From NCBI GenBank assembly GCA_023954255.1, contig JAMLIH010000014.1, forward strand, positions 1-48,974: a stretch of DNA of 48,974 nt, given 5' to 3'. The DNA is from Phyllobacteriaceae bacterium (lineage in GTDB: Bacteria > Pseudomonadota > Alphaproteobacteria > Rhizobiales > Rhizobiaceae). Every line of letters starts with the position of its first letter. The first letter of the stretch is position 1. Below, piece after piece: positions 1 to 48,974 of the stretch. A model generated the notes under the pieces. It saw only the letters and a list, made by a program, of their open reading frames with translations. It was not told the origin of the DNA and did not search any database. The position numbers were made by a program, and so were the translations under genes.

Positions 1-2
1 CC

Positions 3-605
3 ACGCGGGAGCCGGGCGGTTCGCCGGGCGCTGAAGCCGTTCGCCACGTGCTGTTGTCGGGTGCTGCGGAGCCTTTCGGCGCGGAACTGGAGGCGATGCT
101 GTTTGCCGCCTCGCGCGCCGATCATGTGGACCAGATCATCCGGCCGGCCCTTGAAGCCGGAAAAATCGTCATTTCCGACCGTTTCTTCGATTCGACACGG
201 GTCTATCAGGGAACGGCCGAAGGGATGGACGAAAACCTGTTGCAGCGCCTTGAGCACATTGCATGTGGAGATACCTGGCCGGACCTGACGGTCATTCTCG
301 ATATCGACCCGCACGAAGGCATGAAGCGTGCTGCAGAGCGGCGCAACGAAAGCGAAGCGCCTGACCGGTTCGAAAAGGAGTCGATCCGGCTTCAGGCAAA
401 GCGCCGCAAGGCCTATCTCGACATCGCCGCAAAGGAGCCCGAACGCTGCGTGGTTGTCGATGCCGAAGGCACGCCGCAGGCGGTTTCCAAGCGCCTTTGG
501 CAGGCAGCCGAAAAACGCCTTGCCGACAGGCTGAAGACCGGCAAGAAAAGCACAGGCGAAAGCCGGGCCAAACCTGCCGCCGCAGGAAGGCCTGCCGGGA
601 AGTAG
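3..605 (+). CDS. tmk: Thymidylate kinase (partial, 5' end outside window)
   Basis: dTMP kinase phosphorylates dTMP to dTDP for DNA synthesis. The reading frame is open from base 3, so the true start and the N-terminal P-loop lie before the window. The visible part begins with the family motif TREPGG, followed by the DRF motif in [14 protein letters not shown]. The C-terminal tail is rich in Lys, Ala and Gly ([21 protein letters not shown] region) and is probably disordered. holB follows 36 bases downstream on the same strand, as in other Rhizobiales, where tmk, holB and metG form a conserved cluster. Family assignment is secure from the motifs and from synteny. Confidence 0.95.
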
Positions 606-641
606 CGCCGGGCCCGCCGCCGGCAAGGGAAACAAGACGGA

Positions 642-1682
642 ATGGAAAACGAAATTCCCGGTAGCTGGGACAGTCTGGAAGGCGTGCTGCAGCCCTTCGA
701 AAGCCCGGATGTTCTGGGCCATGAGGATGTATGCCATACGCTTGCCCGCGCCCATGCCACCGGCAGGCTGCACCATGCCTGGCTTTTGTCCGGCCCCAGA
801 GGCATCGGCAAGGCGACGCTTGCCTACCAGTTCGCCGGTCATCTCCAGCGTTATCCCGAGGCGGCAAACGCGCCGCAGGGTTTGACGCCAGCCGACGACA
901 CCACCGCCGGAATGATCCGCCGCGGCGCCCATCCCAACCTGCTGACTGCCTCCAGGCCGTGGAACGCCAAGGACAAGAAGTTCATGACCCGGCTCACCGT
1001 CGACGAGGTGCGCCACATCAACGCCTTTCTGCGCTCGACCACCGCCATGGGGGGCTGGCGCACGGTCATTGTCGATTCAGCCGACGACATGAACACCAGT
1101 GCCGCCAACGCGCTGCTGAAGATCCTTGAGGAACCGCCTTCGCAGACGGTTTTCTTCATTCTGGCCCATTCGCCGCGCGGCCTGTTGCCGACCCTGCGCT
1201 CGCGCTGCCAGACGATGAGCCTGAAACCGCTTGCAGACGATGTTCTGCGCCGCGTTATCAGCCGTCAGCCGGTGATGGAAGGCGTCGAAGACACCGCCAT
1301 GGACAAGTGGATTGCCCTTTGCGGCGGTTCGGCCCGCCGCGCGCTCGAACTGGCGCAGGGCGAAGTTGCCGCCATGGTGGGCGAGTTCTTCGATCTCGTC
1401 GAGGAAAAACAGGCCGACTGGCAGAAGATACACCGCCTCGGTGCAGCACTTGCCCCGGCCGCGAAGGCGCAGGACTACCAGCTTTTCATCGATCTCGTAT
1501 TCGACCGGCTGGCAGCGGTAACACGTAGCCAGGCGCTCAACGACCAGGTGCCGATGGCAAGGCTCGCCTCCTATTGCGACGTCTGGGACAAGGTCCGCGC
1601 CGACCATGAAAAGGCGGTCTACTGGAACCTCGACAGGAAACAGGTGATCCTCGGCCTCTATTCGGATCTGAGGCGGGTCTGA
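642..1682 (+). CDS. holB: DNA polymerase III subunit delta'
   Basis: Clamp-loader subunit delta' of the replicative polymerase (346 aa). It belongs to the AAA+ fold and works with tau/gamma and delta to load the beta clamp. A P-loop-like segment, GPRGIGKAT, sits at about residues 51-59. It is followed by the NALLKILEEPP segment and the LRSRCQ sensor/SRC region typical of DnaX and HolB proteins. The start at 642 follows an AAGACGGA stretch. It lies between tmk and metG, which matches the usual replication and tRNA-charging cluster. Weak similarity to DnaX is expected, but length and position favour holB. Confidence 0.93.
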   Translation: MENEIPGSWDSLEGVLQPFESPDVLGHEDVCHTLARAHATGRLHHAWLLSGPRGIGKATLAYQFAGHLQRYPEAANAPQGLTPADDTTAGMIRRGAHPNLLTASRPWNAKDKKFMTRLTVDEVRHINAFLRSTTAMGGWRTVIVDSADDMNTSAANALLKILEEPPSQTVFFILAHSPRGLLPTLRSRCQTMSLKPLADDVLRRVISRQPVMEGVEDTAMDKWIALCGGSARRALELAQGEVAAMVGEFFDLVEEKQADWQKIHRLGAALAPAAKAQDYQLFIDLVFDRLAAVTRSQALNDQVPMARLASYCDVWDKVRADHEKAVYWNLDRKQVILGLYSDLRRV

Positions 1683-1808
1683 CGGAGTTTCCGGTCAATC
1701 TGCGGTTTTAGTGCCCCCGGCGGTCGACAAAAGACGCGGGCGGCCTTATGTGCTGTGCCGAACCGCGCAAGCTCGCCCGCCTGCGCTTCCTGCAAAGCAA
1801 AAAGTGCC

Positions 1809-3347
1809 ATGACAGACAGATATTACATCACCACGCCGATCTTCTATCCCAACGGCGTCCCCCATATCGGCCATGCCTACACGGCGATTGCGACCGATGT
1901 ACTTGCCCGTTTCAATCGTCTCGACGGCAAGCGGGTGATGTTTCTGACCGGCACCGACGAGCATGGCCAGAAAATGCAGCAGACGGCTCAAAAGGAAGGC
2001 ATTGCCCCGATCGAGCTTGCCGACCGCAACTCCGCCGTCTTCCGCAAGATGGTGGCAGCGCTCAACTGCTCCAACGACGACTTCATCCGCACCACCGAAG
2101 AGCGCCACAAGAAGGCGTGCCAGGAGATATGGCGGCGGATGGAGGCCAATGGCGACATTTACCTCGACACTTATGGCGGCTGGTATTCGGTGCGCCAGGA
2201 AGCCTATTTCGACGAAAGCGAGACGCAAGTCGGCGAGGATGGCGTGCGCCGCGAGCCGCTCGGCTCTCCCGTCGAATGGGTCGAGGAGGAAAGCTACTTC
2301 TTCCGCCTGTCGGCCTATGGCGACAAATTGCTGGCGCACTACGAGAACAACCCGGATTTCATCGGCCCCGCCGAACGCCGCAACGAGGTGGTGAGCTTCG
2401 TCAAGGGCGGGCTGCGCGACCTTTCCGTCTCGCGCACCACCTTCGACTGGGGCGTGCCGGTGCCGGGCAACGACAAGCACGTCATGTATGTCTGGGTCGA
2501 CGCGCTGACCAACTATGTCACTGCCACCGACTGGCCCGATGGCGGCGAGAGGGCCGATCTGTGGCCGGCCGATGCCCATATCATCGGCAAGGACATCCTG
2601 CGTTTCCATGCCGTCTACTGGCCGGCATTTCTGATGAGTGCCGGTCTGGAACTGCCCAGACAGGTCTACGCCCACGGCTTTTTGTTCAACAAGGGCGAGA
2701 AGATGTCGAAATCGGTCGGCAATGTCGTCGACCCCTTCGCCATGGCGGAAGCCTATGGCGTCGACCAGATGCGCTATTTCTTCCTGCGCGAGGTACCTTT
2801 CGGCAATGATGGTTCCTACAGCCATGAGGCGATTGTCGCCCGCATCAACGCCGATCTCGCCAACGATCTCGGCAATCTTGCCCAGCGCTCGCTGTCGATG
2901 ATCGCCAAGAACTGCGAGGGCAGGGTGCCGCAGCCGGGCGATTTCAGCGACGAGGACAGGGCATTGCTCGATGCTGCCTATGCGCTTCCCCAAACAACAC
3001 GCGGCGAGATGAAGGCCTTCCGCATCCACAAGGCGCTGGAGGCGATCTGGCAGGTGGTGGGCGATGCCAACCGCTATTTTGCCTCCCAGGAACCCTGGGC
3101 GCTGAAAAAGACCGATCCCGAACGCATGGCAACCGTGCTTTATGTGACGGCGGAGGTAATCCGTGTGGTGGCCGTGATGGTTCAGGCCGTGATGCCTCAA
3201 AGTGCCGGCAAATTGCTTGATCTTCTGGCGGTGCCGCAGGATGCGCGTCAATTCACCGATACCCAAACGCCGCTGGCGGCGGGAACCCAATTGCCCCAGC
3301 CGCAAGGGGTATTTCCGCGCTATGTGGAAACGGAAACCGGAGCATGA
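1809..3347 (+). CDS. metG: Methionyl-tRNA synthetase
   Basis: Class I aminoacyl-tRNA synthetase charging tRNA-Met (512 aa from the chosen start). The HIGH signature is at residues 19-22 (PHIGHAY) and KMSKS at 298-302 ([10 protein letters not shown]). No CxxC zinc knuckle is visible in the connective domain, which fits the zinc-free short form of MetRS. The frame is open back to 1755, but the extra 18 residues are not family-like, and [15 protein letters not shown] is the standard MetRS N-terminus, so ATG 1809 is chosen. The stop overlaps the next start (ATGA), coupling it to the YbaK-like editing gene. Confidence 0.97.
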
Positions 3348-3829
3348 GCGAAGCCGGGGCGAGAACCTCCAGCATCGAACGGGTAAGGGCGGCGCTTGCA
3401 GCTTCCGGCCTTGCGCTGGAAGCCGTCGAACTCGATGCCAGTACCCGCACAGCGCAGGAAGCAGCCGATGCCATCGGTTGCACCGTTTCCCAGATCGTCA
3501 AGTCGCTGGTCTTTCGCGGCGAGGATACGGGCGAGGTGATCCTGGTGCTGGCAAGCGGCACCAACCGGGTCGATGAAAAACACATGGCGGCGACGGCCGG
3601 CGAGGTACTGGGCCGGGCCGATGCGGATTTCGTGCGGGCTGAAACCGGCTTTGCCATTGGTGGCGTCGCGCCGGTCGGCCACATCAGGCCGGTGAAAACC
3701 TTCATCGACCGGGACCTGCAGCAATATGCGGAAATCTGGGCAGCCGCGGGAAAACCCAATGCCGTCTTCCGCCTGACGCCCGATGACCTGATTGCCCTGA
3801 CCAAAGGCAGTATCGTTCAGATCTGCTAA
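3344..3829 (+). CDS. YbaK/EbsC-family aminoacyl-tRNA deacylase-like protein
   Basis: Predicted trans-acting editing protein of the YbaK/ProX superfamily (161 aa), which hydrolyses mischarged aminoacyl-tRNAs. Visible family features are the KSLVF strand ([13 protein letters not shown]), the RVDEKHMAA segment and the GGVAPVGH motif near the substrate pocket. Its start overlaps the metG stop by four bases, so it is probably translationally coupled to the synthetase. That pairing of charging and proofreading is suggestive. The substrate specificity (Cys-tRNA-Pro, Ala-tRNA-Pro or another) cannot be read from the sequence. Confidence 0.85.
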
Positions 3830-3849
3830 GCCCGAACCGGACCGTTTTC

Positions 3850-4638
3850 ATGCTTGTCGATTCCCACTGCCATCTCGATTTCCCCGACTTCGCGGACGAA
3901 TTGCCGGAAGTGGTCGCGCGCGCCGAAACTGCCGGGATCGGACGCATGGTGACGATTTCCACATGGGTTGGGAAGTTCCCGCAAGTTCTTGCGGTTGCTG
4001 AAGAATTCGATAGTGTCTATTGCTCTGTCGGCACCCATCCGCACAACGCCCATGAGGAACTGGATGTAACTGCCGGACAACTGCTCGAACTGGCAAGCCA
4101 CCCCAAGGTGGTGGCAATCGGCGAGGCGGGCCTGGATTATTTCTACCGCAGGGATTACGCCAAGGAGCAGGCTCAGGGCCTGCGCACCCACATTGCGGCA
4201 GCGCGTGACAGCGGTCTGCCGCTGGTCATCCATTCGCGCGATGCTGATGACGACATGGCGCAAATCCTGCGCGAGGAAACGGGGAAGGGGGCCTTCCCCT
4301 TCGTGCTGCACTGCTTTTCCTCGGGCCGGGCGCTGGCCGAAACCGGGGTGGAACTGGGCGGCTATGTCTCCTTTTCGGGTATCCTGACCTTCAGGCGGTC
4401 CGAGGAATTGCGCGAGATCGCGGCAACCCTGCCGGCCAACCGCCTGCTGGTCGAAACCGACGCACCCTATCTGGCTCCGCAGCCCTGGCGGGGGAAGCGC
4501 AACGAACCTTCCTACGTCACGGACACGGCAAGGGTGCTGGGCGAGTGTCAGGGCGTCGATGAGGAACGCATCGCCTCGATCACGACGGAAAACTTCTTCC
4601 GGCTGTTTTCCAAAGTGCCGCAGCCGGCGGACGGTTAG
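3850..4638 (+). CDS. tatD: TatD-family metal-dependent hydrolase (DNase)
   Basis: TatD-family amidohydrolase-fold nuclease, 262 aa. The metal-binding HCHLD-type N-terminal motif is present as DSHCHLDF (residues 4-11), with GEAGLDY, VIHSRDADDD, LHCFS and the late ETDAPYLAP motif carrying the conserved Asp. These are the full set of metal ligands expected for the family. The gene sits 20 bases after the YbaK-like gene and 5 bases before the next hydrolase, so all are probably one operon. The biological role of TatD (DNA 3'-5' exonuclease, repair or quality control) is known for homologues and only inferred here. Confidence 0.93.
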   Translation: MLVDSHCHLDFPDFADELPEVVARAETAGIGRMVTISTWVGKFPQVLAVAEEFDSVYCSVGTHPHNAHEELDVTAGQLLELASHPKVVAIGEAGLDYFYRRDYAKEQAQGLRTHIAAARDSGLPLVIHSRDADDDMAQILREETGKGAFPFVLHCFSSGRALAETGVELGGYVSFSGILTFRRSEELREIAATLPANRLLVETDAPYLAPQPWRGKRNEPSYVTDTARVLGECQGVDEERIASITTENFFRLFSKVPQPADG

Positions 4639-4643
4639 GCGCC

Positions 4644-5489
4644 ATGACGGATACGCTTCGCTTCACCGTTCTGGGCTGCTCCTCATCTCCGGGCGTTCCG
4701 CGCATAACCGGGGATTGGGGTGCCTGTGACCCTGAAAACCCGAAAAACCGGCGAACGCGCTGCTCGCTTCTGGTTGAGCGCATCGGCAGGCAAGGCGTGA
4801 CCCGCATTGTCGTCGACACCAGCCCGGATTTCCGCCAGCAGATGATCGATGCCCGCGCCGATACGCTCGATGCCGCCATCTTTACCCACGCCCATGCCGA
4901 CCATATTCACGGTATCGACGATCTGCGCCAATACGCGATTGCCCAGCGCGCGCGTGTGCCGGTCTATGCCGACCGCGCCACCTACAGCGAACTGGAAGAG
5001 AAATTCGGCTACATCTTCAAGTCGGCGGAAGGCTCGATCTATCCGCCGATCTGCGACTGGCACGAACTGACGGCCGGAAAAACCACGGTGATCGATGGCG
5101 AGGGCGGTCCGATCGCCTTTTTGCCGGTCCGGCAGGTGCACGGGCCGATCCACTCGCTCGGTTTCCGTTTCGGCCGGTTCGATCCCGACAAAGGTGAACT
5201 GGCGCTTTCAGGCGGTCTTGCCTATTCGCCCGATGTCAGCGATCTGCCGAAGGAAAGCGTCGAGCAACTCAGGGACCTCGACGTCTGGATCGTCGATGCC
5301 CTGCAATACCGCGAGCATATCAGCCATTTTTCACTTGCACAGGCGCTGGACTGGATCGGGCGGCTTGCCCCCAGGCGCGGCGTGCTCACCCATATGCACA
5401 TTCCGCTCGACTATGCGGCGGTGATGGCGGAAACGCCCGATCACGTGATGCCCGCCCATGACGGCCTGGTCTTCGAACTGCCGGCCTGA
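4644..5489 (+). CDS. MBL-fold metallohydrolase (PhnP-like)
   Basis: Metallo-beta-lactamase-fold hydrolase of 281 aa. The zinc motif HAHADH appears in FTHAHADHIHGIDDLR (about residues 79-94), with further candidate His ligands in QVHGPIHS and a late HMHI segment. The N-terminal GCSSSPGVPR segment is characteristic of the subgroup found beside tatD and metG in alphaproteobacteria, which resembles PhnP-type cyclic phosphodiesterases. It starts 5 bases after tatD. No phosphonate genes are nearby, so a general phosphodiesterase role is inferred and the substrate is unknown. Confidence 0.88.
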   Translation: MTDTLRFTVLGCSSSPGVPRITGDWGACDPENPKNRRTRCSLLVERIGRQGVTRIVVDTSPDFRQQMIDARADTLDAAIFTHAHADHIHGIDDLRQYAIAQRARVPVYADRATYSELEEKFGYIFKSAEGSIYPPICDWHELTAGKTTVIDGEGGPIAFLPVRQVHGPIHSLGFRFGRFDPDKGELALSGGLAYSPDVSDLPKESVEQLRDLDVWIVDALQYREHISHFSLAQALDWIGRLAPRRGVLTHMHIPLDYAAVMAETPDHVMPAHDGLVFELPA

Positions 5490-5524
5490 GGCTGTCGCAG
5501 GCCCTGGCTGCGCCCTGCGGCCGG

Positions 5525-6868
5525 TCAGTGCACCTGAACGATGAAATCCGTGCCGAGCCCGGTTTCCGTGCCGAGCCCGTTGTCGGAAACGGCGAAGGAA
5601 GCACCGTGGCCGATCATGGCGGCGATCCGTTCACGGGTTCTGGTGTCGATAATCAGCCGGTCGAGCACTTCGAGCGGGTTGGTACGCACCAGGTCGCCGC
5701 TGCCTTCAACCGTCAGCTTGTGATCGCGAATCACCGATTGCGGCACGCGGCTTGCAATCGAGACCGAAAGCCAGTCGAGTTTCGCACTGTCGCCGGAAGC
5801 CAGGAACAAATGGGTTCCCAGCGGTTCCTGCGGCTTGCGGATGCCGATGGGCGCTGAAAACACCGGCTGATGGCCTCGGCGCACATAGAGCATGCCGGGC
5901 AGGGGGCGTTTCTCGCCCGACGCGGTATAAACCGCATCCATCAGCTCGTCGCTGAGCATGCCGGTTGGTGCCAGTCCCTTTGCCTTCTGGAAGCGAATGA
6001 CCGCCTCAGCAGTGCCGCCGCCGTAAAGCCCGTCTGCTTCGCCTGCCTCATACCCAAGCTTGTTCAGCATGCGTTGCAGGTCGCGGGTGACCTCGCGGCG
6101 TGTGTTGCGGGTGATATAGATGCGGATCGGCGCATCGAGATCGGCTTCCTCGTCGCCGAATTCCATCACCGGCAGCCCGTCCAGCAGACCGCCATTGGCG
6201 ATACCGTCGATGGTTTCGCGCAGCGAAGCCATCCGCGCGCCGATGGCAACCGGCTGAAACAGTGCCTGATGGCGGATCGGTGCCGGCTGAAGCTCTTCGC
6301 GCGCAATCAGCACGTGAGCGCCGCGCTCTGTCAGATTGTACAGTTTCTTGGCAAAGGCGGCGGGCAGCCGCACGCAGCCATGAGAGGCCGGCCAGGACGG
6401 AACGGAATTCGATTCATGCAGCGCGATGCCCGACCAGGTCAGCCGCTGCATGTAAGGCATGGGCGCGCCGGAATAGATGTTGGACCGGTGGCGTTTTCTC
6501 TTTTCCAGGATCGAGAACACGCCCATCGGCGTATCGTGACCGGGCTTGCCGCTGGAAACCTTCGACGTCTCCAGCTTTTGCGTACCGCGGTAAAAGCGCA
6601 GGTTCTGCTTGTCGATCGAGACCGTCACCAGCATCGGTGCATCGGTCTGAACCTCTTCCTCATTTGAGCGGACGGTGAGTTCGGTAAGCCCGGACTTCTT
6701 GATCCCCTGGGTTGCCGAAACCGGCGTTGCCAGGCTTGTTGAAAACAGCAGGGTTGCCGCCGCCAGCACCCTGAAGGCACTTCGCCGCTGCGAACCGAGG
6801 CGATGCCGGGAGTGCGGAATATCCGATTGCAGGCCACAGACGTTTGAAAGCACGCGTCGATCCCCCAT
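5525..6868 (-). CDS. L,D-transpeptidase with peptidoglycan-binding domain
   Basis: Cell-wall enzyme of the YkuD family (447 aa from ATG 6868), expected to act in the periplasm on peptidoglycan cross-links or lipoprotein attachment. An N-terminal signal-like segment (RRSAFRVLAAATLLF followed by an Ala-rich stretch ending VSA) precedes the YkuD domain. The catalytic Cys lies in SHGCVRLPA, with HESN upstream. A PG_binding_1-like helix-rich segment (TAEAVIRFQKAKGLAPTG) follows at about residues 265-310. The C-terminal ~120 residues are a family-specific extension. The frame is open upstream to 6913, but ATG 6868 gives the better signal peptide. It stands alone and converges with the MBL hydrolase gene. 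Confidence 0.9.
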   Translation of the reverse strand: MGDRRVLSNVCGLQSDIPHSRHRLGSQRRSAFRVLAAATLLFSTSLATPVSATQGIKKSGLTELTVRSNEEEVQTDAPMLVTVSIDKQNLRFYRGTQKLETSKVSSGKPGHDTPMGVFSILEKRKRHRSNIYSGAPMPYMQRLTWSGIALHESNSVPSWPASHGCVRLPAAFAKKLYNLTERGAHVLIAREELQPAPIRHQALFQPVAIGARMASLRETIDGIANGGLLDGLPVMEFGDEEADLDAPIRIYITRNTRREVTRDLQRMLNKLGYEAGEADGLYGGGTAEAVIRFQKAKGLAPTGMLSDELMDAVYTASGEKRPLPGMLYVRRGHQPVFSAPIGIRKPQEPLGTHLFLASGDSAKLDWLSVSIASRVPQSVIRDHKLTVEGSGDLVRTNPLEVLDRLIIDTRTRERIAAMIGHGASFAVSDNGLGTETGLGTDFIVQVH

Positions 6869-7601
6869 GATCACCCAAGCCGCGGCGCCCGATGGCGCAT
6901 TGCCTGCCGGCATGCAATTCTGGCTTGGTCATGCCCCGATGTGCAACTTATACCAGCGCAAGCCGGTTCTCAAGCTGTGTCTCCAGGACGGTACGGCGGA
7001 GCATTGTTCACCAGCCATTCACCGGCATGTATGAATCACTCTGCCTGAAATCCGTTTTGGCAGGGTTAACGCGGTTGGGATCGTTTGGCGGCGCAAAAAG
7101 CCGACGTCTGGTAAGTTTGCTGACAGTTCGTGCCGTTTTTATGCGGCTGTGTCGCTGGAGAGCAAATCGGCCGGGAGGTCGAAACCGGTGCATTTCACGA
7201 GCCTGATCGTGTTGCCGGCAGACCGCGCCGGAGCAACACAGGCGGTCGCTGCCTTGTGGCGTGCTTGGATCTGTCATCTTGCGTTTGCCAGGCAGTTGCC
7301 GCGAACCCGGCGCAGCAGTCCATGCAGGCTGTGGTAGCTGATTTTGACTAAACTGATGCATGAGAATGTATCAGTATCAAATTGAATATATTTGATAAAA
7401 CCAAAACATGTTTATCTCAATATAGTTCCATAATATATCTTATGCGACTGATAGACATGGGTCTGCAACGGGAAGGATCGTCTGTCGGCGCGCTCCTTTC
7501 AGACTACATTTCCAATGCTGTGCCATCCTCTTGCCACCCCTGCCGGAGCGACGCTTGCTGGGCATGTGCTTCCGCCCGTGCAAGCTTTCCCGTGAGCTTT
7601 C
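6869..7601. other. Long intergenic region, no gene seen
   Basis: A gap of 733 bases between two minus-strand genes. Open frames here have no recognisable protein features. The part 7340-7445 is strikingly AT-rich for this genome and carries an inverted repeat (separate entry). The right-hand part should include the L,D-transpeptidase promoter, but I could not place it with confidence. Confidence 0.6.
7375..7397. repeat. AT-rich perfect inverted repeat
   Basis: TATCAAAT and ATTTGATA form perfect 8-base arms around a 7-base spacer (7383-7389). The site lies in an AT-rich island between the L,D-transpeptidase and the DUF423 gene. It could be an operator or a hairpin. No T-tract follows, so it is not a typical terminator. 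Confidence 0.5.
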
Positions 7602-7997
7602 TCAATGGTCCTGGTGCCGACGCCAGCCGGCAAAAGCCGAGATGCCGGTTACCAGCCAGCCTGCCATCATTGCCATGCCTGCGGCCGGTGCGGCGTTGGA
7701 AAAGAGCCGCATGCCGGAAAACATGCGAAGGCCGAGATCGGCAGAAAACAGCAATGCGCCGCCGGCAATCAGAAAGCCGCCAAGCATCAGGATTCGGTTT
7801 CTGCCGCCAAAAAGCGCGATGGCGAGTATTGCCGGTGCATGCGCCAGCAGAATCAGTGCGACGGCGCTGGCCATCCGTTCAGCACCGCCATGGGCAGCAT
7901 AGGCGGCTGCGGCGACGCCGCCAGCACCCATGACGGCGGCAAGCACCATCAGCACCCTTCCCGGCTTGTTTGCGTCCGGCTTCTGACTGGCCGTCAT
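7602..7997 (-). CDS. DUF423 family small membrane protein
   Basis: Predicted inner-membrane protein of 131 aa with about four hydrophobic segments. It shows the DUF423 (YwdK-like) pattern: AAYAAHGG near the N-terminus, LLFSADLGLRMFSG in the middle and a C-terminal GWLVTGISAFAGWR segment. The start at 7997 is preceded by GGAGATTT, a good ribosome-binding site, and removes a 39-residue unlikely extension. Function is unknown for the family. It is transcribed divergently from mazG. Confidence 0.85.
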   Translation of the reverse strand: MTASQKPDANKPGRVLMVLAAVMGAGGVAAAAYAAHGGAERMASAVALILLAHAPAILAIALFGGRNRILMLGGFLIAGGALLFSADLGLRMFSGMRLFSNAAPAAGMAMMAGWLVTGISAFAGWRRHQDH

Positions 7998-8148
7998 GGA
8001 AATCTCCTGTTGGTGCTGGTGTTGCATCTGGCCCTCTGGCCAGGACGTTCTTGACATAACCGTCTGCACGATCAAGGACATCATCGACGCACCCGATCGA
8101 AAACCGGGCCGCATGACCTGCGGCCGCAGCTTTCAGGTATCCCGCCCC

Positions 8149-8994
8149 ATGAAGCCATCCCGCGATATTTCCCGCCTGATCGAGATCATGGCAGCGCTGA
8201 GAACGCCGCAGACCGGCTGCCCCTGGGATCTGGAGCAGGATTTCCGCACGATCGCGCCCTACACCATCGAGGAAGCCTATGAGGTGGCCGATGCCATCGA
8301 GCGGGACGACATGGACGATCTCAGGCTCGAACTGGGCGATCTCCTGCTGCAATCGGTCTATCATGCCCGCATGGCCGAAGAGGAAGGCCATTTCGACTTC
8401 GGCGATGTGGTCGAAGGCATCACCGCCAAGATGATCCGCCGCCATCCCCATGTCTTTGGCGATGAACGCGGCGACCAGTATTCGGCCTCCGGCATGGCAA
8501 AGGGCACCTGGGAACGCATCAAGGCGGAGGAAAAGGCCGAAACCGCTCACCGCCGCCAACAGATGGGGCTTGCGCCGAAGACAAAGGGTGAAAGCCTGCT
8601 CGACGATGTGCCGGCAGCCCTGCCCGGCCTGACACAGGCCGTAAAGCTGCAGCAGAAGGCTTCGAAAGTCGGCTTCGACTGGAATGATCCCAGGTCGGTC
8701 ATTGCCAAACTGCGTGAGGAAACCGGTGAACTGGAAGCCGAACTTGCCTCGGCAACGCCCGATCTGGCGGCGGTCGAGGAAGAACTGGGCGACCTGCTGT
8801 TCGTGCTGGCCAATCTTGCGCGCCATCTCGACATCGATCCAGAGGCGGCGCTGCGGCGCACCAATGCCAAATTCCGCAGGCGTTTTGCCTATATCGAGAA
8901 GAATATCGAGCAGCGCAGCGGAAAATCGCTGCCGCAGGCAAACCTCGATGAAATGGAAGCGCTCTGGCAGGAGGCGAAGACGGAAGCGCCCTGA
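8149..8994 (+). CDS. mazG: Nucleoside triphosphate pyrophosphohydrolase MazG
   Basis: All-alpha NTP pyrophosphohydrolase, 281 aa with two tandem MazG domains. The first carries CPWDLEQDF and the metal motif EEAYEVADAI with LELGDLLLQ. The second has EETGELEAEL and EELGDLLFVLANLAR. The ExxE and ExxD metal ligands are intact in both copies. It hydrolyses NTPs, including non-canonical ones, to NMP and pyrophosphate, and affects (p)ppGpp physiology in E. coli. The frame opens at 7996 inside the DUF423 leader, so ATG 8149, which gives the usual KPSRDISRLIEIM N-terminus, is preferred. ATG 8113 is an alternative. Confidence 0.93.
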   Translation: MKPSRDISRLIEIMAALRTPQTGCPWDLEQDFRTIAPYTIEEAYEVADAIERDDMDDLRLELGDLLLQSVYHARMAEEEGHFDFGDVVEGITAKMIRRHPHVFGDERGDQYSASGMAKGTWERIKAEEKAETAHRRQQMGLAPKTKGESLLDDVPAALPGLTQAVKLQQKASKVGFDWNDPRSVIAKLREETGELEAELASATPDLAAVEEELGDLLFVLANLARHLDIDPEAALRRTNAKFRRRFAYIEKNIEQRSGKSLPQANLDEMEALWQEAKTEAP

Positions 8995-9057
8995 CGCCGC
9001 CCGTTTGACGCCGCTGTCTGGCGCCGCCCGGCGGTTGCCTGCGCCGGTTATCGGTAT

Positions 9058-10407
9058 CTATGACGCCTGCGCCAGAAAGGCGCGGTAGCGCCCTTCCCCG
9101 ACATTGGCATTGAGCCGCACGGTGAGATCGACGCTGCCATCCTCGTTGTCACGTCGCGTCACGATGCTGCCGTCCCGGTAGATTTCGGGCAGCGCCGAAA
9201 GATCGCCAGGCTCCAGATGCAGCCTTATCATGCGGGCATCGGCGCCGATGGCAGTCTCGATGCGTTCAAGCAGCGCGCCGAGACCTTCGCCCGTCACCGC
9301 CGAAACGAGAACGGCGTGATCTGCCGATTTGGTGGCCCGGATGCTGGCAAGCGTCTCCTGTGGCAGCAGGTCGGTCTTGTTGAGCACCTCGATCACCTCT
9401 TCCCTGCCATCGCTGCCAATGCCGAGATCGGCAAGTATCTTGTACACATCGTCTGCCTGGGCCGCGTTTTCCGGATCGGCAATGTCGCGAACATGCAGGA
9501 TGACATTGGCCTCGACCACTTCTTCCAGCGTTGCCCGGAAGGCGGCGACCAGATGGGTCGGCAGGTCGGAGATGAAGCCCACCGTATCCGACAGGATCGC
9601 TTCGGTTCCCTTCGGCAGCGTCAATTGGCGCAGCGTCGGGTCGAGCGTCGCAAACAGCATGTCCTTTGCCAGCACTTTCGAACCCGTCAGGCGGTTGAAC
9701 AGGGTCGATTTGCCGGCATTGGTATAGCCGACCAGGGCGACAACCGGATGCGGTCTGCGCTTGCGGCCGGCCCGGTGCAACTGCCGGGTACGCCGCACCT
9801 TTTCCAGCTCACTCTCGAGCTTGAGAATCTTGGCCTGGATTTCACGCCGGTCCGCCTCGATCTGCGTTTCGCCGGGACCGCCCATGAAGCCAGCGCCGCC
9901 GCGCTGGCGCTCAAGGTGTGTCCACTGCCGCACAAGCCGGCCCTTCTGGTAGTTGAGATGGGCAAGGTCGACCTGCAGCCGGCCCTCCTTGGTGCGTGCG
10001 CGGTCGCCAAAGATTTCGAGAATGAGCCCGGTTCGGTCGAGCACCTTGCAGTTCCAGGCCTTTTCGAGATTTCGCTGCTGGACGGGAGAAAGCGCGTGAT
10101 CGACGATGGCAAGGCCGATCTCGCCGGCCTTGATGATGCCGGCGATCTCTTCCACCTTGCCCGATCCCATCAGCGTGGCCGGCTTGACCGATTTCAGGGG
10201 AACAACGCCGCTTTCGGCAACTTCCAGCCGGATCGCCTCCGCAAGCCCCCTCGCCTCCTCAAGCCGCGATGCGGCGGAGCGCGCAGGTTCGGGATGGTTC
10301 GCACCGGTACGGATATCGGGCACCAGAACGATGGCACGTTCCGGCTTCTGAGCTTCCGCCTGCGACCATTGAAAACGGCTGCGGCCGTTTTCCGGAGGTT
10401 CGCTCAA
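9058..10407 (-). CDS. hflX: Ribosome-associated GTPase HflX
   Basis: TRAFAC-class GTPase HflX (449 aa), a ribosome-splitting factor in other bacteria. The N-terminal HflX domain ends with the Gly-rich [15 protein letters not shown] linker. The GTPase core shows G1 [10 protein letters not shown]3 [10 protein letters not shown] and G4 NKTD (VLNKTDLL). It starts with TTG at 10407, overlapping the hfq stop as TTGA, so the two are translationally coupled. The hfq-hflX order is conserved across many proteobacteria. Convergent mazG ends 63 bases away, and no clear intrinsic terminator is seen between them. Confidence 0.96.
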
Positions 10408-10652
10408 GTATCGTCCCCGCTGTCGCTGTCCGGTCCGAGATTGACCGGCGTTGCCGGCATGATGGTCGAAATCGCGTGCTTGTAGACGAGCTGGCCGATG
10501 CCGTCGCGCTTCAGCAATACGCAGAAATTGTCGAACCAGCTCACCACGCCGTTCAGCTTGACGCCGTTGACCAGAAAGATGGTCAGCGGAATCTTCTGCT
10601 TGCGTACCTGGTTAAGAAATGCGTCCTGCAAATTCTGTGGTTTGTCCGCCAT
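10404..10652 (-). CDS. hfq: RNA chaperone Hfq
   Basis: Hexameric Sm-like RNA-binding protein (82 aa) that pairs small RNAs with mRNAs. Sm1 includes [21 protein letters not shown], and Sm2 has the YKHAIST motif. The short C-terminal tail is acidic (PDSDSGDD), as in other alphaproteobacteria. ATG 10652 gives the canonical [14 protein letters not shown] start, and a 12-residue upstream extension is rejected. It overlaps hflX and has its own likely promoter 110-140 bases upstream. The presence of Hfq fits the candidate small RNAs elsewhere in the window. Confidence 0.97.
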
Positions 10653-10762
10653 GGGTCCTGCATCTGTTTTGACGAACCCCGCCCCCACGTCGACCTTGCG
10701 GTGTTCGTTCTTGTTATCAACGGTATGAGGGTTGCCGATACCGTTTGCAGGCCGATAGCTGC

Positions 10763-10791
10763 ATATAAATTGTCTGACGGGCTGTATTCAA
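10763..10791 (-). promoter_or_regulatory. Probable sigma-70-type promoter of hfq-hflX
   Basis: On the minus strand, TTGAAT (10791-10786) is followed after exactly 17 bases by TTATAT (10768-10763). The expected transcription start is near 10756, giving a leader of about 100 bases before hfq. The site lies between the trkH stop and hfq, so hfq-hflX can be transcribed independently of the trk genes. Confidence 0.6.
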
Positions 10792-10830
10792 GCGAAACTT
10801 GCCGCCAATCCTCAGGCTTGATGCGGTATG

Positions 10831-12297
10831 TTACCGGCCCAGCCAGCGGAACGGGTTGATCACCACCAGAAACGCCACGACTTCCAGATGGCCGACCAGC
10901 ATGATGGCTGCAAGTGCGAACTTCATGCCGCTGCTCATTTCGTGATAGGCAAGCCAGCCTTCCGTGCCGCGCGGTGCCCAGTCCGGCGAATAGGCCGGTC
11001 CCGCATTGGTGAAGGCTGCCACGCTTGCGGTAATGCTTGCCTGAAAATCCAGCCCCAGCATCGCCAGCAGCCCGCTGCCGACGGCAATTGCCACAATGCT
11101 GGAGATGCTCATCACCCAGATCGCCTTCATGATCTGCAGGTTGTAGGTCTCGGTGCCGAAATGCCTGGGTGCCACTGCATGGGGATAGACCAGTTTCGCA
11201 AGGTCCTGGCGGGCATGGAACAGCATGGCGCCCACCCGGTAGAACTTCAGCCCGCCGGCCGATGAATAGGTGCCTCCCCCGATCAGCAGCACGGCAAAGA
11301 CAAAGGCCGGCGACAACAGGGTGAAAATGCCCGCATTGCTCTGCAGGCCGGAGGTGGAAACCAGCGATGCGGCGTTGAAGATCGCCTCGCTGATCAGCGA
11401 AAAGGTGCCGGCTGCCTGGCGCATGCCCGGCGTGGTGAGAAAGATTATCAGCAGAAACACGCTGATCGCTGCCATGATCGCGATCAGGTAGTAGGATTCG
11501 CGGTGGCGCCGCAGATTGTCGATCTGCCAGCGGCCGACCATCCGGTGCCAGTAGACGCTGGTTGCCGCCAGCATGAAGAAGAAGGCCATGACCAGCAGCG
11601 TCGCCGGTGTGCCGAGTTCGAACAACTGGCCGTCCGGCGGCAGATAACCGCCGGAACTGATCGCCGTCGACGACAGGATCAGGCTGTCGAACGGCGAGAC
11701 CCCTGTCAGCAGCAGCAGTGCGAAGCACACCAGTGTCGCGCCGACGTAGTAGCGCGTCAGGCTCGACGTCATGCGGCTGATGACGGTGGCGACTCGCCCT
11801 GCCCCCTCACCGATGCTGCGCCGTGTCTTCGGCAGGCCGCCAACGCCCGTTGGCCCCAGCAGCACCAGAAAGGTCAGGATGGTCAGCAGCCCGCCGATCC
11901 ATTGCAGGCTGGCGCGCAGCACAATGGCCGAAGCGGGCCGGGTCTCAAGGCTGCCAAGCCCGTCTGCGGCGGTGGTTGTCAGTGCCGAAACCGCCTCGAA
12001 CAGCGCATCGGAATAGGAAATGGAAAACGTCCCGGCAATCGGAAAGGCGAGTGCCACTGGAAACAGCACCCAGCCGAAAACCGCCAGCATCAGCGCCGTG
12101 CCGCGCTTGAGCATGCTTCCCCTGCCCTGGGTGGCCACCAGCAGGTTGACCGACAGAAAGCCGCCCAGCGCCGCATAGATCAGCAGCGAAAAGCCGTTTT
12201 CCGTTTCCCTGAAGCCGAATGCCGTCAGGGCGGGAATGAGCAGCACCGCGCTGATGAAGGTTCCGACCAGTCCTATGTAGTTGAACAGCGCAAACAC
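10831..12297 (-). CDS. trkH: TrkH-family potassium uptake protein
   Basis: Membrane component of a Trk/Ktr-type K+ transporter (488 aa, many hydrophobic segments), expected to pair with the TrkA protein encoded just upstream. Four P-loop-like regions are visible: SALTTTAADGL, STAISSGGYLP, STSGLQSN and FTNAGPAY. The first lacks the usual Gly of the TTTGA filter, and the others keep only part of their signatures, so this is a divergent TrkH. The start is GTG at 12297, eight bases after the trkA stop. Family assignment is firm, but K+ selectivity is inferred. Confidence 0.88.
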   Translation of the reverse strand: MFALFNYIGLVGTFISAVLLIPALTAFGFRETENGFSLLIYAALGGFLSVNLLVATQGRGSMLKRGTALMLAVFGWVLFPVALAFPIAGTFSISYSDALFEAVSALTTTAADGLGSLETRPASAIVLRASLQWIGGLLTILTFLVLLGPTGVGGLPKTRRSIGEGAGRVATVISRMTSSLTRYYVGATLVCFALLLLTGVSPFDSLILSSTAISSGGYLPPDGQLFELGTPATLLVMAFFFMLAATSVYWHRMVGRWQIDNLRRHRESYYLIAIMAAISVFLLIIFLTTPGMRQAAGTFSLISEAIFNAASLVSTSGLQSNAGIFTLLSPAFVFAVLLIGGGTYSSAGGLKFYRVGAMLFHARQDLAKLVYPHAVAPRHFGTETYNLQIMKAIWVMSISSIVAIAVGSGLLAMLGLDFQASITASVAAFTNAGPAYSPDWAPRGTEGWLAYHEMSSGMKFALAAIMLVGHLEVVAFLVVINPFRWLGR

Positions 12298-12305
12298 GCC
12301 ATGTC

Positions 12306-13682
12306 CTAGAAATATTCGAGACTGACGCGGAACATCTGCTCGACCTGCCGCACACGTTCGGCGAGCGCCAGAATGATGATCGAGTCGCGCGGCCGGATCA
12401 CCGTATTGCCGCCGGGCTGGACGAACTCGCCCTCATGCAGGATTGCGCCGATGCGAATGCCGTCGGGCAGATCGAGTTCGCGCAGCGGTTTGCCGACCAG
12501 CGGCGAGGTATCGAGCGCCTGGGCCTCGATGACTTCGGCCGCGCCGTTGTGGATCGAATAGACGCCCTTGATTCTGCCGCGGCGCACATGCTGCAGCACG
12601 CGCGAAATGGTCACCGAACGCGGGTTGATGTAGTCGTCGATGCCGAGCGACTTGGTAAAGCCGTGATAGCCGGCATTGTTGAGCAAGGCGAGGTTCGAGC
12701 CGCAGCCCAGTTTCTTGGCCAGCACACTCGCCAGGATGTTGACCTGGTCGTCATTGGTGATCGAGACCATCAGATCGGCCTGGTTGATGCCCGCTTCCAT
12801 CAGCAGGGCTTCATCAAGGGCGCTGCCATGCAGGATGACGGTGCGGTCGAGCCCTTCGGCCATGCGCACGGCGGTTTCGCGTGAGCGCTCGATCACCCGC
12901 ACGCGGGCCGCCGGCATCAGTTCCTCGATCTTGCGGCACAGATAGAGGCCGATATTGCCACCGCCGGCAATCACGATGCGGCTGGCCTCGCCGCGCTCCT
13001 TGCCGAAGATCGACAGCGTTCTGCGCGCCTGGCTGCGGTCGGTAACCACATAGGCAAGGTCACCGAACAGGATCTGGTCGCCCGATCTCGGCGCAATCAT
13101 CTCGCCATTGCGCGAAATCCCCACGACCGTTGCGTTGAGATCGGGAAACAGTTCGCTCAGTTGCGAAAGCGGCGTATCGATGACCGGGCATTCCTCATCG
13201 CAGTCGATCGCCAGCATCGCCACCTTTTCATCGGCGAACGGAACGATGTCGCGCGCGCCGGGCAGTGCGATTCGGCGCAGGATCACCTCGCCGACCTCGA
13301 TTTCCGGCGAAATGATCACGTCGATGGGCATGTGCTGGCGGGCGAACAGGTTCTGCCAGTGGGGTTGCCGGTAGCTTTGGGCGCGGATGCGGGCAAGCTT
13401 GGTCGGCACGTTGAACAGCGAGTGGGCGACCTGACAGGCCACCATGTTGACCTCGTCATAGAGCGTGACGGCGATGATCATGTCGGCCTGCTCGGCCCCT
13501 GCCCTCGCCAGCACGTCCGGGTGCGAGCCGTGGCCGTAATAGCCGCGCACATCCAGCTTGTCCTGAATGTTCTGTACCAGCTCGGCGGAATTGTCGATCA
13601 CCGAGACATCGTTGCCTTCCTTGGCGAGCCGTTCGGCAATGCCGTACCCGACCTGGCCTGCTCCGCAGATGATGATCTTCAT
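12306..13682 (-). CDS. trkA: Trk system potassium uptake protein TrkA
   Basis: Peripheral regulatory subunit of the Trk K+ transporter (458 aa). It has two RCK repeats, each an NAD-binding Rossmann fold followed by a TrkA_C domain. The first opens with IICGAGQVGYGIAERLAKEG (residues 3-22). The second opens with IVIAGGGNIGLYLCRKIEE at about residue 232. The complete duplicated architecture is present. It lies between ntrX and trkH. The trkA-hfq neighbourhood is classical in rhizobia and is here expanded by trkH. Confidence 0.96.
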   Translation of the reverse strand: MKIIICGAGQVGYGIAERLAKEGNDVSVIDNSAELVQNIQDKLDVRGYYGHGSHPDVLARAGAEQADMIIAVTLYDEVNMVACQVAHSLFNVPTKLARIRAQSYRQPHWQNLFARQHMPIDVIISPEIEVGEVILRRIALPGARDIVPFADEKVAMLAIDCDEECPVIDTPLSQLSELFPDLNATVVGISRNGEMIAPRSGDQILFGDLAYVVTDRSQARRTLSIFGKERGEASRIVIAGGGNIGLYLCRKIEELMPAARVRVIERSRETAVRMAEGLDRTVILHGSALDEALLMEAGINQADLMVSITNDDQVNILASVLAKKLGCGSNLALLNNAGYHGFTKSLGIDDYINPRSVTISRVLQHVRRGRIKGVYSIHNGAAEVIEAQALDTSPLVGKPLRELDLPDGIRIGAILHEGEFVQPGGNTVIRPRDSIIILALAERVRQVEQMFRVSLEYF

Positions 13683-13758
13683 GATGCCCCCGGCCCGGAA
13701 TTCATTTCCAACCTAGCCCTCAAAGTCTGCCCCAAAACCTGTACACCCTATCCGCGGC

Positions 13759-15216
13759 TCAGCCGGCCGCTGCCGATGGCGTGTCTGCATCTTCCGCGTC
13801 GTCGTCTGCTGTTTCGCCATCATCGCCGGAGGAATCGCCTCCGCGTTTCTTGTCGAACAGGCCCAGCATCTTCAGTTTGCGGTGCAATGCGGAGCGCTCC
13901 ATACCAACGAATGACGCCGTGCGCGAGATGTTTCCGCCAAATCTCGCCACCTGGGCGGCGAGATAGTCGCGCTCGAAGCATTCGCGAGCCTCCTTGAGCG
14001 GCAGGGAAAGCAGGTGCTCGCTTTCCGCGCTGTCGACGGAAGGCAGCATTTCACCGATTTCTGCAGGCAGCATGTCGGCGGTGATCACTTCGCCCTCCCC
14101 GACCCTGGAAAGGATCATCAGCCGCTCCACATTGTTGCGCAACTGGCGGACGTTGCCGGGCCAGTTGTGGGCCTGCAATACGGCGAGCGCATCCTCGCCC
14201 ATCGTGCATTTGCGGATGCCCGACTGGCGCGAAATCTGGCTCATGAAGGCCTCGATCAGTTCGGGAATGTCCTCGCGCCGGTCGCTCAGCGGCGGCACCG
14301 CAAGCGGCACCACTGCCAGGCGGTGGAACAGGTCCTCCCGGAACTTGCCTTCCGCCATCAGCTTTTCCAGGTCCCGTGCGGTCGACGACAGCACCCGCAC
14401 ATCGACCTTAACCCGGTTCGAGCCGCCGACGCGCTCGAACTGCTGCTCGACCAGCACCCGCAATATCTTGTTCTGCGTGTCGCGCGGCATGTCGGCGACC
14501 TCGTCGATATAGAGCGTGCCGCCATGGGCTTCCTCCAGTGCACCGACCTTGCGTGGCATGCCGTCGCTGCCCTCGCTGCCAAACAGCTCGAATTCCATCC
14601 GGTCGGGCGTGATCTGGGCCGCGTTGAGCACGATGAAGGGGCCTTTCGAACGAGCCGAAAGTCGGTGGATCGTACGAGCCACCAGTTCCTTGCCGGTGCC
14701 GGAACTGCCGATGATCATCACCCGGCTGTTTGCCGGCGCGACTTTCTCGATGGTATGCCGCAGGCCCGCCATGGCCGGTGACGAACCGATCAGTTCCGGC
14801 ATGTCGGTGCTTTTTTCCTGAAGCTCGCGAATCTGCTTCTTCAGGCTGGAGGTTTCCAGCGCCCGGTCTGCGACCTGCAGCAGCCGGTCGACCTTGAACG
14901 GCTTTTCGATGAAATCGTAGGCGCCGTTCTTGATCGCCGAGACGGCCGTCTCGATATTGCCATGGCCCGAGATCATCACCACCGGCAGATCCGGATGATC
15001 CTCCTTGACGGCCTCGAGCAGTTCCAGGCCGTCGAGTTTCGATCCCTGCAGCCAGATGTCCAGAAACACCATGCTGGGACGCCGTTGGGCGATGGCGGCA
15101 AGTGCCGAATCGCTGTCGCCGGCGGTACGGGTTCCGTGTCCCTCGTCTTCCAGGATGCCGGCAACCAGTTCCCGGATATCCTGTTCGTCGTCGATTACCA
15201 GAATGTCGGTAGCCAT
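13759..15216 (-). CDS. ntrX: Nitrogen regulation response regulator NtrX
   Basis: Response regulator of the NtrYX two-component system (485 aa). The receiver domain has the phosphoacceptor Asp53 in VFLDIWLQG. An AAA+ sigma-54-type domain follows (Walker A GSSGTGKE) and then a C-terminal Fis-type HTH (ISRTASFVGMERSALHRKL). In place of the sigma-54-contacting GAFTGA loop there is a shortened segment (GSEGSDGMPRKVGALEEA), as is typical of alphaproteobacterial NtrX, so it is unlikely to activate sigma-54 promoters directly. Its ATG overlaps the ntrY stop by one base. The C-terminal tail is acidic. Confidence 0.95.
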   Translation of the reverse strand: MATDILVIDDEQDIRELVAGILEDEGHGTRTAGDSDSALAAIAQRRPSMVFLDIWLQGSKLDGLELLEAVKEDHPDLPVVMISGHGNIETAVSAIKNGAYDFIEKPFKVDRLLQVADRALETSSLKKQIRELQEKSTDMPELIGSSPAMAGLRHTIEKVAPANSRVMIIGSSGTGKELVARTIHRLSARSKGPFIVLNAAQITPDRMEFELFGSEGSDGMPRKVGALEEAHGGTLYIDEVADMPRDTQNKILRVLVEQQFERVGGSNRVKVDVRVLSSTARDLEKLMAEGKFREDLFHRLAVVPLAVPPLSDRREDIPELIEAFMSQISRQSGIRKCTMGEDALAVLQAHNWPGNVRQLRNNVERLMILSRVGEGEVITADMLPAEIGEMLPSVDSAESEHLLSLPLKEARECFERDYLAAQVARFGGNISRTASFVGMERSALHRKLKMLGLFDKKRGGDSSGDDGETADDDAEDADTPSAAAG

Positions 15217-17600
15217 CAGGACGCCTTTTTCCTTTCTTGCGATTGTTTTTCGGCGGATGCCCCATCCGACCGGCCCGAAGCCGATTTGTCAGTTTGTTTC
15301 CTGCCCTTGACCGATTTGCCGGCTTCCCCGGAAATCGGAATGCGGAGCCTCGTTCTGGCGCCGCGACCGCCTTCTGCCACCTGTGGCGCATCCATCAGTT
15401 CGATGCTGCCGCCATGGTCCTCCATGATCTTGCGCACGATCGCCAGTCCCAGTCCCGTTCCCTTCTGCCGGGTCGTCATGTAGGGCTCCAGCAGCTTCTC
15501 GCGGTTTTCCTCCGGCAAACCCTTGCCGTTGTCTGTGACATCGATCACGATCATGTCGCGGTCGTGCCAGGCCTCCACCCGGATACGGCCCGGATTGGCC
15601 GCGTCCGGCGGCGGCATGGCCCCATCGATCGCCTCCACCGCATTCTTGATGACGTTGATCAGCGCCTGGGACAGCAGTCGTTCGTCGAACAGGGCCGGAT
15701 TGGCCGCTTCGGCAAGTTCGAGTTCGAACTGAATCGACGGATTGGCGACTTTCTGGCTGAACAACGCTTCCTGCAGGGTGGTTGAAAGATCGCCTTCGCG
15801 CATTTCCGGCTTCGGCATGCGGGCAAAGGAGGAAAACTCGTCGACCATACGCCCGATGTCGCCGACATGGCGGATGATGGTGTCGGTACACTGGTCGAAA
15901 ACCTCCCGGTCTTCGGTGATGTACTTGCTGTAGCGCTTCTTGATGCGCTCGGTGGAAAGCTGGATCGGGGTCAGCGGGTTCTTGATCTCGTGGGCAATGC
16001 GGCGCGCCACGTCCGACCAGGCGGTGCTGCGCTGGGCGGCGACAAGATCGGTGATGTCGTCGATGGTGATGACGAAGGAGTGTTGCGTGGTTTCCTCGCG
16101 CTCCTGGGTCACCTGGATGTTCAGCGTCTTGGTCTGTCCGCCGATCAGCAGGGTCAGTTGCTCGCGGTATTCGCTGCGGCCGCTCGCCCGCGCGCGTTCG
16201 AGCACCTCGCCAAGTTCCGGAAAGGCCTCGCCTATGGGGGTGTCCGCTGCGAGTGGCTGGCCCAGAATGCTGGCGGTAGCCGAGTTGGCGATGCCGATCC
16301 GGCCTTTGGTATCGACCCCGATGACCGATGCCGTGACGCCCGACAGCACCGCCTCGGTAAACCTTGCCCGGCGGTCGATGTCCTTGTTGGCCTGCAGCAA
16401 CTGGCCGCGCTGCTGTTTCAGCTGCGTGGTCATGATGTTGAAGGTGTCGCCGAGGTTCTTGAAGTCTCCCTCGTTATGCGTTGTGTCGACACTGACATCG
16501 AGATTGCCGCGGGAAATCTCGTCCGCCGCGCCGATGAGGTGGCGGATCGGCCGCACGAAACGGTCGGCAACGGAAATGCCCATCCAGATTGCTGCCAGCA
16601 GGATCATCAGCGCCATCGCCAGATAGAGAACGGCAAAGGTGAGCTGCACCGGAAGCCGGCTGAGCTCCAGTTCGTTGTATTCGTTGGTATTGGCCTCCAT
16701 CTGCCTGACCGCCGAAAGCACATCCTCGCGCAGCGGCCTTACCGTGTAGAGAAAGGCGTCGGGAATGACCCGCATTTTGAGCACGCAGCCCACCAGGTTC
16801 GTACTGCCGTTGGGAATGAAGATCACATCGCCACTGTCGGCAGCCTTGAGCGATTCAACGGGAACATCGGGAATCTCCGCGTCAGAGGTCACTGTGGTCG
16901 TGATGATCTCTTCGCCGTCGAGGCGCACAAGCTGGGCCCGGATCATTCCTCTGCCTCGGGTCTGCAGGCTCATCAGTTCGGTAAAGCCCGTACGGTCGAG
17001 GCTGTAGAGCCGGCGTGCCCGATCGAGTTCGCTCGCCATCGACACGGTGGCGTTGATGTGGACCTGCGTGCTTTCATCGAGATAGGCCTCTGCGACCGAC
17101 ATCGACCCTTCGACGATCGATTTGGTGCGCAACTCGAACCAGCGGTCCAGACCGAGATCCAGGGTGACGCTGGCAACGATGGCCACCATGATGGCCGGGA
17201 TTGCGGCAACCAGGGCAAACAGGCCGACGATACGGATGTGCAGCCGCGCTGCAGCCCGGCCTTTCTGCCGCGACCTCAGCAGCCGGGCGACCTCCATGCC
17301 GATCAGCGAGGCAAGCACCAGCGCGAGCAGCGTGTTGGCGGCGAGTGCAATCGTTACCACCGTCCGGTTGGGTTCGAGCGGCGTCAGGCCGAACAGGATA
17401 AGGAAGGTGAAGACACCCGTTACCAGCAGCGATATGACGGTGGCAAAGCCAAGCCTGCGTGCGATCGAGCGGTATTCGGGAGGATTGACCGCCGAAGTGG
17501 CGGCGGCAAGCCCTGCGGAACCGGCTGCGGAAAAGCCATCCAGGGAAGCACTGTCCAGGGAAGCACTGTCAATGGGCGTTGAAACCGTGCTGTTGCTCAC
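15216..17600 (-). CDS. ntrY: Sensor histidine kinase NtrY
   Basis: Membrane sensor kinase (794 aa). Three N-terminal hydrophobic segments, a large periplasmic region (about residues 140-315) and a further membrane span are followed by HAMP, PAS, HisKA and HATPase_c domains. The phosphoacceptor His lies in [15 protein letters not shown]. The ATP-binding boxes are NVIKNAVEAI (N), DNGKGLP (G1) and GTGLGLAIVRKI (G2). In related bacteria NtrY senses nitrogen, redox or envelope signals. The C-terminal tail after the kinase core is Lys/Ser-rich. It is coupled to ntrX by a one-base stop/start overlap. Confidence 0.95.
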   Translation of the reverse strand: MSNSTVSTPIDSASLDSASLDGFSAAGSAGLAAATSAVNPPEYRSIARRLGFATVISLLVTGVFTFLILFGLTPLEPNRTVVTIALAANTLLALVLASLIGMEVARLLRSRQKGRAAARLHIRIVGLFALVAAIPAIMVAIVASVTLDLGLDRWFELRTKSIVEGSMSVAEAYLDESTQVHINATVSMASELDRARRLYSLDRTGFTELMSLQTRGRGMIRAQLVRLDGEEIITTTVTSDAEIPDVPVESLKAADSGDVIFIPNGSTNLVGCVLKMRVIPDAFLYTVRPLREDVLSAVRQMEANTNEYNELELSRLPVQLTFAVLYLAMALMILLAAIWMGISVADRFVRPIRHLIGAADEISRGNLDVSVDTTHNEGDFKNLGDTFNIMTTQLKQQRGQLLQANKDIDRRARFTEAVLSGVTASVIGVDTKGRIGIANSATASILGQPLAADTPIGEAFPELGEVLERARASGRSEYREQLTLLIGGQTKTLNIQVTQEREETTQHSFVITIDDITDLVAAQRSTAWSDVARRIAHEIKNPLTPIQLSTERIKKRYSKYITEDREVFDQCTDTIIRHVGDIGRMVDEFSSFARMPKPEMREGDLSTTLQEALFSQKVANPSIQFELELAEAANPALFDERLLSQALINVIKNAVEAIDGAMPPPDAANPGRIRVEAWHDRDMIVIDVTDNGKGLPEENREKLLEPYMTTRQKGTGLGLAIVRKIMEDHGGSIELMDAPQVAEGGRGARTRLRIPISGEAGKSVKGRKQTDKSASGRSDGASAEKQSQERKKAS

Positions 17601-17792
17601 GCTGGCCTGTTCCCGTGGTTAAGGCAGATGCACCGCAATCCCTGTCGCTTGTACATCCGCCCTGTTGCATCTCTGCAACGCAAATGTGGCAAAAAGGAAA
17701 CACGAAATCAAACGGTTTGAAGGCGACAGGCGCAGATGTCACAGCCTGCTGGTGCGCAAACGGCCTGACTGCAGCGGTGTTGGGCGGGGCAT

Positions 17793-19225
<1,433 letters not shown>

Positions 19226-19229
<4 letters not shown>

Positions 19230-20437
19230 GAGATTTCTCCGCTGATTGCCAGGTTTGCCCCGGCAGGCTGTGTTTGCGCGCCTGAAACCGGCGCCTGCCG
19301 CATCGCGCCTCCCTGCGTTGCGCCGTCCGCCATGCTGTCGATTTCCGCCCGGTGCACCGGCAGCAGGATTCGGAAACAGGCGCCCTCTCCATCATTCTCG
19401 CATTCCACGACACCGCCATGATTGCCGATGATCTTGGCGACCAGCGCCAGGCCAAGCCCGGTTCCGTTGGTTTTCGTCGTGATGAAGGGATCGAATATCT
19501 GGCCGCGCAGGTCGTCCGGCACGCCCGGCCCGTTGTCGCGCACGCAAATCTCGATGGGCAACGCCACCCGCTCGCCGGCCCCCGGGATCGACAGGTGAAT
19601 GCCGGGCCGGTAGCCGGTTGTCAGCGTGATTTCCGGCGCATCGGTCTCGTCGACGGATTCCACTGCATTCTTCACAAGATTGAGAAACACCTGCACCAAC
19701 TGGTCGCGGTTTCCCGTCACCAGCGGCAGCGAGGGATCATACAGTTCCCGAAACGCCACCCTGGCGCCGAAACCCGACTGGGCCGACAGGCGGACCTGTT
19801 CGAGCACCGAATGAATGTTGACCGGATCCTTTTCCAACGGCCGCTCGTCCGAAAAGACTTCCATGCGGTCGACCAGATGAACGATGCGGTCGGTCTCGTC
19901 CTTGATCAACTGGGTCAAAGCGCGGTCTTCCGCGCTTGCCGACATTTCCAGAAGCTGCGCCGCTCCGCGAATGCCCGACAAGGGGTTCTTGATTTCATGC
20001 GCCAGCATGGCCGCAAGCCCGGTTACCGAGCGCGCCGCATTGCGGTGCGTCAATTGCCGGTCGAGCTTTTCGGCCGCCGTCTTCGGCAGGAACTGCAGCA
20101 CCACCCAGTCCGCCTGCTCGGCATGGGGCGCGGCAAAGACGTCAACCACCTTCTCCTTGCCGAGCCTGGGCGAGGAAACGTCGATGCGGTACTCGCTGAT
20201 ACCCGACTGTTCCACCCTCACCTGGTCGATCAGCGAAAGCACTGGGCTCCCGAAAGGCAGGAAATACTCGATCTCCTTGCGGCAGATGAAGGCAACGGAG
20301 GAGCGCAGGAATTCTTCAGAAGCCATGTTGGCATAGCGCACCTTGTTGGCGCTATCGACCAGCAGGACGGGATGCGGCAGGGAATCGAGCACCGCTGTTC
20401 CCATTCCGCTTGCGCGTTCTGTCTGCTTTGCCGCCAT
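19226..20437 (-). CDS. ntrB: Nitrogen sensor histidine kinase NR(II), NtrB
   Basis: Soluble PAS-containing histidine kinase/phosphatase that controls NtrC in response to PII proteins (403 aa). The N-terminal PAS domain (about residues 14-120) precedes the H-box [11 protein letters not shown] with His147. The N-box [10 protein letters not shown]1 DNGPGVPD and G2 [12 protein letters not shown] follow. The ATG at 20437 shares a base with the stop of the dusB continuation frame (TGATG), and a GTG codon one position upstream is an alternative. The gene is directly preceded by dusB (nifR3), the ancestral alphaproteobacterial arrangement. Confidence 0.96.
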
Positions 20438-21508
20438 CACGCCGCCCTTCCCAGGGATTTCGACGGGGATCTGGCCGGCGGTTTGCTCGCGCCGTCACCC
20501 TGTTCGAGTTCGAGCGCAGCAAGCTGCTTCTCCACAAAGACGGCACTGCGGCTGGTCATGATTTCGCGCTTGAGCCCCGCCGCGACCTCGAACGGCAGGC
20601 GCTCCATCCACCAGCCCACATGCTTGCGGGCGCAACGCAGGCCCAGGGGCTCGCCGTAAAATTCGATCATGTCGCGATAATGCTCGGCATCAATAGCGGC
20701 CTTCCGTGGCCGGATTGTCAGCGCCGAGCTGCCGGGCGATGTCCCCCGGCAGGCCGGGTTGTCCGTAGCAGGCGCGGCCCAGCATGACGCCGTCCGCGCC
20801 CGATGCGGCCATGGCAGCCGTTGCGGTCTGCGCGCAGCCGATGTCGCCATTGACGATCAGTGGCACGTCGACCGCCTCGCGCACGGCCCGCACTGCATGC
20901 CAGTCCGCCCTGCCCTTGTAGAACTGGCAGCGGGTGCGGCCATGAACCGTGATCATCTGAACGCCGGCGTCCACGGCCCGTCGCGCCAGTTCCGGTGCGT
21001 TGATGGAATGGTTGTCCCAGCCCAGCCGCATTTTCAGCGTGACCGGCAGTCTGACCGCGTTGACGACTGCTTCGACAAGTTCCATCGCATGATCGAGATC
21101 ACGCATCAGCGCCGATCCAGACAGGCCGTTGGTGACCTTGCGCGCCGGACAGCCCATGTTGATGTCGATCATGTCGGCGCCATTTGCCTCGGCCAGCCTG
21201 GCGGCATGATCCATCCATCCTGCCTGACGCCCGGCCAGTTGCACCACATGGACCGGCAGACCGGCGCTTTCCGCCTTCATCTGCATTTCCATGTGCCCGG
21301 TAACAAGCGCCTCGCTTGCCACCATCTCGGAAAACACCATTCCGGCGCCGCAACGCCACGCTGCCCGGCGGAATGGCACATCGCTGACCCCCGACATCGG
21401 CGCCAGCAGAATGTTGTTGCGCCATTGAGCGCCGCCAACCCTCAGCGGGCGGGCAATTCCGGCAATGTTTTCTGCGTCAGACGGCTGGCTTTTACACACT
21501 ACAGCCAT
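20437..21508 (-). pseudogene. dusB: tRNA-dihydrouridine synthase DusB, interrupted by a frameshift
   Basis: FMN-dependent tRNA-dihydrouridine synthase (nifR3 family). The N-terminal part (21508 to about 20710) has APMSGVSD, DINMGCPARKV, the catalytic Cys in the GCP motif, and VHGRTRCQFYKG. It then runs into a premature TGA at 20692-20690. The missing C-terminus (AIDAEHYRDMIEFYGEP, GLRCARKHVGWW) continues in another frame and ends at 20437, exactly at the ntrB start. The shift falls near 20695-20715 and would be repaired by removing one base or adding two, giving about 356 aa. This may be a real mutation or a sequencing error. The start ATG 21508 follows AGGG. Confidence 0.85.
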
Positions 21509-21671
21509 TAATCCCTGCTTGCTCCCGGTCCTGCTGTTCGGTCGGCCCCTGCCCAATAATTAGCCTGACACTGGATTTGCCTCTTTTCTAGACATTTGTG
21601 GGGCGAAGCACAATGGTTGAAATGCCGCAAAAGCAAGCTTAGTCAAAGATAGTTACTTCGAAGGAGAAAGC

Positions 21672-22949
21672 GTGTCGGGCGGCAATCTCAAACCGGGATC
21701 AGGCATCAATGCCGCCATCATTGTTGCGGCGGGCCGCGGCAGCCGCATGGGCGACAGCGGTTCGCCCCCCAAGCAATATGCCCGGCTGGGCGCGCAATCG
21801 GTGCTGGCGCTGAGTTGTCAGGCCTTTGCGGACCATGACGGCATCGCCTTCGTGCTGCCGGTCATTCACCCCGATGACCTTGCCCTGTTCGAGGCCGCTG
21901 TCCCGCCCCATGCCAAACTGCTGTCGCCGGTCTTCGGCGGCGCGACGCGCCAGCAAAGCGTTCATACCGGGCTCAAAGCCCTGGCCGCGCTGGAGCCCCT
22001 GCCCGATACTGTACTGGTTCACGATGCGGCCCGGCCGTTCGTCAGCGGCGAAACCATCTCGGCAGTGCTTGCCGCCGTTGCGCCCGGCACCGGCGCCTTG
22101 CCGGGTCTTGTCGTGCCCGATACCGTCAAGCGGGTGGATGCCGCCGCTGCGATCGTCGAAACCGTTTCCCGCGACGGGCTCTATCTGGCGCAAACGCCCC
22201 AGGGCTTCCGTTTCGGGGAGTTGCTTGCAGCCCACGAGCAGGCAATCGATAGCGGCCGTACGGATTTCACCGACGATGCTGCCGTTTCCGAATGGGCCGG
22301 AAATCGTACCGTCATCGTGGCGGGCAATGTGGAAAACTTCAAGATCACGACAAAGAGCGACCTTGTTAAAGCAAATGATATCATGGAATTAAGAGACAAA
22401 AGTAAAGTGACAGTTCCGCATGTCGGCCACGGTTATGATGTGCATCGCCTGGTTCCCGGCGGCCCCGCAATCCTGTGCGGTGTCGAGATACCATCCGACA
22501 GGCACCTGGACGGGCATTCAGATGCCGATGCCGGGCTACATGCCCTGACGGATGCCCTGCTCGGCGCCATCTGCGATGGCGATATCGGCAGCCATTTTCC
22601 CCCGTCCGATCCTCAATGGAAGGGTGCCTCCTCAGACCGGTTTCTTGCCCATGCCTGCCGGCTGGCGCGCGAAAAAGGCGGTGACATTGTCCATCTCGAT
22701 GTTACGCTGATCTGCGAGGCGCCGAAGATCGGCCCGCATCGCGATGCCATGCGCCGGCGTATCGCAGAAATCTGCGGTATGGCCATGAGCCACGTCTCCG
22801 TCAAGGCGACCACGCACGAGCGCATCGGCACCCTTGGCAGGGGTGAAGGCATTGCAGCGATGGCAACGGCAACGGTGATGATGCCGGCAGCCACCACTGA
22901 AGCCGCAGCGGATCTCGAGCAAGCGGCCGGGGAGAGCCAACGGGAGTGA
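21672..22949 (+). CDS. ispDF: Bifunctional IspD/IspF (MEP pathway)
   Basis: Fusion enzyme for isoprenoid synthesis (425 aa). The N-terminal IspD domain (about residues 12-230) makes CDP-methylerythritol and shows AAGRGSRM and HDAARPF. The C-terminal IspF domain (about 255-410) makes the cyclodiphosphate and shows GHGYDVHRL with the zinc ligands, and HSDADAGLHALTDALLGA. The start is GTG at 21672, preceded by AAGGAG. The fused form is usual in alphaproteobacteria. It is transcribed divergently from dusB and is followed four bases later by pncC. Confidence 0.96.
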   Translation: MSGGNLKPGSGINAAIIVAAGRGSRMGDSGSPPKQYARLGAQSVLALSCQAFADHDGIAFVLPVIHPDDLALFEAAVPPHAKLLSPVFGGATRQQSVHTGLKALAALEPLPDTVLVHDAARPFVSGETISAVLAAVAPGTGALPGLVVPDTVKRVDAAAAIVETVSRDGLYLAQTPQGFRFGELLAAHEQAIDSGRTDFTDDAAVSEWAGNRTVIVAGNVENFKITTKSDLVKANDIMELRDKSKVTVPHVGHGYDVHRLVPGGPAILCGVEIPSDRHLDGHSDADAGLHALTDALLGAICDGDIGSHFPPSDPQWKGASSDRFLAHACRLAREKGGDIVHLDVTLICEAPKIGPHRDAMRRRIAEICGMAMSHVSVKATTHERIGTLGRGEGIAAMATATVMMPAATTEAAADLEQAAGESQRE

Positions 22950-22953
22950 GGCG

Positions 22954-23487
22954 ATGATCGTGACGTCGGAACTGGGTGAAACAGCCCGTTATGTGCTTGC
23001 CGCCTTTCGTGAGGCGGGCCACACCATCGTCACGGCGGAATCCTGCACCGGCGGACTGATCGCAGCGCTTTTGACCGATATCGCCGGTTCTTCCGATGTC
23101 TTCGAGCGCGGCTTTGTCACCTATTCCAACGAGGCCAAGATGGAATGTCTTGGCGTGCGCGAGGAAATCCTTGCCCAGCACGGTGCGGTTTCCGCCGAAA
23201 CCGCCATGGCAATGGCCGAGGGTGCGCTGGCCCACTCCCGCGCCAGCGTTGCCGTATCGGTTACCGGCATCGCCGGACCTGGCGGCGGCAGTGCCGAAAA
23301 GCCGGTGGGCCTCGTCTTTGTCGCCATTGCCAGCCCGATGGGCCTGTTCGTCGAGGAACTGCGGCTCGGTGCTGTCGGCCGGGAGCTGGTTCGCGCTCAA
23401 ACCGCCCAGGCAGCGCTTGAAATGCTGGTCGCCTTCGGCCTTGACGAGGAGGAAGATGCGGCGCCGGAAGAACCGGAACCCAGCTAG
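22954..23487 (+). CDS. pncC: CinA C-terminal-type nicotinamide-nucleotide amidohydrolase
   Basis: Stand-alone CinA C-terminal domain protein (177 aa), expected to deamidate nicotinamide mononucleotide in pyridine nucleotide salvage. Diagnostic segments are TAESCTGGLIAALLTDIAGSS and SVTGIAGPGGGS, followed by EKPVGLVFVA. The long competence-type N-terminal MoaB-like domain is absent, as in the short PncC form. The C-terminus is acidic (DEEEDAAPEEPE). It follows ispDF by four bases with a GGGAG ribosome-binding site, so the two are probably co-transcribed. Confidence 0.92.
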   Translation: MIVTSELGETARYVLAAFREAGHTIVTAESCTGGLIAALLTDIAGSSDVFERGFVTYSNEAKMECLGVREEILAQHGAVSAETAMAMAEGALAHSRASVAVSVTGIAGPGGGSAEKPVGLVFVAIASPMGLFVEELRLGAVGRELVRAQTAQAALEMLVAFGLDEEEDAAPEEPEPS

Positions 23488-23656
23488 GAAACGCCCCGGC
23501 GAGCCCGGTCTTTCGCCAGCAGCGGCTATCTCAAGCCCCTGTTATTTCAAGTAAATCTCCCACAGCGTAGTCTGCCCTGAGGCAAACACGCAGCTGTGAT
23601 CAAGATTCCTGTTTACCGGGCAGAAAAAGCGCGTATGATGAAAAAAATAATTGAAG

Positions 23657-23672
23657 TGTGACGAAATGCACA
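23657..23672 (+). promoter_or_regulatory. CRP/FNR-like palindrome upstream of a candidate small RNA
   Basis: TGTGACGAAATGCACA matches the enterobacterial CRP consensus (TGTGA, six bases, TCACA) at 9 of 10 half-site positions. Its centre (23664.5) lies about 41.5 bases upstream of the start inferred from the TATATA -10 box at 23694-23699, which is the class II activator position. The CRP-type regulators of Rhizobiales often prefer other motifs, so the identity of the regulator is open. Confidence 0.4.
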
Positions 23673-23705
23673 CACTCGCCACAATTACTGCCCTATATAG
23701 GGTTC

Positions 23706-23832
23706 ATCGGCAACGAACCAATGCCGACAGAGAAAAGATAAAAAGCTAATTGGCCTGACCTCCAGTCCCCCATCCCCGCATCAGGCCAAAAGTGCCCCGG
23801 AGTGCTCCCCACACTCCGGGGTCTTTTCTTTT
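23706..23832 (+). ncRNA. Candidate trans-acting small RNA with C-rich hairpin loops
   Basis: A non-coding stretch between pncC and the COQ10-like gene with small-RNA layout. A -10-like TATATA (23694-23699) is followed by an A-rich leader with short stems. Hairpin 1 has 9 perfect base pairs (23750-23758 with 23781-23789) and a 22-base, pyrimidine-dominated loop that starts CCTCC. The terminator hairpin has a CTCCCCA loop. Loops with anti-Shine-Dalgarno character recall alphaproteobacterial families such as alpha-r14 and the Cuckoo RNAs, which are Hfq-linked or translation-repressing. The exact family is not established, and the 5' end is inferred only from the -10 box. Confidence 0.6.
23795..23832 (+). 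terminator. Strong intrinsic terminator, probably bidirectional
   Basis: The 10-base perfect stem CCCCGGAGTG/CACTCCGGGG (23795-23804 with 23812-23821) is followed by TCTTTTCTTTT on the plus strand. Read on the minus strand it is followed by CACTTTTGG, so it can also end the lipA/COQ10-like operon arriving from the right. Confidence 0.9.
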
Positions 23833-23855
23833 CAGCCCTCCAACATGGTTGGATA

Positions 23856-24326
23856 TCACACCGAGGGTGGCGCACTGTCCGTGCCGTAAACGGCATTGGC
23901 GCGCTCCTCGAAGGCACGGGTGAATCTGGCGAAGGCCCGCTCGAACATCGCCCCCATCAGCGCCGCCAGCACTCGGCTCCTGAATTCGTAATCGATGGCG
24001 AAGTGGACGTCGCAGCTTCCGGGGTCGGTTTCGGCAAAGGACCAGCGGTTGTCGAGATAGCGGAAAGGCCCGTCGAGATACTGGGCGTGGATTTCGAGTT
24101 CCGCCGGATTGAGCAGCACCTGGCTGGTAAAGGTCTCCCGGATCGCCTTGTAGCCCACCGTCATGTCGGCGATCAGGATGCTGCGCCCGCCCTTCTCGCG
24201 CCGCGAGCGTATGGTGAGCGCCTCGCAGAGCGGCACGAATTCGGGATAGCGCTCGATATCGGCAACGAGATCGAACATGTCCTGCGCCTTGTGGCGTACC
24301 GGATGGACTTTGGCGAAGGCGGGCAA
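23856..24326 (-). CDS. COQ10/RatA-like SRPBCC protein
   Basis: START-like polyketide cyclase family protein (156 aa) of the COQ10/RatA group. The N-terminal HPVRHKAQDMFDLVADIERYPEFVPLC segment is highly typical, although it is often annotated as a type II toxin RatA. In alphaproteobacteria next to lipA it is best regarded as a COQ10-like ubiquinone-binding or lipid chaperone protein. No antitoxin partner gene of RatB type is seen beside it. It follows lipA by six bases and probably shares its transcript. Confidence 0.9.
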   Translation of the reverse strand: MPAFAKVHPVRHKAQDMFDLVADIERYPEFVPLCEALTIRSRREKGGRSILIADMTVGYKAIRETFTSQVLLNPAELEIHAQYLDGPFRYLDNRWSFAETDPGSCDVHFAIDYEFRSRVLAALMGAMFERAFARFTRAFEERANAVYGTDSAPPSV

Positions 24327-24332
24327 GGCGCG

Positions 24333-25310
24333 TCAGACGGTTTTCTGCAACTGCCGCTCGCGCGCCTGCCGCAGCCGGGCGAAATCTTCGCCGGCATGGT
24401 GCGAGGAACGGGTCAGCGGCGAGGAGGAGACCATCAGGAAACCCTTGGTATAGGCAATCGTCTCATAGGACTTGAATTCCTGCGGCGTGACGAAACGCTT
24501 GACTGGATGATGCTTGCGCGATGGCGCCAGATACTGGCCGATGGTGATGAAATCGACCTGGGCAGTGCGCAGATCGTCCATCAGTTGCAACACCTCGTTG
24601 CGCTCCTCGCCAAGCCCCACCATGATCCCGGACTTGGTGAAGATCGTCGGATCGATTTCCTTTACCCGTTCCAGCAGCCGGATCGAGTGGAAATAGCGTG
24701 CGCCGGGGCGCACGGTCAGATAGTTCGACGGCACGGTTTCCAGATTGTGGTTGAAGACGTCGGGCCTGGCCGCCACCACGGTTTCGAGCGCCCCCTCCTT
24801 GCGCAGGAAATCGGGCGTCAGGATCTCGATCGTGGTCGAGGGCGAGGCTTCGCGGATCGCCGCAATGGTCTCGACGAAATGCTGTGCGCCGCCATCGTCG
24901 AGATCGTCCCGGTCGACACTGGTGATGACCACGTGTTCGAGGCCGAGTTTCGAAACCGCATGCGCCACGTTGCGTGGTTCGGCAGGGTCGAGTGGTCCCG
25001 GCAGGCCGGTGCGCACATTGCAGAAGGCACAGGCGCGCGTGCAGATCTCCCCCATGATCATCATGGTGGCATGCTTCTTCGACCAGCATTCGCCGATATT
25101 CGGGCAGCCGGCCTCCTCGCACACGGTTACAAGGTTGTTTTCCTTGACGATTTTCCGTGTTTCCTCATAGACCGGCGTGCCGCCGGCCTTGACACGAATC
25201 CAGTCCGGCTTGCGCAGAACCTCATTGTCCGGCCGTTTTGCCTTTTCGGGATGGCGCGGGCGGCTGTCGCCGTCGCCTGCACGCGGGGCCGTGTCGATCA
25301 GGGTTACCAT
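24333..25310 (-). CDS. lipA: Lipoyl synthase
   Basis: Radical-SAM enzyme (325 aa) that inserts two sulfurs into octanoyl groups on lipoyl domains, here the E2 and E1-beta lipoyl domains encoded in the same region. The auxiliary cluster cysteines are in [12 protein letters not shown], the radical-SAM CxxxCxxC in CTRACAFC, and the C-terminal RSSHHAG segment supplies the conserved Ser ligand. All required residues are visible. The start codon lies three bases after the stop of a frame that probably represents the tail of the preceding GlsB-like gene. Confidence 0.97.
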
Positions 25311-25363
25311 GGCTTATTTCTCGCCGTCCTTGGAATGATAAATGGGGGTGTCGCCGCTCTCGT

Positions 25364-25756
25364 TCAAACCGCCGCCCTGCCCACCCTGGCCGGGATCGTT
25401 GGCCGGACTGCCCATCGGGCCGGTCGGCCAGTCGCCCGGCTGCGGTCGCGCATGCGCGGCCCCCTTCCGCCCTGCGTCTCGCTGCGGCCGAAGAACCACA
25501 GGATGGCGATGGCGCCGAGCGTCGCCACCACCAGATTGCCGAAAAAGCCGTACCACTGAAAGCCGAGCACACCGGCAGCGGTGCCGCCGACAAAGGAGCC
25601 GGCAATGCCGACCAGAATGTTGGTCAGCAGGCCGTGATCGCGGTTCATGGCGCGTTCGGCGATCCAGCCGGCAAGAAAGCCGATCAGCAGCATGCCGAAA
25701 AAGCCGACACCGGCCATGCCCATGATTCCGAATTCAGGTCCGTAGGCGTGCATCAT
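25364..25756 (-). CDS. GlsB/YeaQ/YmgE-like small membrane protein (tail probably frameshifted)
   Basis: Small Gly-rich integral membrane protein of the transglycosylase-associated type. The first ~90 residues hold three hydrophobic segments and the family patterns FLAGWIAER, LLTNILVGIAGSFVGG and FGNLVVATLGAIAIL. After FGRSETQGG the frame as read becomes Arg-rich and unlike a natural tail (130 aa total). An alternative frame gives PQPGDWPTGPMGSPAND and ends with IYHSKDGEK three bases before lipA, so a one-base deletion around 25455-25490 is suspected (about 147 aa if repaired). It overlaps the preceding gene by ATGA. Confidence 0.75.
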   Translation of the reverse strand: MMHAYGPEFGIMGMAGVGFFGMLLIGFLAGWIAERAMNRDHGLLTNILVGIAGSFVGGTAAGVLGFQWYGFFGNLVVATLGAIAILWFFGRSETQGGRGPRMRDRSRATGRPARWAVRPTIPARVGRAAV

Positions 25757-26067
25757 GATCCTGTCCTTCCTCTCGGTCTGCCGGCGTTATCCCGCATCGT
25801 GCCTGCCATCCTTCTGCCCAGCACCAGCCGGGAGAGCAGCGCTGCCGGTACGCCGATAACGAGCCCCAGCACGGCGCTCGATGCCACCGAGGCCACGATA
25901 CCGTCCAGCCCTTCCGCGCTTTCGCCGTTCGGCCCGAAGGGAATGTGGACAGCGGCGGGATTGAGCAGGTTTAGGGTTCCCACCAGAAGCCCCAGCAGCG
26001 TGATGACCAGAAAAATCCAGCCGCCGATCACCAGCGGCAGGGGCCAACTTGCGGTTCTGCTGCCCAC
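25753..26067 (-). CDS. Small two-span membrane protein, unknown function
   Basis: 104 aa with GTG start at 26067. Two clear hydrophobic segments (VIGGWIFLVITLLGLLVG and VASSAVLGLVIGVPAALLS) are separated by a loop with HIPFGPNGESAEGLDG. The C-terminus is basic (RMAGTMRDNAGRPRGR). No family is recognised. The stop overlaps the ATG of the downstream GlsB-like gene, so the two are probably co-translated. It is one of four small membrane proteins in a row between lpdA and lipA. Confidence 0.65.
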   Translation of the reverse strand: MGSRTASWPLPLVIGGWIFLVITLLGLLVGTLNLLNPAAVHIPFGPNGESAEGLDGIVASVASSAVLGLVIGVPAALLSRLVLGRRMAGTMRDNAGRPRGRTGS

Positions 26068-26091
26068 GGTCTGCTCCGGTCCGGTCGGTCG

Positions 26092-26340
26092 TCAGGCAAT
26101 GATCCTGGCAAGGATCACCACGATGATGGCGCCGATGGTCGACGTGATGATCTGGTTCACGATGACGCTTCCGGTCGCGATGTTGATCTTCAGCGCGCTA
26201 AACAGGAAACCGCCGACAAACGAGCCGATCACGCCGATGATGACGTAGTAGATCAGTCCGCCGCCGCCGACCACCAGGCTTGCCAGCAGGCCGGCAATGG
26301 CGCCGACCGCCAGAAAGATCAAAAGTGCTCTTGCATCCAT
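26092..26340 (-). CDS. GlsB/YeaQ/YmgE family stress-response membrane protein
   Basis: 82 aa, almost entirely hydrophobic with three Gly-rich spans. The core IIGVIGSFVGGFLFSAL and the final GAIIVVILARIIA are typical of the transglycosylase-associated/GlsB family, which has been linked to acid and osmotic stress without an established biochemical role. ATG 26340 follows AAAGGAGC. It is a second, shorter member of the same family as the gene at 25364-25756, with an unrelated two-span protein between them. Confidence 0.85.
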   Translation of the reverse strand: MDARALLIFLAVGAIAGLLASLVVGGGGLIYYVIIGVIGSFVGGFLFSALKINIATGSVIVNQIITSTIGAIIVVILARIIA

Positions 26341-26368
26341 GTTGCTGCTCCTTTGCCCTTGTTCAAGT

Positions 26369-26536
26369 TTATCGGGATTGCCGGCGCTTCGCCGCATAAC
26401 TGCCGCCGGCGATACCGCCGATGACGCCGATCGCCATGTGAATATAGGGATTGCCGCCGAGTAACAGATACATTGCGCCGCCGATTGCCAGGCCGAGAAT
26501 GGCCCAGACAACAATCAGTGCGGGATTGTTCGCCAT
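26369..26536 (-). CDS. Small membrane protein, unknown function
   Basis: 55 aa, ATG at 26536 preceded by GGAGTTGG. There are two short hydrophobic segments (ALIVVWAILGLAIGGAMYLLL and IHMAIGVIGGIAGG) and a basic tail AAKRRQSR, which would favour a cytoplasmic C-terminus. The Gly-rich pattern resembles the neighbouring GlsB-like proteins, but I cannot place it in that family. It lies between lpdA and the 82-aa GlsB-like gene, same strand. Confidence 0.65.
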   Translation of the reverse strand: MANNPALIVVWAILGLAIGGAMYLLLGGNPYIHMAIGVIGGIAGGSYAAKRRQSR

Positions 26537-26576
26537 TGATCCAACTCCGGTTTGGCTTTGCCCCTGTGCCGGTTTC

Positions 26577-28022
26577 TCAGGCGTTGAGCACCTTGCCATA
26601 GGCATCCAGCACGCTTTCCTTCATCATTTCAGAAAGTGTCGGATGAGGGAAGATGGTGTGCATCAGCTCTTCCTCGGTGGTTTCCAGCCCCATGGCGACG
26701 ACAAAACCCTGGATAAGCTCGGTTACCTCGGCGCCGACCATGTGCGCGCCGATCAGTTCGCCGGTCTTCTTGTCGAAGATCGTCTTGATCAGACCAACGT
26801 CCTCGCCAAGCGCGATCGCCTTGCCGTTGGCGCCGAAGGAGAAGCGGCCGACACGGACATCCCTGCCCGCTTCCTTCGCCTTCGCCTCGGTCAGGCCGAC
26901 GCTCGCCACCTGCGGGTGGCAATAGGTGCAGCCCGGTATCTTGTTCTTGTCCATGGCGTGAACGCCGGGAACGCCGGCAATTTTCTCCACGCAGATGACG
27001 CCTTCATGCTCTGCCTTGTGGGCCAGCATGGGCGGGCCGGCGACATCACCGATGGCATAGATGCCCTCGACATTCGTCCGGCAGTAATCATCGATGACGA
27101 CACAGCCGCGGTCGGTCTTGATGCCGAGTTCCTCAAGGCCGAGATTTTCGATATTGCCCTGAACGCCAACAGCCGAAATCAGCCGGTCGGCCTCGATCAC
27201 TTCGGTTTTGCCGCCCTTCAGTTCCACCGTTGCCTTGACGGAATTGGCGCCCTTCTCGACTTTGGTCACCTTGGCTTCGGTGTGGATCTTGAGACCGGCC
27301 TTTTCGAGCTGCTTGCGGGCGATGCCGGAGATTTCGGCATCCTCCACCGGCATGATGTTGGGCATCAGTTCGACCACCGTCACGTCCGATCCCATCGCAT
27401 TGTAGAAGGAAGCGAATTCGATGCCGATGGCGCCCGATCCCATCACCAGCAGTTTTTTCGGCAGTTCGGGTGGCACCATGGCCTCGAAATAGGTCCAGAC
27501 CAGCTTGCCGTCCGGCTCGATGCCGGGCAGCGCCCTTGGCCGAGCGCCGGTCGCCAGAATGATGTGCTTGGCCGAATATTGGCCCTCGCCCAGCGTTCCT
27601 TTCGGCGCCGGATGTTGCGGCTCCATCGGTTTCTTGGAGGATTTGGTGACCGAGATCTTTCCCTTGCCGGCAAGCTTCGCCTCGCCCCAGATGACGTCGA
27701 TCTTGTTCTTCTTCATCAGGAAACCGACACCGCCATTGAGCCGTGCCGAAACACCGCGCGAACGCTCCACCACCGCCTTGACGTCGGCGGTAACGGTGCC
27801 TTCGAGCTTCAGCCCGTAATTCTTGATGTGATCGGCATAGTGCTTGATCTCGGCCGAGCGCAAAAGCGCCTTGGTCGGAATGCAGCCCCAGTTGAGGCAG
27901 ATGCCGCCCAGATGTTCGCGCTCGACGATTGCGGTCTTGAAACCGAGCTGGGCCGAGCGGATCGCGGTAACGTATCCGCCCGGTCCCGAACCGATGATGA
28001 TGACGTCGTAACTGTCTGCCAC
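26577..28022 (-). CDS. lpdA: Dihydrolipoyl dehydrogenase (E3)
   Basis: FAD-dependent E3 component of 2-oxoacid dehydrogenase complexes (about 481 aa), reoxidising dihydrolipoamide with NAD+. The FAD motif GSGPGGYV, the redox disulfide motif GGICLNWGCIPTK and the C-terminal catalytic HPTLSE (FPHPTLSEMM) are all intact. An AGGAG sequence sits only one base from ATG 28028 but seven bases from the in-frame GTG at 28022, so GTG is preferred and gives the usual VADSYDVIII start. It belongs to the PDH region but is separated from pdhC by three small genes. Confidence 0.96.
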   Translation of the reverse strand: MADSYDVIIIGSGPGGYVTAIRSAQLGFKTAIVEREHLGGICLNWGCIPTKALLRSAEIKHYADHIKNYGLKLEGTVTADVKAVVERSRGVSARLNGGVGFLMKKNKIDVIWGEAKLAGKGKISVTKSSKKPMEPQHPAPKGTLGEGQYSAKHIILATGARPRALPGIEPDGKLVWTYFEAMVPPELPKKLLVMGSGAIGIEFASFYNAMGSDVTVVELMPNIMPVEDAEISGIARKQLEKAGLKIHTEAKVTKVEKGANSVKATVELKGGKTEVIEADRLISAVGVQGNIENLGLEELGIKTDRGCVVIDDYCRTNVEGIYAIGDVAGPPMLAHKAEHEGVICVEKIAGVPGVHAMDKNKIPGCTYCHPQVASVGLTEAKAKEAGRDVRVGRFSFGANGKAIALGEDVGLIKTIFDKKTGELIGAHMVGAEVTELIQGFVVAMGLETTEEELMHTIFPHPTLSEMMKESVLDAYGKVLNA

Positions 28023-28086
28023 TTGCATGCTCCTTTGCTGCGCCGGTACAGATATCCGGCGAGATCGGGGATGCAGGCGGCTTCAA

Positions 28087-28323
28087 TCAGCTCGAAAGCA
28101 TCCCGAAAAGTTCGTCCTTGAGCCGCATGCGCTGCTTGCGCATGTCTTCCATGTGGAAATCGTCGGTCGGCTCGATGTTGGTCTCGGCACGATGGATTGC
28201 CCGGTTCACCTCGTGGTATTCGTCGAAGAGCTTCGCGAAATGGGCGTTGCCCACCTTCATTTCGTGAATCTTTTCAGCGTGTTCGGGAAATTCCTCTGCC
28301 AGTTCGTGCGGCACGTTCGACAT
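28087..28323 (-). CDS. DUF465 (YdcH-like) small protein
   Basis: 78 aa, predicted as one long, charged alpha-helical hairpin with no membrane segment. The pattern HAEKIHEMKVGNAHFAKLFDEY followed by LKDELF is characteristic of DUF465/YdcH. Function is unknown for the family. It sits 64 bases upstream of lpdA on the same strand and starts at ATG 28323 after GGAAGGAG. Confidence 0.88.
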   Translation of the reverse strand: MSNVPHELAEEFPEHAEKIHEMKVGNAHFAKLFDEYHEVNRAIHRAETNIEPTDDFHMEDMRKQRMRLKDELFGMLSS

Positions 28324-28404
28324 GCAATGTCTCCTTCCTTTGTTGGATGAGACCAGCCTAGTTCTGCCGCCTTGTTCCTCCTTGATTCAGGTCAATCATT
28401 TCAA

Positions 28405-29013
28405 TCACTTCGCTGTAACGCCGGCCGACATCAGCAGCCACCGGCCATCACTGTCTTTCCGTCTGTCTGCAAAAGGCAGGCTGTCGCGGGTTTCAAACCC
28501 CCGGCTTTCGTAAAGCCGCACGGCCGGCTCATTGTCGCTTTCGACCACCAGGGACACGCGCGGATACTCACGCTCCCTGCCCCGTACCAGACAGGCATCG
28601 AGCAATTGCCCGGCAATCCCCCTGCCTCGGACCGCCGGATAGACGCCCATGCTGTCGATGAACCAGTCGCCTTCCGCGCGGGCAAACAGTTCGAACACCG
28701 GAACGAAGGCCGGAAAAGTGCTCTTGAAATCATCCACGGCATCTTCGCCGTTTTCGACTTCGTAGCCGGTGCATCCACCGATGATCCGGCCGTCTTCCTC
28801 TGCCACCAACGCATTCGACCAGCCGAAAACCGCGTTCTGATCGGCAAACCGCTCCCGGGCAAAGCTCAGCGGGTCCTCCGCCTCGCCCCGCTCGACAGCC
28901 CGCTGCCAGAAGGCAAGCGAAAGCCCGTGACTTGCCATGTTGTCGATAATGGCAAGATCGGCGGCATCGCTGCGTCCGGCAGGCCGGATCGTGATTGCGT
29001 CTTTGCCTGTCAT
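28405..29013 (-). CDS. GNAT-family N-acetyltransferase
   Basis: 202 aa protein of the GCN5-related acetyltransferase fold. The acetyl-CoA-binding motif A is visible as VYPAVRGRGIAGQLLDAC (Q/RxxGxG/A type), preceded by the DSMGV beta strand and followed by LVVESDNEPAVRLYESRGFE, the usual motif B. The substrate cannot be inferred. It lies between pdhC and lpdA but has no evident link with them. Confidence 0.9.
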   Translation of the reverse strand: MTGKDAITIRPAGRSDAADLAIIDNMASHGLSLAFWQRAVERGEAEDPLSFARERFADQNAVFGWSNALVAEEDGRIIGGCTGYEVENGEDAVDDFKSTFPAFVPVFELFARAEGDWFIDSMGVYPAVRGRGIAGQLLDACLVRGREREYPRVSLVVESDNEPAVRLYESRGFETRDSLPFADRRKDSDGRWLLMSAGVTAK

Positions 29014-29064
29014 CGCCTATCAGCTATTTCCAATGACGCTTCGTAATGGGACCCGGAAACCGGC

Positions 29065-29355
29065 ATGGAACCGCTTCTTTCGCTCATATCCCTGTCCAAC
29101 ATCCTGGAACTGCCCGCTCTGGTCATGGTTCCCGGACTGCTCATCATCATCCTGCTTCTCGCCCGCGGCGTGCGAGCCTTCCTGACGCTCAGGATCGTTC
29201 GCGCCTTTTCCAGCCTGGTCATGGCCTTCGTGGTCGCCGTCATCCTTTCCCAGGCAGGCTCCGCCATCGTACAGCTGCTCGGGCTCGAGGATGAACCCGC
29301 CCAGCAGTCGTCGGTCACACCAGCATCCCCATCGGGCTCTCGATATAGGCTTTGA
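29065..29355 (+). CDS. Small predicted membrane protein, convergent with pdhC
   Basis: 96 aa with two strongly hydrophobic segments ([20 protein letters not shown] and [19 protein letters not shown]) joined by a short basic loop, then a polar tail. It fills the gap between the divergent GNAT gene and pdhC, and its last 41 bases overlap the pdhC 3' end on the other strand. The membrane-protein composition is hard to explain as a chance frame, but no family is recognised and the ribosome-binding site is weak. Confidence 0.5.
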
Positions 29356-30667
29356 AGGCAGCCAGCAGCTGCGCACCGAGCGCGCCGTCGACGCAGCGGT
29401 GGTCGGTTGAAAGCGTCACGGTCATCACCGTGGCAACCTGAACGCTGCCATCCTTCACCACCGGGCGCTGTTCACCGGCACCGACCGCCAGAATGGTGGC
29501 GTGCGGCGGGTTGACCACGGCCGAGAAGTTGGACACGCCCATCATGCCCATGTTGGAGACGGCGGTCGTGCCGCCCTGATATTCCTCGGGCTTGAGCTTC
29601 CGGTCCTTCGCCCGTGCGCCCATGTCCTTCATCTCGTTGGAGATTGCTGAAAGCGTCTTCTCTTCGGCGCGGCGCACGATCGGCGTGATCAGCCCGCCGG
29701 GGATCGACACGGCAACGCCCACATCGGCATGCTTGTGCATGACCATGTTGTCGTCGGTCCAGGAGACGTTGGCATCCGGCACGTCGCGCAGCGCCAGCGC
29801 CAGCGCCTTGATGATCATGTCGTTGACCGACAGCTTGTAGGCGGGTTTCTCGCCAATCATCGGCGCAGCCTTGTTCAACTCGCCGCGCAGCTTCAGCAGT
29901 GCATCCAGTTCGCAATCGACGGAAACGTAGAAATGCGGAATGGTCTGCTTGGCCTCGGTCAGGCGCCTGGCGATGGTCTTGCGCATGTTGTCATGCTTGA
30001 CCAGTTCGTAGGAGCCTTCCTCGAACAGTTGCAGCACCTGATCGGCCGACATGGCGGGCGCCGAGGCAGCTTTTGGAGCCTCTGCGGTTGCGGCTGCTGG
30101 CGTTGCTGCCGCCTTGCCGGTGCCGCCTGCAATGGCAGCTTCCACATCGCGCTTCACCACCCTTCCATGGGGGCCGGAACCACCGATGGCGCTGATATCC
30201 AGTCCGGCATCCTTCGCGATGCGGCGGGCCAGCGGAGAAGAGAAGACGCGCTCGCCACCCGTTGTGGCGGCTGGCGCTGCTGCGGCTGGTGCCGGTGTCG
30301 CCGCTGCCTGGGCGGCAGGCGCCGGTGACGGCGCTGCGGCAGGTGCGGGCTTTTCCCCGGCCGGCGCGGGTGCCGGTGCTGGCCCGCCGGGACTCGCGCC
30401 CTTGGCAGCTTCTGCGACATCCTCGCCTTCCTCGGCAAGAATGGCGATCACCTCGTTGACCTTGACGGCTTCGGTACCCGCCGCAACGAGAATTTTCGCC
30501 ACTGTGCCCTCGTCGACGGCCTCCACTTCCATGGTTGCCTTGTCGGTCTCGATCTCCGCAATCACGTCGCCTGCGGAGACGTTGTCGCCTTCCTTGACCA
30601 GCCATTTGGCAAGATTGCCCTCCTCCATGGTGGGCGAAAGTGCGGGCATGGTGATGTTGATCGGCAT
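29315..30667 (-). CDS. pdhC: Pyruvate dehydrogenase E2 (dihydrolipoamide acetyltransferase)
   Basis: E2 core of the PDH complex (450 aa). The N-terminal lipoyl domain has the lipoylated Lys in [12 protein letters not shown]. An Ala/Pro-rich linker follows, then an E3/E1-binding domain ([32 protein letters not shown]). The catalytic domain ends with the active-site motif [12 protein letters not shown]. The ATG at 30667 ([17 protein letters not shown]) follows GGGAG. It sits 13 bases after the small DUF5076-like gene and belongs to the pdhA-pdhB operon. Confidence 0.96.
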
Positions 30668-30680
30668 CGTATGGTCTCCC

Positions 30681-30979
30681 TCAGACGGGTAGTGTGTCGT
30701 CATCGATTGGCGCATCGTCGAGATAACGCCCATCGGACATCAGGTGTTTTTTCGTAATCAGTACCCGGCCGTCATCGGCGGGTATGATCTCGGCAAGGCG
30801 TGTCAGGCGGCGGGTTTCCTCGACCGCCTTGATGACGGCTTCCTCAGGCTCGAATTCGCTGTCATAGAGTGCCTCCAGCGCATCCCTGGTCACCGCAAGC
30901 GTGATGCCGCGCCCCTCCATCAGCACGCATTCCGACAGCCGGTCGTATCGCGCGGACTTGATGTTGAGACGCTGGACCA

Positions 30980-30980
<1 letters not shown>
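30681..30980 (-). CDS. Conserved small protein between pdhB and pdhC (DUF5076-like)
   Basis: 99 aa soluble protein starting [13 protein letters not shown]. The ATG shares a base with the TGA stop of the pdhB continuation frame (TGATG), so it is translationally coupled to pdhB. It is acidic at the C-terminus ([13 protein letters not shown]) and rich in helix formers. I believe it corresponds to the DUF5076 proteins found inside rhizobial PDH operons, but that name is from memory and could be wrong. No catalytic motif is visible. Its position suggests a role tied to PDH assembly or regulation. Confidence 0.7.
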
Positions 30981-32376
<1,396 letters not shown>

Positions 32377-32388
32377 CGCACGTCTCCC

Positions 32389-33447
32389 TTACAAGATGAT
32401 GTCGGTGTAAAGCTCGGACTCGTCCGGCTGCGGATCGTTCTGGGCGAAGTCGGCGGCCTTGGCGACGATGTCGCGGATTTCCTTGTCGACCGCCTTCAGA
32501 TCGTCTTCCGTCGCCTGCTTCGCCTCGATCAGCCGCATCTTGACCTGCTCGATGGGGTCGTGCTCTGCGCGCATCTTCTGGACCTCGTCCTTGGAGCGGT
32601 ATTTCGCCGGGTCGGACATGGAATGGCCGCGATAGCGGTAGGTCTGCATTTCCAGGATGATCGGCCCCTCACCCGAGCGGCACCAGGCCGCCGCAACGTC
32701 GGCGGCAGCCTTGACCGCGCGCACATCCATGCCGTCGACCTGCATGCCGGGAATGTTGAAGGCACCGCCGCGCTGGGCGAAATCGGTCTGTGCCGAAGCC
32801 CGGCTTACCGATGTGCCCATGGCATAACGGTTGTTCTCGATGACATAGATGACCGGCAGCCGCCAGAGTTCGGCCATGTTGAAGCTCTCATAGACCTGAC
32901 CCTGGTTTGCCGCGCCGTCCCCGAAATAGGTCACGGAGACCTTGCCGTTGTCACGGTACTTGTTGGCGAAGGCCAGTCCCGTGCCGAGCGGAACCTGGGC
33001 GCCGACGATGCCGTGGCCGCCATAGAAATTCTTCTCCTTGGAGAACATGTGCATGGAGCCGCCCTTGCCCTTGGAATAGCCGCCCCGGCGTCCGGTCAGT
33101 TCCGCCATGACACCGGCCGGATCCATGCCGCAGGCAAGCATGTGGCCGTGGTCGCGATAGCTGGTGATGATCTGGTCGCCGTCTTCCAGCGCCATCTGAA
33201 CGCCGGTGACGACCGCTTCCTGACCGATATAAAGGTGGCAGAAACCGCCGATATGCCCCATGCCGTAAAGCTGGCCGGCCTTTTCCTCGAAACGGCGGAT
33301 CAGCAGCATCTCGCGATAGGCCGCAAGATCCTGTTCCCTGGAGAATTTCTCCGGTTTCGGCGCGACCATCTTGGTCGGCGAATCCTTTGTCGTGGGGGTC
33401 TGCTTGAGTTTCGGCGCTTTCAGCACCCGTGCCGGTTTGGCAGCCAT
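32389..33447 (-). CDS. pdhA: Pyruvate dehydrogenase E1 alpha
   Basis: E1-alpha subunit (352 aa) binding thiamine pyrophosphate and decarboxylating pyruvate with PdhB. The TPP motif runs from FGDGAANQGQ to the ENN in VIENNRYAMG, and the phosphorylation-loop equivalent YRYRGHSMSDPA is present. The N-terminal ~35 residues are basic and Pro/Lys-rich. First gene of the pdhA-pdhB-(small ORF)-pdhC operon, 12 bases before pdhB. The 431-base region upstream should hold the operon promoter. Confidence 0.96.
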   Translation of the reverse strand: MAAKPARVLKAPKLKQTPTTKDSPTKMVAPKPEKFSREQDLAAYREMLLIRRFEEKAGQLYGMGHIGGFCHLYIGQEAVVTGVQMALEDGDQIITSYRDHGHMLACGMDPAGVMAELTGRRGGYSKGKGGSMHMFSKEKNFYGGHGIVGAQVPLGTGLAFANKYRDNGKVSVTYFGDGAANQGQVYESFNMAELWRLPVIYVIENNRYAMGTSVSRASAQTDFAQRGGAFNIPGMQVDGMDVRAVKAAADVAAAWCRSGEGPIILEMQTYRYRGHSMSDPAKYRSKDEVQKMRAEHDPIEQVKMRLIEAKQATEDDLKAVDKEIRDIVAKAADFAQNDPQPDESELYTDIIL

Positions 33448-33878
33448 CTTGTTCTCCCGATCCGATCCAACAAGCTGAAGGAAGGATTGCCGAAAAACCG
33501 GCCGAATGCCATCCCGTGCCTGTTGGCCAAAAGCCTGTGATCTTCAGGAAGACACCTCCGGCGGTCCCTGTGACGGGCCGACGGCTTCTCCTCCCGATGC
33601 TTCCGGTCCCGTCCGGAAGACTAGTTGCGATCAATCGTGATCAACACCATTCATTCTCATTCAACTTGCGGCAACAATCAACCACAGTTTTCGCAGGGCT
33701 GCTATTAGTCTAACTGCCTATTTTTGCGCAATATTTCCAATATTAACTGAATTCAGGTTAATACATCGAATTAACAATACAGCCTCAGGCATTGCGGCAC
33801 ATGGCGGCAACGCCCTGCCGGGCTGCTACACCGGCAGCAAGTCCCGACAACGGTAAGGCACCGGCGGCCCCTGTCAAA
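33448..33878. other. Intergenic region upstream of the PDH operon
   Basis: No gene is seen in these 431 bases. It contains a 7-bp hairpin in the predicted pdhA leader (33600-33619), a directly repeated GATCAA spaced 10 bases apart (33629-33634 and 33639-33644), and an AT-rich block with a near-palindrome, TTAAC to GGTTAA, at 33743-33761. These are plausible regulatory elements of the PDH operon, but none matches a motif I can name. Confidence 0.5.
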
Positions 33879-34187
33879 TCAATAGAAAATGACGATCTCG
33901 TTTTCGCCCACATAGCCGAGCTGGCTGCGGGCCACCTCGTCGAGCGCGTCGCGTTCCAGCGTGCCCACGGTGAGCTGGCCGACGCGGTTCTGCAGCCGGC
34001 TGCGCTCGGCGCGCAATTCCTCAAGCTCGCCCTTCAGCCGCTTGGCCTCCTGGCGCATTTCCTCTTTGGTATAGATGCTGTAGCGCCCGGCCTGGGCGTG
34101 ATAGGCAAAATAAACGAGCAGCGAAAGGCACAGGCCTGGCACGATCAGCCCATTTAACCGGCTTTTACGCTTCTGGCGCGTCGACAT
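33879..34187 (-). CDS. Septum formation initiator family protein (DivIC/FtsB-like)
   Basis: 102 aa bitopic membrane protein. A short basic N-terminus (TRQKRKSRL), one transmembrane segment (LIVPGLCLSLLVYFAYHA) and a coiled coil (EEMRQEAKRLKGELEELRAERSRLQNRV, residues about 42-70) match FtsB/DivIC. It is expected to link FtsQ and FtsL in the divisome. The final EIVIFY is typical of alphaproteobacterial members. It stands upstream of the PDH operon on the same strand, as in many Rhizobiales. Confidence 0.9.
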   Translation of the reverse strand: MSTRQKRKSRLNGLIVPGLCLSLLVYFAYHAQAGRYSIYTKEEMRQEAKRLKGELEELRAERSRLQNRVGQLTVGTLERDALDEVARSQLGYVGENEIVIFY

Positions 34188-34357
34188 GAAGAAATTTCCC
34201 GAATACGCTGGGAGACTGAAACAGGCCCAGCCTAGGCAAACAGGCTTAAGGAAGGGTTTATTGCCGCAGCGGTAGAAAATGTACCGGCCGCCATCAGATC
34301 GCTCGAAAGTGGATGAAAGTTACCTAAATCGTTACCATTTTGTGGGTAAGGTGAGTT

Positions 34358-35581
34358 ATGGCGTGGTATTCGTATCTAAGGCGCGGCGAAAATGGCGCTT
34401 CCGCTTTGCGGGAAGGCAGTGAACTGGAACAGTCCCGTTCACAGTCCCTGTCCATGGCCGATCAGCCGTTGCTGGCCGTTGCCGGTGGTCCGGACGGCGA
34501 TGGACACCCTGCTGAAAATACGCCTGCCGCCGAAAACAAGCCGGCCAATGACGAACCGGCAGCCGGGGTTGGCGAAGCCCCGTCGATCGACACCCCCCCT
34601 TCCCTTTCCGGACTGGTCATGGAGCCGGGAGCCCGGGACCCGCATCCTGCAGGCCATCACCGTGTTGGCGGGGTTGCGCTCGCGCTTGGTGGCGGCGTTG
34701 CCAAGGGCTGGGCCCATATCGGCGTCCTGAGGGCGGTTGAGGAATACGGCCTGCCGGTGAAGATGATTGCCGGCACATCCATCGGCGCCCTCGTGGGCGG
34801 CGCCTACCTGTCTGGCGCGATGGACGAACTGGAAACCTTTGCCCGCTCGCTGACCAAATCCAATGTGGTACGCTATCTCGATTTCACCCTGCGCGGCAGC
34901 GGCCTGATTTCCGGGGCAAGGCTGGCCGCCCGCATGGAAGAACACATGTCGGAGGTTTCCATCGAGGAACTCTCCCGTCCCTTCGTCGCCGTTGCCACCG
35001 ACATTCAGAGCGGTCACGAAGTCTGGCTTTCAGACGGACCCATCGTTCCTGCAATCAGGGCTTCCTATGCCCTGCCCGGCGTCTTTACCCCCGTGCAGCA
35101 TGGTGGCCGCCAGCTTGTCGACGGCGCACTGGTCAATCCGGTACCGGTTTCCGTCTGCCGGGCCTACGAACCGGATATCGTCATTGCCGTCAATCTGGCC
35201 GGCACCAGCTTTGGCAAGGGGACGGTCATCCGCCAGTCCCATTATGGTCACATCGAGGATGCGTTGACGGAAAACGTCAACTCCCAGGCCGCCTCGTGGT
35301 TCTCCTTCATGCATTCACGCGAGAAAGCCACGCCGCGCGAAAACCGTCTCGGCGTCACCTCGGTGATGGTGGAAGCATTCAACATCATCCAGGACCGCAT
35401 CGCGCGTGCAAGGCTCGCCGGCGATCCGCCCGACTTCACCATCCGTCCGAAGCTCGGTGAAATCGGCCTGATCGACTTTCACAAGGCGGACGAAGCGATC
35501 CGTCTCGGCTACGACGAGATGATGATGCGGCTGCGCGAACTGGAAGACCAGGGCGTGCTCGACCAGATCGTCAGCCTTTAG
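34358..35581 (+). CDS. Patatin-like phospholipase (RssA-type)
   Basis: 407 aa serine hydrolase of the patatin family. The oxyanion-hole segment LGGGVAKGWAHIGVL (about residues 110-124), the nucleophile motif GTSIG and the catalytic Asp in DGALVNPVPV are intact, so it should be an active acyl hydrolase. The first ~105 residues are polar and low in complexity (Pro, Ala, Glu) and probably disordered. ATG 34358 follows GGTGAG. It is divergent from divIC and ends 14 bases from the convergent CBS gene. Substrate unknown. Confidence 0.92.
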   Translation: MAWYSYLRRGENGASALREGSELEQSRSQSLSMADQPLLAVAGGPDGDGHPAENTPAAENKPANDEPAAGVGEAPSIDTPPSLSGLVMEPGARDPHPAGHHRVGGVALALGGGVAKGWAHIGVLRAVEEYGLPVKMIAGTSIGALVGGAYLSGAMDELETFARSLTKSNVVRYLDFTLRGSGLISGARLAARMEEHMSEVSIEELSRPFVAVATDIQSGHEVWLSDGPIVPAIRASYALPGVFTPVQHGGRQLVDGALVNPVPVSVCRAYEPDIVIAVNLAGTSFGKGTVIRQSHYGHIEDALTENVNSQAASWFSFMHSREKATPRENRLGVTSVMVEAFNIIQDRIARARLAGDPPDFTIRPKLGEIGLIDFHKADEAIRLGYDEMMMRLRELEDQGVLDQIVSL

Positions 35582-35595
35582 GTTCCCGGCAAGCT

Positions 35596-36024
35596 CTATC
35601 CGGCAATATACTGCTTGAGGTCGGCAGCCTCGCGCTCCGCCTGCTCGATCTTGTGCTTGACCACGTCGCCGATCGAGACGATGCCGATCAGATTTCCGCC
35701 CTCGATTACCGGGATGTGCCGGAACTTGTGACGGGTCATGATCCCCATCACCTCGTCAATCGTGCTTTGCCGGTCGCAGGACACCACCTTTTTCGTCATG
35801 CACACCGAAATCGGTTCATCGAGAGCAGCGCCGCCCCTTGCAGCGACCTGTCGCACGATATCGCGTTCCGAAACGATACCGCAGACCTTTTCGCCGCCCT
35901 CGAGGATGACGATGGCGCCAATCCGGTTGTCGGCAAGCGTCTTTGAAACGGCACCGAGCGGTGCATCCGGACCGGCGGTTATGACGTTGGTGCCCTTGTC
36001 GGCGAGAATGGATGATATGTTCAT
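35596..36024 (-). CDS. CBS-domain pair protein
   Basis: 142 aa, essentially two CBS domains. The first covers about residues 8-65 (DAPLGAVSKTLADNRIGAIVIL, then GIVSERDIVRQVA), and the second covers about 75-128 (RQSTIDEVMGIMTRHKFRHIPV, then GIVSIGDVVKH). Such stand-alone Bateman modules usually bind adenine nucleotides and regulate unknown partners. ATG 36024 is preceded by a strong GGAGGT, and an upstream in-frame extension is rejected. A short repeat of CCATTGCA lies just upstream (36064-36083). Confidence 0.92.
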   Translation of the reverse strand: MNISSILADKGTNVITAGPDAPLGAVSKTLADNRIGAIVILEGGEKVCGIVSERDIVRQVAARGGAALDEPISVCMTKKVVSCDRQSTIDEVMGIMTRHKFRHIPVIEGGNLIGIVSIGDVVKHKIEQAEREAADLKQYIAG

Positions 36025-36098
36025 GGTGCGACCTCCTCTCCCGGCATCCGTGCACAGCGGATGCCATTGCACCATTGCACCGTTGAATCGGCAACAAA

Positions 36099-36845
36099 TC
36101 AAGCGGAGATGGCGTTGTTTTTGCGCTCGAACAACGAAAAGCCGAGAATTCCCGCCGCAAATCCGCCGATATGGGCCTGCCAGGCGATGGCGGCATCGGC
36201 CCCCGGGATTGCAGCTGCACCGATTCCGAAGGCCACATTCATTACCATCCAGACGGCAAAGAAGATGACGAATTGCCGGTTGGTGAAGCTTTCGGCGAGC
36301 GACAGCGCCGGTCCGTCATGGCGAAATCCGCGTCCTGTGCCGCGGGCGAGCGGATTGAAGACGAAGCGCATTGCTGCGCCCATATGGCCTGAAACCGCTG
36401 CCGATGCCCCGATCATCGGAATGAAGGCGTCGGGATTGGCGAGGTAATGCGCCAGCGCCCCGCAGGCAGTGGCAAACACGGTCAGCGCCAGAAACCGCAC
36501 CGCGCCGAAGCGCCGCGCCACCGGCGTTCCGAAAGCCAGCATCCAGACAACATTGACGCCCAGATGCACCCAGCTGCCATGCAGCAGGCCGTAGGAAACC
36601 GGCATCCAGAAGGCGGCTTCCGGCACCGGAGCCGTTGCTCCAGCCGGTCCGTACATGGCGGGGATAAAGGCAAACAGCAGGATGAGCTTGGTGTCGGCTG
36701 CCGCCGAAAGAAACAGTTCGCGCACGGCGTGAACGGCGACAAGCGTTAGCGCAAGGGCAGATACGGCCTTTGGCAGGTTGAACACCGGCTCCGTCGGTGA
36801 TGATGCCGGTAGCTCGGGGTAATCTGGTTCGGAAAGGTCGGACAA
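36099..36845 (-). CDS. Rhomboid-family intramembrane serine protease
   Basis: 248 aa with about six membrane segments. The catalytic Ser lies in GASAAVSGHMGAAMRF (rhomboid GxSx motif) and the catalytic His in AWQAHIGGFAAG near the C-terminus. The HLGVNVVWMLAFG span matches the conserved L1/H2 region. The most likely start is TTG at 36845, with GGAG eight bases upstream, since no suitable ATG precedes the first membrane segment. Substrates are unknown. Confidence 0.88.
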   Translation of the reverse strand: MSDLSEPDYPELPASSPTEPVFNLPKAVSALALTLVAVHAVRELFLSAAADTKLILLFAFIPAMYGPAGATAPVPEAAFWMPVSYGLLHGSWVHLGVNVVWMLAFGTPVARRFGAVRFLALTVFATACGALAHYLANPDAFIPMIGASAAVSGHMGAAMRFVFNPLARGTGRGFRHDGPALSLAESFTNRQFVIFFAVWMVMNVAFGIGAAAIPGADAAIAWQAHIGGFAAGILGFSLFERKNNAISA

Positions 36846-37358
36846 GCAGAGCTCCGGGGAAGGAATTGCGCAGGGGCGAGACTGCCGTTGCCGGCCAGTT
36901 CAGTCAATCCGCCGGCAACCAATCCAATGGCGGGAAGGCAACGGTTTGCGGCAGGCCAAAAAAAACCGCCCGGACAAAGCCGGGCGGTGGTCACGTCCCC
37001 CATAATACCCGTCCCACAACGAGTTCGAGGAATACCGAAGTCAGGTTGGACGGAGCAAAAGCATAACCGTCACGTGGATCGCCTTCCTGATCTCATATTC
37101 CACTTGTCCGTGCAATCGAAACCATTTGTTAACCTTAATGCCAAAGCCGCCGGTTCCGGCTTTGCTGTCCACAAGTCATTCCCTTCCGCCTGTCGCCTGC
37201 CCTTGCCGCTCTCTGGCATGATCCCTGCTCCCTTGTGTGCAGACAGCCCGGCAATCCGGCCGGTTGTCCGGCAATGGCACAGCTTTCAGCGCACAACAGG
37301 CGCGTTCCGGCGGTGCCGTGTCACAACGGAAACACTGGTGACGGGAAAGTGTATTGAT
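36846..37358. other. Intergenic region with an orphan minus-strand terminator
   Basis: Divergent gap of 513 bases between the rhomboid and PAS genes. It contains an intrinsic terminator oriented for the minus strand (separate entry) and an 8-bp hairpin CAAAGCCG/CGGCTTTG at 37142-37164. There is no convincing protein gene on either strand; only very short minus-strand frames precede the terminator. A small RNA gene or a long untranslated leader is possible. Confidence 0.5.
36958..36988 (-). terminator. Intrinsic terminator, minus strand
   Basis: The 9-bp perfect stem ACCGCCCGG/CCGGGCGGT (36965-36973 with 36980-36988) has a 6-base loop and is followed on the minus strand by eight consecutive T residues (36965-36958). 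The transcript it ends must start to the right of 36988, where no gene is known. Confidence 0.85.
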
Positions 37359-38027
37359 ATGAGACATGCCGCAACAAGGGAGCTCTTCGGTTACTGGAAC
37401 CGATTGCGGGGACACCGGCATGCGCCACGGCGCGATGAGGTGGAGCCGAGTGATATCCGCCAGCTTCTGTCGGATACCTTCATTCTGGAGGTTTCGGGAA
37501 CGCTGAAAACGGTCAGCTACCGCCTGGCCGGTACAAGAATTTGCGCCATCTTCGGCCGCGAACTGAAGGGCTATGGCTATCTCGGCCACTGGAGCGAGCA
37601 TGACAGCTTCGACATCGCCCGGGTTCTGGCCCGCGTCTACCGCGACTTCGAGCCGATGCTTGTGGTCATGCGCGGCCACACGGAAAGCGGAAGACAGGCT
37701 GATTTCGAAGTCATGCTGCTGCCGCTCGAGCCGATGCCTGATGGCAGCGCCCGCATTATCGGCATTGCCGTGTGCGAGAAGAACCACTACTGGCTCGGCA
37801 CCGAGCCGATTGTCGAATGCGAAATCCGTTCGGCCCGCGGCATCGATCCGGGCATGGAGAAAGCCGCGGACGAAGGCTGGAAGGCCAATCCTGCCCCGCC
37901 GCTTTCGCCGCATCTGATGCCTCCCGGCGGTGAATTCAACCTGATCGAGGTCGCAGGCGAAGGCTCCGTTCTGCCCCAGGCCAGAAAGGTTCGCCATCTC
38001 ACCGTGCATGAGGGCGGCAAGGGCTGA
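37359..38027 (+). CDS. PAS-domain protein (PAS_5 type)
   Basis: 222 aa from ATG 37359, which follows GGGAAAG. The frame is open much further upstream, but that part has no protein character. The motif ELFGYWNRLRGHRHAPRRDEVEPSDI at the N-terminus (split here: LFGYWNRLRG and RRDEVEPSDI) and LSDTFILEV with YRLAGTRICAIFGREL identify the alphaproteobacterial PAS_5 family. No output domain is attached. In relatives it sits directly before a PilZ gene, as here (147 bases), suggesting a shared role in c-di-GMP or envelope signalling. Confidence 0.85.
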   Translation: MRHAATRELFGYWNRLRGHRHAPRRDEVEPSDIRQLLSDTFILEVSGTLKTVSYRLAGTRICAIFGRELKGYGYLGHWSEHDSFDIARVLARVYRDFEPMLVVMRGHTESGRQADFEVMLLPLEPMPDGSARIIGIAVCEKNHYWLGTEPIVECEIRSARGIDPGMEKAADEGWKANPAPPLSPHLMPPGGEFNLIEVAGEGSVLPQARKVRHLTVHEGGKG

Positions 38028-38174
38028 TTGTCGAAAAGCCGACCTTCCGGCATGGGAAGTTGATCTAAACTGCCTGGAAACGCCGGAAAATTACCATTCA
38101 TTAACCAGGTTGCTGCACAGTTCGGGAAAGCGGTTTTTGCCGATTCCCGTTCTGCTTTCAGTATCAGCCTGGTC

Positions 38175-38789
38175 ATGAGTGCATTTGCCAAAAAAGAGAT
38201 AGAGCCTTTCCTGAGCGACACCGAACGAGAGTTCTCGCGTGTCGACCTGACGCTTTTTGGCCGTTTCATGCTTGAGAACCGGCAGGAATATCCCTGCCAG
38301 ATCCTCAACATGTCACCGGGAAGCGCTGCGCTGATTGCACCCGTCTCCGGCTCCGTCGGTGAGCGGGTCATTGCCTATGTCGATCATGTCGGCCGGCTCG
38401 AGGGCAAGATACTGCGCCTGGTCGATGGCGGTTTCGCCATGAGTGTCAACGCAACCGAGCGCAAGCGCGACAAGCTGGCCGCCAAGCTGACATGGCTTGC
38501 CAACCGCCACGAACTCAACCTGCCGGAAGACCGCCGCCACGAGCGCATCACGCCGCGCAATCCCGCCGGCATCATCAAGCTGGAGGACGGCAGGGTCTAT
38601 CAGGCGCGCATCATCGACCTTTCGCTTTCCGGCGCTGCGCTGGAACTCAACGTCAAGCCGGCCATCGGCACGGTGCTTTGGCTCGGCAGGATGCGTGGAA
38701 GGGTCGTGCGCCACTTCGACGAGGGCGTGGCAATCGAGTTTGCCATCGTCCAGACACGCGACTCCCTCGACGAGTATTTTGGCCGCTAG
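38175..38789 (+). CDS. Tandem PilZ-domain protein
   Basis: 204 aa with two PilZ-like domains. The second (about residues 115-195) has the c-di-GMP signatures RRHER (RxxxR) and DLSLSG (DxSxxG). The first (about 15-95) is degenerate, with NMSPGS in place of the second motif, so probably only one domain binds the ligand. It follows the PAS_5 gene. The TAG stop at 38787-38789 lies inside the left terminal repeat of a MITE-like element, so insertion may have altered the C-terminus. Confidence 0.9.
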   Translation: MSAFAKKEIEPFLSDTEREFSRVDLTLFGRFMLENRQEYPCQILNMSPGSAALIAPVSGSVGERVIAYVDHVGRLEGKILRLVDGGFAMSVNATERKRDKLAAKLTWLANRHELNLPEDRRHERITPRNPAGIIKLEDGRVYQARIIDLSLSGAALELNVKPAIGTVLWLGRMRGRVVRHFDEGVAIEFAIVQTRDSLDEYFGR

Positions 38790-39096
38790 AGCGTGTCATG
38801 CTTAGATGGAATCGTTTGAACGCAGGGAATTTGGTCTTCGGCTAGAAGCGGAAAGCGACACGGTGTGAACACCGTTAGCTTTTCGCGACGACACTCGAAG
38901 GCCAAAGAACCAAGTTCAGACGATTGCAGAAAGGCAATACTATTCAGTTGCTTGAATTCCCTGCTGTGGTGTCTTTTCCGCCCCGACTTCGTTGAAATCC
39001 TCGCAGGATGCATAACATCCTGCTGCGGTATTCTCCTCGTCAGGTCGAAAAATCCATCCATTCAAACTGCTTCCAGCTAAACATGACACGCTCTAG
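38786..39096. mobile_element. MITE-like element with 35-bp terminal inverted repeats
   Basis: The left end (38786-38820) starting CTAGAGCGTGTCATG and the right end (39061-39096) ending CATGACACGCTCTAG are inverted copies with only a few mismatches over about 35 bases. The 311-bp element encodes no transposase; a 91-codon minus-strand frame inside resembles nothing known. An internal hairpin GCAGGATG/CATCCTGC lies at 39003-39023. CTAG at both outer ends fits an IS630/mariner-type TA duplication inside CTAG. Confidence 0.7.
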
Positions 39097-39168
39097 GCCG
39101 CTTCTGGCGGTTTCCCGAAACCGATAAAATTTTAATCAAACCCGATTCAAGTTTAGCGAAAACTTGTC

Positions 39169-39200
39169 CTGCATTTGATGCGAATACGCTTCAAATGCAG
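39169..39200. repeat. Perfect inverted repeat upstream of the BTLCP gene
   Basis: CTGCATTTGA (39169-39178) and TCAAATGCAG (39191-39200) are perfect 10-base inverted arms around 12 bases, 70 bases before the start of the BTLCP gene. There is no T-tract, so an operator or a leader hairpin is more likely than a terminator. Confidence 0.55.
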
Positions 39201-39270
39201 CCGCCGGAATTGGCTGGGCCGAAAGATGTTTGTGTCATCATGCTCCCGTTAACTGGGAAGGTGACACAAA

Positions 39271-39903
39271 ATGAACAACATCAAAAAAGCCAGGAAATGG
39301 CTCTTCGCTGCGGGGGTCGGTACGGCCTTGTACTGTACCGGTTCTGCCAGCGCAGGCCAGCAGGCCATCATGGAAACGACGGGTCTTACGTCGCAGCCCA
39401 TCGGCCACTACGAATATTGCCAGACCAATCGTTCCGATTGCCGGATCAAGGCGCGCAGCATGAAACCGATGGTTCTGACGCGAGAGCGCTGGAGCGAAAT
39501 GGTGGAAACCAATGCTTACGCCAATGCCACGGTGACGCCGGTCACAGACATGGACTATTTCGGCGTCCCGGAAATCTGGAGCATGCCTGAAGCCTATGGC
39601 GATTGCGAGGACTATGCCCTCTTGAAGCGCCGCATGCTGATGGAAAAGGGCTGGCCTGCATCGGTTCTGCTGGTCACCGTGGTGCGCCAGCCCAATGGCG
39701 ATGGCCACGCGGTTCTGACCGTGCGCACGGACAGGGGTGATTTCATCCTCGACAATCTGAACGAGCGCGTCATGCCCTGGAACAAGACCGAATACCGCTT
39801 TTTGAAACGCCAGGCAGCCGCCCATTCGGGAAAATGGGAAGGCATCGCAGACCGCCGCAACGGCAAGGCGCTTGTTTCCGCTGTGGGGTCCGTCGCCCAG
39901 TAG
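39271..39903 (+). CDS. Bacterial transglutaminase-like cysteine protease (BTLCP)
   Basis: 210 aa secreted or periplasmic protein. The N-terminus (NNIKKARKWLFAAGVGTAL then ASAG) is a signal peptide. The papain-like triad of BTLCP proteins is visible: Cys in YGDCEDYALLKR, His in GDGHAVLTV and Asp in FILDNLN. In gammaproteobacteria the homologue LapG cleaves a surface adhesin under c-di-GMP control. Whether that applies here is inference, but the adjacent PilZ and PAS genes make a surface-signalling role plausible. ATG 39271 follows GGGAAGG. Confidence 0.9.
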   Translation: MNNIKKARKWLFAAGVGTALYCTGSASAGQQAIMETTGLTSQPIGHYEYCQTNRSDCRIKARSMKPMVLTRERWSEMVETNAYANATVTPVTDMDYFGVPEIWSMPEAYGDCEDYALLKRRMLMEKGWPASVLLVTVVRQPNGDGHAVLTVRTDRGDFILDNLNERVMPWNKTEYRFLKRQAAAHSGKWEGIADRRNGKALVSAVGSVAQ

Positions 39904-39930
39904 CGCAAGCCATATGAAGGTTGAGATAGG

Positions 39931-40018
39931 TCCGGTCGTGTCCCCACCTTCCCCGTCCCAACGACCGGATCATGGGAGCCGTCAGCTGCAGACATAGCAG
40001 CGGCGGCTCTCACCTTTT
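39931..40018 (+). ncRNA. Candidate small RNA or 3'-UTR RNA: C-rich hairpin plus terminator
   Basis: Hairpin 1 is a perfect 9-bp stem TCCGGTCGT/ACGACCGGA (39931-39939 with 39961-39969) with a 21-base C-rich loop containing CCACCTTCCCC. It is followed by an intrinsic terminator: GAGCCG and GCTGC arms (39976-39989) pair with GCAGC and CGGCTC (39997-40009), with small internal bulges and a short TTTT. The design resembles the candidate at 23706-23832. No separate promoter was recognised, so it could be processed from the BTLCP mRNA. At minimum it is the BTLCP terminator. Confidence 0.5.
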
Positions 40019-40037
40019 CAGCGGACTGAAAAACCTG

Positions 40038-40562
40038 TCAGCACTCGCTGAGGCCGGCCGAAAACCGTCTGGCATTGGCGGCATAGTGTTCGGCGGAGCG
40101 GCGCAGTCCCTCAATGGCCGCCTCGTCGAGTTCCCGCACCACCTTGCCGGGCATGCCGACCACCAGCGAGTTGTCGGGAATGACCTTGCCTTCGGGGATG
40201 AGCGCTCCTGCCCCGATCAGGCAGTTGCGGCCGATTCTGGCGCCGTTGAGGACGGTTGCCCCCATGCCGACGAGCGAATTGTCGCCGATCGTGCAGCCAT
40301 GGATGATTGCATTGTGGCCGATCGTGCAGCCATCGCCGATATCGATGGGAAAACCCGGATCGGTATGCAAAACGCAGTTGTCCTGGATGTTGCTGCGGTT
40401 GCCGATGGCGATCACTTCATTGTCGCCGCGCAGGACCGCACCAAACCAGATGCCGACATCGGCGCCCAGCCGGACATTGCCGATCACGGCAGCGCTCGGT
40501 GCGACCCAGGAAAAACCGGCAGTCCGGTCGGGTTCAACCCCGTCGAGTGTGTAAAGTGCCAT
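40038..40562 (-). CDS. Gamma-class carbonic anhydrase family protein
   Basis: 174 aa left-handed beta-helix protein built from hexapeptide repeats. Metal-ligand segments are visible: [19 protein letters not shown] and the conserved [11 protein letters not shown] start. This places it in the gamma-carbonic anhydrase/PaaY/YrdA group, and actual carbonic anhydrase activity is not assured. ATG 40562 ([12 protein letters not shown]) is chosen over a frame open to 40709. It converges with the BTLCP gene and its candidate small RNA. Confidence 0.92.
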
Positions 40563-40600
40563 GCCTGTCCTCCGCCTGCGGTTCAATGCCGATGGGAGCA

Positions 40601-40697
40601 ATTCAGGTTCCGACGGAATCGGAGAAACCTGAATGCGGAAGCAAAACCAACGGATTAAATCGTTGTCCCGTTCCCGAAGAAACGTGAAACGATCTAG
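40601..40697. repeat. REP-like palindromic repeat
   Basis: A hairpin ATTCAGGTT/AACCTGAAT (40601-40609 with 40626-40634), extended inside by CCGA/TCGG, is followed by CAACG/CGTTG and a segment ending GAAACGATCTAG. Read inverted, the right end (CTAGATCGTTTCACGTTT) resembles the terminal repeat of the MITE-like element at 38786-39096, so the two may belong to related intergenic repeat families. Confidence 0.5.
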
Positions 40698-40739
40698 CAG
40701 AGTGGGCACGGGCGCGCAACGCGGTGCCCTTCTGGGTTG

Positions 40740-41075
40740 CTACTGGGAGATCGCGCCGACAAGCAGCGCCGTTTCCACCAGAACGACGCCGGAAAAAAAG
40801 CTCCAGACCGCGCCCAGTGCCAGACACAGCGCGAAGGCCGGTCCCGGCAGAATGCTCTGCAGCCAGAAGCGCAGGCCGTAGCGAACCAGATAATACGGCC
40901 CTGCAAACGTGCACATGATCAGCGACCACGCCTTGTCGAGGGGAGTTTCGAAGCTCAGCAGCAGGGCCGGAGAGCCGTCATTGGCCTGCTGCGGCAACTG
41001 TATTGCCTGATGCAATGCATTGAGCAGGCCGGCGGCAACGAATCCGGTGACGATCACATAGACGACTGCAAGCAT
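40740..41075 (-). CDS. Conserved small membrane protein (possibly DUF6949)
   Basis: 111 aa with three hydrophobic segments (VVYVIVTGFVAAGLLNAL, SLIMCTFAGPYYLVRYGL, and a long C-terminal span ending LVETALLVGAISQ). I recall similar proteins in Rhizobiales under DUF6949, but this name is uncertain. It is a single gene, divergent from the membrane protein at 41221. No catalytic residues can be picked out. Confidence 0.7.
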   Translation of the reverse strand: MLAVVYVIVTGFVAAGLLNALHQAIQLPQQANDGSPALLLSFETPLDKAWSLIMCTFAGPYYLVRYGLRFWLQSILPGPAFALCLALGAVWSFFSGVVLVETALLVGAISQ

Positions 41076-41220
41076 GGCAACCCCTTACTTTTAACCATGT
41101 ATTTACCATCCTCCCAGCACTCTGAAGACGATGCAAGCGCTGTGCGCCGCTGATTCGTGAAAACTGGAAACATGGTTACGGCGCGGGAATGTCATCCCGC
41201 CGCCCGAACAGGAAAATGTG

Positions 41221-42039
41221 ATGGCCAATACGGTAGAGGAAACAGCCCGGCTGCTGGGGAGAACGCACGATCAGCGCTTCGATCGCCTGATGCCGGGCTA
41301 TCACCGGCAGTTGCGCAATGCTTCTGCAGCGCAGGAGGCAGCCCAGGTTGAGAAAATTCTCTCCCAGTCCTTCATGGCGCTGTTGATCAAGCTGGCGCTT
41401 GCCATGACCGCCGTTGCGCTGGTCATTTTCGCGTCCGCTTCCTATTACGGCGCCATTGTCGCCAAGGGCGGCCATGAAACCGAGACCGTGACGCGTCAGG
41501 TTGCCATCGCCAACGAGGTTCTCAACGTTCCGGCAAACATGATCCGCTTCCGCAGCCAGCGCAAATCACGCGCGCTGGAACGTCTCGATCTTTATGCCCA
41601 CTGGCCGACCATGCAGGGCTACTCCGACGATCGCGCGGCAATTTTCGACGACATGAAAGCCGGAGCGCCCCTGCTTTTCATCTCCATCGAACCGCGCGAC
41701 ATGACCACCGACATGTCGGGGCGGGTTTCAACCATTTACGAGAAATTCTTTGCCGGTCCACCGATCGATGCCGGCCACGGTCTGGTGCGCCGCGCCTTTT
41801 CCTCCGAAAGCGCCTATTTCATGGAGGATCTCTACTACCAGATGGACAGCCCCTACCCCTTTGCCGCGCGCTGCATCCGCGAGAGCGATCGCATCGCGGC
41901 GCCCTACTGCATTCGCGACATCCATATCGGCAAGGACCTGATGGTCAGCTACCGCTTCCACGCCAATCTCATCGGTGAATGGATGGAACTCGACCGCGCG
42001 GTGCGCGAAACCGTCAACGGCTTTCTGGCCAGAGGATAG
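41221..42039 (+). CDS. Membrane-anchored protein of unknown function
   Basis: 272 aa from ATG 41221 (AGGAAAA just upstream). It has a cytoplasmic N-terminus of about 53 residues, one transmembrane segment (LLIKLALAMTAVALVIFASA) and a large probably periplasmic domain with three Cys residues (ARCIRES and PYCIRDI visible). It ends with a helix (RAVRETVNGFLARG). The periplasmic domain could be a sensor module, but no signalling output domain is attached. No family recognised. Confidence 0.75.
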   Translation: MANTVEETARLLGRTHDQRFDRLMPGYHRQLRNASAAQEAAQVEKILSQSFMALLIKLALAMTAVALVIFASASYYGAIVAKGGHETETVTRQVAIANEVLNVPANMIRFRSQRKSRALERLDLYAHWPTMQGYSDDRAAIFDDMKAGAPLLFISIEPRDMTTDMSGRVSTIYEKFFAGPPIDAGHGLVRRAFSSESAYFMEDLYYQMDSPYPFAARCIRESDRIAAPYCIRDIHIGKDLMVSYRFHANLIGEWMELDRAVRETVNGFLARG

Positions 42040-42090
42040 ACTTGGGGATGGGCTTGGGGATAGATCCGGGGCCGCCAGGAGCTTGGTGGC

Positions 42091-42291
42091 TCAGTCAAGA
42101 TCGACGTCGAGGATCGCCATCGAGAAGTTGTAGTCGTCATCCTCGTCCTTGTAGATGACGCCCAGAAACTCGTCTTCCTTGTAGACTTCGCAGGAATCAT
42201 CCTTTTTCGGCCTGGCGCGAACCTGCAGCAGGTCATTGCCGAATACCCGGCGGAAATAGGCTTGAAGCTTGCCGATTTCTTCAGAAGTCAC
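42091..42291 (-). CDS. DUF3126 family protein
   Basis: 66 aa, compact acidic protein typical of alphaproteobacteria. Family pattern: EEIGKLQAYFRRVFGND, VRARPKKDDSCEVY and NFSMAILDVDLD at the end. The start is GTG at 42291, preceded by GGGGAG; the longer frame upstream is rejected because it has no matching sequence. Function unknown. Normally found near cysE in Rhizobiales, and cysE is indeed close. Confidence 0.88.
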   Translation of the reverse strand: MTSEEIGKLQAYFRRVFGNDLLQVRARPKKDDSCEVYKEDEFLGVIYKDEDDDYNFSMAILDVDLD

Positions 42292-42364
42292 CGCATTCTC
42301 CCCATATAGGCCCCTTTGGGGCGTTGCCGGGTTCTGGCACAGAGCGCCCCCACTTGCAAACGGT

Positions 42365-42676
42365 TTAGAAGGCAAGCATCGGTTCATCGGCGGCGGCCTC
42401 CAGGTCTGCCGGCAACGGATCGCAAACCGCACCCGGCTGCGCCTGATCGCTGCCCTCGCCGGCGCATTCGGCTGAAATGCGGGCGAGTTGCATGTTGGTG
42501 CGCAGTGGCAGCACGTAGCGCGCATCCTCATTGGCAGCCTGGCGGATTTCCTCAAGTGCGGCCTTCAGCTCGGCGAGTTCGCGGGCAACTGCAAGATCGG
42601 ATTCGCTTGCCTGTGCCGGCCCCAGCGCCAGCAAGGCGAATGCGGCAGCCAGCGGCACCTTGAAACGGGACTTCAT
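42365..42676 (-). CDS. Small secreted protein, unknown function
   Basis: 103 aa with a clear signal peptide (KSRFKVPLAAAFALLALGPAQA, cleavage expected after AQA). The mature part is mostly helical and acidic (ARELAELKAALEEIRQAA) and has two Cys residues (AECAG and AVCDP) that could form a disulfide. No family recognised. It lies between the DUF3126 gene and cysE on the same strand. Confidence 0.7.
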   Translation of the reverse strand: MKSRFKVPLAAAFALLALGPAQASESDLAVARELAELKAALEEIRQAANEDARYVLPLRTNMQLARISAECAGEGSDQAQPGAVCDPLPADLEAAADEPMLAF

Positions 42677-42794
42677 GACGGGTTTCCTTTTCGTATCGGT
42701 TTCATGTCGCTGAAATAACGGAAAATCCGCTCACGCGGGTGCACATTGCCTCAACATTTGCGTGATGCGGTGCGTGATCCGGCAGGCATTCACG

Positions 42795-42819
42795 CTGCCT
42801 GACTGTTCGAGTCAGGCAG
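42795..42819. repeat. Perfect 10-bp hairpin downstream of cysE
   Basis: CTGCCTGACT (42795-42804) and AGTCAGGCAG (42810-42819) flank a 5-base loop. It lies between the cysE stop and the next minus-strand gene. There is no following T-tract on the minus strand, so it may be a processing or stability hairpin rather than a full intrinsic terminator. Confidence 0.6.
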
Positions 42820-42866
42820 GGAAGCATTTGCCGTAAACGGGAGCGGATGCCTGCGCCTTGGCTGGC

Positions 42867-43709
42867 TCAGCCGGCGTCGGCCTGCTCGGCAAGGATCTGG
42901 TCCATGGTACGCGAAGGTTCCGCGCAGCCCGCAACGCCGACAACGCGGGCCGGTACGCCGGCAACCGTGACATTGCCCTCGACTTCCTTGATCACCATGG
43001 AACCCGCAGCAATGCGGCTGCACTTGCCGATGCGGATATTGCCCAGAACCGTCGCGCCGGCGCCGATCAGCACACCGTCGTCTATCTTGGGATGGCGGTC
43101 GCCGGTTTCCTTGCCGGTACCGCCCAGCGTCACGCCCTGAAGGATCGACACATTGTTGCCGATGACACTGGTGGCGCCGACCACCAGCCCGGTCGCATGA
43201 TCGAGGAACAGTCCCCGGCCGATCCTTGCCTGCGGGTTGATGTCGGTCTGGAAAACCTGCGAGGAGCGGCTCTGCAGGTAAAGCGCGAAATCCTTCCGGC
43301 CGAGGCCCCAGGCCCAATGCGCCAGCCGGTGTGTCTGGATGGCGTGGAAACCCTTGAAATACAGGATCGGCTCGATCAGCCGGTCGCAGGCCGGGTCCCG
43401 GTCGTAGACGGCTGCGATATCGCTGCGAAGCACCTCACCCCAATCGGGATCGGACTGGTGCATTTCCTCGAAGGAGCGGCGGATGATGTCGCCGGAAACC
43501 TCGCGATTGTGCAGCCGCTCGGCGATGCGGTGCGCTACCGCCGATTCCAGGCTCGCCTGATTGAGGATGGTCGAATAGATGAACGTGCCCAGCATGGGCT
43601 CGTTGTCGACGATGGTTTTCGCCTCCCGGCATACCACCTGCCAGACCGGGTCAATGGAGTGGATCTCGGCATCCGCCGGGTTGGTCTGCACGCTTTGCTT
43701 GCCGGTCAT
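42867..43709 (-). CDS. cysE: Serine O-acetyltransferase
   Basis: Serine acetyltransferase (280 aa), first step of cysteine synthesis from serine, which makes O-acetylserine. The helical N-terminal SATase domain (DPVWQVVCREA onwards) is followed by left-handed beta-helix repeats with the active-site segment GRGLFLDHATGLVVG and the repeat GNNVSILQGVTLGGTGK. ATG 43709 follows AGGAAAG; a longer frame to 43835 is rejected. A C-terminal ~25 residue tail is typical for interaction with CysK. Confidence 0.95.
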   Translation of the reverse strand: MTGKQSVQTNPADAEIHSIDPVWQVVCREAKTIVDNEPMLGTFIYSTILNQASLESAVAHRIAERLHNREVSGDIIRRSFEEMHQSDPDWGEVLRSDIAAVYDRDPACDRLIEPILYFKGFHAIQTHRLAHWAWGLGRKDFALYLQSRSSQVFQTDINPQARIGRGLFLDHATGLVVGATSVIGNNVSILQGVTLGGTGKETGDRHPKIDDGVLIGAGATVLGNIRIGKCSRIAAGSMVIKEVEGNVTVAGVPARVVGVAGCAEPSRTMDQILAEQADAG

Positions 43710-43737
43710 CGATTCGGTCTTTCCTGCTGTCTGCACG

Positions 43738-43768
43738 GGCCTTCTGTCTGCCCAGGCCTTCTGTCTGC
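43738..43768. repeat. 14-bp direct repeat upstream of cysE
   Basis: GGCCTTCTGTCTGC occurs at 43738-43751 and again at 43755-43768, a 17-base period. It is probably a small tandem duplication in the cysE leader and has no known function. Confidence 0.7.
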
Positions 43769-43909
43769 AGCGACAAGGCCATGCATCATGGAACAAACTG
43801 TCGCAGAAGATGGTAGCACAGCTTTTTAAGGTCAAGGATCAATTTTCCTTCATCGGGCTGTGCGCCCTGCTGAAAGGTTCCGCTGCATTGTGCCGGATGT
43901 CCCGGCCTA

Positions 43910-44656
43910 TCAGCCGTCGAGAAAGTCCACGACACCCTGCTTGTAAACGGGATCGCCCACCGCCCGCATGTGGTCGCGGCCGGGAATTTCCAGCAATTTG
44001 CCACGCGGAATGAGATCGGCGATCACCTGGCCGGAACCGGCAATGTCATCCTCGGTGCCGATGGCGATGAGAACGGAGTTGGCTATTTTCTCGAAGTCTT
44101 CCGGCGCAAAGACCTGGCGCACGGCTGTCACGCATTCTGCCAGTGCCACGAGGTCGCTTTTCGTCTGGTCGGCAAACTTGCGGAACGCCCGGCCCCTGGG
44201 ATCGCTCACATCGGCCAGCGAAGGCGCCAGCAGGGCCTCGCGCACCGGCGTCCAGTCGCCACTCCCTTCGATCATGCTGGCACCATTGCCGGCCAGCACC
44301 ACTTTCGACAGATCGCGGCCATGATGCATCAGCAGCCATGCGGAAATCCGCGCGCCCATGGAATAGCCCATCACATGGGGCTGTTTCAGGCCGAGATGTC
44401 GGATCAGGCCGATCGCATCCCTTGCCATCAGTTCCAGGGAATAGTGCGCCGCATCGTGAAACTTGCTGCTTTCGCCATGGCCGCGATTGTCGAAGGCGAT
44501 GACGCGATAGCCAGCATCGGTGAGCCATTTCACCCAGCCGGTATCAATCCAGTTTGCTTCCTTGGAAGAGGCAAAACCGTGGATCAGAACGATCGCCTGC
44601 CCCTCCCCCTCATCGACATAGGCAATCTCGACATCGTCTATCTGCGCAACGGGCAT
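43910..44656 (-). CDS. Alpha/beta hydrolase
   Basis: 248 aa alpha/beta-fold hydrolase. The nucleophile elbow GYSMGA contains the catalytic Ser, the oxyanion region is HGFASS, GTEDD probably holds the Asp, and the C-terminal GRDHM holds the His. The FDNRGHGES motif is typical of the family. The substrate is not inferable. ATG 44656 (MPVAQIDDVEIAYVDEGEG) is preferred to a frame open to 44722. Confidence 0.92.
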   Translation of the reverse strand: MPVAQIDDVEIAYVDEGEGQAIVLIHGFASSKEANWIDTGWVKWLTDAGYRVIAFDNRGHGESSKFHDAAHYSLELMARDAIGLIRHLGLKQPHVMGYSMGARISAWLLMHHGRDLSKVVLAGNGASMIEGSGDWTPVREALLAPSLADVSDPRGRAFRKFADQTKSDLVALAECVTAVRQVFAPEDFEKIANSVLIAIGTEDDIAGSGQVIADLIPRGKLLEIPGRDHMRAVGDPVYKQGVVDFLDG

Positions 44657-44781
44657 GGGCAGGGTCCTGGCAAGGGAAATGGTCCGGGAGGGTTTGGCGC
44701 AGGCACCGCAAAGGGCTTGCAAGTAATGGCGTTTCTTTTAAAACGGGCCGCAAGACGAAACAAGGCAAGGCACGCAGTTCC

Positions 44782-45024
44782 ATGGCCGTATCGACCATTC
44801 CCCACTTCAAGAACGACGAGGGTGTCCACCAGATTGCCATCGGCGTCAAAGAGTTCATGTGCTGTGGCGCCAGCGAGCCGCACGATCATCCACATGTCTT
44901 CCTCGACATGGGCGATGACAACGAAATCGTCTGCCCCTACTGCTCCACCTTGTATGTTTTCAAAGGCGGCCTGCCGGCCAGCAGCAGCGAACCGGAGGGA
45001 TGCCTGGCAGAGACCGGACACTGA
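44782..45024 (+). CDS. zf-CHCC-type zinc-finger protein
   Basis: 80 aa with the CHCC zinc-finger pattern: the Cys in FMCCGASE, the HDHPHVFLDMG histidines and the CPYCSTLYVF end, close to the mitochondrial NDUFS6-type zinc-finger domain. In alphaproteobacteria these proteins are thought to relate to respiratory complex I. ATG 44782 starts the conserved core. It precedes the monooxygenase gene by 21 bases on the same strand. Confidence 0.88.
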   Translation: MAVSTIPHFKNDEGVHQIAIGVKEFMCCGASEPHDHPHVFLDMGDDNEIVCPYCSTLYVFKGGLPASSSEPEGCLAETGH

Positions 45025-45045
45025 CCGGTCGCCGGGGCCGACATC

Positions 45046-46227
45046 ATGGCTGCAAGCCGCTCCATCATCGTCAGCGGGGCCGGTATCGCGGGGCTGACGG
45101 CCGCCCTTGCCCTTTCCAGGCGCGGATATCGCGTTGAGGTTCACGAGCGCGGCAAGCGGATCGAAACCGCCGGCGCCGGCATCCAGCTTTCCCCCAATGC
45201 CTTGCGGGTCTTCGACAAGCTCAACGTGCTGGACGCCGTCAAGCGGGTCGCCATGTCGCCTGACGGCGTGCGCATAGTGTCGGCCCATAACGGAAAGCCG
45301 ATCCGCACCGTTCCGCTCGGCGCTTCCGCCATCCAGCGCCATGGCATCGGTTATCTCACCATTCACCGCAGCGAATTGGCGCAGGCGCTGGTGACAGCAT
45401 GCAACGACGATCCGGACATCGAGCTTCAAACCGGCTCCACGGTTTCCGATGCGGTCGAACATGCCAACGGTATCAGCGCCATGGTCACCCGTGGCACGAG
45501 TGTCAGGACCCATCGCGGCACGATGATGGTGTTCGCCGACGGCATTCACTCCGCCGGACGCAAGGAAGCCTTTGCCCTGCCGGGTGCCCGCCACTCGGGC
45601 TTCGAGGCATGGCGCGGCATGATCTCCGCCGAAGCGCTGCCGCCGGGATTCGACCTCGAAAACACGCAACTGGTCTGGGGTACAGGCGCCCATGCCGTGC
45701 TCTACCCCGTGCGCAAGGGCCGTTATCTCAACGCCGTCATCTGCATCGAAACGCCTGACCGAAGCCAGACGCAACCGCGCGAGGGCGATGCAGCAGAGCT
45801 GATGCACCGTCTGCGCGGCTGGCACAAACCCTTCCGTCAGCTTTTCGAACTGGCACGCGAGTGGCCGGTATGGCCGTTGCTGGAAATGCCCCCGAAGGAC
45901 ACCTGGCATCATGGCCGCATGGTGATGATCGGCGATGCGGCCCACGGCATGCTTCCCTTTGCCGCCCAGGGTGCCGCCATGGGCATAGAGGACGCCGAGG
46001 TGCTGGCTGCCATGGTCGAACGCCACGGCGCCAGTGAGAAGGCGCTCGATGCCTGGGAGAACCTGCGCCGCAAGCGGGTTCTTGAAGTCGCGGCACTCGC
46101 ACGCAGAAACGGCCGTATCTATCACATGAGATGGCCCGGCAGCGCGGCGCGCAATCTGGTGCTCTCGCTGACCAGCCCGGCAAAGCTGGCCGACCGCCAG
46201 GCGTGGATCTACGACTGGAAACCGTAG
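45046..46227 (+). CDS. FAD-dependent monooxygenase (aromatic hydroxylase type)
   Basis: 393 aa flavoprotein of the p-hydroxybenzoate/salicylate hydroxylase superfamily. The N-terminal FAD motif GAGIAGLTAALALSRRG, the DG motif FADGIHSAG and the GD motif GDAAHGMLPFAAQGAAMG are intact. It could act in aromatic degradation or quinone biosynthesis; the context gives no further hint. It ends only three bases from the convergent DUF2459 gene. Confidence 0.93.
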   Translation: MAASRSIIVSGAGIAGLTAALALSRRGYRVEVHERGKRIETAGAGIQLSPNALRVFDKLNVLDAVKRVAMSPDGVRIVSAHNGKPIRTVPLGASAIQRHGIGYLTIHRSELAQALVTACNDDPDIELQTGSTVSDAVEHANGISAMVTRGTSVRTHRGTMMVFADGIHSAGRKEAFALPGARHSGFEAWRGMISAEALPPGFDLENTQLVWGTGAHAVLYPVRKGRYLNAVICIETPDRSQTQPREGDAAELMHRLRGWHKPFRQLFELAREWPVWPLLEMPPKDTWHHGRMVMIGDAAHGMLPFAAQGAAMGIEDAEVLAAMVERHGASEKALDAWENLRRKRVLEVAALARRNGRIYHMRWPGSAARNLVLSLTSPAKLADRQAWIYDWKP

Positions 46228-46230
46228 AAC

Positions 46231-46983
46231 TCACCTGCCCGCCGGGAGATGTTGCGGGCTGTGCCATTTCAGCGATGCCAGCAGGGAATGGGTAGTCGGC
46301 GTCCAGAGGCCGATGTCGACGCCGGCAGAATGCAGCATCTTTCCCACCCACTGGTTGCAGGGATTGAACAGGTTGAAATGCCCCGCGGCGAGGAAAAAGG
46401 CATCGCCCTGCCCGATGCTGACACCTGCAAGATGAATCGCCTCTCCGTTTCCGTCGCGCAGGAAACTCGCTTTGATGGCGGAAACCAGACGCCTGTAGGC
46501 AGGCAGGGAGAGGTCGATTGCAACAATGTCGCTGCTCGTTGTCAGATTGCCCATTGGCGTTATGCGCATGACGGGTTCATCGCCCGTTGCCGCCCGCAAG
46601 GTCGCCGATAGCGTGATGTCGGAATAGTTGCCTGCCGTGGTGTAGAAGGCGCGCGAACCCCAGCCGAAACCGAGATGGCGCAGAGCGGGATGGTCCAGTG
46701 GCAGCCCGGCTTCAACGAGCCGCGGGAACGCCGCCAGCAATTCCTCGGTGAGCGGCAGCGCGATGTCGGCATGCAGCAGGCCGGTCACCAGGAATATCCG
46801 TACGCTTTGCGGCGAGTCGGTTGTTTCTTGCGCCATGGCACCGGGTGTATCCATGCCCCGGGGGACAAGGGCGCCGCCAAACGCGGCTGCAAGGTAAAGC
46901 ATCGGCAGCACAATCAGGCATGCCAACACCGCCCCGCCCGCCTTGAAGGCGGTGGCGGGCCTGAGCTTCAGCCGCAAGGCCAC
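46231..46983 (-). CDS. DUF2459 / TIGR02117 family protein
   Basis: 250 aa with an N-terminal membrane anchor (AVLACLIVLPMLYLAAAFG) and a large probably periplasmic domain. The patterns GWGSRAFYTTAG, LFNPCNQWVGK and TPTTHSLL identify DUF2459 (TIGR02117). Function is unknown. The Cys in NPCNQWV and His in GLLHAD are candidate active residues by position only. It sits next to the aapP gene on the same strand, separated by 16 bases. Confidence 0.88.
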   Translation of the reverse strand: MALRLKLRPATAFKAGGAVLACLIVLPMLYLAAAFGGALVPRGMDTPGAMAQETTDSPQSVRIFLVTGLLHADIALPLTEELLAAFPRLVEAGLPLDHPALRHLGFGWGSRAFYTTAGNYSDITLSATLRAATGDEPVMRITPMGNLTTSSDIVAIDLSLPAYRRLVSAIKASFLRDGNGEAIHLAGVSIGQGDAFFLAAGHFNLFNPCNQWVGKMLHSAGVDIGLWTPTTHSLLASLKWHSPQHLPAGR

Positions 46984-46999
46984 CGCCTTTGGTGCGCGA

Positions 47000-48229
47000 T
47001 CAGTGCAGGATCTGGCTCAGGAACAGCTTGGTGCGTTCGTGCTGCGGGTTGTCGAAGAAGGCCACCGGCTCGTTCTGTTCGACGATCTGTCCCTCATCCA
47101 TGAAGATCACCCGGTTCGCCACCTGGCGGGCAAAGCCCATCTCGTGGGTGACGCACAGCATGGTCATGCCTTCCTGGGCGAGTTCAACCATGGTTTCCAG
47201 AACCTCCTTGATCATCTCGGGATCGAGTGCCGAGGTCGGTTCGTCGAACAGCATGATGCGCGGGTTCATGCAAAGCGAGCGGGCGATCGCCACGCGCTGC
47301 TGCTGGCCGCCGGAAAGCTGGCCGGGATATTTGTGTGCCTGCTCGGGAATCTTCACCTTGGTCAGATAGTGCATCGCAATCTCTTCGGCTTCCTTCTTGG
47401 GCATCTTGCGAACCCAGATCGGCGCCAGCGTGCAGTTCTCCATGATGGTCAGATGCGGGAACAGGTTGAAGTGCTGGAACACCATGCCGACCTCGCGGCG
47501 CACCTCGTCGATCTTTTTCAGGTCGTTGGTAAGCTCGATGCCGTCGACGACGATCTTGCCTTTCTGGTGCTCTTCCAGCCGGTTGATGCAGCGGATCATG
47601 GTCGACTTGCCCGAGCCCGACGGCCCGGCAATGACGATGCGCTCGCCGCGCATGACCTTCAGGTTGATGTCCTTCAGCACGTGGAAATCGCCATACCACT
47701 TGTGCATGTCGGTGATTTCCACTGCCACGTCGGTGTCGGAAACCGTCATGCCGGAAGACCGTTTCGGCGCTTTCGCCTCTGCCGGCATCGCCGCCGCCAT
47801 CATCGGTGCAGCGCTTGCCGCCTTCTTGGCCGGTGCTGCGCGTTTCGAGCGGACCTTCGGCGTGGTTGAACGCGAGGCGCTGGTTTTGGAAGCAGCCGCC
47901 TTTGCGGGCTTGGCTTTCTTCGCTGCAGGCTTCTTGGCCTTGGCCGGAGCGCTGGCCGCCACTTCCTTTGCATAGGCCTTGCACTGACCGATCCAGTCGT
48001 CGCGGTCGATGCGGCCCTTGAATTTCAGGTAGTCGTCCACATACTCGACTTCCGGCTTGGTCCACTTGGCGATCTGGGCATATTTGTAGATGCCCATCTC
48101 GTTGAGTACGCCCTCCAGCTTCGGTCCGACGCCGGAAATGCGCTTGAGATCGTCAGCCTGTTTCGGCTTTGCCATGCGCGGCGGCTTTTTGGTTTTCGGA
48201 GCCGTTTTCCTGGTGCTTGCTTTTGCCAT
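47000..48229 (-). CDS. aapP: AapP-type amino-acid ABC transporter ATPase fused to an N-terminal helix-hairpin-helix domain
   Basis: 409 aa. The C-terminal ~245 residues are a standard polar amino-acid transporter ATPase: Walker [10 protein letters not shown], signature LSGGQQQR, Walker B IMLFDEP and H-loop VTHEMGF. Residues about 25-92 form another domain, [20 protein letters not shown] through [11 protein letters not shown], which matches the HhH-like tail known on rhizobial NuoE proteins. A Lys/Ala/Pro linker (about 93-160) joins them. An alternative internal ATG at 47749 (residue 161) lacks a visible ribosome-binding site, while GGGG lies about ten bases before ATG 48229, so the fused start is favoured. 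Confidence 0.93.
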
Positions 48230-48303
48230 TTGGGTATCACCCCTTTTCGTGATTTCCGGTTTGGGCCACTGCCCGCTCTAGATTGGTTTGTCTTTAACCT
48301 GCG

Positions 48304-48974
48304 CTAACGGTGTGATGTATCGAGCCGCCGCTCCATGTAGTTGGAGTAGCGCGCCATGGAGTAGCAGAACAGGAAGAAGACGAAGGCGCAGAAGATGTAG
48401 CTGGTGATTGCCTGTACCGGGGTTGCCCAACTCGAGTCGGAATGGCTGAGGTTGATCATTCCGAGGAAGTCGAGCAGACCGATGATGGAAACCAGCGTCG
48501 TATCCTTGAACAGCGCGATGAAGGTGTTGACGATGCCCGGAATGACGATCTTCAGCGCCTGCGGCAGAATGATCTTCTGCATCATCTGCCAGTAGCCGAG
48601 CCCGAGCGCCATGGCGCCTTCGTACTGGCCCTTGGGAATGGCCTGAAGGCCGCCGCGCACCACTTCAGCCATGTAGGCGGACTGAAACAGCGTGACCCCA
48701 ATCAACGCTCGCAACAATTTGTCGAAGTTCATTCCTTCGGGCAGGAATAGGGGCAGCATCACCGAAGACATGAATAGCACGGTAATCAGCGGTACTCCAC
48801 GCCAAAACTCGATGAAGGTCACGCACAGAGTCTGAATCGCGGGCATCTGCGAACGCCGACCCAGCGCCAGCAATACCCCCAGTGGCAAGGCGGCGGTCAT
48901 GCCGACCCCGGCGATCACCAATGTCAACAGCAGCCCGCCCCAGCGCCGGGTGTCCACCGCCGACAGCCCGAACA
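48304..48974 (-). CDS. aapM: AapM-type amino-acid ABC transporter permease (partial)
   Basis: C-terminal 223 residues of a polar amino-acid transporter permease; the frame runs off the window end. The binding-protein-dependent transport signature (EAA region) is seen as [22 protein letters not shown]. There are several membrane spans, including the last at [14 protein letters not shown] at 48957 is inside the gene and not the real start. The gap to aapP is 74 bases, and the pair is expected to continue an aapJQMP operon beyond the window. Confidence 0.92.

Follow-up and report, generated by a model that had tools for sequence, protein, structure and literature searches.

The locus examined here raises the question of why the ATPase of an amino-acid importer should begin with an HhH domain, and of whether that domain is part of the protein at all. 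The window, by which we mean the whole 48,974-nucleotide stretch of DNA that was analysed, comes from a draft Phyllobacteriaceae genome of 3.34 Mb (139 contigs, 92% complete). On its minus strand a single open frame, 48229 down to 47000, runs through 409 codons and a stop without a break and encodes an HhH-AapP fusion with a predicted mass of 45.6 kDa, or 28.5 kDa if counted from M161. A ribosome-binding site, AAAAGGGGTGAT (48236..48247, minus strand), lies ahead of M1. The protein opens with a basic leader (residues 1-23, 48161..48229; net charge +9 over 23 aa), followed by the HhH domain (residues 24-91, 47957..48160; net charge 0 over 68 aa), which is supported by profiles, AF2 and dN/dS and has its hairpin Gly-Val-Gly at residues 33-35 (48125..48133; alignment A1). 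A basic Ala/Lys-rich linker (residues 92-164, 47738..47956; net charge +17 over 73 aa), 85% of which is A, K, P, S, T or G, leads to an AapP-type ABC ATPase (residues 165-409, 47003..47737; ABC_tran and profile matches); all of these parts are on the minus strand. A preliminary description had proposed an in-frame fusion of a NuoE tail-type HhH domain to AapP through a basic linker like those of histone-like proteins, and the unbroken frame, its recurrence in 12 genomes, the profile matches of both parts and the charge and composition of the linker bear this out.

The ATPase half is complete. Residues 185-333 match ABC_tran (E 9e-39), and residues 165-409 contain the motifs that we take to be Walker A, the signature and Walker B. 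Both the ABC body and the gene order in a related genome, G004 (L218), where an SBP_bac_3 binding protein and two BPD_transp_1 permeases precede the HhH-ATPase, are like those of AapP in the rhizobial AapJQMP amino-acid importer. The window shows the last permease alone of such a set, an AapM-like gene upstream of the fusion (48304..48972, minus strand; Pfam BPD_transp_1, E 2.5e-24) that is cut by the contig end and separated from the fusion gene by 74 bases. Downstream, a gene for a DUF2459 protein (46231..46983, minus strand) lies 16 bases past the fusion stop and is a mere neighbour, outside the system. The ABC body shares up to 92% identity with unfused AapP within the family and scores 318 bits against the GlnQ model NF007027, below its curated cut-off of 379 bits. 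The difference from ordinary AapP is the 164 extra residues that precede the ABC body. Unfused AapP have about 20-40 residues ahead of KWYG, and therefore start somewhat farther upstream than the usual AapP start given in the preliminary description.

The front part is both made and constrained, since the HhH codons are under purifying selection in the pairs of fused genes that we compared. Seven gene pairs were used for dN/dS, with silent sites saturated in most. Between G000 and G004 (L009-L010) the HhH codons show 8.5 non-synonymous and 15.5 synonymous differences (dN/dS 0.11), and between G139 and G209 (L064-L067) by 5 and 21 (dN/dS 0.04); Fisher tests on rounded counts give p values of 3e-7 and 9e-13, respectively. 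In the same two pairs dN/dS is 0.26 and 0.12 for the linker and 0.01 and 0.02 for the ATPase, so that by these ratios the front part is constrained less strictly than the ATPase. Some values fit less well: the HhH ratio rises to 0.38 in L009-L014, in which the leader ratio exceeds 1 on 12 codons; the leader ratio of L064-L067 is 0.58 on few sites. A random open frame is ruled out by this codon selection. An internal start could yield an ordinary AapP of about 28-30 kDa beside the fused form, and candidate start sites do exist: the window has an ATG at codon 148 with a 5/6 ribosome-binding match and one at 161 with 4/6, and G002 has a 6/6 site ahead of ATG 157. Across the 12 fused genes M1 sites match at 4 to 6 of 6 positions, and M1 does not have the best site in every gene, its match being just 4/6 in G139, G225 and G064. 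In the window, however, the best site is that of M1 (6/6, GGTGAT). In G139 and G209, moreover, no start at 161 can occur because the residue there is Ala or Asp, and before MHKWYG these genes offer just GTG or TTG codons with sites of 3-4 of 6. Many unfused AapP start farther upstream and have the counterpart of M161 as an internal Met, and selection shows that the HhH part is produced in any case. We therefore regard two products as extremely improbable as an account of the locus, while internal starts may be used in some relatives, such as G002 with its 6/6 site.

Fused frames were found in 12 genomes with five genus codes: G000, G002, G004 and G006 in the genus of the window, and G139, G209, G010, G064, G161, G225, G111 and G190. 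The fusion is not an assembly artefact, since it recurs in 12 genomes of five genera, one of which (G004) is a single contig of 3.36 Mb; contamination is excluded on the same grounds. Two separate genes are likewise excluded, as no stop or frame break interrupts any of the 12 fusions, and close relatives are either fused or lack an HhH at this gene. The fusion is as rare on AapP as had been proposed. We sampled 199 family genomes. An AapP match reached E 1e-140 or better in 182 of them, and 11 of these 182 genes are fused. In two more (G082, G172) the leader is basic but no HhH follows, and two were left unassigned, one with a stop within the match (G072) and one at a contig edge (G213). The other 167 were set aside because the frame was too short or had a stop, because the sequence held no HhH, or because none adjoined AapP in the search for adjoining HhH domains in 46 genomes (E 1e-18). 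G002 and G003 come from a search apart from this sample; G003 has a basic leader without HhH. In G001, from the genus of the window, the ATPase is more distant and starts with a basic leader; the ATPase search of G005 (77% complete) gave none. A contig pattern scan recovered at least 13 loci from 593 pattern stretches; among the matches listed the sole fused AapP was L087, on a contig that, by its equal length, is apparently identical to G010:C4. On the ATPase tree the fused state requires five changes, at least two of them forced by the starred branches. Gain and loss of the HhH are indistinguishable, because the unfused L016 and L074 sit within the main fused clade. On the HhH tree (68 columns, 126 rows, with 61 of 123 inner branches open) the 12 AapP domains require three changes, and those of G010, G111 and G190 fall next to DppDF tails. 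By these sequence criteria the HhH-AapP fusion is real, translated and conserved. Our literature searches, one aimed at the fusion itself, turned up no paper on it in the portions of text they covered; within that coverage, neither the domain nor the ATPase is new, but their conserved N-terminal fusion is unusual and has no published description.

What kind of domain this is can be read from its matches. The domain in the fusion scores 118 bits over its whole length against our own HhH profile. Residues 1-161 match the NuoE model NF009040 in its tail alone (profile positions 303-387 of 400, E 9e-33), a tailed L21 model (E 1e-23) and a tailed S2 model (E 1e-15), and residues 19-88 align with positions 164-233 of 234 in the NCBIfam model PhasinPhaH (NF045508, E 3.4e-20). 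A Gly-x-Gly hairpin between helices is present both in the alignment and in the AF2 model of residues 12-96 (mean pLDDT 82), and both hairpin glycines are invariant in the 22 domains of alignment A1. The predicted fold weakly resembles RadA, NusA AR2, polymerase iota and a mitoribosome chain. When the PDB was searched with a profile at E 0.01, the two family members were followed by weak matches alone, at E 0.002-0.006, to RadA, DNA polymerase IV and ribosomal eL32. Sequence searches of the PDB found no tailed S2 or tailed L21. In the full-length model the pLDDT of the linker is low, which gives no proof of disorder because much of the ATPase is equally low.

The preliminary description had taken the domain to be normally the tail of NuoE, present also in related stand-alone proteins. 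The NuoE-tail type holds, while the range is wider, as the module occurs here on about ten unrelated proteins, and another fusion is therefore less surprising than it looks. Eleven matches to profile A1 were found in the window's own genome, on AapP, NuoE (twice), a stand-alone protein by nuoE, a DppDF-type ABC ATPase, L21, S2, cytochrome c1, a MADY protein and a two-copy protein with an apparent membrane segment (two matches). The nuoE region is present twice in G000, on contigs C7 and C52 (L004, L005; 98.6% identity over 3.1 kb), perhaps through strain variation in a draft genome. The domain is present in all 15 chosen relatives (2 to 9 matches per genome) and in 41 of 46 further family genomes (E 1e-18), but in only 10 of 115 genomes drawn class-wide (E 1e-7, own genome counted). 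Host labels are our own motif patterns, with a Pfam check for 10 proteins only; checked single examples include PntA, an RND pump, Xan_ur_permease, an alpha/beta hydrolase, cytochrome c1, DppDF, L15 and L22. HhH tails were seen on PntA, the transhydrogenase alpha subunit, in G010, G161, G064 and G225 (L183, L188, L194, L200; Pfam check for L183 only), and on a xanthine/uracil-type permease in G001 and G190 (L205, L214; Pfam check for L205 only). An RND (ACR_tran) pump of 1434 aa in G064 and G161 carries an HhH near its C-terminus (L202:579-4880, L204; Pfam check for L202 only). The tail of cytochrome c1 (L048, L051, L208, L209, L213) is strong in G003 and G006 and diverged in G004, G001 and G000, and MADY proteins (L128, L210, L211, L215) have one to three diverged acidic copies. 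Ribosomal L15 has an HhH tail in a Hellea MAG (L094), and L22 has a basic linker and HhH tail in a Campylobacteraceae MAG (L099), which would lie beyond Alphaproteobacteria if the bin is clean. HhH proteins from two Akkermansiaceae MAGs (L090, L091), perhaps there through transfer or misbinning, have an apparent membrane segment, and in them GVA replaces the GVG hairpin. In the other tabulated hosts, the MADY protein excepted, the HhH ends within 25 residues of the C-terminus. The AapP fusion departs from this usual position: in 12 of 12 cases the HhH is N-terminal, 290-370 residues from the C-terminus, which makes AapP, among the proteins tabulated, the one clear N-terminal case.

The same HhH domain occurs in several known systems, of which PhaH attaches its host to something else. 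The NuoE tail (NF009040, PRK12373) and the tails of L21 and S2 (PRK12278, PRK12311) are the same domain by sequence, placed at the C-terminus and not at the N-terminus as in AapP. The domain also occurs on a membrane complex, as protein-O in the RC-LH1 of Dinoroseobacter shibae (PDB 8yy9 chain O, E 6e-18), although protein-O is a separate membrane-anchored subunit, unlike the AapP fusion. In its structure residues 8-59 alone are traced and the tail is not, and the sections available of that 2025 structural paper call the role of protein-O-type tails obscure (PMC12079452). The granule protein PhaH, a phasin of Caulobacter with the same domain at its C-terminus, reportedly tethers granules to the chromosome (Salinas 2023, as cited in the accessible part of a review, PMC13052382). 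According to the same part of that review PhaH binds DNA nonspecifically through its C-terminal end, relying on the HhH domain, and granules are disorganised when phaH is absent (PMC13052382). DNA binding is reported for PhaH; for the AapP fusion it is proposed by analogy.

Our tentative first choice, to which we give somewhat less than an even chance, is that the HhH and its basic flanks form a nucleic-acid tether on the importer, most likely to chromosomal DNA. An HhH hairpin with basic flanks would bind nucleic acid without sequence specificity, like PhaH. An importer contains two copies of AapP, and the pair could act, through a linker that we infer to be flexible, as a two-handed tether that joins the nucleoid (or mRNA) and the inner membrane. 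Such a tether could place or cluster the importer, or could couple transport to the nucleoid or mRNA; the preliminary description had likewise suggested that the domain might tether the transporter or add regulation. The linker charge of +9 to +28 in 9 of the 12 fusions fits this reading; the G064 and G161 fusions, whose flanks carry almost no net charge overall, fit it less well, as do the S2, RND and MADY versions, in which the HhH lies within acidic stretches. A serious rival, which we nonetheless consider rather unlikely, is that the HhH docks onto a putative protein partner and so brings importers and respiratory complexes together at the membrane, the linker serving as a spacer; the partner might be another HhH tail, a membrane-anchored tandem-HhH protein or a shared hub. 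The two fused relatives with near-neutral flanks and the acidic surroundings of the module on S2 would suit docking. However, the strongly basic flanks of most AapP, NuoE and DppDF cases exceed what docking needs, and PhaH is described as DNA-binding in the part of the review cited above (PMC13052382). It is because of the PhaH report and the basic linker, set against the near-neutral and acidic cases, that we rank a DNA tether first and protein docking second.

Flank charge also bears on whether the HhH and basic flanks might instead bind rRNA or mRNA and keep the importer close to ribosomes engaged in membrane-protein synthesis. In a second table of flank charges, which left out rows with X, short rows and repeats, a basic stretch precedes the HhH in NuoE and most L21 tails. 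The S2 tails are acidic, however, and with tailed S2 and L21 missing from the PDB sequence searches we think this docking improbable. The module might also be a spreading tail that is copied from one gene to another within a genome and is tolerated on the importer without doing anything particular there. HhH tails do look to have been exchanged between genes: the last 21 residues are identical in NuoE and DppDF of G000 and in cytochrome c1 of G006, and host labels change 42 times on the domain tree (which left out domains with X, domains below 55 residues and repeats) against a minimum of 12. The absence of HhH from AapP in G003, G082, G172 and most family members also agrees with this view. 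Shuffled labels, however, require a mean of 90.5 changes, and none of 200 shuffles gave as few as 42; since host labels are far more clustered than this, the copying is under some restriction. Purifying selection on the AapP HhH codons and the retention of the fusion across five genera argue further against a tail of little use on AapP, which we judge very improbable.

A wider reading, which we consider unlikely, is that the HhH is a shared cytoplasmic attachment tag of Alphaproteobacteria membrane machines and ribosomes that moves from gene to gene, with AapP as one recruit. The membrane machines may then include complex I, cytochrome bc1, transhydrogenase, importers, pumps and the photosystem, and the tag would amount to an unrecognised system that ties the nucleoid, or some shared hub, to the inner membrane. 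Relatives have the same enzyme in fused form, in unfused form and with a basic leader but no HhH, which makes the fused AapP a good test case. Respiratory, transport, ribosomal and granule proteins all make use of this one small domain. If the nucleic-acid tether is correct, the fusion would connect the uptake of nutrients physically and directly with the nucleoid, through the motor of the importer.
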